Below, one piece after another: positions 1 through 64,000 of a stretch of DNA of 64,000 nt (position 1 is the stretch's first letter; every line of letters starts with the position of its first letter). The stretch comes from Sebaldella sp. S0638. GTDB taxonomy: Bacteria; Fusobacteriota; Fusobacteriia; Fusobacteriales; Leptotrichiaceae. Below the pieces are notes generated by a model, which worked only from the letters and a program-made list of their open reading frames with translations, had not been told where the DNA came from and ran no database searches. Position numbers and translations under genes: made by a program. The stretch is taken from the NCBI RefSeq assembly GCF_024158605.1, contig NZ_JAMZGM010000010.1, forward strand, positions 1 to 64,000. Direction: 5' to 3'.

Positions 1-66
1 TCATTTCGGACACCTGCCTTCTCTCAATTAGTTTACACAATCAAGATTTTTGTGTCCACTTTTTCA
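1..66 (-). mobile_element. Putative terminal end of an IS3-family-like insertion sequence (rest lies outside the window)
   Basis: Read on the minus strand, the segment starts at base 66 with TGAAAAAGTGGACACAAAAA and runs to an ATG at the window edge that could open a transposase ORF after a purine-rich stretch. IS3-family elements begin with TG and often carry AGTGGACAC in the terminal repeat, so this looks like the left end of such an element. It coincides with the point where recombinase homology in the next gene begins. The transposase itself is not in view, so the family call is an inference. Confidence 0.4.
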
Positions 67-787
67 TACTAACACCAGACCTAAAGATGGTAGCAAAATA
101 ACAAAAGGGGATTATGTAACGGCTAAAGGAAACTGGCAGCCTATTATCTCAGAAGAATTATTCAATCAAGTTAAGAAAATGAGAGATATACAGAAAGAAA
201 ACAAAGCAAGATGGAGTGAAAAGAGAGCGGAATTTCTTCTAACAGGCTTTACATTCCACACATCCTGTGGTGGAAAATTTCGGGGTTCTAACACGAATGG
301 TGGAAGGTATAAGTATTATGTCTGTCGTGAGTGTGGTGAACACTTTAAAAAGGATATTTTTGAGAAATCAATATTTGATGAATTGTTAAGGGATGATTTT
401 CTGGAAGATCTCAACAAAAATCTGGAAGACAATTCAAATAAGAATAACCAACTCAAGAGATTAAAAAAACAGCTCCGTAACTTGGAAGCTGAAAATGATA
501 AAGCCCTAAAATTCTTAATGAATGAAACTATAACAGAATCAGAATTTACAAAGATTAAACAAAAAAATTTAACAGAAATAAATAATATAAAAGAGAGTAT
601 TATAAATATAGAAAGGGAATATATTCCAACTGACCAGTTGAGTCTGGATGTTATTGAAATATTCCGAATAACTCTCAAGGAGCTGGATCAGGATGAATTT
701 GTTGAAGCTAAAGCGATATTGAAGAAGATGATTAAAAGGATTGACTTTAAAGATTTGAAAAACTTCAATATCTATCTAAATATATAG
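50..787 (+). pseudogene. Large serine recombinase, C-terminal remnant
   Basis: The readable part starts in the late recombinase domain (a region like 'GNWQPIISEELFNQV'), continues into the zinc-ribbon (a CGG motif then CREC, about residues 73-96 of the open frame) and ends in a long Lys/Glu-rich coiled coil. Large serine recombinases are normally about 450-550 residues; here the N-terminal catalytic resolvase domain with its nucleophilic serine is missing. An in-frame stop lies upstream at 29-31, and the first residues appear to be encoded by the neighbouring insertion-sequence end. The enzyme would have catalysed integration and excision of a phage or conjugative element. As seen it cannot be active. 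It sits directly beside a split pilus ATPase gene, as expected for an integrase next to its attachment site. Confidence 0.8.
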
Positions 788-827
788 AGCGAAGCACACT
801 TTATTTTTTTAAAATATGTTTCGCTCT
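786..827. terminator. Hairpin between recombinase remnant and broken ATPase gene
   Basis: AGAGCGAA at 786-793 pairs with TTCGCTCT at 820-827 around an AT-rich loop, and several further bases can pair inside. It starts within the recombinase stop codon and overlaps the stop of the opposing gene. It may terminate convergent transcription or be part of the element's attachment-site symmetry; no long T run follows the stem. Confidence 0.45.
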
Positions 828-1500
828 AAGAACAAGAACCATCCGGATCATTCCTAAGTATATGTTTCAGTCCTTCAAGGAAAGTAAGACCAATTTTTTC
901 TTTTACCTGAATCTGGGTTATTCCGTTTAATCTTTTCTCCACAGGATCTTCCACAGTGATTATCTTTCTGCTTTCATCATTTAGTTTATTTATCATAGAA
1001 AAAAGCGTAGTTGTTTTTCCTGAACCGGTAGGGCCGCTTATTAATACAAGTCCGTGATTTTTACTGATCAGCTTTTTGATACTGCTCAGACTTTCACCTC
1101 TAAAACCCAGAGATTCAAAATCTGTTATGCGATCTTCATTCTGAAGAATTCTCAATACAAGACTTTCCCCGTCAACAGTCGGCAGAGAAGACACTCTTAT
1201 ATCGTATTTCTTGCCCTGTATTGTTAAATTTATACTTCCGTCCTGCGGAAGTCTTTTCTCTGCGATATTCATTTTTGAGATAATCTTTATTCTGGAAATA
1301 ATTTCAAGTTTCTCATTATCAAATGAAAATTTATCTGCTTTTTCCAAAACTCCGTCTACTCTGTAACGAATATTAAATTCCCTGCTGTTGATATCTATAT
1401 GAATATCACTGGCGTTTTTTGCCACTGCATCACGAATTATCCGGTTTACACTTTCTATAATGCCCGGTTTTCCGTTCTGAATTCTAAAATTGTCCCCCAT
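826..1500 (-). pseudogene. Type II secretion / type IV pilus assembly ATPase (GspE/PilB/ComGA-like), 3' truncated
   Basis: This AAA+-type ATPase would power pilus or pseudopilus assembly at the inner membrane. The product has the N2 domain and Walker A (GPTGSGKT, near residue 155) followed by the 'ITVEDPVE' Asp-box region, but homology stops dead after 'ILRNDPD'. The Walker B/His box region and the C-terminal half are replaced by four unrelated residues and a stop. A full enzyme is usually about 500 residues; this one is about 224. The ATG at 1500 is preferred because a purine-rich GGCGGGGG stretch precedes it; a TTG 30 bases upstream also keeps the frame open. It is the last gene of the glmU-prs-tsaC run. 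Truncation coincides with the recombinase-bearing element, so insertional disruption is inferred. Confidence 0.85.
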
Positions 1501-1536
1501 TTTCCCCCGCCTTTTAATTTTATTATTCAAAAATTA

Positions 1537-1971
1537 TTATTTTGATAGTTCTTCCAAAAAGTACTTATTCTGCTTAACCAGCAATCCGTATACTACTTTT
1601 TTTATCATATTGTACCATTTCAGATTCTGCTTTAATTCTACCACTGCTTTTGTAGACTCTCTTACCTGCATTTTTAAAAAGTCCAGTTCTTCGTATGATA
1701 AAGTTAAATTTATCTTTTTACTCTTTGACTGAGCTTCTTTTTCCAGATAATTTAAAAATGTAAATACATTAGAGGCCTGTTTTTCATATGGAAGCATTTG
1801 CTTTTTCATTTCTTTTACCAGTTTCGCAAGATATTTCATATTTCCTCTGCTAAGTTCCACCTTTGAATTTCTTTTTCCTCTTCCTATTTTTTGTATAAGT
1901 GAAGCTGCTTTATTCTGATTTCTTGCTGCCATAGTATCTACTGCACTTGGGTTTACTGCTTTTCTTTTCAT
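1537..1971 (-). CDS. Hypothetical protein, basic, helical (144 aa)
   Basis: No family is recognised. The product is rich in Lys, Asn and Gln with heptad-like stretches, has no signal peptide or membrane segment, and begins with a basic, probably disordered segment. Its ATG lies immediately before the tsaC stop, with GAGGATAA in front as ribosome site, so it is translationally coupled to tsaC. The next gene downstream is the truncated pilus ATPase about 37 bases away, which makes a structural or regulatory link to the pilus system possible but unproven. Confidence 0.65.
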   Translation of the reverse strand: MKRKAVNPSAVDTMAARNQNKAASLIQKIGRGKRNSKVELSRGNMKYLAKLVKEMKKQMLPYEKQASNVFTFLNYLEKEAQSKSKKINLTLSYEELDFLKMQVRESTKAVVELKQNLKWYNMIKKVVYGLLVKQNKYFLEELSK

Positions 1972-2598
1972 TTATCCTCTGCCCTTCTTCATAAATAATT
2001 TTAAAATTTCCTCTGTTTTTATATTCCCCTCTCTTAAGATACTTATTTCTCCGCCGGAATATTTTATTACAGTCGACGGAACACCATTTAGTATGGGTCC
2101 GCCGTCTAAGATATAATCCGTTTTTTCTAAAATATCATAAGAGATATCCTCTATTTTTGCAGGAGATTTTTCACCTGATATATTTGCACTTGTGGTAAAA
2201 ACTATTCCTCCGCATGATTCTATTATCTCTAACAGTATCTTATTACCGGGAATTCTCACTCCTATTGTATTATCTTTCGCTACATTATATTTACTTCTGT
2301 CAAAAACAACAGTTAACTCTCCCGGCCAATATTTACCAGTGATTTCCAGAATATTTTCCAGATTCTCATTTTCAAGATCAACTAATTCCCCAAGATACTT
2401 TATATCGCTGATCAATGCTATTATCGGCTTACTTCTGTCTCTGTGTTTTATGTCAAAAATTCTGTTTATACCTTCGGGATTATTATAAACTGCTCCGATT
2501 CCATACACTGTGTCTGTAGGAAAAATAGCTATCCCGTTTTTCTTCAGACAATTTATTATACCCAAAACCGATTCTTCACTTACTTTATGTTTATTCAT
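1972..2598 (-). CDS. tsaC: L-threonylcarbamoyladenylate synthase (TsaC/Sua5/YwlC family)
   Basis: This enzyme makes threonylcarbamoyl-AMP from threonine, bicarbonate and ATP, the first step of t6A37 tRNA modification. The YrdC-type fold is visible: the 'PTDTVYGIGA' motif near the N terminus, 'KHRDRSKPI' and the central 'STVIKYSGG' region. At about 208 residues it is the short form without the extra Sua5 C-terminal domain. The ATG at 2598 overlaps the end of prs; an in-frame TTG 12 bases upstream is possible but lacks a ribosome site. The partners TsaB and TsaE are encoded at 23.5-24.7 kb in this window; TsaD is not in view. Confidence 0.9.
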   Translation of the reverse strand: MNKHKVSEESVLGIINCLKKNGIAIFPTDTVYGIGAVYNNPEGINRIFDIKHRDRSKPIIALISDIKYLGELVDLENENLENILEITGKYWPGELTVVFDRSKYNVAKDNTIGVRIPGNKILLEIIESCGGIVFTTSANISGEKSPAKIEDISYDILEKTDYILDGGPILNGVPSTVIKYSGGEISILREGNIKTEEILKLFMKKGRG

Positions 2599-3547
2599 GA
2601 GGAAGCTCAAATAAATCGCTTATTGCCTGATCATTTACTATTCTTTTGATTGTTTCTGAAAACATAGTATCTGTAGATAAAATTTCCAGATTCTCAAATC
2701 TTTTGTTATCAGGTAATTCTATCGTATCTGTTACTATTACTTTATTGAACGGAGCAGCTTTCAGTCTTTCCACCGCAGGATCTGACAAGATTGCGTGTGT
2801 TGCACAAGCATATACCTCTGTAGCTCCTTTTTCTTTCAGTGCATATGCAGCATTGCAGATTGTTCCTGCTGTGTCTATCATATCATCGATAAGTATGGCT
2901 TTTTTCCCGGCTACATCGCCTATTATGTTCATAACTTCCGATACATTAGCTTTTGCTCTTCTCTTATCAATTATTGCAAGTGGTGCATGAAGCCATTTCG
3001 CAAGACTTCTTGCTCTTTTAACTCCGCCAACGTCAGGTGATACTACTACAATGTCATCACCTACAAGTTCATTTTTAATGAAATACTTTGCCAGAATAGG
3101 AAGTGCTTCCATATGATCTACCGGTATATCAAAGAATCCCTGTATCTGTCTTGCATGAAGATCCATTGTTACCACTCTTGAAGCTCCTGCCACTGTTAAA
3201 ATATCAGCGATAAGCTTAGAAGTAATCGGCTCTCTCGGACTGGCTTTTCTATCCTGTCTTGCATATCCGTAATATGGTATTACAGGTATTATTTCTGCTG
3301 CAGATGCTCTTTTTAATGAATCCATAAAAATCAAAAGTTCCATTATACTTTCATTTACAGGCTTTGATGTTGACTGAACAATAAAAACCATACATCCTCT
3401 TACACTTTGATTGACTTTCGCAAATGTTTCCCCGTCCGCAAATTTGATTAAATCTACTGAGCCTAACTCCACATCCAGTTTTTGCGCTATTCTTCTCGCT
3501 AATGCTTTACTTGAAGACCCTGCATAGATTTGAAAATCTTTTTCCAT
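2591..3547 (-). CDS. prs: Ribose-phosphate pyrophosphokinase (PRPP synthetase)
   Basis: This enzyme transfers pyrophosphate from ATP to ribose 5-phosphate to give PRPP for nucleotide, histidine and NAD synthesis. The 318 residues match the usual length. Visible are the early 'FADGE' motif, the ATP-binding region 'YYGYARQDRK' near residue 97, the metal-binding histidine region 'MDLHARQIQGFFDIPVDH', and the PRPP loop 'LIDDMIDTAGT' near residue 220. Its ATG overlaps the glmU stop codon by one base (TAATG), so the two are translationally coupled, an arrangement also common in Firmicutes. Confidence 0.97.
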   Translation of the reverse strand: MEKDFQIYAGSSSKALARRIAQKLDVELGSVDLIKFADGETFAKVNQSVRGCMVFIVQSTSKPVNESIMELLIFMDSLKRASAAEIIPVIPYYGYARQDRKASPREPITSKLIADILTVAGASRVVTMDLHARQIQGFFDIPVDHMEALPILAKYFIKNELVGDDIVVVSPDVGGVKRARSLAKWLHAPLAIIDKRRAKANVSEVMNIIGDVAGKKAILIDDMIDTAGTICNAAYALKEKGATEVYACATHAILSDPAVERLKAAPFNKVIVTDTIELPDNKRFENLEILSTDTMFSETIKRIVNDQAISDLFELPHE

Positions 3548-4890
3548 TAATCCTTCCCTCTTTCTTTATTTATTTGTCTTGCTCTTCCAAAAGCAATTTG
3601 ATCATCATTTATATCATCTGTTATTACCGAACCGGCAGCGGTTACTGCTCTCTTCCCGATATTTACTGGAGCCACTATTATAGAGTCACTTCCTATAAAA
3701 GAATCCTCGCCTATTGTAACTTTATGTTTCTTTTGCCCGTCGTAATTGCAGGTAATAGTTCCTGCCCCTATATTAGTATTCATCCCTATTTCGGCGTCAC
3801 CTATATATGTCAGATGTCCTGCTTTTACACCTTTTTCCAGAATTGAATTTTTTACTTCCACAAAATTCCCTACATGGACACTTTCTTTTAGAACTGCTTT
3901 TGGTCTTAAATGTGCAAACGGCCCCACTGTTGCATAGTCTTCCATAGAAGCTTCCTCTACCAGCGATGCTTCTATTGTAACGTTATTTCCTATTACCGAG
4001 TCAATTATACGTGTATTTGAGTATATCGTACAATTGTCTCCGATTTTTGTCTTTCCCTGAATTACAGTATTTGGATAAATTACAGTATCCTGACCTATAA
4101 TTACATTATCTTCTATATATGAAGTTTCCGGATCAATGAGTATAACTCCGTCATCCATTAGTTCCTCATTTTTTCTGTTTCTAAGAATCTTTCCTGCTAT
4201 TGCCAGCTGTGCTTTTGAGTTAACACCAAGAATTTCCGCTTCATCAGATATTTTGAAACTTTCTGCTTTTCCACCGCTGTTAACAAGTATTTTTATTGCA
4301 TCTGTGAGATAATACTCGCCTTTTTCATTCTTGTTGTCTATTTTATCCAAAGCTTCTATCAGGCTGGCATATTTAAAAATGTAGACACCTACATTTATCT
4401 CTTTTATTTTCTTTATTTCATCAGAGGCTTCTTTTTCCTCTATTATGTCAATTATCTGCTCTTTTTCATCAAGTATTATTCTGCCATATCCGAAAGGATC
4501 ACTTACATCACATGATAGTAGTATACAATCAAGGTTGTCTTTTAGAAATTTTTCCTCCATTTTTTTTAAAGTCTCAGCTTTAATTAATGGTGAATCACCA
4601 TATGTAATAAGAACGTTATCCTTACTTTTTAATATTTCATCTTTTGCTATAAGAACTGCATGTCCTGTTCCCAGTTGTTCATTCTGCTCAATGTAATCAA
4701 TTTCACCCATTACAGATAAAACCTTTTCTTTCATGTGTCCCAGAATGAATATTTTTTTATGTACCCCTGTTTTTTCAAGTACATCCGAAACTTTTTGCAG
4801 CATCGGTACACCATTAACTTTGTGTATCACTTTAGGAAGTTCCGATTTCATTCTCGTTCCCTTCCCGGCCGCTAATATGACAGATATCAT
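3547..4890 (-). CDS. glmU: Bifunctional N-acetylglucosamine-1-phosphate uridyltransferase / glucosamine-1-phosphate acetyltransferase
   Basis: GlmU makes UDP-GlcNAc, the precursor of peptidoglycan and lipopolysaccharide. The N-terminal half is the nucleotidyltransferase with 'LAAGKGTRM' at residues 6-14 and 'GTGHAV' near residue 74. From about residue 250 the hexapeptide repeats of the left-handed beta helix begin, and the acetyltransferase active-site region 'IGAGTITCNYDG' is present near residue 375. The 447-residue length is slightly short of the 456-459 of classical enzymes, at the C-terminal tail only. It is the first gene of the operon with prs and tsaC and has a good promoter upstream. 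Confidence 0.96.
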   Translation of the reverse strand: MISVILAAGKGTRMKSELPKVIHKVNGVPMLQKVSDVLEKTGVHKKIFILGHMKEKVLSVMGEIDYIEQNEQLGTGHAVLIAKDEILKSKDNVLITYGDSPLIKAETLKKMEEKFLKDNLDCILLSCDVSDPFGYGRIILDEKEQIIDIIEEKEASDEIKKIKEINVGVYIFKYASLIEALDKIDNKNEKGEYYLTDAIKILVNSGGKAESFKISDEAEILGVNSKAQLAIAGKILRNRKNEELMDDGVILIDPETSYIEDNVIIGQDTVIYPNTVIQGKTKIGDNCTIYSNTRIIDSVIGNNVTIEASLVEEASMEDYATVGPFAHLRPKAVLKESVHVGNFVEVKNSILEKGVKAGHLTYIGDAEIGMNTNIGAGTITCNYDGQKKHKVTIGEDSFIGSDSIIVAPVNIGKRAVTAAGSVITDDINDDQIAFGRARQINKERGKD

Positions 4891-4970
4891 TTTTCACATA
4901 CTCCTTTTCAAATTGATTAAATAATTGTTAAAATATTGATTTTGCAAATTTGCAAAAAAACTTATATTTC

Positions 4971-5000
4971 ATTATAACATAATTGCTTATACCAATTCAA
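4971..5000 (-). promoter_or_regulatory. Sigma70-type promoter of glmU-prs-tsaC
   Basis: On the minus strand TTGAAT (4995-5000) and TATAAT (4971-4976) are separated by 18 bases. The roughly 80-base leader contains the palindrome GCAAATTTGC near 4944-4953. This is the only strong promoter seen ahead of the operon. Confidence 0.6.
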
Positions 5001-5175
5001 TTATTATGAATTTTTTTAGATATAAACTTTTTTTCCTTTACTCCAGTATGACGATATACTTACTTTTAGTCATAACAGCAGCGGATTCCCTCTCTCTGTA
5101 AGAAACATATTAATCTAATACTAATTGAAAAATCATGATTAGATGCATTATTTCGTTGAATATTTACTACATCAA

Positions 5176-5201
5176 ACAAAAAATGCCGCATAACGGCATT
5201 T
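5176..5201 (-). terminator. Terminator of the feo operon
   Basis: An 8-bp perfect stem (AAATGCCG/CGGCATTT) with a 5-base loop is followed on the minus strand by a T run. It overlaps the stop codon of the small FeoB-associated gene. Confidence 0.75.
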
Positions 5202-5349
5202 AATGTTTTTTATGTGAACTCCCAGAACAACTGCAGCTTGTACAGCTAGTTCCGCAAAAATTTTTATTTTTTTTATATTCCTTGTATATCACTGAAAATA
5301 CTTTATATACAATTCCAGCTGTAATTAACAAAATTATTGCTGTTTTCAT
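5200..5349 (-). CDS. FeoB-associated Cys-rich membrane peptide (49 aa)
   Basis: This short gene follows feoB with 19 bases between. It starts with ATG at 5349 behind a GGAG site. The peptide has one N-terminal hydrophobic helix (residues 3-20), a short basic linker and the Cys-rich tail CGTSCTSCSCSG ending in SSHKKH. This is the organisation of the FeoB_associated family (PF12669-type), small proteins often encoded beside FeoB and thought to bind metal at the inner membrane. Their exact role is unknown. The terminator hairpin overlaps its stop codon, showing that it closes the operon. Confidence 0.85.
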   Translation of the reverse strand: MKTAIILLITAGIVYKVFSVIYKEYKKNKNFCGTSCTSCSCSGSSHKKH

Positions 5350-5368
5350 ATTATCAGTCTCCTTATTT

Positions 5369-7588
5369 TTACATAATTAATTTTGCAATATTAAAGAATA
5401 AGGTAGATACCACATAAGGCAGTACCAGAAGTATCGCGATTTCCATCAGCATCATTTTCCATCCGAATTCCTGTTTCAATGCACCGAGAGCTACCGCACA
5501 AGGTACAACTAAAAGTACGAATAACATAAATGAATACGCTCTTATCGGACCTAAATCATCATCCCATAAACTTCTTACTGCTGGTATAATATCTCCTCCG
5601 GCATCTTCTTCAAGTGTCTCCTCATCAGCAGGTTCAAAAGCTCCTACATGGAAAGTAACAGCATTAACAAGTGATTTCACTGAGTCTATAGCGGCTATAC
5701 CAAGATCTTTTGCCTGACCTATAGTATCTGCAAGAAAATTAAATTCTTCTGCTTCTTCCTCTTCACCTTCTGCCACTTCTTCTTCCTGTTGCTGTAATAA
5801 TACCTGTCCAAAAAATGCTACCACTGTTTCTTTTGCTATCACACTTGGTACTAGTGATGCTACAGGTTCCCATCTGTCTGCGAATCCTGTAGGCTTAAAT
5901 ACAGGCTGTACTACCTTTGCTGCTTTAGCAAGATAAGAATCCTGTATCTCCCCGTTATTCGGGAAATAACCAAAAAACCATATTACTATTAATATTCCAA
6001 GAATTATTGTTGTAGCTCTCTTCACATACATCATAGTTTTTGTAATCATGTTATTCCATACTACTTTAAAGCTTGGCATTCTGTATGGAGGAAGCTCAAT
6101 CAGCAATTCTGTATTATCACCTTTGAAGTAGTCAAACCTTTTCAAAATATACGCCATAATCAGTGCGAATGCGACTCCTATTACATACATAGAAACTATC
6201 ACCAGTGCAGCATTCTTGCTGAAAAATGCTGCTGCAAGCAGTGAATATACCGGCAGTCTTGCACCGCATGACATAAATGTAGTGATGAACCCTGTAAGTC
6301 TTCTTGTTTTTTCATCTTCAAGTGTTCTTGTGGAATAAATCGCAGGAACTGTACATCCAAAACCAATAAGCATCGGTATAAATGCCTTTCCTGATAATCC
6401 TACCCTGTTCATTGCTTTATTCATTAAGAAAGCAACCCTTGCCATATATCCGCTCTCTTCAAGTATTGACATGAAAAAGTAGATAAAGAACATCAAAGGC
6501 ACGAATGTCAGAACTGATCCCACACTTGCCAGAATTCCGTCAAGAATGAAACTATTCAGCCACGCCGGAGTTCCCTCTATTAATTTTCCTACGTACTTTA
6601 TGATGTAGTTACTAAAAAATCCGTCTACCCAGTCTATAAACGGGGCACTTCCGTCAAAAATCAGTACAAACATCACATACACGATCAATAAAAATGATAA
6701 AACCCCAAAAAATTTATTTAGTAATATCTTATCAATTTTATCCGTCATGGCAAATTTATTAATATCACTTTTTTTCAGATTAGCTGATACAATTCCTCTA
6801 ACTGCCCCGTAACGCGCTCTTGCTATTACATCAGCAGGATCCATATCATACCTGTCTTTTAAATTTTTTATTTCTTTTTCAGCTATGTTTCTTAAATCTA
6901 TTCCGTAATTTACTTTTACTGTTGCCAGGAAATTAGTATCTTCTTCAAGTGCTTTTATGGCAACCCAGTCAATTGGGTATTTTACTATCAATTTATTGTA
7001 ATCTTTATTATTTGTCAGTGTCTTTTTTACGCTAGTAATCTCTTCTTCTATTGCGTTGTCAAATGCCAGTGTATATGGTATGTGAGCTTGATCTTTATGG
7101 ACTTTTGCCAGTTTTACAGCTTTGGATATTATTTCATTTACACCTTCTCCGGTTTTCCCGCTTGTAAAAACTGCTTCCATTCCAATCTGTTTTTCAAAAA
7201 CTTCTTTGTCCAGCTGGTAGTTTAATTTTTTAAATTCGTCATGATAGTTTAAAGCCATTACCATAGGCTTCCCTATTTCTTTCAATAAAGCTGTCAAATA
7301 GAGATTTTTTTCCAATGCAGTAGATTCTACCACATTTATAATTACGTCTACATCATTTTCCAGTATAAAATCCCTGGAAACCAATTCCTCAGGAGTATTA
7401 GCCATAAGGCTGTATATTCCCGGAAGATCGACTAAATTAACTTCCTCATTCTCAAATTTAAAAAATACTTCTTTTTTTTCAATTGTTACGCCCGGCCAGT
7501 TTCCCATTTTTAAACTTGCATTCGAAATTTTATTAATTAAGGCAGTCTTTCCGACATTTGGGTTTCCTACAAATGCTATTTTTATCAT
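5369..7588 (-). CDS. feoB: Ferrous iron transport protein B
   Basis: This inner-membrane Fe(II) transporter has a cytoplasmic G domain. GNPNVGKT (residues 8-15) is G1, DLPG near residue 58 is G3 and NYHD near 117 is the G4 equivalent. The helical GDI-like spacer runs to about residue 270 and the membrane domain follows, with two Gate-type regions, one containing 'GFGCTVPAI'. Its 739 residues fall in the normal range. An unusual feature is a very acidic Glu-rich loop near residue 600 between late membrane segments. It starts directly after feoA (TAG then ATG) behind GAGGT. Confidence 0.96.
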   Translation of the reverse strand: MIKIAFVGNPNVGKTALINKISNASLKMGNWPGVTIEKKEVFFKFENEEVNLVDLPGIYSLMANTPEELVSRDFILENDVDVIINVVESTALEKNLYLTALLKEIGKPMVMALNYHDEFKKLNYQLDKEVFEKQIGMEAVFTSGKTGEGVNEIISKAVKLAKVHKDQAHIPYTLAFDNAIEEEITSVKKTLTNNKDYNKLIVKYPIDWVAIKALEEDTNFLATVKVNYGIDLRNIAEKEIKNLKDRYDMDPADVIARARYGAVRGIVSANLKKSDINKFAMTDKIDKILLNKFFGVLSFLLIVYVMFVLIFDGSAPFIDWVDGFFSNYIIKYVGKLIEGTPAWLNSFILDGILASVGSVLTFVPLMFFIYFFMSILEESGYMARVAFLMNKAMNRVGLSGKAFIPMLIGFGCTVPAIYSTRTLEDEKTRRLTGFITTFMSCGARLPVYSLLAAAFFSKNAALVIVSMYVIGVAFALIMAYILKRFDYFKGDNTELLIELPPYRMPSFKVVWNNMITKTMMYVKRATTIILGILIVIWFFGYFPNNGEIQDSYLAKAAKVVQPVFKPTGFADRWEPVASLVPSVIAKETVVAFFGQVLLQQQEEEVAEGEEEEAEEFNFLADTIGQAKDLGIAAIDSVKSLVNAVTFHVGAFEPADEETLEEDAGGDIIPAVRSLWDDDLGPIRAYSFMLFVLLVVPCAVALGALKQEFGWKMMLMEIAILLVLPYVVSTLFFNIAKLIM

Positions 7589-7804
7589 CTATACTACCTC
7601 AATTTCAATCTTTTGCGCCAGATTATTGCTTAGCACTATTTTAGTTTCAGTAGTTTTCATAAGTATATTTCCATTTGCAGCATTCTCCATAAAACAAGAA
7701 TCTCCATTACATACCCCTAAACTCAACAGTCTCATATTCAGGTTTTTTTCTTTGATTTCCTTAATTCTGAATTTGTCCCCTGCTTTTGCTTGTAACAATG
7801 TCAT
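7589..7804 (-). CDS. feoA: Ferrous iron transport protein A
   Basis: This small SH3-like cytoplasmic protein supports FeoB function. The core pattern is typical: 'AKAGDKFRIKEI', then 'MRLLSLGVCNGD' and the closing beta strands 'TKIVLSNNLAQKIEI'. The ATG at 7804 is chosen (71 aa) because a GAGGAG element lies upstream; a longer reading from GTG at 7834 would put that ribosome site inside the coding region. Transcription starts from the promoter at 7865-7893 and continues into feoB. Confidence 0.92.
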   Translation of the reverse strand: MTLLQAKAGDKFRIKEIKEKNLNMRLLSLGVCNGDSCFMENAANGNILMKTTETKIVLSNNLAQKIEIEVV

Positions 7805-7864
7805 AATTCCCAACTCCTCACAAATTTGATTCACTAACTATAAATTGTTTTTATATTCAAAATA

Positions 7865-7893
7865 ATTCTATACCTTTTTGAAACCTTTGTCAA
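7865..7893 (-). promoter_or_regulatory. Sigma70-type promoter of feoA-feoB
   Basis: TTGACA (7888-7893) and TAGAAT (7865-7870) on the minus strand are separated by 17 bases. No convincing Fur palindrome was seen around it, although iron control would be expected. Confidence 0.65.
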
Positions 7894-8022
7894 GCCTTTA
7901 TTTTTCAGGCTTTACTGTGAAATATCTACAATTTTATAATTATTACAATTTCTTAATTATTATAAAAAATTCATTTTTATTCTCAAAACATTGATATTGC
8001 TAATTAAAATAAAATTCAGTCA

Positions 8023-8069
8023 ATAAAAAAAAATACAACTTCTGAATTTTTTATTTTCAGACCTGTATT
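8023..8069 (-). terminator. Terminator of the ttcA gene
   Basis: AATACA/TGTATT outer stem and CTGAA/TTCAG inner stem form an imperfect hairpin, followed on the minus strand by nine Ts. The rest of 7894-8119 is AT-rich with no gene seen. Confidence 0.65.
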
Positions 8070-8119
8070 TTTAAATTTATTTTTATAAATAAAAATATAA
8101 AATTTTACCATCTTTTAGT

Positions 8120-8953
8120 TTATAATAAATCTTTTTCTTTTGTTTCCTCATACCCGTAAACATAGTTCAAATTAATATTTCTCATGGAATTAAACACACT
8201 TTTCTTTATTCCCGGATGCTTTTCTTCAAGATCTTTCAAAAGATCCTTTACTTCTTTTCTTTTGCTTGATGTTTTTCCCGCTTCTATGGTACATCCGCAA
8301 TTCATCGCAAGTATGCCGTTTTTCTTGGTATACTGGATTATGTCCTTTTCTTCCACATATATCAGCGGTCTTATTACTTTCAGTTTTCCCGAAGTAGAAT
8401 CTACAAGCGGAGTCATAGTCTTTATCGAACCTGAGTAAAAAATGTTTATAAGTGTAGTCTCTATTACATCGTCAAAGTGATGACCGAGAGCAAGTTTGTT
8501 ATAACCATATTCTTCTACTTTATTATAGAGGATACCCCTTCTCATCTTGGCACACAAAAAGCACGGGTAATCCTTAGCCTTTTCATTTGCTATTTTCCAG
8601 ATATTAGTGTCAAATATCTCACAGTCAATATCCAGTTTAGAAAGATTCTTTTTAAAATTATCCAGATCTTCTTTCTTAAAACCAGGATTAAGATTAACTG
8701 CCCTGAATTCAAAATTCCTTCTCTTGTCTTTTTTCAAACGCTGAAAAAGCTTATACAGCAGAAGACTGTCCTTCCCTCCGGAAATTGCTATTGCTATCTT
8801 ATCTCCATCCTGTACAAGATCGTATTCATTAACAGCTTTCAAAAATTTTGTCCATATAGACTTCTTATATTCAGCAGTTATACTTTTTTCTATCTCTTCA
8901 AGCGGTTTCATATCACATTCAGGCAAAACCGCCTCACATTTCAAATTTACCAT
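8120..8953 (-). CDS. ttcA: TtcA-family tRNA thiolase (PP-loop ATPase)
   Basis: TtcA adenylates and thiolates C32 of certain tRNAs, using a [4Fe-4S] cluster. The PP-loop 'SGGKDSLLLY' lies near residue 60, and the cluster-type 'CFLC' near 133 and 'CGC' near 220 are present, with 'LGHHFDD' typical of the family. The length of about 277 residues fits. ATG 8953 has GGAG at good spacing; a GTG two codons upstream is less likely. The short N-terminal Cys-containing segment ('LKCEAVLPEC') is somewhat unusual. A related sulfur-transfer specificity cannot be excluded. Confidence 0.85.
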   Translation of the reverse strand: MVNLKCEAVLPECDMKPLEEIEKSITAEYKKSIWTKFLKAVNEYDLVQDGDKIAIAISGGKDSLLLYKLFQRLKKDKRRNFEFRAVNLNPGFKKEDLDNFKKNLSKLDIDCEIFDTNIWKIANEKAKDYPCFLCAKMRRGILYNKVEEYGYNKLALGHHFDDVIETTLINIFYSGSIKTMTPLVDSTSGKLKVIRPLIYVEEKDIIQYTKKNGILAMNCGCTIEAGKTSSKRKEVKDLLKDLEEKHPGIKKSVFNSMRNINLNYVYGYEETKEKDLL

Positions 8954-9089
8954 TTTCACTCCTTAATACTAAAACCAGAAAAGCGTACTTACTCTTAAAA
9001 ATTACCTGTACTTATCAATACAATGTAATTTCACCAATAGTAAAATATCTTCAAATATAACATCTTATTTCATATGAAATAAAAATTAC

Positions 9090-9118
9090 ATAATAAAAAT
9101 GTGGAATACCCACATTTT
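9090..9118 (-). terminator. Terminator of the TPR gene
   Basis: A perfect 9-bp stem AAAATGTGG/CCACATTTT with a five-base loop lies directly after the TPR protein gene on the minus strand, followed by TTATTATG. Confidence 0.7.
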
Positions 9119-9131
9119 CATCTTTTATAAA

Positions 9132-9692
9132 TTAACAATTTCGACATTCTTTTTCCAGTTCAGCTATTTTTTCTTTCAGAGCCTCATCTCTCGAATCTAT
9201 ATCGTATGCTGCTTTATATTCCTCTATCGCTCTGTTAAATCTTCCCATATTTTCATATTTTCTTGCAAAATCTATATGTGCAATATATATGTCAAGATCA
9301 AGGAAAATTGCAAATTCATAATTCTCTATTGCCTTAATGATCTCACCTTTTCTTGAGTGTATATTTCCTAAAAGAAATAATATAAAAGGCTCCATAGGGT
9401 CATAATTTAATGCTATGTTCAAATTTTCCTCTGCTTTATCCAAATCATTCACTTCATAATATAAGTAACCTAAAAATGCCCGCATTTCAAAGTCATCAGG
9501 CTTTAGCTTAACAAGCTGTTCATATATGCTTATAGCTTCCTTATCCTTTTTTAGTGCGTGATAGATTGTAGCTAAATTCTGCAGTGCTTCAATATCCTTA
9601 GAATTATTGATTACTTTTGCTTTATATAGTTTCAATGATTCTTCTATATTATCATCATATCTGATCTCTTTAAATATTAATGTCTTTAACAT
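9132..9692 (-). CDS. Tetratricopeptide repeat protein (186 aa)
   Basis: The product is cytoplasmic with no signal peptide and is made almost wholly of TPR units: consecutive 34-residue helix pairs with the A/G-x-L-x-x-x-Y and P signatures ('LGYLYYEVNDLDKAEENLNIAL', shortened here to its consensus positions, near residues 75-96). About four repeats are visible between residues 25 and 175. The C-terminal tail contains a lone cysteine (ECRNC). TPR modules scaffold protein-protein contacts; no partner can be named from the context, since ttcA downstream and the NuoE-like gene upstream are separated by their own signals. Confidence 0.8.
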   Translation of the reverse strand: MLKTLIFKEIRYDDNIEESLKLYKAKVINNSKDIEALQNLATIYHALKKDKEAISIYEQLVKLKPDDFEMRAFLGYLYYEVNDLDKAEENLNIALNYDPMEPFILFLLGNIHSRKGEIIKAIENYEFAIFLDLDIYIAHIDFARKYENMGRFNRAIEEYKAAYDIDSRDEALKEKIAELEKECRNC

Positions 9693-9767
9693 TTAATACA
9701 CTCTCCATTATTCTATTCTAACACTCTCTGATTAATTTTATTAAATATTCTAACATATTTTTTTTTA

Positions 9768-10220
9768 TTAGTAAAATTTTATTTTCTCCAGTACTCTGTC
9801 CAGTGTAGAAACTGTTACATTATGGAACAGTTCTCCGTTAACCTCTATATTTACACCATAACTGCATGCCTTAAAACAATTTTTCACAGTCAAATAAACA
9901 CCATCATTTTCCTCGTTTAGATCCACTCCCATTTTTCGGGAAATTACTTCAAGTAATTCCATGCTCCCTTTCATTGTACAACCCGGACCTGAGCATACAG
10001 TGACAGTTACCGGAGCTTTCTTTTCCAGAAAAAAACTCGAAATTTCCACAATTTCACTAACTTCAGAAAATTCAAGAGACATTTTCCAGGCAATATATTC
10101 TTGTGTATCTTTCGGTATACAGCCTATTTTTGATTGTACAAAGTGCAAAACATCAAATAAATCGGCATTATCTTTTTGTATTAACAGATAATTGTTAATT
10201 AGTTCATTTATATCTTCCAT
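9768..10220 (-). CDS. Stand-alone NuoE-like thioredoxin-fold [2Fe-2S] protein
   Basis: The 150-residue product has the NuoE/HydC architecture: an N-terminal helical bundle followed by a thioredoxin-like [2Fe-2S] domain. The four cluster cysteines are all present, C-x4-C in 'CSGPGC' (near residue 86) and C-x3-C in 'CFKAC' (near 127). It is a paralogue of HydC encoded at 18.2 kb but more divergent and not next to a NuoF-like or hydrogenase gene. It could supply an alternative electron-transfer subunit to the hydrogenase or a dehydrogenase elsewhere; its partner is unknown. Confidence 0.8.
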   Translation of the reverse strand: MEDINELINNYLLIQKDNADLFDVLHFVQSKIGCIPKDTQEYIAWKMSLEFSEVSEIVEISSFFLEKKAPVTVTVCSGPGCTMKGSMELLEVISRKMGVDLNEENDGVYLTVKNCFKACSYGVNIEVNGELFHNVTVSTLDRVLEKIKFY

Positions 10221-10254
10221 ATCAGCACTTTCTTTTGAAAATATTTATATCTTA

Positions 10255-10283
10255 ATTATACTACATTTGAAAAGTATTTGAAA
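10255..10283 (-). promoter_or_regulatory. Promoter of the NuoE-like gene
   Basis: TTTCAA (10278-10283) and TATAAT (10255-10260) read on the minus strand with a 17-base spacer, 35 bases upstream of the start codon. Confidence 0.55.
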
Positions 10284-10438
10284 CAAAATTTTTTCAAAGT
10301 TTAGAGTATCTGTTAATATAATTGTTTTTTAAGCAGTCCTTATATTCAATCCGCTTTTATTATTTAAAAACTTTGTTACTGTAATTTTGGCAAATAAAAA
10401 ATGGTTCTGAATTAACAGCAACCATTATAAAATATATT

Positions 10439-10708
10439 TTATCTTATATTATTCTCAGCTTTATACTGCTCTATTCTGAATAATAAATCTTCTATTTCCT
10501 GTATTTCAGCTACTTTTTTGTCTATTTGCTTATCCACCTTTGTCAATTCTTTTTCTAGTCTCTGACCGCTGTTTAAGTGCTGTCTCAGATTCGTCCATTT
10601 TCCTCTTGCACCTTCTCTTAATTCTCTTCTGTATTCATATGTCGGAGCTGCGCTTGCCATCATTCCTGCGAATATACATAATAATGCTGTTATTCCTAAT
10701 TTTTTCAT
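10439..10708 (-). CDS. Small secreted coiled-coil protein (89 aa)
   Basis: A Sec signal peptide (MKKLGITALLCIFAGMMASA, cleavage after A-S-A) leads a mature protein of about 69 residues. It contains a basic aromatic segment 'GKWTNLRQHL' and then a strongly helical, heptad-like region. No family is recognised with certainty. It is the third gene of a run of three tiny secreted proteins that share an aromatic-x(3-4)-[YL] motif followed by a helix, resembling the C-terminal part of FadA proteins encoded 2 kb upstream. A role as envelope or adhesin accessory protein is an inference. Confidence 0.65.
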   Translation of the reverse strand: MKKLGITALLCIFAGMMASAAPTYEYRRELREGARGKWTNLRQHLNSGQRLEKELTKVDKQIDKKVAEIQEIEDLLFRIEQYKAENNIR

Positions 10709-10720
10709 TTTCTCCTCCTC

Positions 10721-11011
10721 TTATTTCTTTCTTCTCATTCTTGCCTGTTCATCCGGCATCAGTTCTTCTTCCTCAGCCTTTATTCTGTCAAGCATAGTGT
10801 ACCAGTATCCTCTTTTTTCAGGTAATGTTACATATATTGATCCCTGAGCTCCTCTTAATGCTTTTTCATATGAAGAATATACTCCGTCCTGATCATAATC
10901 CTTAGTTATACTGTCTTCAAGAGACTTAGTTACCTGTATATCATCATTTTCAGCACTATAAGCCAAAACAGTCATTATCCCCATTAAAAAAAATAATAGT
11001 AGTTTTTTCAT
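10721..11011 (-). CDS. Small secreted protein (96 aa)
   Basis: A signal peptide of about 20 residues (MKKLLLFFLMGIMTVLAYSA) is followed by an acidic segment containing 'DYDQDGVYSSYEKAL', and then 'RGYWYTMLDRIKAEEEEL' and a basic end. The DxDxDG stretch superficially resembles a calcium-binding loop, but a single loop without context is weak evidence. The ATG follows GGAGGG. It lies 12 bases after the 11230 gene's stop and 12 before the next start, so the three form one operon. Function unknown. Confidence 0.65.
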   Translation of the reverse strand: MKKLLLFFLMGIMTVLAYSAENDDIQVTKSLEDSITKDYDQDGVYSSYEKALRGAQGSIYVTLPEKRGYWYTMLDRIKAEEEELMPDEQARMRRKK

Positions 11012-11020
11012 TTTCCCTCC

Positions 11021-11230
11021 TTATTTTCTTGTTTTGTTTAGATATTTAAGTACTTTATTATATTCAGTTTTATGCCATGCCACATCTTTTTTGGCTCTGT
11101 AGCTTTCTATTTTATCTGCTCTTTCCATCTGTGCTTCTACACTAGGTACTTCGACTTCTGTTTTATTTTTTTTGGCACTAAATGAAACTACCCCCAAAAC
11201 CAACATAATACTAACCATGATTTTTTTCAT
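11021..11230 (-). CDS. Small secreted protein with FadA-like C-terminal motif (69 aa)
   Basis: ATG 11230 is chosen because AAGGAGG lies just upstream; the open frame extends nine codons further without a ribosome site. A 19-residue signal peptide ending in FSA precedes a basic mature part that ends 'VAWHKTEYNKVLKYL', a spacing of aromatics and lysines seen also around 'SFYEKEYQGVLASL' in the FadA homologue at 12.3 kb. It is the first gene of the three-gene run and has its own promoter at 11276-11304. It may be a minimal or eroded FadA relative. Confidence 0.6.
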   Translation of the reverse strand: MKKIMVSIMLVLGVVSFSAKKNKTEVEVPSVEAQMERADKIESYRAKKDVAWHKTEYNKVLKYLNKTRK

Positions 11231-11275
11231 ACTTTCCTCCTTATATAAATTAAACAAAAAGTATTTTTTAACTAT

Positions 11276-11304
11276 ATAATAACATATATATTGAACTAAT
11301 TCAA
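11276..11304 (-). promoter_or_regulatory. Promoter of the three small secreted protein genes
   Basis: TTGAAT (11299-11304) and TATTAT (11276-11281) on the minus strand with a 17-base spacer. Confidence 0.5.
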
Positions 11305-11344
11305 TATAAAATATTTAATAACAAAACACAACATTATGATAAAA

Positions 11345-11380
11345 CAAAAAAAGTCACTGATATAATATCAGTGATTTTTT
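11345..11380 (-). terminator. Terminator of the SurA-like gene
   Basis: Stem formed by AGTCACTGATA and TATCAGTGA around a three-base loop, flanked by A and T runs, directly after the stop codon on the minus strand. Confidence 0.8.
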
Positions 11381-11381
11381 C

Positions 11382-12230
11382 TTATTCTGCGTCTGGCTTA
11401 TCTTTTTTTGTCATTTTAATTTTTCCGAGATTAATCAGACCTTTTTTGTCATAATCTTTTATTATGTCATTTAACTTATATTTATCTACAACTTTTTTCA
11501 TAATTTCAAGTCTGTCGTTGTTGATTTTTTGCTGGAATAAGAAATTGTAAATTTGTGTATAAGCATCTGCGATAGTGAAATTCAAGAATGATTCCTTATT
11601 CATTTCATGGAAATTCTTAACTTCATCTTCTGTTACATTCACTTTTCCTGACAAGCTTTTTTCTATGTAGTAGTTTATTTGTACTTTGTCTTTAATCTCT
11701 TCTATTTCATCAGCTTCAGCAGTGAAAAAATCCTCTTTTTTCATCTCTTCAAGCATTATTTTGTCAAAATATTTTGCAGTAATTCTCACTGAGTTATTGC
11801 TCATATATTTTACTTCATCATTATTCAATACAAGTTCACCCTGAAAATTAGCTATAATATCCTGTATCATTTTAGTTTCATTAGCTACTAATTTTTGTCT
11901 GTATAAAAAGTTGTAAATTTGTGCAGCTATATTGTCAGAATTGCTCTCATTCTGATTAGCAAATAATCCTCTGTTTGCATTATAGAAACTCTGAATTTCG
12001 TTATTTGTAACTGTAACTGTACCATCTAGTTTCTTTTGGACATAGAATCTTACAAGTGCATTTTCCTGAAGAAAATCCATCTCTTTTAATTCTGCCTCTG
12101 TTCTTTCAGCTTGCTTTGCTTCATATAATAAAGCTTTATCCACTAAAACCTGTGCTATTTCATTAGGTCTGCTTTTATATTTTTCTATTTCTTTTTCCGT
12201 AAGAGATATAAAATCTTTTGCGTTATCCAT
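11382..12230 (-). CDS. SurA/PpiC N-domain-like protein with internal duplication
   Basis: The 282-residue product resembles the helical chaperone (N-terminal) region of SurA/parvulin-type foldases but lacks a PPIase domain. Two copies of one module are visible at about residues 45-128 and 168-252. Each has a helix ending in '[RN][FY]Y[VI][QE]K', then G-x-V-x-V-T-x-x-E-[IV] and 'IYNFL[YF][QR]QK'. No signal peptide is predicted, which is unexpected for a periplasmic chaperone. It lies downstream of two FadA homologues and OmpA, so a role in envelope protein handling is plausible but unproven. It ends in Lys/Asp-rich sequence. Confidence 0.6.
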   Translation of the reverse strand: MDNAKDFISLTEKEIEKYKSRPNEIAQVLVDKALLYEAKQAERTEAELKEMDFLQENALVRFYVQKKLDGTVTVTNNEIQSFYNANRGLFANQNESNSDNIAAQIYNFLYRQKLVANETKMIQDIIANFQGELVLNNDEVKYMSNNSVRITAKYFDKIMLEEMKKEDFFTAEADEIEEIKDKVQINYYIEKSLSGKVNVTEDEVKNFHEMNKESFLNFTIADAYTQIYNFLFQQKINNDRLEIMKKVVDKYKLNDIIKDYDKKGLINLGKIKMTKKDKPDAE

Positions 12231-12287
12231 AGATCTTCCTTTCTATAAATATTTTCCTTCTTTTTTAACTTTCCCGTGTATATATAA

Positions 12288-12320
12288 CTTAAAAGATACT
12301 CCTAATGCAGGAGTATCTGT
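12288..12320 (-). terminator. Terminator of the FadA-family operon
   Basis: A perfect 10-bp stem AGATACTCCT/AGGAGTATCT with a 5-base loop, followed on the minus strand by TTTTAAG, about 20 bases after the stop of the second FadA homologue. Confidence 0.75.
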
Positions 12321-12339
12321 TATAAATATAAAAAATTAA

Positions 12340-12723
12340 TTAATTTCCTACTATAGCACTGAACTCTTCATAAGCATCTACAACTTTTTGGTTAGCAGTT
12401 ATAGATTTTTGTAAATCATTTCTTAAAGAAGTTAAAGAAGCAAGAACACCTTGGTATTCTTTTTCATAAAAACTTACTTTTCTTTCTCCAGATACTACAT
12501 CAATTTGATCCTGAACATTTTCTAATAATTCAGAATACTTAGCTACGTTATCAGTAGCTGTTTCAGCTCTTTGCTGTTCAGCTTGCAAAGTTGCAGCTGT
12601 TTTAGCTTCTATTACACTAATTTGGTTGTCAATTGCAGCCGCCTGTCTTTCAATGTCAGAAGCTGTTGCAGCAAATGATAATGAAGCTGCTATAAATAAT
12701 CCAGTTAAAACTATCTTTTTCAT
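12340..12723 (-). CDS. FadA-family adhesion protein
   Basis: The signal peptide is MKKIVLTGLFIAASLSFA, with cleavage expected after SFA or at A-A. The mature part of about 108 residues is a helical hairpin: a long first helix rich in Ala/Glu/Gln, the turn-associated 'VSFYEKEYQGVLASL' and a second helix 'LQKSITANQKVVDAYEEFSAIVGN' in its usual final position. FadA of Fusobacterium nucleatum has the same length, the same FYxxxY segment and the same ending, and polymerises as a surface adhesin and invasin. The gene follows a second copy by 35 bases in one operon. Receptor specificity cannot be told. Confidence 0.85.
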   Translation of the reverse strand: MKKIVLTGLFIAASLSFAATASDIERQAAAIDNQISVIEAKTAATLQAEQQRAETATDNVAKYSELLENVQDQIDVVSGERKVSFYEKEYQGVLASLTSLRNDLQKSITANQKVVDAYEEFSAIVGN

Positions 12724-12758
12724 TTTTCCTCCTAAAAAATTTTTTATTATTTCAAAAA

Positions 12759-13184
12759 TTATTGAGCGTAAGCGTCTCTAGCTGCGCTTAATTTTTCAAA
12801 ATTGTCTATAATTTTTTGGTTTTCTTTTATTGAACCATCAAGTTTTCCTAAAAGATCTTTATACTGGTTAGCTACTGGCCCGTAAGTTGGCTTGTAGTAA
12901 GAGATTTTAGCTAATTGAGCTGCTTCGTCATATTTAGCTTGTAATTCATCTCTCATTTCTATTTGCTTATCTAATTCAGCCTGTGCATTATCAGCTTTTT
13001 GTTGCTCTAACTGAAATCTTTGGTCATCCTTTGCTCTTAATGCGTCTAATTGATTAGAGATCGCGTCGTATCTTTGTTCAAATGTCATTGTTGCTGTAGG
13101 TGCTGTAGTTTTAGTTGTTGTTGTTTTAGCAGCTGCTGATGCTACTACTGAAGATATCATTAATATAATTCCTATCTTTTTCAT
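12759..13184 (-). CDS. FadA-family adhesion protein
   Basis: This is a paralogue of the neighbouring FadA homologue. It has a signal peptide with Ala-rich end, a Thr-rich linker (TTTTKTTAPTAT) unusual for the family, then the long helix, 'ISYYKPTYGPVANQY' and the C-terminal helix 'IDNFEKLSAARDAYAQ'. The length is 141 residues against 129 for classical FadA, the difference being the Thr-rich insert after the signal peptide. It is first in a two-gene operon behind a near-consensus promoter. Two non-identical subunits side by side might co-assemble; that is an inference. Confidence 0.85.
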   Translation of the reverse strand: MKKIGIILMISSVVASAAAKTTTTKTTAPTATMTFEQRYDAISNQLDALRAKDDQRFQLEQQKADNAQAELDKQIEMRDELQAKYDEAAQLAKISYYKPTYGPVANQYKDLLGKLDGSIKENQKIIDNFEKLSAARDAYAQ

Positions 13185-13215
13185 ATTTTCCTCCTTGATA
13201 TATTTATACTATTAA

Positions 13216-13244
13216 ATTTTACAATAAATACTGATGTTTGTCAA
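13216..13244 (-). promoter_or_regulatory. Promoter of the FadA-family operon
   Basis: TTGACA (13239-13244) and TAAAAT (13216-13221) on the minus strand with a 17-base spacer, squeezed between the ompA-like stop codon and the first fadA-like gene. Confidence 0.7.
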
Positions 13245-13248
13245 TAAA

Positions 13249-14349
13249 TTATTTAATTTGTGACTCTACATCCAGCTCATAATTAGTGTTATTTTCTCTG
13301 ATAATTTTGTTATCAGGATAGAATTTAACTTCAACCCTTCTGTTTCTTGCTCTTCCTTCAGGATTGTCCTTACCGTTAGGCAGTGTATTTGGTGCAACTG
13401 GTCTGTCTTCACCATATCCTGCTACGTTATATCTGATTCCGTTTCCATTACCAATTACCTGTGTATAAACATCGGCAACTGCAGCTGCTCTTCTTTCAGA
13501 CAGCTTTTGGTTGTATTCTTTTGCTCCCTTAGAATCTGTATGTCCTGCTACATCTAACACTCCTGTTAAATTGCTCTTTTGATTCAATGTTTTGATCTGC
13601 TGAGCAGCAGTTACTATTTCTTGTTTAGCATTTTCTTTTATTGTTGCTTTATCAAAATCAAAGTATGCTCCTGAAACTGTTAAATCCACAGTTTTTCCGA
13701 TTGGCTGCGGTTTTTCAGGTGTTACTACTATTGGTGCAACTGGTTTTGCTGCTGGAAGTATAGGGTAATCTCTCTTTTCCCCTGCTCCAAAAGTGAAACC
13801 TAATTTAAGCGATACTTGACTTTCAGTTCCGCTGTGGCTCTTATCATTATTATCTGTTAATTTATATGTAGAACCTTCATATAGAAGTTCAGCATTAAAC
13901 CAAGGTGCGAACTGTTTACCTATACCTGCTGCATAGTAAAATCCGTCTTTAGCTTTCTTAATAGTGTCTCTGTCTTCAAAGTTAAACTGGTACCCTAATC
14001 TAACCGGTACATAAAATGCATTTCCTGTAGAGCTATGCCCTATCCCTATTCTTGATACCGCGTAAACCGGTACTGACGAAAACGCCTTATATCCTCTTTT
14101 TCCATTTAATTCAGTCTGATACTCAGATCCAAGTCCCCATCTGAAACCGTCTTCAGGCTTTCCTGACATAATTTCCAGACCAATACTTGCTCCAGGTTCA
14201 AAACTATTTGGTTTTTCTCCAAATTCATCTTTTGTTATTGTTCTGTAACCTAATACACCAGGTTTCAAATCCACTGTTACAGCGCTTGAAACTTGTGATG
14301 CTACAGCCACTCCCAAAAGAAGCGAAAGATTTTTCATCCCTTTCTTCAT
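13249..14349 (-). CDS. OmpA-family outer membrane protein
   Basis: The 366-residue product has a signal peptide ending near 'VSSA', an N-terminal beta-barrel of about 170 residues with alternating aromatic strands, a Pro-rich hinge (PAAKPVAPIVVTPEKPQP) and a C-terminal OmpA-like peptidoglycan-binding domain with 'GHTDSKGAKEYNQKLSERRA' and 'ARNRRVEVKF'. It would link outer membrane and cell wall. A C-terminal extension of about 23 residues follows the domain. It lies immediately upstream of the FadA-like genes but each has its own promoter. Very strong Ala, Gly and Lys codon choice suggests high expression. Confidence 0.92.
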   Translation of the reverse strand: MKKGMKNLSLLLGVAVASQVSSAVTVDLKPGVLGYRTITKDEFGEKPNSFEPGASIGLEIMSGKPEDGFRWGLGSEYQTELNGKRGYKAFSSVPVYAVSRIGIGHSSTGNAFYVPVRLGYQFNFEDRDTIKKAKDGFYYAAGIGKQFAPWFNAELLYEGSTYKLTDNNDKSHSGTESQVSLKLGFTFGAGEKRDYPILPAAKPVAPIVVTPEKPQPIGKTVDLTVSGAYFDFDKATIKENAKQEIVTAAQQIKTLNQKSNLTGVLDVAGHTDSKGAKEYNQKLSERRAAAVADVYTQVIGNGNGIRYNVAGYGEDRPVAPNTLPNGKDNPEGRARNRRVEVKFYPDNKIIRENNTNYELDVESQIK

Positions 14350-14395
14350 TTGACTTCCTCCTACTTATTATTTTAGTTTTGGTATGTTCGTATAA

Positions 14396-14424
14396 ATTAT
14401 ACAAAATTTTATACTAAAAAGCAA
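14396..14424 (-). promoter_or_regulatory. Promoter of the OmpA-family gene
   Basis: TTGCTT (14419-14424) and TATAAT (14396-14401) on the minus strand with a 17-base spacer, then a leader of about 40 bases ending in AGGAGG. Confidence 0.65.
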
Positions 14425-14510
14425 ATTTTTTTATAAAAATGGTACTTTTTAAAACCATTATTTTGATTCTTATTAAATATATTTTATATAATTTTTACAT
14501 AAAATGATAT

Positions 14511-14545
14511 AAAAAGCTGTTCTGACACATTTCAGAACAGCCTTT
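14511..14545 (-). terminator. Terminator of the hydrogenase operon
   Basis: A perfect stem GCTGTTCTG/CAGAACAGC with an 8-base loop, followed on the minus strand by TTTTTATATC, just after hydA. Confidence 0.85.
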
Positions 14546-14553
14546 CTATTTTA

Positions 14554-16317
14554 TTAAATTTTATGTTTTTTGAAATACTTAGTGTGTAAAAGCTCATGTG
14601 CCTGATGACTCATCGGCTCTTTGAAATATTCATTATATAATTTTTTAATATATGGATTTTCGTGTGATTTTCTTATTGCTTTAGATTCATCTTCCACTCT
14701 GATTGCATCAGTTCTCTTTCTCAGTATAGAAGTGTTTCCATGATGGTAAGGCTGTCCTCCACCACCGATACATCCACCTTTACATGCCATTATTTCTATT
14801 GCGTGATACATAGATTTTCCTGCTCTTACTTCTTCAAGAAGTTTTCTTGCTTCTCCAAGACCATGTGCTATTCCTATTTTCAGATCAAGATCTCCTACTT
14901 TTACATCAGCACTTCTTACACCTTCAAAACCTCTTACAGCTTCATAATCTATATTATCCAGACTCTTTCCTGTATACCAGTCAGCAGCAGTTCTAAGAGC
15001 AGCTTCTATAACTCCTCCTGTTCTTCCGAAAATTACCCCTGCTCCAGTTGATTCTCCAAGTGGATTGTCAAATTCTTCGTCTTTCAGGATATTGAAATTT
15101 ATATTAGCCTGCTTTATTAATCTTGCAAGTTCTCTTGTAGAAAGAACTATATCTGTATCAAAATCTCCGTCTTTAGAGAATTCTTCTCTTCCTGCCTCAT
15201 ATTTTTTAGCAAGACAAGGCATTACAGAAACTACTATCAGATCTTTTCTGTCCACGTTTAATTCCTTGGCAAATACATTTTTAGCCACGGCACTAAACAT
15301 CTGCATCGGCGACTTAGCTGTCGACGGTATATCTAATAAGTCGTTAAAGTTATGCTCGAAGAATTTTACCCATGCCGGACAGCAAGATGTCAGAATAGGT
15401 AATTTTACACTAGTATCACCAGCAAGGTGTCTCTTTAATCTGTCTAAGAATTCAGATGCTTCTTCCATAATTGTCAGATCAGCTGCAAAGTCAGTATCAA
15501 AAACTCTGTCAAAACCTAATTTTCTAAGGGCTCCAACCATTTTTCCAGTTACAGAAGTTCCCGGATCATATCCGAATTCTTCTCCAAGTGCTACCCTTAC
15601 TGCTGGTGCCGTTTGTACAATAACTGTTTTTGTAGGATCTGCAAGGGCTGATAATACATCCCATGTAGCATCTCTTTCTACTAATGCTCCTGTAGGACAC
15701 ACAGCAACACATTGTCCGCAGTATGTACATACTGAATCATTTAAGTCCATTTCCATAGCAGGTGCTACAACTGCATCAAAACCTCTGTTTACTCCTGAAA
15801 GAGCTCCTACTGTCTGAACTTCGTTACACATAGTTTCACATCTTCTGCACATTATACATTTGTCCATATCTCTGATTATTGACTTAGATATATCTTTTCT
15901 GTATGTAGATTCTTTTCCTTCATATGCTATTTCTTTTATCCCGAATTCATGTGCCAGATCCTGAAGTTCGCATTCTCCTGATTTCTGACAAACCAGACAA
16001 TCTTTCGGGTGATCAGATAATAGTAATTCTAATACTATTTTTCTTGAATTTAGTGCTTTTATTGTATTTGTTTTTACTGTCATTCCTTCGTTAACAGGTG
16101 TCGCACAAGAAGGTGCCAGGTTTCTTCTTCCCTCTACTTCAACAACGCAGACTCTGCACGAAGCTGTTTTGTTTACACATCCAAAATCTGCCAGATTTAG
16201 ATAGCATAATGTTGGAATGTTTACTCCTGCACTTTTTGCAGCAGCTAGTATCGTTGTTCCTTCAGGAACTTGTACTTTTATATCATCAACTATTACATTC
16301 ACAAGTTTTTGACTCAT
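14554..16317 (-). CDS. hydA: [FeFe] hydrogenase catalytic subunit (HydA/HndD type)
   Basis: This subunit reduces protons or oxidises H2 at the H-cluster. Domains in order: N-terminal [2Fe-2S] plant-ferredoxin fold; His-ligated cluster region with 'HPKDCLVCQKSGEC' near residue 95; two [4Fe-4S] motifs (CIMCRRCETMC, CTYCGQCVAVCP) near residues 155-210; and the H-cluster signatures L1 'TSCCPAW' near 312, L2 'MPCLAKKYE' near 365 and L3 'MACKGGCIGGGGQP' near 507. All catalytic cysteines are present. At 587 residues it matches multimeric bifurcating hydrogenase subunits. It is the last gene of hydC-hydB-hydA, so it probably couples NADH and ferredoxin oxidation to H2 formation. Confidence 0.96.
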   Translation of the reverse strand: MSQKLVNVIVDDIKVQVPEGTTILAAAKSAGVNIPTLCYLNLADFGCVNKTASCRVCVVEVEGRRNLAPSCATPVNEGMTVKTNTIKALNSRKIVLELLLSDHPKDCLVCQKSGECELQDLAHEFGIKEIAYEGKESTYRKDISKSIIRDMDKCIMCRRCETMCNEVQTVGALSGVNRGFDAVVAPAMEMDLNDSVCTYCGQCVAVCPTGALVERDATWDVLSALADPTKTVIVQTAPAVRVALGEEFGYDPGTSVTGKMVGALRKLGFDRVFDTDFAADLTIMEEASEFLDRLKRHLAGDTSVKLPILTSCCPAWVKFFEHNFNDLLDIPSTAKSPMQMFSAVAKNVFAKELNVDRKDLIVVSVMPCLAKKYEAGREEFSKDGDFDTDIVLSTRELARLIKQANINFNILKDEEFDNPLGESTGAGVIFGRTGGVIEAALRTAADWYTGKSLDNIDYEAVRGFEGVRSADVKVGDLDLKIGIAHGLGEARKLLEEVRAGKSMYHAIEIMACKGGCIGGGGQPYHHGNTSILRKRTDAIRVEDESKAIRKSHENPYIKKLYNEYFKEPMSHQAHELLHTKYFKKHKI

Positions 16318-16342
16318 TGAACTTTCACTCCCTATCTTTTAA

Positions 16343-18187
16343 TTATATTCTGTCTATTGCACTGAATTTACATTTGTCATAACATGCACCACACTTAATA
16401 CATTTATCCTGCTCAATGACATGTTTTTCTTTTACTTTACCTTCTATACATGACACAGGACAAACTCTTGCACAGGCAGTACATCCTATACACTTGTCGT
16501 TTATTACATATTTTAACAGTGCAGTACATTGACCTGAAGGACACTTTTTATCTTTTACGTGTGCCTCATATTCATGCCAGAAATTATTTAATGTAGATAA
16601 TATCGGATTTGGTGCTGTCTGCCCCAGACCACACAGTGAAGTATCTTTTATTACGTTAGAAAGTTCTTTTAGTTTTCTTAAATCGTCTTCCGTTCCGTTT
16701 CCTTTTGTTATTTTTTCAAGTATTTCAAGTAATCTCTGATTTCCTATTCTGCAAGGAGTACATTTCCCGCATGATTCTTCTACTGTAAATTCCAGATAGA
16801 ACTTAGATACTGCAACCATACAGTCATCTTCGTCCATTACTATCATTCCGCCGGATCCCATCATAGATCCCTGTGCCATCAGACTGTCAAAATCTATTGC
16901 TACATCAAGGTGTTTTTCAGTAAGACATCCTCCAGACGGTCCTCCTGTCTGAACTGACTTAAATTTCTTTCCGTCTTTGATTCCTCCGCCGATTTCATAG
17001 ATAACTTCTCTAAGAGTAGTTCCCATAGGTACTTCTATCAGTCCTACGTTATTTATCTTTCCTGCAAGGGCGAATACTTTTGTTCCTGATGATTTTTCAG
17101 TACCGAATGATTTAAACCAGTCAGCCCCTTTATTTATGATTACTGGTATATTTGCCAGTGTTTCTACGTTATTAACGTTTGTAGGGTATCCGTTATATCC
17201 GTGTTCTGCCGGGAACGGCGGTTTCGTAGTAGGTTCTCCTCTGTGCCCTTCCATTGAGTGGATAAGTGCTGTTTCCTCTCCACATACGAATGCTCCTGCA
17301 CCATATTTTATTTCAATATCAAAGTCGAATCCTGAATTAAATATGTTCTTTCCAAGAACTCCACTTTCTTTTGCTTCTTCAAGTGCTATTTTCAGTCTCT
17401 TTATCGCAAGAGGGTACTCTGCTCTTATGTATACAAGACCGTTACTTGCCCCGATAGCATATCCGCAGATAGCCATAGCTTCTATTATAGAGTGAGGATC
17501 TCCTTCAAGTATTGATCTGTCCATGAATGCTCCCGGATCTCCCTCATCGGCATTACATACTACATATTTTTGGTCTGCTTTATTATTTAGTGCAAACTGC
17601 CACTTCATCCCTGTAGAGAATCCTGCTCCTCCTCTTCCTCTGAGTCCTGAATTCTTTACGATTTCTATTACTTCCTGCTGATCCATTTCTGTTACTTTAT
17701 GAAGTGCAGTATATCCGTCATGAAGAAAATAATCGTCTATATCTTCCGGATCTACTAATCCACAGTTTCTTAAAGCTATTCTTCTCTGTTTTTTATAGAA
17801 ATCCATATGATCTGAATCGCTTATTCTTTTTTTAGAAACCGGATCTACATATAGTAATTCCTCTACTTTTTCTTCACCTATAAGATGTTTGTCTACTAAT
17901 TTATCCACATCTTCAGGTGTTACTTCTGTATAAAATGTATTATCAGGAAGCATTTTTACTATCGGACCTTTTTCACAAAATCCAAAACATCCCGTTTTTA
18001 TTACTCTTATTTCATCTTCTTTTCCCAGAGCTTTCACTCTTTCTTCCATTTTAGCAGCTATATCATTACTACCTGAGGAAATACAACCTGTTCCACCGCA
18101 TATAAGAACTTGCTTGCTGTATTTTCTGCTTTTATTAATACTGTCTTTTAAAGTATTTAACTCTTCTATAGAAGTCACACGTGACAT
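16343..18187 (-). CDS. hydB: Hydrogenase NADH/FMN subunit (HydB/HndC, NuoF-like)
   Basis: This is the diaphorase and proposed bifurcating subunit of the HydABC complex. The N terminus is a thioredoxin-like [2Fe-2S] domain (CGGTGCISSG and CFGFC, residues 30-95). Next comes the NuoF core with NADH/FMN motif 'GRGGAGFSTG' near residue 178, then the [4Fe-4S] site 'SCGKCTPCRIG' near 475, and a C-terminal 2x[4Fe-4S] ferredoxin (CIGCTACARVCPVSC, CIKCGACYDKC). The 614 residues and this domain order are those of bifurcating hydrogenases rather than complex I. It is spaced 25 bases from hydA and 14 from hydC. Confidence 0.95.
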   Translation of the reverse strand: MSRVTSIEELNTLKDSINKSRKYSKQVLICGGTGCISSGSNDIAAKMEERVKALGKEDEIRVIKTGCFGFCEKGPIVKMLPDNTFYTEVTPEDVDKLVDKHLIGEEKVEELLYVDPVSKKRISDSDHMDFYKKQRRIALRNCGLVDPEDIDDYFLHDGYTALHKVTEMDQQEVIEIVKNSGLRGRGGAGFSTGMKWQFALNNKADQKYVVCNADEGDPGAFMDRSILEGDPHSIIEAMAICGYAIGASNGLVYIRAEYPLAIKRLKIALEEAKESGVLGKNIFNSGFDFDIEIKYGAGAFVCGEETALIHSMEGHRGEPTTKPPFPAEHGYNGYPTNVNNVETLANIPVIINKGADWFKSFGTEKSSGTKVFALAGKINNVGLIEVPMGTTLREVIYEIGGGIKDGKKFKSVQTGGPSGGCLTEKHLDVAIDFDSLMAQGSMMGSGGMIVMDEDDCMVAVSKFYLEFTVEESCGKCTPCRIGNQRLLEILEKITKGNGTEDDLRKLKELSNVIKDTSLCGLGQTAPNPILSTLNNFWHEYEAHVKDKKCPSGQCTALLKYVINDKCIGCTACARVCPVSCIEGKVKEKHVIEQDKCIKCGACYDKCKFSAIDRI

Positions 18188-18201
18188 AAGTTCCCTCCTA
18201 A

Positions 18202-18678
18202 TTATTTATATTCATTTATAATTTTCTTTACTTCTTTTACTTCCACTTTTTTATACACTTTTTCACCAACTAATACCACTGGTGCAATACCGCAGGCACC
18301 TACACATCTTAATGCATCTATTGAGAATTTCCCGTCAAGAGATGTCTCACCAGATTTAATTCCTAATTCTTTTTGGAATTCTTCCAATACTTTATCTGCT
18401 CCTCTTACATAGCATGCTGTTCCCATACATACTGAAACTGCATGTTCACCTTTTGGTACCATTGTAAAAAATGAATAAAAACTAACAACTCCATAAACAT
18501 TAGCAAGAGATTCATTTAATTTCTCCGCAACATACTCCTGAATCTCTCTCGGCAAGTATCCAAAGATTTCCTGAGCCTTGTGCAAAACAGATATTAACGA
18601 TCCCTTTTTAGTTTCTAATGAGTCAATAAAAACATCAAGTTCTCTAAAACCTGCTTCTTTTAATTCGTTTGCACACAT
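18202..18678 (-). CDS. hydC: Hydrogenase [2Fe-2S] subunit (HydC/HndA, NuoE-like)
   Basis: The small electron-transfer subunit of the HydABC complex. It has an N-terminal helical part with 'GYLPREIQEYVAEKL' and a thioredoxin-like [2Fe-2S] domain with C-x4-C in 'CMGTAC' near residue 81 and C-x3-C in 'CVGAC' near 122. Its 158 residues are typical. It opens the operon, starting at ATG 18678 behind AAAGGAGG. A second, divergent NuoE-like protein is encoded at 9.8 kb. Confidence 0.93.
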   Translation of the reverse strand: MCANELKEAGFRELDVFIDSLETKKGSLISVLHKAQEIFGYLPREIQEYVAEKLNESLANVYGVVSFYSFFTMVPKGEHAVSVCMGTACYVRGADKVLEEFQKELGIKSGETSLDGKFSIDALRCVGACGIAPVVLVGEKVYKKVEVKEVKKIINEYK

Positions 18679-18758
18679 TTTTTTTCCTCCTTTATTTTGT
18701 CAATCAAATATTTTTATATTAAATTTTTTTTGATATTAAACATTTTGTTTATCTTACT

Positions 18759-18776
18759 AAGTTAATTTTTTCACAA
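18759..18776 (-). promoter_or_regulatory. Candidate Rex (NADH-sensing repressor) operator
   Basis: The minus-strand sequence TTGTGAAAAAATTAACTT matches 11 of the 14 defined positions of the clostridial Rex consensus TTGTTAA-N4-TTAACAA. It starts about 20 bases downstream of the -10 box of the hyd promoter, a position where a repressor would block transcription. No rex gene is in the window. Confidence 0.45.
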
Positions 18777-18795
18777 AGAAAATTTACATAACGAT

Positions 18796-18823
18796 ATTAT
18801 ACACTAAATAGCTTTTAAGTCAA
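18796..18823 (-). promoter_or_regulatory. Promoter of hydC-hydB-hydA
   Basis: TTGACT (18818-18823) and TATAAT (18796-18801) on the minus strand with a 16-base spacer, giving a leader of about 110 bases that carries the Rex-like site. Confidence 0.7.
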
Positions 18824-19103
18824 GTTAAATCTTGTTTTTTCCGTTAATTATATATTTTTTTTCAGAAACAACTTTATAGCATTAGTTTTCTATATGCTAA
18901 AAACTTCCGGACACTGTATTCAAAAGTAATACAGACAATTATTTTCATCAGATTGTTTTATTTTTTTTTAGCGAATAAATTATTTTTCATTTGCATATAT
19001 AATTATTTTAAAATTAATATTTTCACAATGTATTTTTACTTACTATATTTTAGATATTAATATTTTTGCTGATATTTAATAAACCTGATCTTATCTGGTT
19101 TTA
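18824..19103. other. AT-rich intergenic region without recognised gene
   Basis: Upstream of the hyd promoter. It has homopolymer runs and a weak AAACC/GGTTT inverted repeat at 19081-19101. No open frame with a ribosome site, RNA gene or repeat was recognised. Confidence 0.5.
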
Positions 19104-19142
19104 TAAAAAAAGAAAACGGGTGTATACAATCCCCCGTTTTCT
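19104..19142 (-). terminator. Terminator after the outer membrane channel-like gene
   Basis: A stem of AGAAAACGGG pairing with CCCGTTTTCT, followed on the minus strand by TTTTTTTATAAAAC, about 100 bases downstream of the stop. Confidence 0.8.
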
Positions 19143-19240
19143 TATAAATTATTCTGATAATTTCATTATATTGCCGATCAATATCTATATATTACATTAA
19201 TGCATAATGACCGGTACTAAAGTACAACTACAAACATTAA

Positions 19241-20083
19241 TTATACTCCCCATCTAGGGTCGTTATCAGTACGTTTCAGATAATAACGCGGTGACAGTCC
19301 TATACTTAAAGGTACTACTCCGCCTAATTTCACGACTTTCCCCACTCCTACTTCCAAGGGGGCGCTCAGCTTATCATCTACCCAGTCATAATCAAGTTCC
19401 ACGTTTCCGCTTACTGTCCATCCGCCTTTGATATGATATGCCACAAACGGCTGTATTGATGTCTCATTAATATCTCTGTCACCTTCACCGCCAGTTGACC
19501 ACAATTGTTCCGCGAGACCGCCGAAAGTCCAGCTTTCTCTCTGTACGACTATAGTAGCAGCCGGCCCGAAAGCCCATTTCTTCGAACTAAATTCATCTTT
19601 TCCCAAAGGAATATTTACAATAGGTCCTACACCCCATATCAGTTTGTTCGGCCCTTGATCTGAACCTCCCTGCGGTGCAAAAAAGAAACTTTGCTCAATA
19701 TCTCCTATACCTTTTTGTGAAGTATCCCCTACTACACCGTTTTGCTGTATCAGAGGAATTATTGTTCTTATTATTACTTTCCAGTCTTTTCCAAGATTTA
19801 CCGGTATTACAGGCTGTATATTTAAAGTATTTCTTTTTCCGTAATTCGGTCCTACATCCCCGTCAAAATCATATTCAAAAGGAAAGATATACAGTGAAGA
19901 CACAGGATTCGACAATTCTTTCGATATCTCATCCACACTCTGATTCCTGTCATTCGCCGCCGCTGCCTTAACCTCTGCTCTGTCACTCAGAGCCAGAAAA
20001 GGAAAACACATGATTGCTAACAAAATGAAAATTCCTCTTGCTGTATTCTTTGCAGCACCAGATTTATAAGCTGGTTTTGCCAT
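19241..20083 (-). CDS. Outer membrane channel-like protein (phenol MetA-pathway / transporter family)
   Basis: After a long positively charged leader with one hydrophobic segment (about residues 15-34) the protein is a succession of amphipathic beta strands with Trp/Gly turns such as 'NLGKDWKVIIRTIIPL' and 'GGWTVSGNVELDYDW'. This is the pattern of the 'MetA-pathway of phenol degradation' outer membrane family. The family's substrates are unknown. In many Proteobacteria such genes sit near DUF1254 proteins, one of which occurs at 32.3 kb here. The codon and base composition looks somewhat richer in G+C than that of neighbours, so horizontal acquisition is possible. It has its own promoter and terminator. 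Confidence 0.65.
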   Translation of the reverse strand: MAKPAYKSGAAKNTARGIFILLAIMCFPFLALSDRAEVKAAAANDRNQSVDEISKELSNPVSSLYIFPFEYDFDGDVGPNYGKRNTLNIQPVIPVNLGKDWKVIIRTIIPLIQQNGVVGDTSQKGIGDIEQSFFFAPQGGSDQGPNKLIWGVGPIVNIPLGKDEFSSKKWAFGPAATIVVQRESWTFGGLAEQLWSTGGEGDRDINETSIQPFVAYHIKGGWTVSGNVELDYDWVDDKLSAPLEVGVGKVVKLGGVVPLSIGLSPRYYLKRTDNDPRWGV

Positions 20084-20178
20084 ATTAAACCACTCCTACT
20101 TGCTCAGAATTCAATTCAGACTACTATTAATACTATACTTTCTTTGCTCTTTTATTCAAAATGTTTTTCTATATACAA

Positions 20179-20207
20179 ATGTTAGCAAAATTGGCTGTCT
20201 TTGTCAA
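20179..20207 (-). promoter_or_regulatory. Promoter of the outer membrane channel-like gene
   Basis: TTGACA (20202-20207) and TAACAT (20179-20184) on the minus strand with a 17-base spacer, about 95 bases ahead of the start codon. Confidence 0.6.
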
Positions 20208-20218
20208 TTAATATTTTG

Positions 20219-20263
20219 CAAAAAAAGAAACAGTAATGCTGTTTTAATGCTATACTGTTTCTT
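20219..20263 (-). terminator. Terminator of the pta-ackA operon
   Basis: A perfect 11-bp stem AAGAAACAGTA/TACTGTTTCTT with a 17-base loop, followed on the minus strand by TTTTTTTGC, just after ackA. Confidence 0.85.
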
Positions 20264-20271
20264 CTTTTTGA

Positions 20272-21465
20272 TTATTTTGCTAATTCATATGTATCTCTTG
20301 CTATCATTAATTCTTCTGCAGTTTCTATTTTAAATACTCTTATTTTTGAAGCTGCCGTACTTAATTCAACGTCACCGCTGATTCTTTTTCCGTTTATTTC
20401 TTCATTCAGTTCTACTCCAAGGAATTTTAACCCGCTGCATATGTCTCTTCTCACAGCTGAATCATTTTCTCCTACGCCGCCTGTAAATGCTATTGCATCT
20501 ACTCCGTTTAATGCAGCAGCATATGCACCTATATATGATTTTACTCTGTATGTAAACATATGGTGTGCAAGATAAGCTCTTTCATCTCCTACGGCATTGG
20601 CATCTTCCAAATCTCTGAAATCCGAACTTTTCCCGAATATTCCCAAAACTCCTGACTGCTTATTCATTCTCGCATCCATCTGTTTTGAGTCAAGTCCTCT
20701 TTTTTCCATTATGTATAATACAGCAGCAGGATCAATATCACCGCATCTTGTTCCCATCATAAGCCCCTGCAGCGGTGTAAGCCCCATTGATGTGTCTATA
20801 GATTCACCATTCTTTACAGCTGAAATACTTGCTCCGTTTCCAAGGTGGCACACTATTATTTTTGAACTTTTATTATCTATTAATTCTGCTGTTCTTTCAC
20901 TTACATATTTATGAGATGTCCCGTGAAATCCATACTTTCTTACTTTTAACTCTGTATAGTCTTCATAAGGAAGGGCATACATATATGCTTCTGCAGGTAC
21001 TGTCTGATGGAATGCAGTATCAAATACAGCTACATTCGGTTTCCCAGGAAGCAGCTCCTGCATTACTCTTATTCCCATAATATTAGCAGGATTATGAAGA
21101 GGAGCCAGTTCTGCCACTTCTTCTATTTTTTTCAAAGCTTCGTCAGTTATTAATGCCGATCCTTTAAAATATTCTCCGCCGTGCACTACTCTGTGCCCTA
21201 TTGCATCTATTTCGTTTACATCTGTTATATTTCCGCTTTCAGAATCCTGGAGGGCTTTTAATACTAAATCAATTGCCACTTTATGATTGGGCATATCTTT
21301 TGTTATTTCATTTTTTGTATCTTTTACTGTGTTTTTATAAACTAATTTTGAATCATTTATACCTATTCTTTCACAGATTCCTTTGGCCAGAGTTTCCTCC
21401 TTAGTCATGTCTACTAGCTCGAACTTTAGCGAAGAACTTCCGCTGTTAATTACTAAAACTTTCAT
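20272..21465 (-). CDS. ackA: Acetate kinase
   Basis: AckA interconverts acetyl phosphate and acetate with ATP formation, the final energy-yielding step of acetate fermentation. The 397 residues cover the full ASKHA-fold enzyme: 'NSGSSSLKF' at residues 7-15, 'VFDTAFHQ' near 147, 'GTSHKYVS' near 181, 'HLGNGASISA' near 207 and 'FTGGVGEN' near 325. It follows pta by 16 bases with GGAGG in front and ends at a strong terminator, so it closes the rfaE2-tsaE-tsaB-ftsY-pta-ackA run. Confidence 0.97.
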   Translation of the reverse strand: MKVLVINSGSSSLKFELVDMTKEETLAKGICERIGINDSKLVYKNTVKDTKNEITKDMPNHKVAIDLVLKALQDSESGNITDVNEIDAIGHRVVHGGEYFKGSALITDEALKKIEEVAELAPLHNPANIMGIRVMQELLPGKPNVAVFDTAFHQTVPAEAYMYALPYEDYTELKVRKYGFHGTSHKYVSERTAELIDNKSSKIIVCHLGNGASISAVKNGESIDTSMGLTPLQGLMMGTRCGDIDPAAVLYIMEKRGLDSKQMDARMNKQSGVLGIFGKSSDFRDLEDANAVGDERAYLAHHMFTYRVKSYIGAYAAALNGVDAIAFTGGVGENDSAVRRDICSGLKFLGVELNEEINGKRISGDVELSTAASKIRVFKIETAEELMIARDTYELAK

Positions 21466-21481
21466 GTTTTCCTCCTAAAAA

Positions 21482-22486
21482 TTATAATTCTGATTCTACA
21501 GCCGTTATGGCGGCTACATTTACAATATCCTCTACACTGCATCCTCTTGACAGATCATGTATCGGTCTTGCCAGCCCCTGTATTAACGGACCTAAAGCTT
21601 CTGCTTTGGCAAGTCTTTGTGCTATTTTATACCCTATATTTCCCGCTCCAAGATCCGGGAATATGAGAATATTTGCCTCTCCTTTTACTTCGCTGTTCGG
21701 AGCTTTTTTACGTGATACTTCCGGCACCACTGCCGCATCAAACTGTAATTCCCCACCAAATTTAAAATCAACATTTCTTGATTTTAAGATTTCTACTGCT
21801 TCCTGAACTCTTGTTACATCCTCCGAAGAAGCACTTCCATAGGTAGAAAATGACAGCATAGCCACCTTAGGCTCTTTTATATTTACCAGACTTCTTGCTT
21901 TTTCAGCACTTGAAATTGCTATATCAGCAAGCTGTTCTGAAGTAGGTTTCGGAATGACACCACAGTCACCGAAAATAAGAACTCCGTTTTCACCGTATTC
22001 AGGTGTATTCGTTATCATTATCATGGAACTTGATACAGTTTTCAGACCCGGCTTTGTTCCCACTACATGTATTGCCGCTCTCAAAACGTCTGCTGTCGGT
22101 GAATTTGACCCCGCTACCATTCCCGACACATATCCTTTTCTTACAAGCATTGCACCAAAATAAAGATTATCATGCTCCAGAGTTTTTCTGGCTTTTTCTA
22201 ATGTCATCCCTTTTTTTTCTCTTAATTTAAAAAGTTCCTGCACAAAGTCATCCATCTGAGCATATTCTTTTGGATCTAATATTTCTGCACCTTCTATACT
22301 TACCCCCAATTTTTCGGCGCTGGCTTTTATTTCATTTACCGCACCTACCAATACTACCTTTACTGTCCCTTCTTTTATCAGCTGTGCAGCTGCTTCTATT
22401 ACCCTAGTATCTTCAGTCTCGGGTAATACTACTTTTTTTCCGAGGCTTTTAGCTTTGCTCTTGATTTGTTCCATCAAACTTGACAA
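21482..22486 (-). CDS. pta: Phosphate acetyltransferase
   Basis: Pta converts acetyl-CoA and phosphate to acetyl phosphate, the substrate of AckA. The 334-residue product is the short, single-domain class, without the N-terminal DRTGG-type extension of the enterobacterial enzyme. Typical segments are 'VVLPETEDTRVIEAA' near residue 20, 'MVAGSNSPTADVLRAA' near 123 and the C-terminal 'NIGYKIAQRLAKAEALGPL'-like region that binds CoA. It lies between ftsY (30 bases) and ackA (16 bases). Confidence 0.96.
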   Translation of the reverse strand: MSSLMEQIKSKAKSLGKKVVLPETEDTRVIEAAAQLIKEGTVKVVLVGAVNEIKASAEKLGVSIEGAEILDPKEYAQMDDFVQELFKLREKKGMTLEKARKTLEHDNLYFGAMLVRKGYVSGMVAGSNSPTADVLRAAIHVVGTKPGLKTVSSSMIMITNTPEYGENGVLIFGDCGVIPKPTSEQLADIAISSAEKARSLVNIKEPKVAMLSFSTYGSASSEDVTRVQEAVEILKSRNVDFKFGGELQFDAAVVPEVSRKKAPNSEVKGEANILIFPDLGAGNIGYKIAQRLAKAEALGPLIQGLARPIHDLSRGCSVEDIVNVAAITAVESEL

Positions 22487-22516
22487 TTCCCATCACTCCT
22501 TAATGTTTTATATATA

Positions 22517-23560
22517 TTAATCAAAAATTGCATTAACAAATTCATCAGCGTTAAACTCACGCAGATCCTCTATTCCCTCACCAACTCCAAGATATTTTAT
22601 AGGTTTTTTCAGCTCATCGGATATTGCAAAAATAATTCCTCCTTTTGCAGTACCATCAAATTTAGTAAGTATCACACCTGATAAATCAACTATTTCATTA
22701 AATAACTTTGCCTGTTGGAGTCCGTTCTGACCCGTAGTACTGTCTATTACAAGTAATTTTTCAAAATTTTCCTCACCTGACTGCTGCATGATTATCTTAT
22801 TTATTTTCTCCAGCTCTTTCATCAGATCAGACTTATTATGAAGCCTTCCTGCTGTATCTATAATAGCTACATCATATTTTTTATTACGGGCTGTACTTAT
22901 TGTATCGAAAACCACTGCTCCGGGGTCACTTCCATGTGACTGCTTTACTACTTCCACGCCTGTTCTTTTTCCCCATTCTTCCAGCTGTTCTATTGCTGCA
23001 GCCCTGAAAGTATCTGCTGCCCCGATTATTACTTTTTTATTTTTCTGTTTCAGTTTACTTGCTATTTTACCAATCGAAGTTGTTTTCCCTACTCCGTTTA
23101 CACCAACTACGAGAATTATATTTAATTTTCCGTCTATTATATTCAAAGCACTGTCTTCACTGGAAATTTTTTCTCTCAAAATCTGCTTTAGTATTTCGTA
23201 TACTTCCTCAGAATCTTTTACTTTGGCTTTTTTCACCCGTTCTTCCAGTTCTTCTATTGTTCTCAGAGTCATATCAAATCCCAGATCCGACTGAATAAGC
23301 AAATCTTCCAGCTCTTCATACATCTCGTCATCTATTGGTTTTCCAGTAAAAACTTCTTTCAGCTTAGTAAAAAAGCCCTTTTTGGTAGTTACAAGCCTTT
23401 CTTTCAGAGGTTTGGGCTTCTCTGCTGTGTTTTCTTCAGGCTGTTTTTTAATTTCTTCGTCTATTACCTCTTCTGTTTCTTCTTCCGGTATGTCAGTATT
23501 GTTATCTTCATTATTTTCAGCTTTATTTTTTTTCAGCTTGAACAGATCTTTAAGTGCCAT
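22517..23560 (-). CDS. ftsY: Signal recognition particle receptor FtsY
   Basis: FtsY docks SRP-bound ribosomes at the inner membrane. A Glu-rich acidic A-domain (residues 10-55) precedes the N domain and the SRP-type GTPase: 'GVNGVGKTTSIGK' near residue 153, 'AADTFRAAAIEQL' near 180, 'DTAGR' near 238 and 'TKFDGTAKGG' near 297. The 347 residues are typical. The start overlaps the tsaB stop by about ten bases, so the two are translationally coupled. Confidence 0.96.
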   Translation of the reverse strand: MALKDLFKLKKNKAENNEDNNTDIPEEETEEVIDEEIKKQPEENTAEKPKPLKERLVTTKKGFFTKLKEVFTGKPIDDEMYEELEDLLIQSDLGFDMTLRTIEELEERVKKAKVKDSEEVYEILKQILREKISSEDSALNIIDGKLNIILVVGVNGVGKTTSIGKIASKLKQKNKKVIIGAADTFRAAAIEQLEEWGKRTGVEVVKQSHGSDPGAVVFDTISTARNKKYDVAIIDTAGRLHNKSDLMKELEKINKIIMQQSGEENFEKLLVIDSTTGQNGLQQAKLFNEIVDLSGVILTKFDGTAKGGIIFAISDELKKPIKYLGVGEGIEDLREFNADEFVNAIFD

Positions 23561-24239
23561 TCTTTATCTCCTTTTCTGCTTGAGATTTCTCCAGATAATA
23601 TGGTTTCAGACTGTAAATGTCTGTTACTTCATAATTTTTTCTGATAAGTATTAATGTAGAAGCTTTTATTTTTATATTTGAATATAAGGGAAATTTTGCA
23701 TTTTCACCCAGTTTTGCAATGATCTTTTCTCTGTAATTAAAGGCTCCGTCTCCTGAAAAATAATATATACAGTTATCAGTATACAGTTTTTCCAAAAGTT
23801 CATCCAGTTTTATGACCTGATAGTCTTCTAAAAGCTCCAGACCATTTGGACCAGTTACTGATATTGAATAATATATTTTTTCTTTTCTTGAATCAATGAT
23901 AGAAACAACTTTCTCCCCCGGCACATTTACCTGATAAGCCAGTGCGTCAAGCTCATTCACAGGATAAACAGGAATCTTTTTTGCAAAAAACAAACCCATC
24001 ACAGTGGCTATTGCTATTCTAACTCCTGTAAAAGAACCCGGCCCTTTTGATACTGCCACCTCGTCAATATCTGATACTTTTTTCGACGTCCAGTCAAGCA
24101 GTTTGTCTATTTTATCCAGAAGTGTCGCCGAATGAGTCTTTTCTATATCTACGGTAATTTCACCCAGAAGTCCCTTTTCTTCATCATACAAAGCAATACT
24201 CCCTGTTTTTGTGGTAGCGCTAATTCCCAATATCAACAT
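23550..24239 (-). CDS. tsaB: tRNA t6A modification protein TsaB
   Basis: TsaB is the inactive ASKHA-fold paralogue that dimerises with TsaD to transfer threonylcarbamoyl to A37 of tRNA. Diagnostic parts are the start 'LILGISATTKTGSIALYD', 'THSATLLDKIDKLL' and the 'VSKGPGSFTGVRIAI' loop near residue 64. At 229 residues it matches the bacterial family. The gene overlaps both neighbours: tsaE upstream by about 20 bases and ftsY downstream by 11, indicating a tightly coupled operon. Confidence 0.93.
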   Translation of the reverse strand: MLILGISATTKTGSIALYDEEKGLLGEITVDIEKTHSATLLDKIDKLLDWTSKKVSDIDEVAVSKGPGSFTGVRIAIATVMGLFFAKKIPVYPVNELDALAYQVNVPGEKVVSIIDSRKEKIYYSISVTGPNGLELLEDYQVIKLDELLEKLYTDNCIYYFSGDGAFNYREKIIAKLGENAKFPLYSNIKIKASTLILIRKNYEVTDIYSLKPYYLEKSQAEKEIKNGT

Positions 24240-24672
24240 ATTTTTTTTCTCCGTTTATTATTTTATATACTGATACTTTTCTTGTACTTTCAGTATCATA
24301 AGCCAGTTCTACAAAAAGAGCATCTTCCGGAAGTTCTTCCTGTATTTTATCAGCCCATTCTATAATAGATATCCCGTCTCCGCCAAGATAATCTTCATAA
24401 CCTATATCATATATTTCCGCTGCTTCTTCCAGTCTGTATACATCAAAATGATACACTGGAATATCACCGGAATTATACTCTGTAACATAATTAAAAGTAG
24501 GACTTTTTACATTTTCCGTTATATTAAAATATCTGCATACAGTCTTGGTAAAAGTAGTCTTCCCTGTTCCCAGATCACCGATTAATGCAAGACTATCGCC
24601 TTTTTTCAATATCCGGGCAGTATTTTCTGCAAGTTTATCCAGCTCTTCAAATGTCAAAACTCTACTTTTCAT
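24220..24672 (-). CDS. tsaE: tRNA t6A modification ATPase TsaE
   Basis: This P-loop ATPase is required for the TsaB-TsaD cycle. Walker A 'GDLGTGKTTF' lies near residue 34 and the family motif 'SPTFNYVTEY' near 58, with 'FDVYRL' following. ATG 24672 is chosen because GGGAG stands five bases ahead; the frame stays open six codons further, inside the rfaE2 gene. It overlaps the rfaE2 stop by about ten bases and tsaB by twenty. About 150 residues is the usual length. Confidence 0.93.
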   Translation of the reverse strand: MKSRVLTFEELDKLAENTARILKKGDSLALIGDLGTGKTTFTKTVCRYFNITENVKSPTFNYVTEYNSGDIPVYHFDVYRLEEAAEIYDIGYEDYLGGDGISIIEWADKIQEELPEDALFVELAYDTESTRKVSVYKIINGEKKYVDIGN

Positions 24673-25153
24673 TTTTACTCCCATAAACATCCAGTATTTT
24701 TTCTATTACTCCTGTAGTGGATTTATTATCAACAAAAGATAGAATTTCTACGACTCCGCCGTTTTTCTCCACTATCTCAGTTTCAGGAAGCTCTTCCTTT
24801 TTATAGTCTCCGCCCTTTATATGGACATCTGGTTTAATTCTCCCTATTATCTCCACAGGAGTTTTTTCATCAAAAATAACAGCATAATCCACAGGCTTCA
24901 GACCCAGTATCATTTTCGCCCTGTCTTGCTCGCTGTTTATCGGTCTTTTGTCGCCTTTATTTATCTTTACTGCTGAATCACTATTTATACCCACTATCAG
25001 AATGTCTCCGAATGATTTCGCTTCTTCCAGATATGTAAGATGCCCTACATGAAGTATATCAAATACACCGTTCGTAAAAACAACCTTTTTATCCTGTTTT
25101 TTCAAATCTGAAATAAACTTCCCTATATTCTCTCTGTCCAGTAAATTTCTCAT
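24662..25153 (-). CDS. rfaE2: D-glycero-beta-D-manno-heptose 1-phosphate adenylyltransferase
   Basis: This monofunctional nucleotidyltransferase (the C-terminal half of HldE in enteric bacteria) makes ADP-heptose for lipopolysaccharide inner core. The cytidylyltransferase-like signature 'TNGVFDILHVGHLTYL' (with HxGH) spans residues 27-42, and the 'KGGDYKKEELPETEIV' region specific to RfaE2 lies near residue 114. The 163 residues fit. The kinase half (RfaE1) is not in the window. Its presence, with lptD at 36 kb, supports an LPS-bearing outer membrane. Confidence 0.92.
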   Translation of the reverse strand: MRNLLDRENIGKFISDLKKQDKKVVFTNGVFDILHVGHLTYLEEAKSFGDILIVGINSDSAVKINKGDKRPINSEQDRAKMILGLKPVDYAVIFDEKTPVEIIGRIKPDVHIKGGDYKKEELPETEIVEKNGGVVEILSFVDNKSTTGVIEKILDVYGSKNEK

Positions 25154-25348
25154 TCTAACTCCTCTTTTTCAGTGTAATGTCGTTATTTTAGTATAGCATA
25201 TTTTTTTCAGAGATAATTATAAATTTTTATTATTTAATATGATTAATTTTTTATTATTTCTTTACAAATAGGTATGCACCAAAGGTTTGTCGGTTTTATA
25301 AAAAAACATTATTTTTTTCAGAATAAATTTCTTTTTTAGAAAACAGAC

Positions 25349-25377
25349 GAAAGGGACCAGAGTTTAGTCCCTTTTTT
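25349..25377. terminator. Terminator between upp and rfaE2
   Basis: A 7-bp stem AAGGGAC/GTCCCTT with a 9-base loop. The longest T run follows on the plus strand, but on the minus strand it stands directly downstream of upp, for which it is the likely terminator. Confidence 0.65.
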
Positions 25378-25424
25378 CCGTATATTTGTTTTCAATAAAT
25401 TTTGTATTTATTATTTAATCAATA

Positions 25425-26048
25425 TTATTTAGTTCCAAAAATTCTGTCTCCTGCGTCTCCAAGTCCTGGATAGATATATGCATGTTCGTTTAATCCTTCA
25501 TCTATACATGCTGTATATATATCCACATCAGGATGCTTTTCCACTACTTTTGCTATTCCTTCCGGTGCAGCTATTATACATAAAAATGATATATTACTTA
25601 CACCAAGGTTTTTCAGATAATCTATAGTGTAGTTAACTGAGCCTCCTGTTGCCAGCATAGGATCTACCACAAGAACTTTGCTTTCTGCCACATTAGAAGG
25701 CATTTTCGCATAGTAATAAACAGGGTCAAGTGTTTCTTCATTTCTGTATACTCCTAAATGCCCTACTTTTGCCGTGGGAACAAACTGTAATATTCCTTCT
25801 ACCATTCCCAGCCCTGCTCTTAATATAGGTACCAAAGTTACCGGCTGGCTTAATACTTTTGTTGTTGTTTTCTGAAGCGGAGTTTCTGTTTCCACTTCCT
25901 TTACTTCTAAATCCTTTGTAGCTTCATAAGTCATTAAACCTGCTATTTCATTTAAGCTCTCTCTAAATAATTTAGTATCTGTATACTTATTTCTTAGATT
26001 CGTCAGTTTATGCTCTATTAACGGATGTTTTATTTCGATAACAGACAT
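25425..26048 (-). CDS. upp: Uracil phosphoribosyltransferase
   Basis: Upp salvages uracil with PRPP to UMP. The 207-residue product contains '[15 protein letters not shown]' at the start, '[13 protein letters not shown]' near residue 76 and the PRPP loop '[11 protein letters not shown]' near 125, followed by the C-terminal uracil-binding '[15 protein letters not shown]'. It lies downstream of rpmE2 behind its own spacer and terminator. The uracil permease gene uraA is at 39.7 kb. Confidence 0.96.
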
Positions 26049-26079
26049 TTATATTTCACTCCCTCATTGTATTTTCATA

Positions 26080-26120
26080 AAAAAAGCAGAGATTACTATT
26101 ACACCTAATAGCTCCCTCTG
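26080..26120 (-). terminator. Terminator of rpmE2
   Basis: An imperfect long stem with CAGAG/CTCTG at the base, followed on the minus strand by seven Ts, immediately after the ribosomal protein gene. Confidence 0.65.
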
Positions 26121-26124
26121 TTTA

Positions 26125-26367
26125 TTATAAATTATATTTTTTCTTAAATTTATCAACTCTTCCAGTTTCATCAACAAATTTAGATTTTCCTGTATAGAAC
26201 GGATGTGATGTAGAACTTGTAGCAACTTTAACAACTGGGTATTCTTTCCCATCTTCCCAAACAGTTGTTTCTCTTGTCGCTTTTGTCGACTTTGTTAAAA
26301 ACTTAAATCCATTACTAGTATCTTCAAAAACCACTAATCTGTAATCTGGATGTATATCTTTTCTCAT
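26125..26367 (-). CDS. rpmE2: Ribosomal protein L31, type B
   Basis: The 80-residue product starts '[20 protein letters not shown]' and ends '[20 protein letters not shown]' in the manner of L31. It lacks the four zinc-binding cysteines of type A, so it is the zinc-free type B form often used under zinc limitation. ATG 26367 is chosen because AAGGAG precedes it; the frame is open for seven codons further. No Zur box could be identified by eye. Whether a second, zinc-binding L31 exists elsewhere is unknown. Confidence 0.93.
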
Positions 26368-26412
26368 CCTGGTACTCCTTTCCAACATTTTAAAATTTTC
26401 ATAGTTCGTATT

Positions 26413-26441
26413 ATTGTATCATATGTTTTTTTTTTTTTCAA
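26413..26441 (-). promoter_or_regulatory. Promoter of rpmE2
   Basis: TTGAAA (26436-26441) and TACAAT (26413-26418) on the minus strand with a 17-base spacer that includes most of a long A tract. Confidence 0.6.
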
Positions 26442-26535
26442 GGGATTTTGAAATATTTCAATATTAAAATTTCTTATTTTTTTGACTATTTATATTATAT
26501 ATTATTTCCCCTAAAACATTTATTTTTTCTAATAC

Positions 26536-26559
26536 TAAAAGAGGGTGCGAATTGCACCC
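26536..26559 (-). terminator. Terminator of the cyclophilin gene
   Basis: GGGTGC/GCACCC stem with a 5-base loop, followed on the minus strand by TCTTTTAG, shortly after the stop codon. Confidence 0.7.
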
Positions 26560-26566
26560 TGTATAT

Positions 26567-27178
26567 TTATTGTTGTCTAAATTTTGCATTTAGTGCGGCA
26601 TTCCATTCATCCAGCTGATTCGAATAAAGCATCAGGAATTCCTCATAGTCTTTTCCTCTTATTTCTATACTGTTAATTACATCACCCTGTCTTATTGTTT
26701 TCAAAACACTTAAGTCAGCTCTTGTCTTCAGTTCACCAAAAATAGTATATTTTCCGTTTAACTGATCTAACGGGTTTATTGTAAGAAAAAACTGTGATCC
26801 ATTTGTATCAGGCCCGGAATTCGCCATAGCAAGCATTCCCGGATCATCGAAATTCAGCCACTTTACTATTTCATCATTAAATGTATAACCAGGACCACCT
26901 GTTCCGTCACCATTCGGGTCTCCGCCCTGAACAAGTGTGTTCGGCAATACTCTGTGAAATGTCAGCCCGTTATAAAATCCTCTTCTTGAAAGATTTACAA
27001 AGTTTAACACTGTAAGAGGGGCTGCCTCAGGATATAAAAATACGTTTATGTCACCTTTGTTTGTTCTTATTGTCGCTTCTAAGCTATAATTTTTTGGTTT
27101 GTTGCTTTTAAACCAACCGAATGAAAAGCTGGACATTGAAAGCATAACTAATGTAAGTAGCACTAAGATTTTTTTCAT
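26567..27178 (-). CDS. Secreted cyclophilin-type peptidyl-prolyl isomerase
   Basis: Cyclophilins accelerate proline isomerisation during protein folding. A signal peptide (MKKILVLLTLVMLSMSSFSF) sends this one to the periplasm. The domain holds the catalytic 'FHRVLPNTLVQGGDPNGDG' region near residue 73 and 'MANSGPDTNGSQFFLT' near 117. It carries a C-terminal extension of about 35 residues beyond the domain ending. It forms an operon with the upstream hypothetical gene (20 bases). A role in folding outer membrane proteins is an inference. Confidence 0.92.
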   Translation of the reverse strand: MKKILVLLTLVMLSMSSFSFGWFKSNKPKNYSLEATIRTNKGDINVFLYPEAAPLTVLNFVNLSRRGFYNGLTFHRVLPNTLVQGGDPNGDGTGGPGYTFNDEIVKWLNFDDPGMLAMANSGPDTNGSQFFLTINPLDQLNGKYTIFGELKTRADLSVLKTIRQGDVINSIEIRGKDYEEFLMLYSNQLDEWNAALNAKFRQQ

Positions 27179-27198
27179 TTTCTTTTTCCTCCTAAAAA

Positions 27199-27549
27199 CT
27201 AATTTTTATGGTTTTGTTCTATAATTTTCTCCACGTTAACCTCTAAGTTGTAGTCGAATTCATAAATTTTGAAATCAAATTCTTCTATTTCATAATCGTA
27301 TCTGGCAATACTTTTTTTTGAAAAGAAATTATCAAAAATTACTACTATCAAAGTATCATTTCCTTTCAAATCCCTGGCATTTACTATTTTCAAATATCTA
27401 TCCTTATTTATATTAAAGGTTTCCTTTAGTACCGCAAGAAATCTGTCTCTGTTTTTTATTTCGTAATATAGGTTTTTCACTATCTCCGGAAGTTTTATGC
27501 CAAAAAGAATTTCCGGTTCTTCCTTCTTTTGAAATTTTATTACTGCCAT
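27199..27549 (-). CDS. Hypothetical protein (116 aa)
   Basis: No family is recognised. The protein is soluble, acidic and rich in Asp, Glu, Tyr and Lys, without signal peptide or membrane segment. It begins 'MAVIKFQKKEEPEILFG' and ends with alternating 'YEIEEFDFKIYEFDYN', suggesting beta strands. ATG 27549 has GGAGAG at correct spacing; the frame extends four codons upstream. It is the first gene of a two-gene operon with the secreted cyclophilin. Confidence 0.65.
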   Translation of the reverse strand: MAVIKFQKKEEPEILFGIKLPEIVKNLYYEIKNRDRFLAVLKETFNINKDRYLKIVNARDLKGNDTLIVVIFDNFFSKKSIARYDYEIEEFDFKIYEFDYNLEVNVEKIIEQNHKN

Positions 27550-27561
27550 TTTTCTCTCCAT

Positions 27562-27893
27562 GCATTTTTTATAAATGATAACATATTAACAGGCAAATTT
27601 CAATTTTTATCGTCACTCACAGTGATAAAATTTATTTTATAGTTATTTTCCATCTGTAAATCAGATAATATATACTATTCACTGACTTTTTATTTCAGCT
27701 TTTACCTATTGGAATTTTTTATAAAAATAAAATCAAATTCACTTTTTTATTATTTATTTTTTATCATCATTTTATTATCTCATATTTTTGTGAATCATGT
27801 GTGAACTTTTTTATTTTTTTCTTCTTACTAAACTATATAATTCTTTTTATTCGGCTCTTATAACATATTAATTATTAAATTTGAATTTTTAAC
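27562..27893. other. AT-rich divergent intergenic region
   Basis: The region lies between divergent genes. It carries an imperfect inverted repeat TTTTATCGTCACT-cac-AGTGATAAAA at 27606-27630, a possible operator or hairpin ahead of the minus-strand operon. No gene was recognised. Confidence 0.4.
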
Positions 27894-27921
27894 TTTACAA
27901 AATTAAAAATATCTATATAAT
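27894..27921 (+). promoter_or_regulatory. Promoter of the HTH/coiled-coil gene
   Basis: TTTACA (27894-27899) and TATAAT (27916-27921) with a 16-base spacer, 31 bases ahead of the proposed start codon. Confidence 0.6.
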
Positions 27922-27952
27922 AATAGTGTATAAGTTTTGAGGGGTGATATGT

Positions 27953-28537
27953 TTGAAATTAACAGTCAAGGAATATATGAGCTCGCGTAAAGTCTCGCGT
28001 AGAACTATTTATAACAGAATTGAAAATAATCAGCTTACCACTATCAAGGAGAACAATAAACTCTATATAATCGAAGAAAATCTTGGTACTAAAAAAAGCG
28101 GCATTACGAAAAATCAGGTCTCTAACTCGTTAGAAGTTAATTCCAAGCTTCTTAAGGAGATTCAAAAGGAAATTAACAACCTGATTATGCTTACCAACGA
28201 ATTTGATTATAAACTCATAAGAGAAAGACTTGTATCTCTTGATAACGCTAACATTAACGTATTTAATAAACTGGACACAATAAGCAAATATAAAATCGAT
28301 GAGAATTTCGGTCTTATTTTATCCCAGCTTGAAAAAAGTGTAAATACCGGCGAAATTCTGAGTAAAAAAGTAAATGACATCGAAGAGAGAATGAATATGC
28401 TTGAGCAGAAATTCGAGCTTATTTATGAACACGTAGTTGATTTTTCGGAAAAATTCAGTATTCTGTTCAGTGACAGATTTGGTGAAAAAACAGAAAGAGA
28501 AAAAAAGAAACTCATTAATATATTCAATAAAAAATAA
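27953..28537 (+). CDS. DNA-binding/coiled-coil protein with MerR-like helix-turn-helix
   Basis: The N-terminal 40 residues 'LTVKEYMSSRKVSRRTIYNR' then 'IENNQLTTIKENNKLYII' have the helix-turn-helix plus wing pattern of MerR/excisionase-type DNA-binding domains. The remaining 150 residues are predicted coiled coil with no effector domain. The start is probably TTG 27953, because GAGGGG is correctly spaced; a GTG at 27944 lies inside that ribosome site. The combination recalls proteins that act in plasmid partition or replication, or structural DNA-binding proteins, but no specific family is claimed. It is the only plus-strand gene between 0.8 and 39 kb, bounded by its own promoter and a bidirectional terminator. 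Confidence 0.7.
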   Translation: MKLTVKEYMSSRKVSRRTIYNRIENNQLTTIKENNKLYIIEENLGTKKSGITKNQVSNSLEVNSKLLKEIQKEINNLIMLTNEFDYKLIRERLVSLDNANINVFNKLDTISKYKIDENFGLILSQLEKSVNTGEILSKKVNDIEERMNMLEQKFELIYEHVVDFSEKFSILFSDRFGEKTEREKKKLINIFNKK

Positions 28538-28560
28538 GGGCATAATACCCTTATTTTTTT
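28529..28560. terminator. Bidirectional terminator between convergent genes
   Basis: A perfect 10-bp stem AAAATAAGGG/CCCTTATTTT with a 7-base loop and a T run on either strand. Confidence 0.85.
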
Positions 28561-28565
28561 ATATT

Positions 28566-29197
28566 TTAGTCATTCCAGTATATCAAATACAATTTGAGCT
28601 TATTTTTTTCAAATTTAAATTCATATGCTGTTCCTCCGTCTCCTTCAGGCTCTTTCGGGGTAAGCTTGTTAGGCGTCCAGTATTCTATTGCAAATAATCC
28701 TTCATCGGCATACTGGAGTTCCACACGATCATCCCATATACGCCCTGTTTCAAGATATTTTTTTGTGTTTTTTTCCATATAATAATATGATGACATATGA
28801 GCATCAAAATAATATTTTCTTTTTTTATCTTCTTCTGTTGCGTTATTTTTAAAATAATTTGTTATTTTTCCTGAGTTTGGATCTACTTTTATATATAACA
28901 GCGGCTTTAGATTATCAAATATTCTTTCTTTATATTTTTCCATATCTTTCGCAGTCATAGCTTTCTTTCCGTACTCGTATTCTTCCGGTACATTCCCCAT
29001 CTCGTCGGTTATCAATGCTGTCAGTTCTTTTGTAGGGAGTTCCGTCATTGCTATTATCGTTTTTATATCTTTATTTTCCAAAGCCTGCTGAAAAACATAA
29101 AACTGTTTCACCATTTCTTTCTTTTCTTCCTGTGTAAATGTTCTGGCATTTATCAAAACTGACATTAATATTGTAAGTAATATTATAAGTTTTTCAT
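28566..29197 (-). pseudogene. Secreted paralogue family member 1, frameshifted in signal peptide
   Basis: The gene is intact from an internal ATG at 29165. Its proper start, ATG at 29197 behind GAGGGG, is thrown out of frame by a run of five A (29190-29194). One more A would restore a signal peptide starting MKKLIILLTILMSVLINA and join smoothly to 'RTFTQEEKKEMVKQF'. The mature part is about 190 residues and matches the two neighbours at 29.3 and 30.0 kb, with 'NATEEDKKRKYYFD' and 'LRIWD'-type segments. The family is not recognised. The short tract could be phase-variable, a true mutation or a sequence error. Confidence 0.75.
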
Positions 29198-29223
29198 ATT
29201 TCCCCTCATTTCATGTGTTTTTT

Positions 29224-29285
29224 TATATTATTCCGGCGTTTATCCCGAACTTGATTCAAGACTCTTTAGTCTGAATCCGGTATTT
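29224..29285. repeat. G+C-richer imperfect palindrome between paralogous genes
   Basis: The segment holds nested inverted repeats. GATTCAAGACT pairs with AGTCTGAATC around CTTT, and the outer CCGG elements lie on both sides with a CCCGAACTTGATTC-like segment. Base composition is clearly richer in G+C than the surroundings, and the pattern recalls dispersed REP-like elements. Only one copy was found in the window. Confidence 0.45.
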
Positions 29286-29326
29286 TTCAATCTTAACTAT
29301 ACTCTCCGCTTTTTTCCACAGTGAAA

Positions 29327-29968
29327 TTAATCATTCACATACAAATCCTGAAGTCTCAGCTTATTCTCCTTAAAACTAAACACATATACAAAACCGCTTC
29401 CCATAAAGGAATCTTCCGGAGTAAGCTTATTCTGCCACAAATAATCCAGAACATATAAACCATCCTCCATAAATTCCAGATCTGTCCGATTATCCCATAT
29501 ACGCAGATTTTCCAGATATACCTTTTCTTTTTTGGAATTATAATAGTAATAACAATCTCTGCTTCTGTCAAAGAAATATTTTTTCTTTTTATCCTCTTCT
29601 GTTGCATTGTCTACAAAATAATTTTCTACTTTTCCTTTATCCAAATCTACTTTTATATCATTAAGAACTTCCAAATCTTCAAATATTTCCGCACTATGTC
29701 TTCTGAGCATTTTTTCAGTGACTATTATTCCCTCCCGATCCCTTGTTATTTCTTTTTCTTCTTCAGCAGTAAACGGTCCCATTATCAGAAGAAAACCACG
29801 TATATCCGGAAATTCCAGCATAGAAATAAAACCATCAATATCTTTATTTTTCACTATATTCTGAAATTCCACAAACTGCCTTAACATTTCCTGCTTTTCT
29901 GCTTTTGTCGGAGTTTTTGCACTTATCATTACTGTGAACAAAAGCATGATTAATATAACTTTCTTCAT
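29327..29968 (-). CDS. Secreted paralogue family member 2
   Basis: ATG 29968 is preferred (GGAG ahead, then MKKVILIMLLFTVMISA, a signal peptide); the frame stays open 57 codons further without a ribosome site. After cleavage the protein begins 'KTPTKAEKQEMLRQFVEFQ', the family hallmark, and is about 195 residues. It contains 'DNATEEDKKKKYFFD' and 'LRIWDNRTDLEFMEDGLY' like the frameshifted neighbour, and ends in a beta-rich segment 'FSFKENKLRLQDLYVND'. Function unknown; an envelope or periplasmic location follows from the signal peptide. Confidence 0.75.
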   Translation of the reverse strand: MKKVILIMLLFTVMISAKTPTKAEKQEMLRQFVEFQNIVKNKDIDGFISMLEFPDIRGFLLIMGPFTAEEEKEITRDREGIIVTEKMLRRHSAEIFEDLEVLNDIKVDLDKGKVENYFVDNATEEDKKKKYFFDRSRDCYYYYNSKKEKVYLENLRIWDNRTDLEFMEDGLYVLDYLWQNKLTPEDSFMGSGFVYVFSFKENKLRLQDLYVND

Positions 29969-30038
29969 CTTTCCAACTCCTATAGTATATATTTTTTGTT
30001 TGTAACTTTTTCTCTTCTTATTCGATAAATTTCTGAAA

Positions 30039-30524
30039 TTACCATTTTCTTTCCACATCAAAAAGCTTGAGCTTATTTTTGTACATTTTAAATTTATACA
30101 TAATATAGCCCCCGCATCCGTTTGATTCTCCCGGTACAAATGTTCCTGTTATACGGAGTTCTTCTTCTTTAAAAGCTCCTGTATATTTCATATTACAGGC
30201 AAAACCTTTTTCCAGATAGTCTGAAACAGAATTATTCTCTGTATTTACTTTCATATACGTGATACTTTTAAATTCTTCCGTGACATCATCCACTTCTTCC
30301 AGAAAATCACTTTCTTTCATAGTTTCATCATAATCTCTTCCATGCTCCACAAGCAGTATGGGAAACTTGATCATACCTTTCAAAGTATTTCCGTCCTTAG
30401 CTTCCAAAGCTTTCTGAAAAACAGAAAACTGCTTTAACATCTCTTGTTTCTGAGAGTCTGTCAGTGTTTTCGCGCTTATTGCCATAGAAAATACTACTGC
30501 TAATAGTAATATAACTTTTTTCAT
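30039..30524 (-). CDS. Secreted paralogue family member 3
   Basis: ATG 30524 follows AAGGAG and gives the signal peptide MKKVILLLAVVFSMAISA. The mature part starts 'KTLTDSQKQEMLKQFSVFQ', the same opening as the two downstream genes, and ends 'MYKNKLKLFDVERKW', comparable to their 'FKENKLRL' ending. It is about 160 residues, shorter because the central segment 'NATEEDKK' is reduced. Three cysteines occur in the mature part. The three genes probably arose by tandem duplication. Function unknown. Confidence 0.75.
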   Translation of the reverse strand: MKKVILLLAVVFSMAISAKTLTDSQKQEMLKQFSVFQKALEAKDGNTLKGMIKFPILLVEHGRDYDETMKESDFLEEVDDVTEEFKSITYMKVNTENNSVSDYLEKGFACNMKYTGAFKEEELRITGTFVPGESNGCGGYIMYKFKMYKNKLKLFDVERKW

Positions 30525-30661
30525 TTTCACTCCTTTATTTTTTTATTATATTTAAAGAATTAAATATCTAAAAATTTAATATATACAAAATATTTCCAGC
30601 TAATAAAATCAGGACAGAAAAGCTCTTTCACTCTCCTGCCCTGAAAATCTGCTTTTAGTTT

Positions 30662-31984
30662 TTATAATAATTTACTTGCCAGTTCCGACACATCTGAACG
30701 TTCACCTTTTACAAGTGTCATATGACCTGCCAGCTGCTCTCCTTTCAGCCTTTCAGCCATATACGATAATCCATTGCTGTTTTCATTCAGATAAGGACTG
30801 TCTATCTGGAAAGGGTCACCGGTAAGCACTATCTTTGTATCTTTTCCTACTCTAGTTATTATAGTTTTTATTTCATGCGGTGTAAGATTCTGAGCCTCGT
30901 CTATTATAATAAATCCCTGTGGAATAGACCTTCCTCTTATATATGTGAGTGGTTCCACTTTCAGAAGTCCCATACTTTCCAGTCCTATTATCACTTTTTC
31001 TGCATCGCTGCTGTTTGCAGGCTGTTTACTGCTAGCAAGGAATTCTATATTATCATAGATCGGGTGCATCCACGGACGCATTTTTTCCTTCTCGCTTCCC
31101 GGAAGATAACCTATATCTTTTCCCATTGGAATAACTGGTCTTGCTATAAATATTTTTTTATAAAGCTTTCTTTCTACGACCTGTTCCAGTGCAGATGCTA
31201 TTGCCAGAAGTGTTTTCCCTGTTCCTGCCACTCCCATCAGACTGACTATTTTTATTCTCTGATCCATTAATAATTCTATTGCTTCTTTTTGTTCTGTATT
31301 TCTTCCGTTAATTCCCCAGAGTGTAGACTCAGAAAATACAGTTTTTTCTATTTTTCCTCTTTCTTTCTTATAAATTCCCAGCACACTTTTTCCTGCACAT
31401 GTAAAATTAAACATCTCATTGGCAAGCGGCTCCTTATCAAGTAAAAGTGAATAGTTCACCACAGGAGCTTTATATATAAGGTCAAATTTACTGCTTTCCA
31501 GCTCCACTGTCCTGTTTCCTGAATAAAGAGTTACTATATCCAGTTTGTCTTTTACATAATCCATTGTTTCAAGCCCCAAAACATCAGCCTTTATTCTGAC
31601 ATTCATATCTTTGGATATAAGAACTACTTTTGTGTCTTTATTCTCATTTTTCTGCTTCAAAGCCATAGCTATTATCTTATTGTCAGCCAGTGTCTTGGAA
31701 AATGCATCAGGCAGATACTCAAGTTCGTGATCACCGAGAAGTATTCTGAATTCCCCGCCTTCTTCGTTTTTTATCCCGTTCGAAAGAGTTCCTTTTTCTC
31801 TAAGGGAATCTATATTTCTTGAAGCTTCTCTTGCAGATTTTCCCACATAATCATTATAGTTTTTCAATCTGTCTATTTCCTCTATTACGTAAATGGGAAT
31901 ATAAACATCATTATCCTTAAAGTCAAAAATACAGTTAGGATCATGTATTAATACATTTGTATCTAATATAAAGATTTTTTTCAT
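30662..31984 (-). CDS. PIN domain-PhoH ATPase (PhoL/YlaK type)
   Basis: An N-terminal PIN-like nuclease domain (residues 1-140, opening 'FILDTNVLIHDP' with the acidic residues in place) is fused to a PhoH-type RNA-associated P-loop ATPase with 'GVAGTGKTLLA' near residue 258 and Walker B 'GFIIIDEAQNL' near 358. At 440 residues it matches PIN-PhoH proteins, believed to couple RNA unwinding to cleavage. It stands alone between unrelated genes. Confidence 0.92.
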   Translation of the reverse strand: MKKIFILDTNVLIHDPNCIFDFKDNDVYIPIYVIEEIDRLKNYNDYVGKSAREASRNIDSLREKGTLSNGIKNEEGGEFRILLGDHELEYLPDAFSKTLADNKIIAMALKQKNENKDTKVVLISKDMNVRIKADVLGLETMDYVKDKLDIVTLYSGNRTVELESSKFDLIYKAPVVNYSLLLDKEPLANEMFNFTCAGKSVLGIYKKERGKIEKTVFSESTLWGINGRNTEQKEAIELLMDQRIKIVSLMGVAGTGKTLLAIASALEQVVERKLYKKIFIARPVIPMGKDIGYLPGSEKEKMRPWMHPIYDNIEFLASSKQPANSSDAEKVIIGLESMGLLKVEPLTYIRGRSIPQGFIIIDEAQNLTPHEIKTIITRVGKDTKIVLTGDPFQIDSPYLNENSNGLSYMAERLKGEQLAGHMTLVKGERSDVSELASKLL

Positions 31985-32277
31985 GCGTCTCTCCTTCTGC
32001 TTTAGAATTTGATCAGTGTATGCCCTCTGTTATACTGTCTGCTGTATAGCTGTAATCAAGTTAATATTAACATATGCTTTCTTTTTTATCAATACTTTTA
32101 GGCAAATACAATACTTTTTTTATTTCCTCTCTTTTAAGATTATTTCCTGCTAAAAACTTTGCATTATAAAATTACTATTCTTATATAAATTATAATAAAA
32201 TTACAGCCGCTTTTTCTGAATTAGATAATAATAATCCGGTTCTGTATTTTATCTATATTTTTACCTGAAATAATTCA
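31985..32277. other. Intergenic region upstream of the PhoH gene
   Basis: AT-rich. It includes repeated CTGT-rich text near 32025-32060 (a weak TTGATT/TATAAC minus-strand promoter for the PhoH gene, 19-base spacing). No gene seen. Confidence 0.4.
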
Positions 32278-32310
32278 TAAAAAAATACCCCAAATTTTCT
32301 CGGGATATTT
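32278..32310 (-). terminator. Terminator of the DUF1254 gene
   Basis: AATACCCC/GGGATATT stem with a 10-base loop, followed on the minus strand by seven Ts. Confidence 0.75.
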
Positions 32311-32321
32311 ATATAAAATTA

Positions 32322-33803
32322 TTATTTTACTCTCTCTACAGCTGGCGGAAGCCATGTTCCCTGTGCTATTTCAGTTTTTGGCCAGTAAGCACGTAAATAT
32401 ACAGAAAAATCTCCTGTTTTAGGTGCCGGAAGCCAGTTGCTTACCTTATCGCCGGTTGGCTTTTCACTCTGAATATACAGAGTCAAAGAACCGTCTTTAT
32501 TATATTTCAAATCTTTATTCTTTGTTCCTAATGAATATCTGTTAACATCATTTTTTTCAAAAAAGTGATACTGATTATACATTGTTAATGACCAGAATCC
32601 GCTTACCGGCGGCAATTTCCCTTTGGGGAAAGTAATTGTATACTTTTTTGCAGCATTTAAGCGTATACCGTCAGAGTCAAAATCCTGATAAAAATATCTT
32701 GTCTCTGCTGCCTTGTTTACGAAAATATTAGACTTTGCCACTGCTGTTCTTGTTATGTAATCATCTTTGAATTCTGCGCCGTTTGTAATTGTAGTCCAGT
32801 TATAAGGAAGTTTTATTCCGTAATTATGGAACTGAAATAACGGAGTGACTATGTTTTTATCTGCATCCTGAACTGCTTTTGTAAATACTTTTTTTATGTT
32901 CGGATCTTTTTTACCGGCTTCCAATACAGCATTTATTGCTGCATAAAGTGGTTCTTCACCGGGCATAGGCGGTAATTCTTTCATTATGAGAGGAAGCTCA
33001 TCATAAAATTTTTCCGGTATTACCCATTTTGTTTCTTCATCTCCGTTGCTGGCTGTTCCTGTTGGCGACGGTATAGTAGGACTAGTATTTTTCCAGTCTT
33101 TTGTTTTCATTTTCCCGTCATACTGGCTTAAAGGATACATCATGATTTGATTTATCACAGGCTGTACTGCTTTTTTATCTGCCGGATCATCTGTTACAAA
33201 GATACGCGGAATTATAGTTCCCAGATTTGTATCAGAATGAATTACCTGCGTAATTCCCGCAGGAACTTTTCCTTTCCATGCAGGCCCTATAATGAGATAA
33301 AATCCCGGTTTACTCTGATACATTGCACCTACGCTTGATATCTCGTCTGTTCTCTGATTCCCTATCTGATACACCCAGAATCTTCCTTTAAAGTCCGGAA
33401 CCTGTACTACTACTGCATCCTGATCCAAAGAAAATATACCAAAACCATATACGACATCCTGATTCGGACATGCTACCAGACGTTCACCTGCATCTATATA
33501 GTCGGAAAGCATTGAAAGCTGATTCGTCGGAGCTACAGGTACTATTCCTCCCATAAGTCCCGGTTCTTTCAATTCCTTAAATACCTCACGTCTGTTATGA
33601 ATATTTACCATTGGCCAGCCCCAGACATATGAAGCCTGTGCTACTTTTTGTACATATTCATTGGTCATTTTTCCTTTAGGCGGTGTTAAACCTGTTATCT
33701 CGCTGTTTGTATACGCTGCGGACAAAGAAGTCTGCAATACTGTTACAAATAACAAAAGTGTTGTAACTAATCTTTTAAATACAGTTTGCTTAAAATTTTT
33801 CAT
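32322..33803 (-). CDS. DUF1254/DUF1214 domain protein, secreted
   Basis: A signal peptide (hydrophobic residues 12-30) leads a 460-residue mature protein. The DUF1254 domain opens with 'ASYVWGWPMVNIHNRREVF' and contains 'NQDVVYGFGIFSLDQDAVV', and the C-terminal DUF1214 domain contains 'PPVSGFWSLTMYNQYHFF' and closes with the 'YLRAYWPKTEI' element. The family is widespread in Proteobacteria and fusobacteria-like genomes, but its biochemical role is not established. The regular composition and single-gene setting with own terminator suggest a mobile or acquired module. It may belong functionally with the outer membrane channel-like gene at 19.2 kb. Confidence 0.85.
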   Translation of the reverse strand: MKNFKQTVFKRLVTTLLLFVTVLQTSLSAAYTNSEITGLTPPKGKMTNEYVQKVAQASYVWGWPMVNIHNRREVFKELKEPGLMGGIVPVAPTNQLSMLSDYIDAGERLVACPNQDVVYGFGIFSLDQDAVVVQVPDFKGRFWVYQIGNQRTDEISSVGAMYQSKPGFYLIIGPAWKGKVPAGITQVIHSDTNLGTIIPRIFVTDDPADKKAVQPVINQIMMYPLSQYDGKMKTKDWKNTSPTIPSPTGTASNGDEETKWVIPEKFYDELPLIMKELPPMPGEEPLYAAINAVLEAGKKDPNIKKVFTKAVQDADKNIVTPLFQFHNYGIKLPYNWTTITNGAEFKDDYITRTAVAKSNIFVNKAAETRYFYQDFDSDGIRLNAAKKYTITFPKGKLPPVSGFWSLTMYNQYHFFEKNDVNRYSLGTKNKDLKYNKDGSLTLYIQSEKPTGDKVSNWLPAPKTGDFSVYLRAYWPKTEIAQGTWLPPAVERVK

Positions 33804-34047
33804 ATTATGGATTCTCCTTTCAATTTTTGTTTAATTTTGCACTTTATATCAATATGAAACAAACTTATTTTAAATAAAAAGTTTTTTCTGATATAACCAC
33901 CTTTTTTATTCTCAAACATAAAATCAAATTCTTTTTTTCCATAACTTTCTGTATTTTTGATAGTGCTTCATCGAAAATTTACCCTACGATTAATAATACA
34001 CCATCTGATTAAAAATTACAACACATTCTTATTTTTATATTATTTCA

Positions 34048-35952
34048 TTAAAATACTACTTTTGATTCTTCTTCTATTAATTTAAGAAAATCTTCTGCTT
34101 TCATTGTAGCGCTATCCTGTGAACCAAATCTTCTTATATTAACTTCACTGTTAGCCACTTCATTCTTACCTATTATCAGCTGTATTGGTATTTTTTGCTC
34201 TGCATTGGCTTCTCTTATCTTATATCCTATTTTTTCATCTCTTGTATCAAGTTCTGCTCTTATTCCCAGATCCTGTAATTTCTTGAACAGGTCAGATGCA
34301 TATTCTACCTGCTCTTCGGAAATAGTCAGTATGCTTACCTGCACAGGTGCAAGCCATACCGGAAATGCTCCTGCATAATGCTCTATCAGTATTCCCATGA
34401 ATCTTTCTATACTTCCGTACATTGCTCTATGAATCATTACCGGCTGGTGTTTTTCACCGTCAGACCCGATATAACTCATATTAAATCTCAGGGGAAGGTT
34501 AAAATCAAGCTGTATAGTTCCGCACTGCCATATTCTTCCTATTGAGTCCTTCATTTTGAAATCTATCTTCGGCCCGTAAAATGCTCCGTCTCCGGGATTC
34601 AGCTTATAGTCTATCCCCATTCTCACAAGTGCGTTAGTCAGGTCTCTTTCTGCTATATCCCATATTTCGTCAGAGCCTATAGCTTTGTCAGGTTTAGTAG
34701 ATAATTCTATATTATATTCAAAACCAAATAATTTATAAAATCTGTCATATAAGTTTATAATTTCTATTATCTGATCCTCTATCTGATCCTCTGTACAAAA
34801 TACATGGGCATCATCCTGTGTAAATGCTCTTACTCTCATAAGCCCATGAAGCGCACCGCTGAACTCATGTCTGTGTACAAGTCCCATTTCCCCGTATTTC
34901 AGCGGGAAATTTTTATATGAATGAAGATTATTCTTATAAGCAAGTATAGATCCCGGACAGTTCATAGGTTTTATCGCATATTCTTTCTCGTCTATTTCCG
35001 AAGTATACATATTTTCTCTGTAATTAAACCAGTGTCCTGAAATCTCCCAAAGCTCTTTATCAAGCATAACAGGTGTCTTTATCTCTTTATAGCCTGCTTT
35101 TTTATGCTCTCTTCTCCAGATTTCCTGTAATTTATTTATTACTTCCATTCCCTTTGGCATAAAAAACGGAAATCCCGGTCCATGCTCATCAAGAAAGAAA
35201 AGGTTCATTTGTTTCCCCAGTTTTCTGTGATCTCTTTTTTCAGCTTCTTCCATCATTATCAGATAGTCTTCAAGCTCTTTTTTAGTAGGAAATGCCACTC
35301 CGTATATTCTTTGAAGCATTTTTTTATTAGAGTCTCCACGCCAGTAAGCTCCCGCTGTGGACATTAGTTTAAAAGCTTTCAGATAACCAGTTGACGGAAG
35401 GTGAGTACCACGGCATAAGTCTTTAAACTCGCCTATTGTATAGATACTTACTCTTTCTGCCCCAAGATCATCTATAATTTCTATTTTATAGTCTTCTTTC
35501 ATTTCCAGAAACATCTTTTTGGCTTCTGTGGAAGTCATTTCCGATCTCTCGAATTTATAGTTTTCTTTTACTATCTTCTTCATTTCGTCTTCTATTTTTG
35601 CCAGATCATCTTCTGTAAAAGGATTTTCAGGATCAAAGTCGTAGAAAAACCCGTTTTCTATAACAGGTCCTATTGTTACCTTTGTTCCCGGAAATAATCT
35701 CTGCACTGCCTGTGCCATAACATGTGCTGCACTATGTCTTAATATTTCTGTACCTTTTTCTGAATCTATAGTTATTAACTCTACTTTTGCAGATTTATCT
35801 AATATATATGAGCCGTCCACCTGTACATTATCTACAAGTGCCCCTACTGTTGCTTTTCCAAGGCTTGAACCTATACTTTTTGCAAATTCCAAAACTGAAA
35901 CCGGATTTTCAAGAGTTCTTACACTGCTGTCCGGTAATATTATCTCTATCAT
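34048..35952 (-). CDS. thrS: Threonyl-tRNA synthetase
   Basis: Charges tRNA-Thr. Domains in order: TGS (residues 1-60), the editing/SAD domain with 'HSAAHVMAQA' near 74 and 'CRGTHL' near 182, the class II catalytic core with 'FRNL'-equivalent 'RYENMY'-type region and motif 2 and 3 around residues 355-515, and the anticodon-binding domain (about 535-634). The 634 residues are standard. It starts 17 bases after lptD on the same strand, so the two are probably cotranscribed. No T-box leader was seen. Confidence 0.96.
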   Translation of the reverse strand: MIEIILPDSSVRTLENPVSVLEFAKSIGSSLGKATVGALVDNVQVDGSYILDKSAKVELITIDSEKGTEILRHSAAHVMAQAVQRLFPGTKVTIGPVIENGFFYDFDPENPFTEDDLAKIEDEMKKIVKENYKFERSEMTSTEAKKMFLEMKEDYKIEIIDDLGAERVSIYTIGEFKDLCRGTHLPSTGYLKAFKLMSTAGAYWRGDSNKKMLQRIYGVAFPTKKELEDYLIMMEEAEKRDHRKLGKQMNLFFLDEHGPGFPFFMPKGMEVINKLQEIWRREHKKAGYKEIKTPVMLDKELWEISGHWFNYRENMYTSEIDEKEYAIKPMNCPGSILAYKNNLHSYKNFPLKYGEMGLVHRHEFSGALHGLMRVRAFTQDDAHVFCTEDQIEDQIIEIINLYDRFYKLFGFEYNIELSTKPDKAIGSDEIWDIAERDLTNALVRMGIDYKLNPGDGAFYGPKIDFKMKDSIGRIWQCGTIQLDFNLPLRFNMSYIGSDGEKHQPVMIHRAMYGSIERFMGILIEHYAGAFPVWLAPVQVSILTISEEQVEYASDLFKKLQDLGIRAELDTRDEKIGYKIREANAEQKIPIQLIIGKNEVANSEVNIRRFGSQDSATMKAEDFLKLIEEESKVVF

Positions 35953-35969
35953 TTTTTCTCCTTTCGATA

Positions 35970-38900
35970 TTAAAGTCCTGCTCCAAATGATGATGTTCCT
36001 CCGCTGTATTCATACTGTAAATTTTTATCAGGAAAATTAGTTACCCCGAATTTCAGAGTGACTACATTATAGTATCCTAAACCTTTATCTTTCGGCTTAT
36101 CCCACTGTCTTCCCACTCCTATTTCCCATTCCAGATTCTCAAATCTGTGTGATAAAGTAACCAGATTTAATGTCGGCTTATTTACTCTTTTTGCTGCTGA
36201 TGAACTTTCATATTCTTCCGGCTCATCTGATTTTGGTGCCCCGTCCTGTGTATAGTTTAATTTATAACCTATCCACCACGGATTATCAGGATCTTTACTA
36301 AACATATATTTTGTTTCAAACTCGTGCTGTCTGAAGTTATACGAAGAGAATCTCATCGGATCATCTCTTTGGTCTACATCAGGTCTTTCCATATTATACT
36401 TGTATCTGAAATAAAATTTTTCCAGATATCCCACTTCTGCCTTAAACACAATGTCTGTAATCGAGTCAAAGTACCCGTTGGCTGAAGTGTTATCGTGAAA
36501 ATACTGTGAGTCGTTTTCCAGCTCTACACCAAACTCAAAGTATCTTTTATTTTTTCTTTGTGCCTGTAAAATTCTGTCTAGATTATTCAAGTTATACTTA
36601 TCCTGTTTTTCACGTGCATCACTTACAACTGTATCGTATATTGCTTCTTCCTCACGTGAAACAAACAGTTCGTTGCTCTGATATCTGTTAAATAAATCAT
36701 CGCTTGTAAGTCCCGTTGTCTGTAAATCTGTATTTCTCGTCTGTATTACTGATGCTTTATCATTCTCATATCTGTATACAAAGATAATTCTGTTTCCTGC
36801 TCTTTTATCCACATACGTATCATCAGTATAGATCGTCGGCGTATTATTAGGATCTCTGTATTTATCCTTCCCGAATTCAAATGCTACCCTGAAAAAATGA
36901 TTTGATTCAAAAGGTTTCTCTTTCATTCTCGAAGTATCATACACAAAACCTACTCTGTGTCTGTTGCTGTCCAGTTTCAGATCCATCTGGCTTCCGAAAA
37001 CATCGTGGATATTATCTTTTATATTGGCATATTCAAATCCCCACTCGTTATAATTTACTCCAAATACTCTTTCTCTGTTCAGCTCTTTCACAGCGTTTGG
37101 ATCCCAGCCTGCCCATGTGTCGTTTGAGTAGTTTTTATACTGATATTCCTTGTACTTATATTGTACATTATTGTCTTTTTCCGTTTTAAATCCATATATT
37201 ATATTTCTGTTTGTTGTTTCTTCATATTTAAAATCCTCGTAAGGATAGTAATTATTTTTTGAAAAATCAAAACTTATATATCTTTTATCCGCTATACCCA
37301 GTTTTATGTAATTTCTGGTAAAATCCTGCTTTGTCCAGTTGTCTCTCCAGTGTTTATCCATTTGTTTTGTAAAATTATAGTTTAAGTTTACATTCCCGAG
37401 ATACACGTTGAAATCATCATTAAATCTGAAAATATTCGCAGGTGTATTAATTATGTCATTATCACCGTACATCGCATTATGCGCATCAGTAAGCTGGAAA
37501 AACAAAGGCATATTGTTCGTTATTTTTAAATCATATTTATTATCGGAAAATCTGGTATTATCGTATAATGTAGTAAAAAGTCCGAAATCAAATTTATTAA
37601 CCTGTACTGTAGGTTTTTGTGTTATAGCAGCTCCTGTAGAATCTGTAAGTACCTTATACCCGGTTTTTGAGTCAGGATCTTCTATTTTTCTTCTGTCCTC
37701 GTCAAATACAGGAACAGGTGTACTGTCGTATATTCTGCTGTCCATTTCATATCCGAAACTAAAATATGAATTTGGAATCGGAAGATTTATCTTATCATTT
37801 CCAAGTCTTATTGTAGCACCCTGATATTTTTCATAAATAATGTCTCTTACTCTTCTTATGTCTTCACCATCGTCATACAGCTTATAAATTCTGCTGTAAT
37901 CATCCACACCGGGCTGTGTTATATAATTTCTGTAATTCGGGTTATCCGTGGTGTAATCGTACTCATAAGTTTTCTTTTTTATCTCTGATCTGTATATCTG
38001 TCCTCCTACATACAGATTATCCGTCAGATTATTAAATGTATCTTTTCTTTTGTAACCGAAAAAGTCATTTTCTTTCAGCGGATAATAATTTCCAAGAGTA
38101 ACATCATATGTTTTATTATAGTCATATGCTGTTGTTGCTAAAATTCTGTCTGTATAGGTATCAATTGTGTTCGGATCTCCGTAAGCTCTCTGTCTGAGTC
38201 CAAAAATCGGCTGATATTCATCCTGATCAGTCTTACTGTAGGTCAGCTTTATCTTGGGACTTTTTAGATTTATGCTGTATTCATCTGCATTTTTATATGA
38301 ATGAGTATCTCCTATATACCCGGGATTCAGATCTATAAATCTTTCCTTATGCAGGTATAATCCCAGACCGTTATCTTCCTGCTTATAGGTCATTCTTTTG
38401 AAAAGATCCACATCTGTTTTTCTGGGGTCTATATCATCATTCTCTGCTATGTCGTCATTTATTGCTGTTAAAGCTTTCAGAGCATCCATATTCTGGGTCC
38501 AGTAATAGTCCAGATTGAATTCCCCTGACTTCCCTATTTCCTGATCTATTTTAAAATCATAAGTTCCTATATATTTATACTGCTGTTTAAATGACATATA
38601 GTTGTCATCAAGACTTTTTCCGTTTATCGTATACATCTGATTCGTGGTCAGGTTTCTGTAGTTCAGATCCCATACTCCGTACCCCAGCTCATAAAACTTT
38701 CTGTCCTCTGCATTGGGATTTTTCGGTATACTTATAAAATTATGCGACCATGATACATTCCACTCATCTTCATTACCGCTTACCGGCATTACAAATCTCT
38801 TTACGAAAAGGTTTCCCTTATTATTCGGGCTTAATTCGTAATCATTTGAAAATCTAAGTGCCAGTATTTCTTTTGTACTTAATTCAAAATCTACAAATCC

Positions 38901-39554
38901 TTGTAAAAGCTTCCCTTTGTCATAGTCGAATCCCTGAATTACAAAAAGACCTCTGTCAGAATCCCCTCCAACATATGGAAACAGAGTGGCTCTTTGTGTT
39001 TCAGGCTTCAGAGATGTCACATAATAAGGTATGCTTACTATGTCTTTTCCTTTCACATTCAGTGAAACTCCGTGAGCTTCCAGTTTTTTATTTGGAAATA
39101 TAACCAGTTTTTTGGCATTCATTTTATAAGACGGATTGTTATAAGGGCTGGTAGTGAACCATGAATTTTTTATGGTAAACTTTTCCGAACCTTCGCTTAT
39201 AGTCTCTTCTCCACCAAAAATTATTCCTTCTTCAGTAACACTTTTCGAATCTATGATTCTTGCATTTTTAGAGTCTAAATCAAAAATGACCTCTTTAGCG
39301 AGTATCTGACTTGTCCCCTGTGTGTACATAACATTTCCGTATGCAACTATAAGATTCTTATTTTCGAGCTTTTTCATATTATCGGCTCTTATTGTCATGT
39401 CCCCGTATTTAAGGATAATTCCTCCAGATGCTATCATGGATTCATTCTCTATATTTATAATCGATTTTTCTGTTTCTACCTGTATGACTATCTCTTCCGA
39501 GAATAAACTAACCGCCAAAAGAAAAAACGCTAATATTTTATACCTAAGTTTCAT
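35970..39554 (-). CDS. lptD: LPS-assembly outer membrane protein LptD (very large)
   Basis: LptD with LptE inserts lipopolysaccharide into the outer membrane. ATG 39554 follows AGGATAGG and gives a signal peptide ending near SLFS. The N-terminal OstA/jellyroll domain (about residues 20-200) contains 'ADNMKKLENKNLIVAYGN', and the remainder is a long beta barrel, ending in strands with terminal aromatic residues. The protein is about 1194 residues against roughly 780 for E. coli, the extra length lying in long extracellular loops rich in Asp, Asn, Tyr and Lys. The pair of conserved cysteines of enterobacterial LptD is not evident. With RfaE2 it implies lipopolysaccharide. Confidence 0.85.
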   Translation of the reverse strand: MKLRYKILAFFLLAVSLFSEEIVIQVETEKSIINIENESMIASGGIILKYGDMTIRADNMKKLENKNLIVAYGNVMYTQGTSQILAKEVIFDLDSKNARIIDSKSVTEEGIIFGGEETISEGSEKFTIKNSWFTTSPYNNPSYKMNAKKLVIFPNKKLEAHGVSLNVKGKDIVSIPYYVTSLKPETQRATLFPYVGGDSDRGLFVIQGFDYDKGKLLQGFVDFELSTKEILALRFSNDYELSPNNKGNLFVKRFVMPVSGNEDEWNVSWSHNFISIPKNPNAEDRKFYELGYGVWDLNYRNLTTNQMYTINGKSLDDNYMSFKQQYKYIGTYDFKIDQEIGKSGEFNLDYYWTQNMDALKALTAINDDIAENDDIDPRKTDVDLFKRMTYKQEDNGLGLYLHKERFIDLNPGYIGDTHSYKNADEYSINLKSPKIKLTYSKTDQDEYQPIFGLRQRAYGDPNTIDTYTDRILATTAYDYNKTYDVTLGNYYPLKENDFFGYKRKDTFNNLTDNLYVGGQIYRSEIKKKTYEYDYTTDNPNYRNYITQPGVDDYSRIYKLYDDGEDIRRVRDIIYEKYQGATIRLGNDKINLPIPNSYFSFGYEMDSRIYDSTPVPVFDEDRRKIEDPDSKTGYKVLTDSTGAAITQKPTVQVNKFDFGLFTTLYDNTRFSDNKYDLKITNNMPLFFQLTDAHNAMYGDNDIINTPANIFRFNDDFNVYLGNVNLNYNFTKQMDKHWRDNWTKQDFTRNYIKLGIADKRYISFDFSKNNYYPYEDFKYEETTNRNIIYGFKTEKDNNVQYKYKEYQYKNYSNDTWAGWDPNAVKELNRERVFGVNYNEWGFEYANIKDNIHDVFGSQMDLKLDSNRHRVGFVYDTSRMKEKPFESNHFFRVAFEFGKDKYRDPNNTPTIYTDDTYVDKRAGNRIIFVYRYENDKASVIQTRNTDLQTTGLTSDDLFNRYQSNELFVSREEEAIYDTVVSDAREKQDKYNLNNLDRILQAQRKNKRYFEFGVELENDSQYFHDNTSANGYFDSITDIVFKAEVGYLEKFYFRYKYNMERPDVDQRDDPMRFSSYNFRQHEFETKYMFSKDPDNPWWIGYKLNYTQDGAPKSDEPEEYESSSAAKRVNKPTLNLVTLSHRFENLEWEIGVGRQWDKPKDKGLGYYNVVTLKFGVTNFPDKNLQYEYSGGTSSFGAGL

Positions 39555-39727
39555 ATACCTATCCTTATCTAACATGTATAATATTTTTTCCAAATTATAT
39601 CACATTTATTTGCATTTTAATAGTTTCTCTTTACAGTTTTTTTATATATGTATATATTAAATATATTTTATTTTTCTCTTTTTATGGAATATAATACTTT
39701 TTGAAAATAATCCGGGAGGTAAATTTA

Positions 39728-40939
39728 ATGAATGCAAAAAAACTTATTCTTGGTATACAGCATGTACTGGCTATGTTCGGTGCAACTGTACTTGTTCCGT
39801 TTCTCACAGGTCTTAATCCGTCGCTTGCCCTGCTGGCAGCAGGTATAGGGACTCTGATCTTCCACTTTGTAAGTAAAAAAATAGTACCTGTATTTCTTGG
39901 TTCCAGCTTTGCTTTTATCGGTGCTCTTACGCTTGTGCTGAAACAGGATGGTATAGGTGCCGTAAAAGGCGGCGTTATATGTGCGGGCTTTGTCTATGTT
40001 TTTATGAGTATTATAATCAAAGTATTCGGCGTAGAAAAGGTAAAATCATTTTTCCCGCCTATAATAACAGGCCCTATAATTATGGTTATAGGTCTCAGAA
40101 TGAGTCCTGTGGCACTTTCCATGTCAGGGTATTCAAACGGCAAATTCGAAATCAGAAGTCTTATCATAGCATTATCAGTACTTATTACAATGATAGTAGT
40201 ATCAATACTCGGAAAATCATTTTTCAAACTGGTTCCTATACTTATCTCGGTTATTGTGGGATATTTGGTTTCCATGTCATTTGGAATAATAGATTTTTCA
40301 CCTATCCATGCTGCGAACTGGATCGGCTTTTCAAAAGAAGCATTCAGTGATCTTTCCACTATGCCTGTATTTAAGCTCAGCTCGATAATAGCTATAGCTC
40401 CTATTGCATTCGTAGTATTTATAGAGCATATCGGCGATATTACCACAAACGGCGCAGTTGTAGGAAAAGATTTTTTCAAAAATCCCGGAATCCACAGAAC
40501 TATGCTTGGAGACGGACTGGCAACAATTGCTGCCGGACTTCTCGGAGGCCCAGCTAACACCACATACGGTGAAAATACCGGAGTTCTTGCAGTAACAAAG
40601 GTTTATGACCCTTCGATACTAAGAATCGCCGCATGTTATTCCATATTTTTAAGTATAATGGGCAAATTCGGAGCTGTGCTTCAGACTGTACCCCAGCCTG
40701 TTATGGGCGGTGTCTCTATTATTCTTTTCGGTATGATAGCTTCGATAGGTGTCCGTACTCTTATTGACGCCAATCTGGATTTCGGACATTCGAGAAACCT
40801 TATTTTATCATCACTTATTCTGGTTTTAGGAATTTCTATTGATAATATAGTTGTCTGGAATACGGTTTCCGTTTCAGGACTGGCTGTCTCTGCCTTCTTC
40901 GGAGTAATTCTGAATAAGCTTCTTCCGGCAGATATCTAA
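39728..40939 (+). CDS. uraA: Uracil/xanthine permease (NCS2 family)
   Basis: A nucleobase:H+ symporter of the inner membrane. ATG 39728 has GGGAGG nine bases upstream, giving 403 residues; nine upstream codons also stay open. About twelve or more hydrophobic segments are visible. Diagnostic stretches are 'ILGIQHVLAMFGATVLVP' at the start, 'VFLGSSFAFIGAL' near residue 57 and 'GGPANTTYGENTGVLAVTK' near 270. It fits UraA of the uracil-type subfamily. It is divergent from lptD and separate from upp. A long hairpin terminator follows. Confidence 0.92.
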   Translation: MNAKKLILGIQHVLAMFGATVLVPFLTGLNPSLALLAAGIGTLIFHFVSKKIVPVFLGSSFAFIGALTLVLKQDGIGAVKGGVICAGFVYVFMSIIIKVFGVEKVKSFFPPIITGPIIMVIGLRMSPVALSMSGYSNGKFEIRSLIIALSVLITMIVVSILGKSFFKLVPILISVIVGYLVSMSFGIIDFSPIHAANWIGFSKEAFSDLSTMPVFKLSSIIAIAPIAFVVFIEHIGDITTNGAVVGKDFFKNPGIHRTMLGDGLATIAAGLLGGPANTTYGENTGVLAVTKVYDPSILRIAACYSIFLSIMGKFGAVLQTVPQPVMGGVSIILFGMIASIGVRTLIDANLDFGHSRNLILSSLILVLGISIDNIVVWNTVSVSGLAVSAFFGVILNKLLPADI

Positions 40940-40955
40940 AATAAAATCCGGCATT

Positions 40956-41017
40956 AAAAATCTCCCTGTTAGAAACAGCCTTTTATTACGGCTCTTTTTA
41001 AAGGGAGATTTTTTTAT
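40956..41017. terminator. Bidirectional terminator between uraA and the GyrI-like gene
   Basis: A long stem (AAAAATCTCCCT with AGGGAGATTTTT) enclosing an inner AACAGCC/GGCTC element, ending in T runs on both strands. Confidence 0.8.
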
Positions 41018-41027
41018 TATAAAATTT

Positions 41028-41651
41028 TTATTTTTCAACAAAATATCTAAGTACAGTCTTTAATTTTTCCTGTGCTGTTCTTTCAGGATTTGATATGTAT
41101 ATTTCTTTGTGTGCTTTGCTTCTTATCTTTAGTCCGTTTTCCAGACAAAAATCCTTCATTTTTTCAAAACTCGCAGTTTCGCTGTCATAAGAACCAGTAT
41201 GCATCATCTGTACAGCCTGACCATCTTCTATCTCTTCAAACTTTACTTTTTCAACATGTTCAGCTGTTTTTTTCTTTTTCAAAATCTCAGCTGCTGTTTT
41301 TATAACTTGTTCATTTACAAATTCCGGCTGCCTGATCATTATTTTATAAACCAGTTTACTTTTATCCAGCTTTGTTTCATTGGAGTGACTGCCTTTGGCC
41401 AGATCCCATATTCCCTCAAGAGGATATACCGCATAATCAAAATACCCGTCTGGTGTTATTCCCCTTTTGGGAAGCATTTTCAATGTATAAGACAATGAAA
41501 AAAGTGTGCCTGCCAGTTCTGAAAAAAGACTTTCATTGGGATTTCCGCTCCCTTCCAGTGTCAGATACTGAAATTTTTCTATAAATATCAGCTCCGGCTG
41601 TCCTTTTGGCAGATAGATTCCTTTTTCCTGCTTTTTCCAATCATATTTCAT
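41028..41651 (-). CDS. GyrI-like small-molecule-binding protein
   Basis: ATG 41651 has GAGGTG upstream; the frame extends seven codons further. The 207-residue product consists of a GyrI-like domain in the C-terminal half (including 'EIEDGQAVQMMHTGSYDSETASFEKM', cited here by its opening and closing) with an N-terminal segment of similar type. Single GyrI-like proteins lacking a DNA-binding domain are common and may bind lipophilic ligands. No DNA-binding helix-turn-helix is visible. Neighbouring genes give no clue to the ligand. Confidence 0.8.
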   Translation of the reverse strand: MKYDWKKQEKGIYLPKGQPELIFIEKFQYLTLEGSGNPNESLFSELAGTLFSLSYTLKMLPKRGITPDGYFDYAVYPLEGIWDLAKGSHSNETKLDKSKLVYKIMIRQPEFVNEQVIKTAAEILKKKKTAEHVEKVKFEEIEDGQAVQMMHTGSYDSETASFEKMKDFCLENGLKIRSKAHKEIYISNPERTAQEKLKTVLRYFVEK

Positions 41652-41772
41652 AATATCACACCTCTTTGTCATTTCAGTTTATTTATATTTTATCTTCTCT
41701 ATGATGACAACACTGTGTCATATTAATAAATACCCTGAAAGCTAAAAATATGCCTGTCAAACCATTTTCCCG

Positions 41773-42486
41773 TTACTTCTTTACAAAGACAAGGCTGTTC
41801 TCTTCTGAAAGCTTCTTATCGAATTTATACCCTCCAAAACTAATTTCTTTTATTTTTTCTTTTTTAGATATTTTTTGTGTGATTATATGTCTTGCCATTT
41901 CACCTCTTGCTTTTTTGGAATTCGTACTTATCTGAACCGGCTTTCCGTTTTTCATATCAAAAAATTCTATATCTGTAAGCGGTTTTTTTATCATTTTTGA
42001 AAATTCCTTTGAAGCCAGATTTATTATTAAGTCCTCTTTTTCAAAATAATTGCCTATGCTGTTTTTCCAATATTCATAAAGTGATTTTTTATCCAGAACA
42101 GACATAGTCATATCCAGTCTGTAAGGGCGAATTCCTGTAAGAGGCGTCAATACACCGTATAAAGCTGACAGAATCACCATTGTATTTTCCATATATTCAA
42201 TTTCTTTTTTTGAAAAACTTTCTGTATCCAGTGCCTTGAATGCAACACCTGTATAGCTCGCCGCTGCATGGCCGGATTCATTCCCGTAAAAATTATGATA
42301 ACTGTCCAGTATCTCTTCTGTAAGCTTGTCACTCGTTTTCATTATTCTTTTTATGTCCTCTTTTTTCAGATTTTTCAGAATATTTACAAGATTGTCCGTT
42401 TCTTTTTTATACATTATATCTTTTAGCCCAAAACCATTTATTTTCCTGATTTTCTGTGTTTTACTAGGGGATAATATTATCTTCAC
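41773..42486 (-). CDS. yaaA: Peroxide stress protein YaaA
   Basis: The DUF328/YaaA family binds DNA and limits free iron during peroxide stress. Recognisable are the opening 'MKIILSPSKTQK', 'GHAAASYTGVAFKALD' near residue 70, 'LSALYGVLTPLTGIRPYRLDM' near 108 and 'KKARGEMARHII' near 192. The 237 residues are complete. The upstream region contains the two predicted small RNAs read in the opposite direction. Confidence 0.93.
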   Translation of the reverse strand: MKIILSPSKTQKIRKINGFGLKDIMYKKETDNLVNILKNLKKEDIKRIMKTSDKLTEEILDSYHNFYGNESGHAAASYTGVAFKALDTESFSKKEIEYMENTMVILSALYGVLTPLTGIRPYRLDMTMSVLDKKSLYEYWKNSIGNYFEKEDLIINLASKEFSKMIKKPLTDIEFFDMKNGKPVQISTNSKKARGEMARHIITQKISKKEKIKEISFGGYKFDKKLSEENSLVFVKK

Positions 42487-42578
42487 GCTTCACCTCTTTT
42501 TTCTGTTCTCTTTCTGTATATTCTACTACAAATTCAGTTTTTCTTGAAGTATATTTTCATTTGAATGTTCATATTTAA

Positions 42579-42607
42579 TTGACATCAAACATAAAGATGA
42601 ATATAAG
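42579..42607 (+). promoter_or_regulatory. Near-consensus promoter of the first predicted sRNA
   Basis: TTGACA (42579-42584) and TATAAG (42602-42607) with a 17-base spacer, pointing rightwards into a region with no coding frame on that strand. Confidence 0.65.
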
Positions 42608-42610
42608 AAC

Positions 42611-42712
42611 AATCTAAGTTATCAGACTTATAATATTCACATACCAATAAAAGAATATTTTTCTTCATAACCCCCTTAATAGCTGCTGATTTTTTCAGCA
42701 GTTATTTCTTTT
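42611..42712 (+). ncRNA. Predicted small RNA, copy 1
   Basis: The transcript would begin near 42611-42615, about seven bases after a good -10 box, and end at the hairpin AGCTGCTGA-TTTTT-TCAGCAGTT with a T-rich run at 42680-42712. The body contains AATCTAAGTT and the conserved core TTTTTCTTCATAACCCCCTT, which is antisense to a ribosome-binding site followed by ATG-AAG-AAA. A second unit of the same design lies 40 bases downstream. An alternative reading on the minus strand gives a hairpin, an AAGGGGG site and the short frame MKKNILLLV..., so the strand is an inference, favoured by promoter and terminator on plus. It resembles in concept the envelope-targeting sRNAs described in Fusobacterium. 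Confidence 0.5.
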
Positions 42713-42749
42713 TAAGAATCAAAATTAAAATAAAGAATAAAATAAGCGT

Positions 42750-42848
42750 AATCTAAGTTTTTAAGATTATAATTATAGCAAATAAAGAAATAATTTTTTC
42801 TTCATTCTCCCCTTATTAAAAAAGACTGGATCTAGCCGGTCTTTTTTG
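42750..42848 (+). ncRNA. Predicted small RNA, copy 2
   Basis: This unit shares AATCTAAGTTTTTAAGATTA, the core TTTTTTCTTCATTCTCCCCTT and a final hairpin (GACTGG/CCGGTC) with a T run. The first 70 bases align with copy 1, with only one short gap. The hairpin sequence differs from copy 1 but occupies the same place. A weak TAAAAT box is 10 bases upstream, so it may depend on its own weak promoter or on processing. Bases 42789-42805 are perfectly antisense (17 of 17) to the start of the Sel1/TPR gene at 46079. On the minus strand the unit reads as AAGGGGAG then MKKKLFLYLL and stop. Confidence 0.5.
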
Positions 42849-42945
42849 TTTTATGAAAATATATTCTGCTGCATTATGATTTTTCTATTCTGCCTGATTT
42901 CATACTACTCTCCTGTTTTAATATGCTTTCTGAAATTACACATAA

Positions 42946-42978
42946 TAGAAAAAAGAACTGTCCGCAGACAATTCTTTC
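42946..42978 (-). terminator. Terminator of the lipoprotein gene at 43.0 kb
   Basis: Stem AAAGAACTGTC/GACAATTCTTT with a 4-base loop, followed on the minus strand by TTTTCTATTATG. Confidence 0.75.
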
Positions 42979-42996
42979 TTTCTCTTTTATAATTTA

Positions 42997-43398
42997 TTAC
43001 TTAGCTGCTTTAGTTGCTGCATCAGCAAATTCTTGACCTAATTTTTGTATTTCTTCACCGAATTTTTTAGCTTCTTCAGGATCAGTTAATTTTGCACCAA
43101 CTTCTGCTGATTTTGCACCTAATTCTTGGAATTTAGTTGTTAATTCTGTCATTTTTGTTGCATCTTTTGCTTCTATAGCTGCTACGTACTCAGTTAATAA
43201 AGCTTTGTAATCATCAACATACTTTTGTACTTCTGGTTCTTTAAATGTAACTCCGTCAGCTGCTGGTGCATCTTTAGCAGGTTCAGCTGTAGTTTCTGTT
43301 TGTGTTTCTGTTTTTGCATCCTCAGTTTTTGCTTCTTCTTTCTTACCACATGAGAAGATTACTCCTAAAGTTAATAAGACTAATAACATTTTTTTCAT
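42997..43398 (-). CDS. Lipoprotein, Ala/Glu/Lys-rich (133 aa)
   Basis: A lipoprotein signal (MKKMLLVLLTLGVIFSCGKK, cysteine at residue 17) leads a Glu/Lys/Thr-rich low-complexity linker (residues 20-50) and then a helical segment with 'VDDYKALLTEYVAAIEAKD' and 'LTTKFQELGAKSAEVGAKL'. It would be anchored in a membrane as a small helical lipoprotein. No family function is recognised. It has a consensus-like promoter, a strong AGGAGG-type ribosome site and a terminator, consistent with high expression. Confidence 0.75.
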   Translation of the reverse strand: MKKMLLVLLTLGVIFSCGKKEEAKTEDAKTETQTETTAEPAKDAPAADGVTFKEPEVQKYVDDYKALLTEYVAAIEAKDATKMTELTTKFQELGAKSAEVGAKLTDPEEAKKFGEEIQKLGQEFADAATKAAK

Positions 43399-43775
43399 TG
43401 TGTATTACCTCCAAATAATTTTAATTCTAATAACGACAAAATTATATCATAATTAATTATCTATTTCAATGAACTTTTTTAATTATTTTTTTGTGTATAA
43501 ATTTTATTTTTTTCTAAGTAAATAAACGATAAATAAAGCTCTTAGTATTTTTTATGCTGTTATAATTTATTTCTTTGTTTAAAAAATTTTACAGAAATAA
43601 AATATTTTTGGAAAATGTAAAGATGAGAATTTATTTTTCACAATCCATATATAAACATTTTCCGGTATTTTGAAAAGAATTTTCTATATACAAGTTTATA
43701 GTTTCATGTTAAAATATTTATATATAGAGGCTTTTTTTCTATAATTTTCTTTATCTTATTTAAGGAGGAACAATT
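43399..43775. other. Intergenic region between divergent lipoprotein and gpmA genes
   Basis: AT-rich spacer. It holds the lipoprotein promoter on the left and a weaker TTAAAATATTT box ahead of gpmA on the right. No gene was recognised. Confidence 0.4.
43441..43469 (-). promoter_or_regulatory. Promoter of the 133-aa lipoprotein gene
   Basis: TTGAAA (43464-43469) and TATAAT (43441-43446) on the minus strand with a 17-base spacer. Confidence 0.65.
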
Positions 43776-44465
43776 ATGTATTTAGTTTTTATTCGTCACG
43801 GTCAAAGTGAATGGAACAAGGAGAATCTTTTCACAGGCTGGACTGATGTTAATTTATCCGATGAGGGTATAAATGAAGCTATTAAAGCCGGACAGCTGCT
43901 AAAAAAGCACAATTTTACTTTTGACGTGGCTTACACTTCTGTTCTGAAAAGAGCAATTCGTACACTTTATTATGTTTTAAACGAAACTGACCAGCTGTGG
44001 ATACCTGTCCAGAAATCATGGCGTCTGAATGAAAGACACTATGGTGCATTACAAGGGCTTAACAAAGCACAGACAGCAGAAAAATACGGTGAAGAGCAGG
44101 TGCATATATGGCGTAGAAGCTACGATGTACTCCCTCCGCTTTTAGATGAAAATGATGAAAGACAGTCAAAATTCGACAGAAGATACGAAGGATTAGATTC
44201 TCGTGTTCTGCCTTCAGGAGAAAATCTGAAAGTAACACTTGAAAGAGTCATGCCTTACTGGGAAGATGAAATCGCCCCTGCATTAAAATCAGGAAAGAAA
44301 GTAGTTATTGCAGCACACGGAAACAGTCTGCGTGCTTTAGCAAAATATCTCGAGAATATAAGCGATGACGAAATCATGGATTTGGAAATACCTACAGGTA
44401 TTCCTCTTATTTATGAACTTGACGATAATTTTAAAGTTTTAAAAAAATATTATCTTAAAGATTAA
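43776..44465 (+). CDS. gpmA: 2,3-bisphosphoglycerate-dependent phosphoglycerate mutase
   Basis: Interconverts 3- and 2-phosphoglycerate in glycolysis. The catalytic 'RHGQSEWN' with the phospho-accepting histidine spans residues 8-15, '[10 protein letters not shown]' and 'RAIRTL' follow, '[15 protein letters not shown]' is near 86, and '[10 protein letters not shown]' with the second histidine near 183. At 229 residues it is a typical GpmA. Start is ATG 43776 behind AAGGAGG. Single gene with a short 3' spacer before the aldo/keto reductase. Confidence 0.96.
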
Positions 44466-44563
44466 TCCTGATTTATTTATATAAAATCAGGTGCAGATAT
44501 TTTGATATTAACAGAATATTATTATGATAAATACCAGTATATTTCCAAAGGAGTGAATTATAA

Positions 44564-45373
44564 ATGATCAGATTAAAAATGGCAAATGGTGTGGAAATAC
44601 CCCAGATAGGTTTCGGGACATTCAGAATACCTGATGATGCAGTCACACAAAGTGTAAAATATGCATTGAATGCAGGTTACAGACATATTGATACTGCTGC
44701 CATCTACGGAAATGAAAAAGGAGTCGGACTTGGGATCAAAGAGTCAGGGGTACCGAGAAATGAAATATTTCTTACAAGTAAACTATGGAATGAGGATCAG
44801 GGTTATGACAGTACACTAAAAGCATTTGATGAATCCCTGAAAAAACTTGGTACAGATTTTCTGGATCTTTATCTTATCCACTGGCCGAAAGATAAAAACA
44901 AAGAATCGTGGAAGGCTATGGAAAAACTTTATAAAGACGGAAGAATAAAAGCAATCGGAGTAAGCAACTTCAAGGAACATCATTTAGATGATCTTCTTAC
45001 AGAGGCCGAAATAGTTCCTATGATAAACCAGGTCGAACTTCACCCTCAGTTCCCTCAGACCGAACTCAGAAATTACTGCGGGAAAAAGGGAATTCTTGTG
45101 GAAGCATGGGGTTCTTTGATGCAGGGACAGATTTTTGATAAAGAGATTATAAAAGAGATTGCAGAAAAACATAATAAAACTGTTTCACAAATTGGTGTAA
45201 GATGGGCAGTACAGAGCGGAGTGGTTACTATCCCTAAATCTACTCACGAGCAGAGAATAAAGGATAACATAAATGTATTTGACTTTGAGCTTGATAATGA
45301 GGACATGAAAAAAATAGCAGAGTTAAATACCAGTGTAAGAATAGGAAGGGATCCTGACAATATTGATTTTTAA
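44564..45373 (+). CDS. Aldo/keto reductase
   Basis: An NADPH-dependent reductase of aldehydes and ketones (AKR5-like, similar to 2,5-diketogluconate reductases). The catalytic tetrad is visible: Asp in 'RHIDTAAIYGNE' near residue 46, Tyr nearby, Lys in 'LTSKLW' near 71 and His in 'LIHWPKD' near 105. Nucleotide contacts 'VTIPKSTH' are near 225. It is 269 residues, complete, preceded by AAGGAGTG and followed after 21 bases by the nitroreductase gene. The substrate cannot be deduced. Confidence 0.93.
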   Translation: MIRLKMANGVEIPQIGFGTFRIPDDAVTQSVKYALNAGYRHIDTAAIYGNEKGVGLGIKESGVPRNEIFLTSKLWNEDQGYDSTLKAFDESLKKLGTDFLDLYLIHWPKDKNKESWKAMEKLYKDGRIKAIGVSNFKEHHLDDLLTEAEIVPMINQVELHPQFPQTELRNYCGKKGILVEAWGSLMQGQIFDKEIIKEIAEKHNKTVSQIGVRWAVQSGVVTIPKSTHEQRIKDNINVFDFELDNEDMKKIAELNTSVRIGRDPDNIDF

Positions 45374-45394
45374 TGATATTTAGGAGGTGAAGAA

Positions 45395-45895
45395 ATGAAC
45401 AGTATTTTTGCAAGAAGAAGTATAAGAGAATTTTTGGATAAGCCTGTGGAAAGTGAAAAGATCGATCAAATCCTGAGAGCCGGAATGCAGGCACCCACTG
45501 CCAGAAATCAGCGTGCATGGGAATTTATAGTTGTTACGTCACAGGAAGACAAGGAGAAAGTTTCCCAAATGAGTCCTTTTTCAAAACTCGCCGCTAAAGC
45601 CGCTGTTTTAATTATATTAGTCGGAAATAAGGACAAAATGACTGTTCCGGAAAAATGGCAGCAGGATATGGGAGCATGTACACAAAATATGCTGCTTCAA
45701 ATTGTAAAAGAAGACCTTGGCGGAGTATGGCTGGGAGTTTACCCTACACAGGAACGCGTTGATGCATTAAAAGATATTTTTAATCTTCCTGATAACATAA
45801 TACCTTTTGGTGTAGTGTGTTTCGGTTATTCCGATAAAAAGAATACTTTTAAAGATCGTTATGATGAATCTGCTGTTCACTGGGATAAATTTTAA
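45395..45895 (+). CDS. Nitroreductase-family FMN oxidoreductase
   Basis: The 166-residue product has 'RRSIREFLDKPVESEKIDQIL' at the start and 'AGMQAPTARNQRAWEFIV', the FMN-binding N-terminal pattern of the family, then 'DMGACTQNMLLQI' and 'GGVWLGVYP' near residue 108. Such proteins reduce nitro compounds or quinones with NAD(P)H. It follows the aldo/keto reductase gene behind GGAGGTG, so the two redox enzymes form an operon ending at the terminator at 45.95 kb. Confidence 0.9.
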   Translation: MNSIFARRSIREFLDKPVESEKIDQILRAGMQAPTARNQRAWEFIVVTSQEDKEKVSQMSPFSKLAAKAAVLIILVGNKDKMTVPEKWQQDMGACTQNMLLQIVKEDLGGVWLGVYPTQERVDALKDIFNLPDNIIPFGVVCFGYSDKKNTFKDRYDESAVHWDKF

Positions 45896-45937
45896 CATTG
45901 TAAACAAAGCAACAGAATTTTGTATAACCAGCTTACC

Positions 45938-45971
45938 GGACTGTTTCAACAAAATGAGACAGTCCTTTTTT
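45938..45971 (+). terminator. Terminator of the aldo/keto reductase-nitroreductase operon
   Basis: Stem GGACTGTTTC/GAGACAGTCC with an 8-base loop followed by TTTTTTAT. Confidence 0.85.
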
Positions 45972-46078
45972 ATATAAAAAATTTTAATTATCTGCTGTAT
46001 AATTAAAATTTTTATGATATAATCGAAATGATTATATTTTTTTAAAAATTATATTATAAAAAGGAGATGGTATTTTAT

Positions 46079-47410
46079 ATGAAGAAAAAATTATTGGTAA
46101 TTGCACTTTTATCTATAGTTGCCGTTCCGTCATACAGCGGATGGGAAGTCCTTATAGGACCTGCTGTTGACATAGTTAACACTATAGGTAATAGTATGTC
46201 GAATTCAAAATCTAAAGAAGACAAACCTAAAGAACCTGATTCGGCTACACTGGAGAAAAATGAAAAACGTTATGAGAAAGATCTGAATAATCCGAAGAAA
46301 AAAGAAGCTGCACTAAATGAACTTATTGCAATCAATCTTAAACAAAAAGATATTGAATCTGCTAAAAAATACTACTATATGTTTGATTCAAATAATGTGT
46401 ATACTCCTTTTCTTTCAATAGTAAAAGAATACCGTACGCAGAATAATACTACAGGGCTTGAAGAATTCCTGAAACAGGAACTTTATGCCAAAACCGGTTC
46501 CGGATATGACAGTATACAGCGTGACGCATCATTTCTGCTGGCACAGATTTATATCGGGAAAAATGATTTTGATTCAGCTGCAAATTATTATGAAAAAGCA
46601 ACGAAATTTGATCTTGACCCTGCTGAAGTCTATAATGTATACTGCAAACTTGTGACTCTTGGTTCTTCAGAAAGCAACTCACCAAAGCTTGCCGGCTTTC
46701 TTGTGCAGGAAATAGACTCAAAAACTAATACCAACTATTCAAAAGTCGCAAGAGAAGCATCAGTAAAAATTGTAGATGTATATTTAAAAGCCGGAAACTT
46801 TCAGGAAGCAGATAAATATTATGAAAAAGCAGTAAAAACAGCTACTGACAATGAAAAACGTCTACTTAGCTCTGCAAAAAAGAAAATAGATATTCAAAAA
46901 GAAATAGAAAAACATCTTACAGCAGGAAAAACAGGAAATGCAAAAAGTTATTTTGATCTCGCGAATATTTATTATGAGGAAAATGATAACGAGACAGGTG
47001 ACAAATACCTGATGATGGCTGCTGATAACGGGCATACCCCGTCTATGAAGTACATTGCGCTGGATTATTTTGATGCAGAAGAATACAAACTGGCAGAAAA
47101 ATACTTTAAAATGGCGTCTGATAAAGGAGATGCCGATGCTATGGGAAGTCTTGGTCTTTTATATGAATTTGCCGGAAAAGATACACAAGCCGAAAAATAT
47201 TATAAAATGGCTGCTTCTAAAGGTGATATAAATGCAATGATAGATTTGGCAATCTTATATCAAAATCAGGGAAAAGCACAATCTGCACTAACCTATATCC
47301 AAATGGCAACAAAAAGAGGAGCTGACTACGAAGATATCGGAAGCAGAATGCTTTATCCAAGTAACCGTATGCATGAAAAACTTGCTTTCAGAACTGTAAA
47401 TCTGGATTAA
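46079..47410 (+). CDS. Secreted Sel1/TPR repeat protein
   Basis: ATG 46079 is used because AAGGAG lies 12 bases ahead; a nearer upstream ATG sits within that ribosome site. A signal peptide (MKKKLLVIALLSIVAVPSYS) leads a Lys/Asp/Ser-rich linker and then a mix of TPR-like helices (about residues 60-280) and Sel1-type repeats (from 290, with 'DMANLYYEENDNETGDKY' and 'AMGSLGLLYEFAGKDTQAEKYYKMAA' reduced here to consensus). The repeats form a protein-binding superhelix in the periplasm. The start of the mRNA is complementary over 17 bases to predicted sRNA copy 2. No partner is evident. Confidence 0.85.
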   Translation: MKKKLLVIALLSIVAVPSYSGWEVLIGPAVDIVNTIGNSMSNSKSKEDKPKEPDSATLEKNEKRYEKDLNNPKKKEAALNELIAINLKQKDIESAKKYYYMFDSNNVYTPFLSIVKEYRTQNNTTGLEEFLKQELYAKTGSGYDSIQRDASFLLAQIYIGKNDFDSAANYYEKATKFDLDPAEVYNVYCKLVTLGSSESNSPKLAGFLVQEIDSKTNTNYSKVAREASVKIVDVYLKAGNFQEADKYYEKAVKTATDNEKRLLSSAKKKIDIQKEIEKHLTAGKTGNAKSYFDLANIYYEENDNETGDKYLMMAADNGHTPSMKYIALDYFDAEEYKLAEKYFKMASDKGDADAMGSLGLLYEFAGKDTQAEKYYKMAASKGDINAMIDLAILYQNQGKAQSALTYIQMATKRGADYEDIGSRMLYPSNRMHEKLAFRTVNLD

Positions 47411-47501
47411 TCCCTCTGTTTGAATTTAATAATTTATTTTATACAGGTATCAGAAAAGTAAGAATTTACTTCTTCATGATTTCAATATATAATCGTTTTT
47501 T

Positions 47502-47530
47502 AAAAGGCTGGTTGCGGCCTTTTTTATTTT
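47502..47530 (+). terminator. Terminator of the Sel1/TPR gene
   Basis: AAAAGGC/GCCTTTT stem with a short loop followed by TTTTTATTTTT. The spacer before it also has an AAGTAA/TTACTT hairpin. Confidence 0.7.
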
Positions 47531-47633
47531 TCAAGACTTACTTTTAGCCTGAAAATATGATAAATTAATATATCAGACTCATAAATAATAATTTTATTAT
47601 CAGAAAAATTTTATAGAATTACGGAGGTTTCAT

Positions 47634-48125
47634 ATGGAAAATGATACAGATCTTGACTGTTGTTTTACAAGAGATAAAAACTGGTTCCGCTATCGTGCCG
47701 CAGCTGTTATCATTGAAAATAACTGCGTTTTACTGGCAGGAAATGAAAAAGCCGATTATTATTACTCAGTAGGCGGAGGGGTACATTTAGGCGAAACAGC
47801 CGAAGAAGCTGTTATAAGAGAAGTTTTTGAAGAAACAGGCGTAAATTATGAAATTGACAGACTGATATTTATCCATGAAAACTTTTTTACAAATGATGGT
47901 ATTTTTGACGGGCTTCAATGTCATGAAACAGCTTTTTATTTCCTGATGAAGCCAAGAGGTACGCAAAAACTGAACAGTAACAGCTACTGCCTTGAAGGAA
48001 AGGAATTCATGCACTGGATACCAATAGATAATTTGAAAAATATGAAAGTATTCCCTGCTTTTTTTGAGGAAAAACTGACAAAAATCCCTGATAATATAGA
48101 ACACATTGTTACAAAAGAAAATTAA
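47634..48125 (+). CDS. NUDIX hydrolase
   Basis: The NUDIX box G-x5-E-x7-R-E-x2-E-E-x-G spans residues 49-71, within 'GGGVHLGETAEEAVIREVF', and is intact. The product is 163 residues with the flanking beta strands typical of the fold. Members hydrolyse nucleoside diphosphates linked to another group; the substrate here cannot be assigned. It is spaced 21 bases from the DJ-1 family gene and may be cotranscribed. Confidence 0.9.
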   Translation: MENDTDLDCCFTRDKNWFRYRAAAVIIENNCVLLAGNEKADYYYSVGGGVHLGETAEEAVIREVFEETGVNYEIDRLIFIHENFFTNDGIFDGLQCHETAFYFLMKPRGTQKLNSNSYCLEGKEFMHWIPIDNLKNMKVFPAFFEEKLTKIPDNIEHIVTKEN

Positions 48126-48146
48126 AATAAAAGATGGAGGTACTTC

Positions 48147-48725
48147 ATGAAGATTTTGCTTTTTCTTGCCAAAGGATTTGAAACAATGGAGGCGAGTGTA
48201 TTTATAGACATTATGGGCTGGGCTGATAACGACTATAACTATAATACAAAAATAGTAACATGCGGTTTTCAGAAAAAAGTTACAAGTACATTTAACATAC
48301 CTGTTATTGTAGATAAATTAATTAATGATATTAATGTTGATGATTATGCGGCATTAGCCATTCCGGGCGGATTTGAGGAATTTGGATTTTATGAGGAAGC
48401 TTATAATCAGGAATTCCTTAATTTAATAAAAGAGTTTGATTCCAGAAAAAAAATCATTGCCAGTATATGTGTAGGAGCCCTTCCACTGGGAAAAAGCGGT
48501 ATCCTCACAGGAAGAACAGCTACCACTTATCATCTGAAAGACAGTATCCGTCAGAAACAACTTGGGGAATTTGGAGTAAATGTGATAAATGAACCTGTTG
48601 TTACTGATAATAATATTATTACTTCTTACTGTCCGCAAACAGCTCCTGCAGTAGCATTTAAACTTCTTGAAATGCTTACTTCTGCTGAAAAATCCGCAAT
48701 TGTTATGAAAGCTATGGGATATTAA
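48147..48725 (+). CDS. DJ-1/PfpI family protein (ThiJ-like)
   Basis: The 192-residue product starts 'MKILLFLAKGFETMEASVF', with the Glu that pairs the nucleophile at residue 16, and has the nucleophile-elbow 'IASICVGALPLGKSG' with Cys near residue 110. DJ-1 relatives act as glyoxalases, chaperones or proteases; specificity is not visible. It sits directly after the NUDIX hydrolase gene and both may serve in damage repair. Complete, with GGAGG ahead. Confidence 0.88.
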   Translation: MKILLFLAKGFETMEASVFIDIMGWADNDYNYNTKIVTCGFQKKVTSTFNIPVIVDKLINDINVDDYAALAIPGGFEEFGFYEEAYNQEFLNLIKEFDSRKKIIASICVGALPLGKSGILTGRTATTYHLKDSIRQKQLGEFGVNVINEPVVTDNNIITSYCPQTAPAVAFKLLEMLTSAEKSAIVMKAMGY

Positions 48726-48858
48726 CTGAAATTAAGCTTTTTCATGTTATTGAATTTTTTTATTTTTAAGTAAAAAAAACTTTGCCACTGTTTTAACACA
48801 TTCGTTCTGTATAATCATATGTAATAAGATAAATTTATATAATACAGGAGGAAAAAAT

Positions 48859-48987
48859 ATGAAAAAGACAATGCTGTTAATTGCTTTTATAACAGGAATT
48901 TTATTTGTGACTTCATGTACTACAGTTTCTTTTAATCCTGAAGAGGACAGAACTGAGGAATTAATGAGAGCCTACAGCGCTGAGTGA
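48859..48987 (+). CDS. Small lipoprotein (42 aa)
   Basis: This short gene has an excellent ribosome site (AGGAGG, six bases before ATG). It encodes MKKTMLLIAFITGILFVTSC with a lipobox cysteine at residue 20, followed by only 22 residues rich in Glu and Thr ending in AYSAE. It is preceded by a TATAAT box around 48815 and followed by a terminator hairpin. The signals make it a convincing gene despite its size. Function unknown; a lipopeptide of this size may act as an envelope tether or signal. Confidence 0.75.
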   Translation: MKKTMLLIAFITGILFVTSCTTVSFNPEEDRTEELMRAYSAE

Positions 48988-49013
48988 ACGTTTGATCAAA
49001 GTTTGAATATAAC

Positions 49014-49052
49014 AAGAGATACATGACAAATCTGCAATGTATCTCTTTTTTA
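49014..49052 (+). terminator. Terminator after the 42-aa lipoprotein gene
   Basis: Perfect stem AAGAGATACAT/ATGTATCTCTT with a 12-base loop, followed by a T run. It also serves the convergent gene at 49.07 kb. Confidence 0.85.
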
Positions 49053-49067
49053 TTTATTATTTGATTT

Positions 49068-49667
49068 TTACTTTTTAATAAATTCTGAAAGTTCAGATAT
49101 ATATTCTCCCCATATCTTATTCAAATTCTCCAAGCTTTCATTAGCATCATCTAGCTTAGGACGCGAACTTTTATCATCCAGAAAAACTATTAATTTTTTT
49201 GCAAACTCATACTTAGCAGTATAGGCTTCTGTCATTTTATCTTTTAAAGCTTTACATTCTTCATCAAATTTCTTATCCCCTGTATTTCCCCAATTCATAG
49301 CAGAAACATCTGCCAAAATTTCTTCTGTTTGTTTTTCGGCTGTCTCTGCATATTTATGAGCTTCAATAATATTATTGGAATTTACTGATTCTACTAATTT
49401 TTCCCAGTTAGAAAGATGAGTCTCTTCATATTCTTTTATTTTTTCCCCGATTTTTTCCTTTTCTCCAAGTACCCTCACCTGTATTGTATTATCATACTGC
49501 TTCTGATTTTCCTCTGTCCGGTATTTCCATTTTTCAGAATTTGCGAGTTTTGTTCTTGCCTTACTACCACTATTTCCTATTATTCCGGCTGTAGAAGTTC
49601 CAAGAGCTGAAAAAACAAAAAACATACAGCCGAACAATAACGCGGTCTTTTCACCGTTAGTCATCAT
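49068..49667 (-). CDS. Membrane-anchored hypothetical protein with coiled coil
   Basis: No family recognised. After the start at 49667 (AAGGAGG just upstream; a second ATG three bases later is equally possible) a single hydrophobic segment at residues 8-28 anchors the protein. The rest, about 170 residues, is helical and acidic, including repeated 'KIGEKIKEYEETHLSNWEKL' and 'EILADVSAMNWGNTGDKKF' segments. A periplasmic coiled-coil domain is an inference. It precedes the NlpC/P60 gene by gene order only; the terminator at 49.75 kb separates them. Confidence 0.6.
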   Translation of the reverse strand: MMTNGEKTALLFGCMFFVFSALGTSTAGIIGNSGSKARTKLANSEKWKYRTEENQKQYDNTIQVRVLGEKEKIGEKIKEYEETHLSNWEKLVESVNSNNIIEAHKYAETAEKQTEEILADVSAMNWGNTGDKKFDEECKALKDKMTEAYTAKYEFAKKLIVFLDDKSSRPKLDDANESLENLNKIWGEYISELSEFIKK

Positions 49668-49734
49668 ACCCTCCTTATAAATTCTAATAATACATTTTAA
49701 CATATTGTGTATTATTTTAAAATTTTTATCTTAA

Positions 49735-49768
49735 TAAAAAAACTGCCTGTGAATCCACAAGACAGCTC
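49735..49768 (-). terminator. Terminator of the NlpC/P60 gene
   Basis: Stem CTGTCTTGTG/CACAGGCAG (one bulge) with a 4-base loop, followed on the minus strand by seven Ts. Confidence 0.75.
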
Positions 49769-49787
49769 TTTTCATTTATCTTAAAAA

Positions 49788-50393
49788 TTATTTCTCAGCA
49801 ATTCTTACACCATACTTAAAGTATTTCCCCCAATAATTGTTTTCAAGGCTTGATAATACAACACCTTGTGATGATGAAGCATTTATAAACAGGGAATTCC
49901 CCACATAAACTGCTGTATGATTAACTCTGTTTTCCGGTCTGAAAAACAGGATATCTCCCGGTCTCAAATCTGCCCTGGAAATATGGACTCCTTTTTGCGC
50001 CTGATCCACTGATACTCTTGGCAGTTCAAACTCAAATACCTCTCTGTAAACTCTTCTTGTCAGAGCCGAACAATCTATACCGTTTTTAGAGTCTCCGCCC
50101 CACGAATATCTTGTTCCTCTCCAGTTCTCAAACGACTTTAATAATTCATTTTCCACTATGATATCATTAAGCTGGTCAAATGTTCCCGACATTAATATTA
50201 CCTGCTGGTCATCCTTTAATTGTGTGACTTTTTTTGTAATCACTTTTTCATCATGTACATATCCTGAATCATATATTCCCGGATCTCCGGATGTTGTACT
50301 CTTCTTAGAACTGGAAGGGGTTGTCTTTGCTGAAGTCCCTATAAAAAAACAAAAAATAAATAAAATCGCAGAAAAAATAAAAAACTTTCTCAT
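49788..50393 (-). CDS. Secreted NlpC/P60 cell wall endopeptidase
   Basis: A signal peptide (hydrophobic residues 5-20, ending near GTSA) leads a short Ser-rich segment, then an unassigned linker and the NlpC/P60 domain: 'YSWGGDSKNGIDCSALTRRV' with the catalytic Cys near residue 110, 'LRPGDILFF' and the catalytic His in 'NHTAVYVG' near 160. It would cleave peptide crosslinks of peptidoglycan. Its length of 201 residues is typical. It lies 17 bases downstream of dtd, so they share a transcript. Confidence 0.92.
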   Translation of the reverse strand: MRKFFIFSAILFIFCFFIGTSAKTTPSSSKKSTTSGDPGIYDSGYVHDEKVITKKVTQLKDDQQVILMSGTFDQLNDIIVENELLKSFENWRGTRYSWGGDSKNGIDCSALTRRVYREVFEFELPRVSVDQAQKGVHISRADLRPGDILFFRPENRVNHTAVYVGNSLFINASSSQGVVLSSLENNYWGKYFKYGVRIAEK

Positions 50394-50410
50394 GCTTTCC
50401 TCCTTTGAAA

Positions 50411-50854
50411 CTATTCCTTACTATTTATTATTAATGTCACCGGACCATCATTTTCAAGGATAACATTCATGTGCTCCCTGAATTTCCCGGTTTCATACGG
50501 TATATTATATTTTGATAATTCTTCCAAAAATAAACTATACAGCTTCTCAGCCTCTTCTGGAGATGCTGATTCTATATAACTTGGCCGCCTTCCTTTTCTG
50601 GTATCACCATAAACAGTAAAATTACTTACTACTAAGAGTTCTCCTTTTACATCAAGAAGAGATAAATTCATCTTCCCTTCCGAGTCTTCAAAAATTCTTA
50701 AATTAATTAATTTTTCCAGACTATACTTAATATCTGTTATTGTATCTGTCCTGCTAATCCCTACAAATGCTGCGATGCCATGTCCAATACTGCTGTAAGA
50801 CTTTTCATCTATTACGACTTCTGCTTTTTTTACTTTCTGTACTACTATTCTCAA
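50411..50854 (-). CDS. dtd: D-aminoacyl-tRNA deacylase
   Basis: Removes D-amino acids from mischarged tRNA. The 147-residue product has 'MRIVVQKVKKAEVVID' at the start, 'VGISRTDT', the 'SNFTVYGDTRKGRRPSY' motif near residue 78 and 'NDGPVTL' near 136 with the Gly-Pro pair that defines the active site. Complete and typical. It is the first gene of a two-gene transcript with the NlpC/P60 gene. Confidence 0.95.
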   Translation of the reverse strand: MRIVVQKVKKAEVVIDEKSYSSIGHGIAAFVGISRTDTITDIKYSLEKLINLRIFEDSEGKMNLSLLDVKGELLVVSNFTVYGDTRKGRRPSYIESASPEEAEKLYSLFLEELSKYNIPYETGKFREHMNVILENDGPVTLIINSKE

Positions 50855-51016
50855 TCTAATAACTTACCTTTCTAAATAATATTAATTATAATACTAAAAT
50901 AATATTAAGTCAATATTTCCAACAAAATTTTATGTTTTTCAAACTATTTTTTTACTAATTTTTCTACTCTGCTCTGCATTTTGAATTTTTTTATACTTAT
51001 ATTTCCTTATTTAGTA

Positions 51017-51331
51017 TCATTCATCCCATTCCCATGGATCTTTATCCCGGCGTTTAGCCCATTTCTCCCTTTGCTTCTGCTCTTCACTTTTTGTAAAACC
51101 CGAGGAAGAGGAATATGTTTTATTTTTTGTTGTTTTCATTGGTACAGACGGCTGTTTATAGTAGTTCTTTCTTCCTGTATTATTTTTTTCCGGGTTCTTG
51201 CTTTTGGCTTTTAAATTACCTAATAAAAATACGACTGCTATAATCCACAATATACTTATCCTTGTAAAAATACCAAGTGCAATTAATGCTATGAAAAAAA
51301 ATAATTTTTTCTTATTTATTTTCTTGTCCAT
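51017..51331 (-). CDS. Small membrane protein with charged tail (104 aa)
   Basis: Two hydrophobic segments (residues 8-24 and 28-43) form a hairpin in the membrane, followed by a Lys/Ser/Asn-rich cytoplasmic or periplasmic tail ending in 'WAKRRDKDPWEWDE'. A basic N-terminus suggests a cytoplasmic start. No family is recognised. It is divergent from ligA with about 260 bases between. Confidence 0.55.
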   Translation of the reverse strand: MDKKINKKKLFFFIALIALGIFTRISILWIIAVVFLLGNLKAKSKNPEKNNTGRKNYYKQPSVPMKTTKNKTYSSSSGFTKSEEQKQREKWAKRRDKDPWEWDE

Positions 51332-51498
51332 AATCCTCCTTTAGTGATCTGTTATTTAGTCTATTGTACTTTTTTATTAATAGTACACTTTATTTTACCA
51401 TATTCTTTAGTTATCATGGTAATTTGCTGATTTTTCCATTTTTTTATCTGCGTTATCTGCTTAATTTTACACATTTTTCATTTACTATAATTATACTA

Positions 51499-51513
51499 TA
51501 CAGTCAAACTGTA
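51499..51513. promoter_or_regulatory. Palindromic operator candidate upstream of ligA
   Basis: TACAGT-CAA-ACTGTA is a perfect 6-bp inverted repeat about 80 bases ahead of ligA, close to AT-rich promoter-like text. The regulator is unknown. Confidence 0.4.
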
Positions 51514-51566
51514 ATATATAAATAAAATATTTTCCTTTAAAGAAAAAATATAGTAGAATATAGTAA

Positions 51567-53603
<2,037 letters not shown>

Positions 53604-53615
53604 AATAATTTCAGG

Positions 53616-53643
53616 GCTGTATCATTTTTGATACAGCTTTTCG
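53616..53643 (+). terminator. Terminator of ligA
   Basis: Perfect 9-bp stem GCTGTATCA/TGATACAGC with a 4-base loop followed by TTTTC. Confidence 0.8.
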
Positions 53644-53782
53644 ATTCTCTTAAATAAAATAAAAGTTTTATATTGAAATATATAAAAACACTATAAAACC
53701 CGAAATATCTTAAAATTATATAGCTACTCCCAGATATTTTTCTGTCTTTCATAATATACATAAGTCTAATTAGCTGTAAATG
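53644..53782. other. Intergenic region ahead of guaD
   Basis: AT-rich. It was inspected for a purine riboswitch because of the gene that follows; the conserved TATA and GTCTACC-type loops are not present. No gene seen. Confidence 0.4.
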
Positions 53783-53810
53783 TTGACTTTTTCTAAATTT
53801 GTTATATAAT
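53783..53810 (+). promoter_or_regulatory. Promoter of guaD
   Basis: TTGACT (53783-53788) and TATAAT (53805-53810) with a 16-base spacer. The leader of about 90 bases contains a small CTGA/TCAG hairpin. Confidence 0.65.
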
Positions 53811-53908
53811 TAGGTGTTTGGTAGTAACTCTGATTTTTCAGATTCTTTATATATTTACTTTAAAAATTTGTAACTAAAAAAATCATAAACTTACTATGGA
53901 GGTTTTTT

Positions 53909-55192
53909 ATGATAAAAGAAATAAAAATATACAAAGGCGACATCATATTTTGTGCGTCCCCTGATAAATTTACAACATTGGAAAACGGATACATTATAAC
54001 AGAAAATAATAAAATTAAGAAAACTGTTTGTGAACTTCCTTCTGAATATTCTGACTGCGAAATTTTAGATTTTTCAGGAAATCTTATTATTCCCGGATTT
54101 GTAGACATCCATCTTCATGCACCGCAGTTTGAAAATCTGGGACTGGGCTATGATAATGAGCTTCTTCCGTGGCTTGAAAACTATACATTTCCTGAAGAAG
54201 CCAAATTCAGTGATACTGAATATGCAAAAATTATCTATTCAAAGTTCATAAAAGCATTATATACACACGGGACAACAAGAAGCGTAGTTTTTTCTTCGCT
54301 TCATCTGGAATCCACAGAAATACTGGCAGATTTATTCCTTGAATCAGGTCTCGGAGCATATGTGGGCAAGGTAAACATGGACAGAAATTCTCCGGAATTC
54401 CTTACCGAAAATTACGAAAAATCTCTTGAAGAGACGGAATATTTTATAAAAAAATACAATAGCCCTGACAGTCTTGTCAAACCAATAATTACACCAAGAT
54501 TTGTTCCCACGTGTACTCCGGAATTAATGGAAGGTTTATCAAAACTCTCTGAAAAATACAACATTCCGGTTCAGTCACATTTGTCGGAAAATCTGTCAGA
54601 AATTGAATGGGTAAAGGAGTTACACAAAGAGATAGGAAGTTACGCAAAAGTTTATGATCATTATAAAATGTTTGGAGACAGACCTACGATAATGGCTCAC
54701 TGCATACATAATACCAGTGATGAAATAAAATTAATGCAGGAAAAAGGAGTCTTTGTGGCTCACTGCCCTACTTCAAATTTTAATCTTTCCAGCGGAATAG
54801 CTCCTGTTAGAAAGTTTCTGGACAGCAGTGTAAAAGTAGGAATAGGAACAGATATAGCCGGAGGTCATACTGTGTCTATGCCGGAAACAATTGTTGCTGC
54901 TATACACGCTTCAAAAATGTACAATGTCTACGTCGACAGGTCTTTTCATTCCCTGAGTATATCAGAAGCCTTTTTTCTGGCTACAAAGGGTGGAGGAGAA
55001 TTTTTCGGAAAAGTGGGAAGCTTTGAAAAAGACTATGAATTCGACGCTTTGATTGTTAATGATACTGAATTAAACGGAAACAGCAGAAAAAACCTTCAGG
55101 ACAGACTTGAAAAATATATTTATTTTGGTACAAAAGAAGATATCAAAAAAGTGTTTGTTTCAGGAAAAGAAATAAACCGAAACAGATTTTAA
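53909..55192 (+). CDS. guaD: Guanine deaminase
   Basis: This amidohydrolase converts guanine to xanthine. The metal site begins 'PGFVDIHLHAPQF' near residue 70, followed by guanine deaminase segments 'ETEYFIKKYN', 'SHLSENLSEI', the metal-binding His in 'MAHCIHN' near 272 and the 'GIGTDIAGGHTVSMPE' near 315 with the catalytic Asp. At 427 residues it matches the family. It stands alone between terminators, with GGAGG ahead of ATG 53909. Xanthine permease-like UraA at 39.7 kb may supply substrates. Confidence 0.88.
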   Translation: MIKEIKIYKGDIIFCASPDKFTTLENGYIITENNKIKKTVCELPSEYSDCEILDFSGNLIIPGFVDIHLHAPQFENLGLGYDNELLPWLENYTFPEEAKFSDTEYAKIIYSKFIKALYTHGTTRSVVFSSLHLESTEILADLFLESGLGAYVGKVNMDRNSPEFLTENYEKSLEETEYFIKKYNSPDSLVKPIITPRFVPTCTPELMEGLSKLSEKYNIPVQSHLSENLSEIEWVKELHKEIGSYAKVYDHYKMFGDRPTIMAHCIHNTSDEIKLMQEKGVFVAHCPTSNFNLSSGIAPVRKFLDSSVKVGIGTDIAGGHTVSMPETIVAAIHASKMYNVYVDRSFHSLSISEAFFLATKGGGEFFGKVGSFEKDYEFDALIVNDTELNGNSRKNLQDRLEKYIYFGTKEDIKKVFVSGKEINRNRF

Positions 55193-55201
55193 CCATAAAA
55201 A

Positions 55202-55259
55202 AACTGTCTCGGCTCTCGGTGTAAAATTGTACCCCGACAGCTCGGACAGTTCTTTTTAT
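55202..55259. terminator. Bidirectional terminator between guaD and hmuF
   Basis: An outer AACTGTC/GACAGTT stem with an inner TCGG-rich element and T runs on both strands serves the convergent genes. Confidence 0.75.
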
Positions 55260-55306
55260 ATATTCTTCTAAGAAAGTATGAATACTTCTAGTGTTTATTA
55301 TGGATA

Positions 55307-55807
55307 TCAGTCCAGTTTTCCGAAAATTTCTTTTGCTGCGGCAAAATCTGCCTCATTTGGATGTTTTGCTGCCTCTGCCCATCTTGCTTCTCTTTCAGGC
55401 GTCGGAGCATGAGGACCGTTTGATCCCATTTTTCTCATTGTTTCTATAATTCTAGGGTCTATTGCACCTTGACATATAAATTCCGCAATTACTGTATTAT
55501 TATTTACTCTTAATGCATCGCTTATTTTTTCCACACATTTTTGTGCATGTTCAGAATCAGGATAAGCTCCTAAAGTTCCAAATGTTCCTACTTTTTTATC
55601 TTTCAGAGATTCCATGAATTTTTTTGCTTCTTCATTTGCCTCTCCTTTATCTACCCAGTATCCTACGAATATTCTGTCATATCCTTCTGCCCCGTTTACA
55701 TTTTTTATGTCCATTATTTCTTTTTCACCGCTTACAGCTTCAAATACAGCTTCTGCTACTTTTTTAGTGTTCCCCGTTAATGTTGAATATGTTACAAGTG
55801 TTTTCAT
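55307..55807 (-). CDS. hmuF: Flavodoxin-family protein of heme degradation (HmuF-like)
   Basis: The N-terminal FMN-binding loop 'TYSTLTGNTKKVAEAV' (residues 6-21) and the alpha-beta pattern are those of a flavodoxin, with a longer C-terminal helical part. It is the last gene of the heme operon. ATG 55807 lies nine bases after GGAGG, where the radical SAM gene ends. In Fusobacterium a flavodoxin encoded at the same place (HmuF) has been shown to bind heme and reduce anaerobilin, so the same role is likely. Length is 166 residues. Confidence 0.8.
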   Translation of the reverse strand: MKTLVTYSTLTGNTKKVAEAVFEAVSGEKEIMDIKNVNGAEGYDRIFVGYWVDKGEANEEAKKFMESLKDKKVGTFGTLGAYPDSEHAQKCVEKISDALRVNNNTVIAEFICQGAIDPRIIETMRKMGSNGPHAPTPEREARWAEAAKHPNEADFAAAKEIFGKLD

Positions 55808-55808
55808 T

Positions 55809-57056
55809 CTATTCATCCTCCAAACTAATTGAAATTACTTCACGCCCGATCGTATTACCCCAAAATAACCCGTCACCTTTTAATTCTATATAATCTTTGT
55901 TTACAGTCATTAATTCCTTATTTTTCAAATCTTCAAGCAATTTATGAATTTTATCAAATGTACCATTAGATACGAATTTCTTTATGTCATCAAAATATAC
56001 CTTCGGATACTGAAATAACCCGCTTAAATCTTTTATTTTCTGTTCTTCGTCACTGCTGTATGAAAAGAACTGTCTTTCATAATTCATTCTGAACATATCA
56101 TAATTCCCCAGTTTTCCTCCGGCCCCAAGTCCTATAGGAAGAATGTCTGTTCCTTTATTAGACAGAGTAATATACTTATATTTATCTCTGCCTTTTCTAT
56201 TTATTTTGGTAATCTCCAGTATTTCATAGTTTCCTGTATCCAGAAGCGTGTTCATAAATGTATTATGCAGTTTTCTATCTGTTTCAAGTTTATAATCCAG
56301 ATGAAACACATCATCTTTAATATCCTTCGACATTTGAGAACCGTCATGAATCATCAGCGAATAAAAACTTGAGCTGTCTATATCCAGACTATGTACAATT
56401 TCTGCATCTTCTTTTACTTCTTCCGGAGTCTGGTCAGGATAATTATAAATAATATCCACACAGACAAGTCCTTTAAATTTTGTTTTTATTTCTTTCAGTC
56501 TGTTTACCACTGTTTCTTTATCATAAGTTCTGTTTAATATTTTTCTTCCCCTGTCGGAAAAAGTCTGAATACCAATACTTAATCTGTTTACCCCGAGTCT
56601 CTCCATTACTTCCAGTTTCTCGTCAGTAAGATTGTGAATTGTTGTTTCAAAAGTAAATTCACAGTTATCTTTCAAAGTAAAATTTTTATTTATTGATTCG
56701 AGTATTCTTTCAAGCTGTCCTGCTTTGAAAATAGTGGGTGTTCCCCCGCCAAAATATACTACTTCCAGTTTCTTATGTTTCATATAATTAGTCGCACCAT
56801 ATTTTTCAAATTCGCTTATCAGAAAATCCGTGTACTCCTCAAGGTCATTATCCAGCTGTTTTCTGTTCAAATTACAGAATGAACAGATTTTATCACAAAA
56901 AGGAGTGTGAATATACAAAATTCCTGTTTCATTTTTTGGTTCTGAATCAAAAAGAACTTTCACCTCATCCGGAGCTACCATTCTTTTTGAAGCCTTAAAT
57001 TTCGTCCCAATGATTGATTTTACATCATGATGTGACTTAAAACGCTTTTCAAACAT
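55809..57056 (-). CDS. hutW: Heme-degrading radical SAM methyltransferase (HutW/ChuW/HmuW type)
   Basis: Opens the heme ring without oxygen, releasing iron and producing anaerobilin. The radical SAM signature 'CDKICSFC' (CxxxCxxC) is near residue 53, 'YFGGGTPTIF' near 100, and HemN-like segments follow to residue about 370. The 415 residues match the ChuW/HutW family, not the coproporphyrinogen oxidase HemN, judging from the context of heme uptake genes and the altered substrate loop. It is spaced 30 bases from hugZ, with hmuF starting directly at its stop codon. Confidence 0.85.
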   Translation of the reverse strand: MFEKRFKSHHDVKSIIGTKFKASKRMVAPDEVKVLFDSEPKNETGILYIHTPFCDKICSFCNLNRKQLDNDLEEYTDFLISEFEKYGATNYMKHKKLEVVYFGGGTPTIFKAGQLERILESINKNFTLKDNCEFTFETTIHNLTDEKLEVMERLGVNRLSIGIQTFSDRGRKILNRTYDKETVVNRLKEIKTKFKGLVCVDIIYNYPDQTPEEVKEDAEIVHSLDIDSSSFYSLMIHDGSQMSKDIKDDVFHLDYKLETDRKLHNTFMNTLLDTGNYEILEITKINRKGRDKYKYITLSNKGTDILPIGLGAGGKLGNYDMFRMNYERQFFSYSSDEEQKIKDLSGLFQYPKVYFDDIKKFVSNGTFDKIHKLLEDLKNKELMTVNKDYIELKGDGLFWGNTIGREVISISLEDE

Positions 57057-57086
57057 ATTTTTCCTTTCTCTCTATCTTCATCTGCT

Positions 57087-57836
57087 TTATTTCATATTTT
57101 CATGTCCTCTGCCAAGTTTATCCGAAGTAAGCTGTTCCATTTCACCGTTTTCAGATATTGTATATGCCTGTCCGAATCCTTTTACAAAGCTTCCTTCAAG
57201 AAGTACCAGTTCCACAAGATGAAAATCAGTCATATCTCTCATTACCTTCATTGTACTTCCTGCTTTTTCTTCAAAAGCATCCATTATTTCCCCGAATTTT
57301 TCATCTCTTTCAAGGAAAACAGCACGGGCATTGAATCTCACACGTTGTCTTGCAGTAATGGCTTTGGCTTTTGCCTCATCTTCCAAAAATAAAAGTTCAA
57401 GTTTTCCGTTACTTCTCAAATTATCATAGTGTGCACCTATTTTACTGATATAAATATAATTCTTATCTTCATGTCTTAAGTAAGGAGCATATGTTACATT
57501 CGGATTATTTTCCGCATTTACAGTCCCTAATACTACAGAACCAAACTCAGAAATAAATTTTACTGCCTCATTTACTGTTTTTTTTTCTTCCCCCAAAGCC
57601 GCTCTGGCTGTTTTTAACATACTTATTAATTCAATTCTCACTTCGGCAAGTTCTGTATCTTTAGTAAAAGGTACAAAAACCTCCTCAGCTTCATTAACCA
57701 GAATTTTCATTCCTTTATTATCTACATCAAGCATTTTTGCATTATTTACATTTTCTTTTCCGTTATGGTGTCTTACCAGAACCATAAGAGCATCCATATG
57801 ATCTTCATTCATATGATTTATTATTGAATTTTTCAT
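57087..57836 (-). CDS. hugZ: HugZ/HutZ family heme utilization protein
   Basis: HugZ/HutZ proteins bind or degrade heme in a split-barrel FMN-binding-like fold. The N-terminal DUF2470-type segment opens 'IINHMNEDHMDALMVLVRHHNG' (heme-ligating histidine region; here shortened), and the split barrel starts near residue 80 with 'EFGSVVLGTVNAENNPNVTYAPYL' in its first strand. Length 249, typical. It stands between tonB and the heme-cleaving radical SAM gene, so it may hold or shuttle heme for HutW. Confidence 0.85.
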   Translation of the reverse strand: MKNSIINHMNEDHMDALMVLVRHHNGKENVNNAKMLDVDNKGMKILVNEAEEVFVPFTKDTELAEVRIELISMLKTARAALGEEKKTVNEAVKFISEFGSVVLGTVNAENNPNVTYAPYLRHEDKNYIYISKIGAHYDNLRSNGKLELLFLEDEAKAKAITARQRVRFNARAVFLERDEKFGEIMDAFEEKAGSTMKVMRDMTDFHLVELVLLEGSFVKGFGQAYTISENGEMEQLTSDKLGRGHENMK

Positions 57837-57851
57837 TTTATCACTCCTGTT

Positions 57852-58646
<795 letters not shown>

Positions 58647-58655
58647 TTTATACCT

Positions 58656-59528
58656 CTACTTTAAATTTTTGATTTCTTCATACAGGTTCATAGTTTCATC
58701 CACTATTCTGGGCGAACCTCTAAGCAGAGCCTGTGAGTTTACTTTTATTATGTTTTTATTCTTTACTGCATTTATATCTTTTAACTGAGGATTGGCAACC
58801 AGTATTTCATCTTCACTGTTCACTCCCAGTCCTATAAGAAGAAAATCAGGATTTTCATCTATAATATATTCCGGAGTAAGTATTGGTCTTTCTCCGCTTA
58901 CTTTATCCGTTAGATTTTCCACACCATAAAGTTTCAAAACTTCTCCGGGCAGTGATTTATCACCAAAAGCCATCATAGGCGACGACGAGTAAATAAAAGC
59001 TCCTTTTTTATTAAGAGGTTCTGATTTTTTTATTTCTTCTAGTTTCCCCTTTTTTTCTGCAATTATTTTCTGTGCTTCTTCTTCTTTGCCGATTAATTTT
59101 GCCACTTCAAGAAAATTATTAAATATATCATCAAAGCTGTTTGCCGGGAATGATGCGGTTTTTATCCCGTGCGGCTCTAGATCTTTAGCCAGTCCTGTGG
59201 AATGTATACTCAACACCACTAAATCAGGTGAGAAAGATATTATTTTCTCCAATGACGGCTTTGCCAAAGTTCCCACATCAGGAAGATCCTTTGTCTTATC
59301 CTCAGGCCATATTCCAGTAGTCTGTGAATGTGCCACTGCCACTATCTTATCTTCTGCCCCTAAAAGGTACAGCATTTCTACTACTGCCGGATCCAGCACA
59401 ACTATTTTTTTATATACTGTAGTTTCTTTTGCAGCTTCTTCTTTTGTTCCTGATTCTTTTCCGCAGGAAATTAGTCCCAGTGTTCCCAAAACTACAATAA
59501 GAAACATTATTACTCTCTTTTTGTACAT
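58656..59528 (-). CDS. hmuT: Heme ABC transporter periplasmic binding lipoprotein (HmuT-like)
   Basis: A lipoprotein signal (MYKKRVIMFLIVVLGTLGLIS, cysteine at residue 22) leads a two-lobe type III binding protein with 'VVLDPAVVEMLYLLGAEDKIV' near residue 44 and 'SFSPDLVVLS' near 98, as in cluster 8 heme/siderophore binding proteins. At 290 residues it is complete. Its position among permease, ATPase and heme-degradation genes favours heme over siderophores. It lies 54 bases downstream of hmuV on the transcribed strand and 10 upstream of tonB. Confidence 0.88.
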   Translation of the reverse strand: MYKKRVIMFLIVVLGTLGLISCGKESGTKEEAAKETTVYKKIVVLDPAVVEMLYLLGAEDKIVAVAHSQTTGIWPEDKTKDLPDVGTLAKPSLEKIISFSPDLVVLSIHSTGLAKDLEPHGIKTASFPANSFDDIFNNFLEVAKLIGKEEEAQKIIAEKKGKLEEIKKSEPLNKKGAFIYSSSPMMAFGDKSLPGEVLKLYGVENLTDKVSGERPILTPEYIIDENPDFLLIGLGVNSEDEILVANPQLKDINAVKNKNIIKVNSQALLRGSPRIVDETMNLYEEIKNLK

Positions 59529-59582
59529 CTCTTCCTCCTTTTTCTATTCCGATGCTATATCATTATCAGATATAACACCGAT

Positions 59583-60362
59583 TTATAACTTATGCGGTAA
59601 TACATAAGGATAATCCCCGTTATTTACTATTTCACATTTGAAACCGTATATTTCCTCCAATACCTCTGATGTAAAAAGTTCTGTTGGAGTTCCTGTATAT
59701 CTTACTTTGCCGTCTTTTAAAAATATAATATTATCACAGTACATTGCCGCAAGATTAAGATCATGAAGTACCATTACACCAGTGAGCTTTCCCTCTTTTA
59801 CAAAATGGGAGGTAAGTCTCATTATCTCAAGGGCATAATTAATGTCAAGAGCTGATGTAGGCTCATCCAGAAGCAGAATTTCCGGCTCCTGAACCAATGC
59901 TCTTGCCAGAAGAACTCTTTGGAATTCTCCTCCTGACAATGAAAATGCAGACCTGTTTCTGAATTTTTCCAGTTTAAGTATTCTTATTACGTCGTTTACT
60001 ATTTTATTATCCTTTTCCTCAAAGCCTGCCCAGCTGTTTTTCATATGTGCTACTCTGCCCATATAAATAACATCTTCCACTGTAAGCGGCATGGAAAGAG
60101 ACGATTTCTGCGGTACAAACCCCAGTGTTTTTGCCAGTTCTTTCTGCTTGTATTCTTTTATATTTTTATCTTTAATTTCTATAATGCCGTTTTCCGGCTG
60201 TAAATATCTCAGTATATTCTTAAGAAGCGTCGACTTTCCGCAGCCGTTAGGGCCGAGAATTCCGGTAAACTCTCCTTTTTTTATATCAATGTTTATGTCA
60301 TTCAGAATGCTGTTATTATTATAGCTGAATGACAGCTTATCCACTCTTATATTGTGTTTCAC
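59583..60362 (-). CDS. hmuV: Heme ABC transporter ATPase (HmuV-like)
   Basis: Energises heme import across the inner membrane. Walker A 'GPNGCGKST' is at residues 37-45, signature 'LSGGEFQRVLLARAL' near 143, Walker B 'EILLLDEPTSALD' near 162 and the H-loop 'MVLHDLNLAA' near 200. At 259 residues it fits the FepC/BtuD-type subfamily. It starts about three bases from the stop of hmuU and its product forms the cytoplasmic part of the transporter. Confidence 0.92.
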   Translation of the reverse strand: MKHNIRVDKLSFSYNNNSILNDINIDIKKGEFTGILGPNGCGKSTLLKNILRYLQPENGIIEIKDKNIKEYKQKELAKTLGFVPQKSSLSMPLTVEDVIYMGRVAHMKNSWAGFEEKDNKIVNDVIRILKLEKFRNRSAFSLSGGEFQRVLLARALVQEPEILLLDEPTSALDINYALEIMRLTSHFVKEGKLTGVMVLHDLNLAAMYCDNIIFLKDGKVRYTGTPTELFTSEVLEEIYGFKCEIVNNGDYPYVLPHKL

Positions 60363-60365
60363 TTT

Positions 60366-61361
60366 TTATCCTCCCTTTTTACTTCTCATAGCAAGATATA
60401 AAAAGAACGGTGCGCCGAAAAACGACGTAACGACTCCGATTGGTACTTCCACAGGTGCAATTATGGTTCTTCCAATAGTATCACAAAAAAGCAGAAAAAC
60501 TCCGCCTCCCAGGGAAGCAAGGGGTATCAGCTTTGTATTGCTGCTGCTCTTAGTTAAAAGTCTCATCGTATGCGGAACTATTAACCCCACGAAACCTATC
60601 ATTCCTGTAAATGCTACAGAAAATCCCACAATTAACGAAGAAACTATCAGCATTCTTTTTTTCAGTTTTTCCACATTTACTCCCAAGGCATGCGCTTCTT
60701 CATCTCCGCTGAGAAGCAGATCCAGCTCATGTCTTTTGGCAAAGAAATAAAATACGGATACCATCAGAGGAAACAGCAGAATTACTATTTTCGACCATGA
60801 AGCCGATCCCAGATATCCCATCATCCATGTTACTATCTTAAATGAATTCTCTCCTATAAGGTACATTGCAAAAGATGTAAAGGCTCCCAGAAAAGACGAT
60901 ATTGCAATTCCGATTATCAGAAGTGTCGTAATATCAGACTTATTTCCGGATTTTGATAATTTGAAAATGATAAGAGAAACTACCACAGATGTTACAAAAG
61001 CCAAAACACCATACATAATATCAGGCAAATTAAAGACAAAGGCTAGTACCGCCCCGAAAGTGGCACTAGCTGCTATACCTATTATATAAGGATCCGCAAG
61101 AGGATTTTGAAAAACTGTCTGTACTACTGTTCCCGAACTGGATAACAGCATTCCTATAAGTACAGCCATCAAAATCCTTGGAAGCCTTACATTTACCAGT
61201 ATTGTCTTCATTGATTCACTTAAGTCTCCCCCCATTCCCAGAAAGTATTTCACGATTCCTGTTTTTGGAATCAGAACACTTCCTGTGGAAAGAGAAAATA
61301 TAGAAATCATAAACAACAGAACTATCAAGATAACATAAATCTTTCTAGTACTAGAATGCAT
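60366..61361 (-). CDS. hmuU: Heme ABC transporter permease (HmuU-like, FecCD family)
   Basis: The inner membrane channel of a type II importer. About nine to ten hydrophobic segments and the FecCD patterns 'RLPRILMAVLIGMLLSSSG' near residue 57, 'PLADPYIIGIAASATFGA' near 85 and 'GFVGLIVPHTMRLL' near 253 with the cytoplasmic coupling element are visible. It is 331 residues. Its start overlaps the last codons of the receptor gene by about ten bases, so the two are translationally coupled. Confidence 0.92.
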   Translation of the reverse strand: MHSSTRKIYVILIVLLFMISIFSLSTGSVLIPKTGIVKYFLGMGGDLSESMKTILVNVRLPRILMAVLIGMLLSSSGTVVQTVFQNPLADPYIIGIAASATFGAVLAFVFNLPDIMYGVLAFVTSVVVSLIIFKLSKSGNKSDITTLLIIGIAISSFLGAFTSFAMYLIGENSFKIVTWMMGYLGSASWSKIVILLFPLMVSVFYFFAKRHELDLLLSGDEEAHALGVNVEKLKKRMLIVSSLIVGFSVAFTGMIGFVGLIVPHTMRLLTKSSSNTKLIPLASLGGGVFLLFCDTIGRTIIAPVEVPIGVVTSFFGAPFFLYLAMRSKKGG

Positions 61362-63345
61362 ATCTCACTCCTACATAATAATTGATCTCGTCTGCCGGTT
61401 TGTACTCAGTTACACCTGTGCTTGTACTAGTACTTTGGTATGTATTATACTTTTCATTGAAAAGATTGTTTACTCCGGCTATAATTCCGATTCCGTTTTC
61501 AAAGTCATAACTTACTACGAAATCTGTAGTGCTGTACGCATCTATTCTTTTTCCTGCAGCATCTTCTGCTTTTCCGTAGTAGTTAAAGTTTAATCCGGCA
61601 TTTAGATTTTTGATAATTTCATATTTTACTCCTATAGTAGCTTTCATATCTGAAACATAAGGAATATTTTGTCCTTTTTTGCTTCCAGAAGTTATTTCAG
61701 CATCTATATAAGCTATTGATTCATTTATCGTAACAGGCCCGAAGTACTGCTCTGCAAATGCTTCGATTCCGTATCTTTCTGTTTCGTCAAGGTTATAGAA
61801 TTCCCATCCTACACCATGTCCGCTTGTGAATACCTGCGAAATTTCATCTTTTGTTTTTGTATAGAATCCTGTTAATGAAACATATGAACCAAATACCACA
61901 TCTTTCATACCTATTTCATATGTATCATAAGTTTCAGATTTCAGATCATTTAAGTAATATCCTGTTAAAGGATTTTTGTTTGTAAGCTGTGTCGGCGTAG
62001 GTGACAGGAATCCATGCTCATATCTTGCATATACGTTTCCTGTACCTCTGTACAGATAATTCAAAGCTAATTCCCATGCACTGTTACTGTCATTATCATC
62101 TTTGTTAAGCGAATAAGTACCGTCTGATCTGTCTATGCTGTATTTAGCCCATTCTTCTCTGAATCCTGCGATGATCTGTAAGTTATCCAGAATATTATGC
62201 TTTTCTAAGATGTACACACTGTTTGTCACTTTTCCAAGATCTACGTCTGTTTTACTCATTGTTGCACCTGATGCAAGTATCGAGTGGCTTTGTCTTTTCA
62301 TATCATTGTCTAAGTAGTTATATCCTACGATTAATTCCCCTCTTGAGTAATTATATTTACCTTTTAGGTTTATACCGAATTTCTCGTCATCAAATAATCC
62401 GTTTGAAGTATAAGATATTGATCCCATTTTAGCATTCTGTTTTGTCTTAGTTTCATCTTCCTGCCAGTATGCAGTAGCATCGATTCTAAGATTATCAAGT
62501 ACATTTATTCCATAATCAAGTACGAATTCTGTTCTTGTTTCATCATAATCTGTAAGTGATGAACCTGACTGCTGTCTGTCCTGATCCATCTGAGCCTGCG
62601 TAAGAGACCCTACTGATGTTCCGTCTTCTGTAAATCTGCTTCCTTTGAATGTTAATGTCTGTCTGTCAGTAATGTCATATCTGATTCCTGCTGCCCAGTA
62701 GTCATTTCTGAATTCTTCCTTGTCTCTGTATCCGTGTGAATCTCTTCCGCTGTAGTCAAAGTTCAGGTATAACTGGTCATTTACTTTGAATCCCAGATAA
62801 GCATTAGCATTCTTATCATAGTGAGAACCATATTCCGCACCTATTTTCCCGCCTGTTTCAGTAGGTTTTTTAGTAATGATATTTACTACTCCCCCTACAG
62901 TTCCGTTTCCGTAAAGTACAGCTCCTCCTCCGGGAATTATTTCTATTCTTTCAATGTTAGATACTGCTATTGTATTAATAGGAGTAACTCCGTGAGAAGT
63001 ATCAAGAAGATTCATCATTACCCCGTCCACAAGTACCTTTACTTTTGATACGGCTTTATCTCCCTGACCTCTTATGTCTATACTTGCTCCCCCGCCGGCA
63101 TCTACGAATGTAACACCCGGTGCGTCGCTAAGAACTTCCTGAAGGTTCTTATACCCTTTCTTCTCTATATCATCTTTTGAAATTACAGTAACATTTTTTA
63201 CCTGTTCCTTTACTGTACTTTCAAAACCTGTAGTTGTTGTTATATTTTCGTCCAGCCTGATTTCACCTGTAACGACAACATCTTCGTTAGCATTTGCAAG
63301 TAAAGCAATAGCCAATAAACTTAAAATTGCAATTTTCTTAAACAT
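61351..63345 (-). CDS. TonB-dependent outer membrane receptor, probably for heme
   Basis: A signal peptide (MFKKIAILSLLAIALLANA) is followed by a TonB box-like 'EDVVVTGEI' (residues 21-29), a plug domain ('KGYKNLQEVLSDAPGVTFVDAG' near 62) and a 22-strand barrel ending with 'YYVGVRYAF', the terminal aromatic of outer membrane proteins. At 664 residues it is a normal-size receptor. Lack of the 'NPNL'/'FRAP' heme receptor motifs by eye leaves the ligand open; the surrounding genes for heme import and breakdown make heme likely. Confidence 0.85.
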   Translation of the reverse strand: MFKKIAILSLLAIALLANANEDVVVTGEIRLDENITTTTGFESTVKEQVKNVTVISKDDIEKKGYKNLQEVLSDAPGVTFVDAGGGASIDIRGQGDKAVSKVKVLVDGVMMNLLDTSHGVTPINTIAVSNIERIEIIPGGGAVLYGNGTVGGVVNIITKKPTETGGKIGAEYGSHYDKNANAYLGFKVNDQLYLNFDYSGRDSHGYRDKEEFRNDYWAAGIRYDITDRQTLTFKGSRFTEDGTSVGSLTQAQMDQDRQQSGSSLTDYDETRTEFVLDYGINVLDNLRIDATAYWQEDETKTKQNAKMGSISYTSNGLFDDEKFGINLKGKYNYSRGELIVGYNYLDNDMKRQSHSILASGATMSKTDVDLGKVTNSVYILEKHNILDNLQIIAGFREEWAKYSIDRSDGTYSLNKDDNDSNSAWELALNYLYRGTGNVYARYEHGFLSPTPTQLTNKNPLTGYYLNDLKSETYDTYEIGMKDVVFGSYVSLTGFYTKTKDEISQVFTSGHGVGWEFYNLDETERYGIEAFAEQYFGPVTINESIAYIDAEITSGSKKGQNIPYVSDMKATIGVKYEIIKNLNAGLNFNYYGKAEDAAGKRIDAYSTTDFVVSYDFENGIGIIAGVNNLFNEKYNTYQSTSTSTGVTEYKPADEINYYVGVRYAF

Positions 63346-63368
63346 TTTTCCTCCTATATAAATTTTTA

Positions 63369-63791
63369 TTATACACCTGTAGATTGTATATTAAGATTAA
63401 TATCCTTTATCCCCGCATTTTTCAATTTTCCCATAAGTTCTATTACCATTCCGTATTCCAGTTCTTTATCTGCTGTAAGGGTTATATTTTTTTCTTTTAT
63501 GTTTTTCAAAAACGACACTTCAGATTCAAGATTGTTTACATCTATTTTTTTCATGACATTGTCGACTTTCAAAAAATATTCTTTATTTTTATTCAGTAAA
63601 ATTTCTACTTTCTGCTCTTTTGTGTCTGTTTTTTTCATCTCTGATTCAGGTACATTGATTCCCAGATGACTGTAAGTATTAAATGTAGTAGCTACCATGA
63701 AGAATATAAGCATTGTGAAAATAATATCTATCAAATTCAGCATGGATATCTCCGGTCCTCTAGTTCTTCTTCTGTGTCTCATATTTCTCAT
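63369..63791 (-). CDS. exbD: ExbD biopolymer transport protein
   Basis: A component of the ExbB-ExbD proton channel that energises TonB. One N-terminal membrane segment (residues 15-38) contains the channel Asp in '[17 protein letters not shown]', and the rest is the periplasmic domain. Length 140. The start at 63791 is within the last 30 bases of exbB, showing coupling. It stands 23 bases ahead of the receptor gene. Confidence 0.92.
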
Positions 63792-64000
63792 AGACTTCTC
63801 CTTGATTAAAAACCCTAAAAGAATTTTTTATTCCGTTGTTTTTATTCTGCATGCTGTTCGTAAGATACACCGTCATTCTTTCTACTTCCATCAGTACACT
63901 GTCTATTCTTCTGTCAAAGAAGTTATATGCAATAAGTGCCGGAATTCCTACTATCAGACCAAAAGCCGTAGTATAAAGAGCTTCTGATATACCTGCTGCT
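63760..64000 (-). CDS. exbB: ExbB/MotA/TolQ proton channel protein, C-terminal part (window edge)
   Basis: The visible 80 codons end with '[20 protein letters not shown]', the C-terminal transmembrane helix pair and helical tail typical of ExbB, and a Lys/Asn-rich end. The gene runs off the right edge, so its start is not visible. Its stop TAG at 63760-63762 lies 29 bases inside exbD. It would be the first or a leading gene of the long heme operon. Confidence 0.88.

Follow-up and report, generated by a model that had tools for sequence, protein, structure and literature searches.

A multicopy family of predicted anti-start small RNAs with putative response-regulator-type promoters in Sebaldella and related Leptotrichiaceae

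The 64,000-nucleotide stretch of DNA analyzed here (the window) is contig C10 of the 4.27-Mb genome of Sebaldella sp. S0638, and it contains two tandem units that look like small RNA (sRNA) genes on the plus strand. They belong to a bank of about 20 copies whose products are probably anti-start RNAs resembling the csRNAs and LhrC and controlled by an OmpR-type regulator. According to the proposed mechanism, a two-component response regulator of the OmpR/PhoB type would bind tandem half-sites spaced by 11 bp directly upstream of the -10 box, and would thereby turn on the bank of ~73-nt sRNA genes that includes both units at 42594-42852. Each RNA would comprise a usually weak 5' stem, a pyrimidine-rich linker with an anti-AUG and an anti-Shine-Dalgarno run, and an intrinsic terminator. 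The linker may pair in two short blocks over the ribosome-binding site and the first codons, with a bulge in the mRNA spacer. AUG-AAR-AAA starts, which are common in secreted proteins, would be favoured by such linkers, and the pairing would block the translation of many mRNAs. Variety of linkers among the copies would widen the target range, and their number would raise the dose.

The two-unit locus is flanked by yaaA (PF03883) and by a small lipoprotein-like gene that matches no Pfam family, both encoded on the minus strand. On the plus strand each unit shows the order AAG-N8-AAG-N6-CTAAG-N10-TATAAT, followed by a body of ~73 nt with TTTTCTTCAT and a C run, a hairpin and a T run (Table 1). 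The first-pass annotation of this DNA had described two tandem homologous plus-strand units with a conserved TTTTCTTCAT..CCCC(C)TT core, differing hairpins and T runs, and all of this is seen in the sequence; by inspection, the letters of the terminator stems change between units. Its assignment of AATCTAAGTT to the RNA was mistaken, as this element sits upstream of the RNA and holds the last of three AAG promoter half-sites, 10 bp before TATAAT. The shared -10 boxes place the predicted RNA starts near 42641 and 42780. The promoter that had been proposed for the first copy, TTGACA at 42579 combined with TATAAG, was rejected as that of the family, whose common box is TATAAT; the TTGACA is nevertheless kept in the ortholog of unit 1 in another genome (G026) and could mark a second promoter of this unit.

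Table 1. Predicted features of the two-unit locus and possible targets within the window
Feature	Positions	Strand	Remarks
Unit 1 promoter half-sites	42594..42618	+	AAG 42594-42596, AAG 42605-42607, CTAAG 42614-42618; 11-bp register
Unit 1 -10 box TATAAT	42629..42634	+	exactly 10 bp after CTAAG
sRNA W1, ~73 nt	42641..42713	+	predicted 5' end ~7 nt past the -10 box; predicted 3' end in the T run
W1 linker CTTCATAACCCCC	42663..42675	+	anti-AUG-AAG and anti-Shine-Dalgarno
W1 terminator hairpin	42678..42706	+	T run to ~42713
Unit 2 promoter half-sites	42733..42757	+	AAG 42733-42735, AAG 42744-42746, CTAAG 42753-42757
Unit 2 -10 box TATAAT	42768..42773	+	
sRNA W2, ~73 nt	42780..42852	+	predicted ends
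W2 linker CTTCATTCTCCCC	42800..42812	+	
W2 terminator hairpin and T run	42817..42848	+	
Possible target, start of secreted TPR protein	46054..46098	+	ATG 46079 (gene 46079-47410); prediction only
Possible target gene with signal-like start (MKKLGITALLCIFAG)	10439..10708	-	prediction only

Three terminator-like sites were found within 41500-43800, where shuffled sequence would give 0.6, and two of the three are the W1 and W2 hairpins. The predicted folds of W1 and W2 were each better than 200 of 200 shuffles of their own sequence (z -7.1 and -3.7, respectively). Among six units folded, the terminator stem formed in all, the 5' stem in five, and the CAU and the C run were both free in the best fold of four, while in W2 and in the C9 unit part of the CAU or neighbouring bases were paired. 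The opposite reading, in which the minus strand encodes MKK... leader peptides with upstream hairpins, draws on the ATG-AAG-AAA that follows a G run on that strand in many units. However, the minus strand of the units has no conserved reading frame: the frames diverge and are shifted by one-base indels that fall within a block conserved in other respects, several stop after 4 to 11 residues, and several relatives have TTG in place of the start. Moreover, the T runs of both window hairpins and the promoter repeats stand on the plus strand. This alternative, already raised by the first-pass annotation, is rejected as highly improbable.

The promoter repeats form a regular comb. In the 20 units recovered by pattern from the S0638 genome (see below), AAG was present at -44, -33, -22, -11 and 0 relative to the last half-site in 4, 4, 15, 19 and 18 units, respectively, the count at offset 0 being partly fixed by the construction of the pattern. 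At all other offsets over 70 nt it occurred 16 times in the 20 units combined, and shuffling of the upstream letters gave ~0.04 AAG per unit at -22 and at -11. The arrangement AA-N11-TA-N3-T was kept in all 31 aligned units, and the units of one further group (g25) carry three CTAA(G) repeats of equal period ahead of the -10 box. Regulators of the OmpR/PhoB type commonly activate through an 11-bp direct repeat that adjoins the -10 box on its upstream side. The CarR boxes of Fusobacterium nucleatum are AT-rich and without TAAG repeats, and lend no support to the proposed mechanism.

When the S0638 genome was searched with the unit, related stretches appeared on other contigs, and on reading they proved to have this architecture too. 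A pattern combining promoter and core gave 21 matches in the S0638 genome (reversed control: 6), of which 20 are sRNA units distributed over contigs C9, C10 (two), C12 (two), C19, C31 (two), C32 (three), C44 (seven), C59 and C63; the remaining match (C1:50859) was taken as chance. A strict promoter-plus-core pattern gave 17 matches in this genome, more than chance would give, and its reversed control had none in each of 98 genomes of the phylum. A sequence model added one unit (C22:40246), bringing the total to 21, or 22 if C4:21429 is counted. Thus the twin system of two RNAs that had been envisaged is instead a bank of 20 units by pattern, one more by model, and one locus with another body. 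A terminator-like hairpin was listed automatically for 19 of the 20 pattern units, and in the one left unlisted (C44:28186) a hairpin and T run are visible by eye. Three other candidates were set aside: a match of model R3 (described below) at C14:35771 looks coding, and matches of model R2 on C28 and C53 are the opposite strands of starts of secreted-type proteins. When these two starts were considered as possible targets, 11 to 235 of 412 sampled starts paired equally well or better.

Two side observations concern the arrangement of the copies. The locus C4:21429 (L018:1501-1640) combines the family's promoter comb and a terminator-like hairpin plus T run with a different body (UACCCG...UUUACCUUUU), and no preference for translation starts was seen for its linker. 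Four tandem units occupy ~0.9 kb directly upstream of rpsB (L009:14062-15162, equal to G000:C44:27561-28661), and G026 has a cluster of four units as well (G026:C1:85029-85953).

Seven near-identical bodies occur on the single contig C44, as might be expected if the units were dispersed repeats spread by copying without a regulatory role. This reading is highly improbable, since the units are kept across genera with changed terminator letters, most relatives have only one to few copies, and the window pair has an orthologous twin in G026.

The occurrence of the family in other Leptotrichiaceae, for which the first-pass annotation had suggested a search, was confirmed by patterns and by models. 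Strict patterns matched in 8 of the 33 family genomes (reversed control: one match, in G019), and the strict promoter-plus-core pattern in 13 of the 98 phylum genomes (reversed control: 0). Since the RNAalifold consensus of alignment A1 contained no base pair, the models R1-R3 describe sequence only; R1 was not used. Model R2, built from 42 units of Sebaldella, G003, G004, G021, G022 and the g25 genomes, recovered units in further genera; its tally at E<=0.05 (94 of 98 genomes) was mostly noise and was discarded. Eighteen R2 loci were read individually. In g6 genomes, which we take to be Leptotrichia on the basis of the named records matched (see below), the units consist of GACCAATAGAAAAAGTGAAAACTTTTTTCTTCA[A/T] with ACTCC and a terminator, and TATAAT is preceded at 10 bp by TAAG or TAAT. 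The G062 locus, one of the 18, holds no such unit.

For the family-wide tally we applied model R3, derived from 31 units, at E<=1e-11. It matched 27 of 33 family genomes, 11 of which had contributed no training sequence, though several of these are congeneric with training genomes. No match at this threshold was found in G001, G019, G020, G023 (82% complete), G027 and G028. Five of the eight g25 genomes match R3 at 2e-7 to 2e-6, two of these being in the training set. At E<=1e-3, copy numbers were 21 in S0638 (including the coding-looking C14 match, and without C22 and C4), 14 in G024, 10 in G025 and 19 in G026, while the remaining family genomes with matches have 1 to 5. A scan of named genome records yielded 12 loci. 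Eight belong to Fusobacteriales, with Leptotrichia hongkongensis and L. sp. oral taxon 879 among them; the four in records outside this order were taken as chance. No unit was found in the viral contigs searched. Rfam 15 at gathering score has no family match in the window and reported only a tRNA in five further stretches (L168, L170, L071, L090 and L009). Searches of an open-access library for Leptotrichia, Leptotrichiaceae and Sebaldella likewise turned up no description of RNAs of this kind. The family is thus apparently undescribed, and the earlier proposal of an undescribed plus-strand sRNA with a core directed against ribosome sites is supported.

Outside the family, eight sites with weak R3 matches in six f2 genomes were read, the matches in G033 and G089 being left out of this reading. 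Six of them (G039, two in G040, G046, G077 and G035) look like MKK-type gene starts read on the opposite strand, and the two in G068 look coding; all were rejected as units. The weak Fusobacteriaceae matches (L265, L267, L268, L266, L269, L270) give the impression that what the model picks up is the complement of a translation start.

The linkers fall into several types, with CUUCAU or UUUUCAU as the anti-AUG block or, in some, CUUCAA directed against UUG, combined with CCCCC (W1 and others) or CUCC (other copies). The first-pass annotation had held the core to be the complement of the starts of many signal-peptide genes. For the contiguous motif this does not hold. In the S0638 genome the contiguous target AGGRG-N0-5-ATGAAGAAAAA, which covers the CUUCAU type (AUG-AAG), occurs at no gene start, and all 14 matches are the sRNA genes themselves. 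Across four genomes of the genus the same motif gave 43 matches, of which 41 were taken as sRNA units by position, with one other each in G024 and G026. For comparison with real genes, we sampled the window plus 400 kb of the genome (413 called genes, 412 used). Of the 250 sampled genes that have GGAG, 225 carry it at a distance of 5-10 nt from the start, a rough figure because the start caller favours a Shine-Dalgarno spacing of ~7. The corresponding spacing in the linkers is ~1-4, and therefore pairing with genes would have to proceed in two blocks with a bulge.

Such interrupted pairing prefers translation starts for most linkers. For all six linkers compared, pairing was better at the 412 starts than inside genes, although this contrast is rough, as interiors differ in composition. 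Against 40 shuffled linkers on the 412 starts, the mean was reached by none for W1, C63 and C32, by one for C12, two for W2 and six for the Leptotrichia linker. In a second comparison, with 60 shuffles and 200 of the 412 genes, the mean was reached by none for C12a, C63, C59 and C31a, one for C31b and C32, three for W1 and W2, four for C9, eight for C4 and 18 for C19; the C19 and C4 linkers accordingly have no preference for starts in this sample. By the count of strong pairs, W1 was reached by 11 of 60 shuffles. In a sample of 255 G010 genes (280 kb), the linker of that genome surpassed 60 of 60 shuffles and the CAA variant 56 of 60; the Leptotrichia CAA linker is thus weak, its mean being reached by four of 60 shuffles on G010 and by six of 40 on the Sebaldella starts.

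The proposed envelope targeting is partly supported. The signal-like genes, defined by a simple hydropathy rule (80 of 412), paired better on average with all six linkers (rank-sum p 0.0016 to 6e-10, uncorrected), and within genes starting Met-Lys this advantage holds for four of the six. Enrichment of signal-like genes in the best 41 of 412, however, reached p<0.05 (uncorrected) only for W2, C63, C32 and the Leptotrichia linker, and was not significant for W1 (p 0.40) and C12 (p 0.15). Within the window, the W2 linker is predicted to form a duplex of -22.5 kcal/mol with the start at 46079, the fourth best of the 412 sampled starts for W2; the minus-strand gene at 10439-10708 likewise ranks with the best predictions. 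As a separate observation, the window encodes at 35973-39593 (minus strand) a 1207-residue protein with a Pfam LptD_N match; this length is long for an LPS assembly protein.

The CUCCUU of the linkers resembles the anti-Shine-Dalgarno end of 16S rRNA. The RNAs might accordingly act chiefly on protein or ribosomes, the linker mimicking the 16S rRNA 3' end or titrating an RNA-binding protein and the copies serving as dose. The lack of contiguous targets and the near-identical bodies of the C44 copies and W1 fit with this possibility. We consider it unlikely, because anti-start blocks are kept beside the C run while varying as AUG-AAG, AUG-AAA and UUG types, and because most linkers pair better with real starts than shuffled linkers do. 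Repression at translation starts is the reading that we prefer.

If a single OmpR-type regulator serves all units, the best candidate for the activator is the one encoded on contig C47, whose gene is followed by a histidine kinase gene. The S0638 genome has eight OmpR-type regulators, and the finished genome G021, which also has the sRNA, has five. In a tree of 38 of the 44 matched domains (four of G087 and two of G026 were left out, and all eight plus five were included), as we read it, these two genomes share only the C47 and C7 orthologous groups. C7 as universal activator was rejected, as 11 of the 33 family genomes have no match to it at E<=1e-60, among them the four g11 genomes, in which the sRNA is present, so that C47 is left by elimination. 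The C47 regulator turned up in 31 of the 33, with identities of 73-100%, and none of the 27 genomes with the sRNA is missing it; G019 and G020 are without it at E<=1e-60, and both are also without the sRNA.

There is nonetheless a sizeable chance, if less than even, that another activator is responsible, be it different OmpR-type regulators per genus, another activator class or an alternative sigma factor. C47 is present in four genomes without detected sRNA (G001, G023, G027 and G028), and its recognition helix has only 3 of 13 residues identical to CiaR, while that of C16 has 7 of 13, the highest among the S0638 regulators. On the other hand, C47 and C7 are the only groups common to S0638 and G021, C7 being absent from the sRNA-bearing G029-G032, and the extended TATAAT box argues against a promoter of the sigma-E type. 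Two observations on C7-type regulators were made in passing. In G014 the gene (G014:C1:1010707-1011363) has an in-frame TAA, in that genome alone among 22 matches. Another (L116:1489-2169) has an unusual receiver domain, starting with MKILIFNSNEKSRL, and adjoins genes for a P-loop ATPase, by eye Mrp-like, and for a superoxide-dismutase-like protein.

Among known systems, the closest is that of the csRNAs of the streptococcal CiaRH regulon. In the portions of PMC3091779 and PMC8186281 available to us, several sRNA genes share one promoter type and carry, between two stem-loops, an unpaired region complementary to the Shine-Dalgarno sequence and start codon, mostly CAU with some anti-GUG and anti-UUG. 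The csRNA finder of PMC3091779 uses TTTAAG-N5-TTTAAG, ten bases to TATAAT, and a start seven bases downstream. The comb described here has the same 11-bp register, AAG ends and 10-bp spacing to TATAAT as these CiaR promoters, and in the units, too, a TATAAT-like box follows the repeat after ten bases, with a terminator further on. They differ in having NNAAG upstream and CTAAG proximal with three or more half-sites, in contrast to NTTAAG-N5-TTTAAG, and the csRNAs belong to another phylum, with at most six genes per surveyed genome as given in those portions. Since the repeat letters differ, we do not class the units as csRNAs.

Compared by description only, the LhrC1-5 RNAs of Listeria are also multicopy, are controlled by LisRK and block the Shine-Dalgarno site through a CU-rich single-stranded stretch (PMC4132741, accessible part); multiple copies with a CU-rich unpaired stretch are found here as well. 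LhrC differs in having five copies, three CU-rich sites per RNA and, in the accessible part of that source, no stated LisR consensus, and it too comes from another phylum. FoxI and FoxJ of Fusobacterium nucleatum, to which the first-pass annotation had likened the window units, come from the same phylum and have a C-stretch seed against envelope-protein mRNAs; a cytosine stretch is present here as CCCCC in W1 and others and as CUCC elsewhere. Placing the units in the FoxI class is not supported, however: PMC11005410 reports FoxI and FoxJ as sigma-E dependent, whereas the promoter found here is an 11-bp repeat with TATAAT, and describes them with FoxJ of ~156 nt and two distinct sRNAs rather than a paralogous bank.

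With a family in 27 of 33 genomes and ~21 units in one genus, the question of why bacteria multiply sRNA genes becomes approachable, as does the question whether one promoter geometry is recruited again and again by two-component systems to drive anti-start RNAs. The FopS RNAs of Bacteroides, again compared by description, form a large paralogous bank that binds near start codons. In contrast to the units here, they number 12 to 15 in each genome, have canonical sigma-ABfr promoters, target SusC and come from another phylum (PMC11697453, as far as its accessible text describes). FopS is the largest of the comparable families considered here, and the 21-22 copies counted in S0638 exceed it. In a more speculative reading, which is less likely than not to be correct, ~20 anti-start RNAs under one response regulator would be the largest trans-acting paralogous sRNA bank seen. 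It would act as a tunable brake on the translation of secreted proteins, its linkers having diversified (anti-AUG-AAG, anti-AUG-AAA and anti-UUG; CCCCC or CUCC). Its base-exact sharing of promoter geometry with the CiaR-csRNA system may have arisen by convergence or from an old regulator-sRNA module common to Firmicutes and Fusobacteriota.
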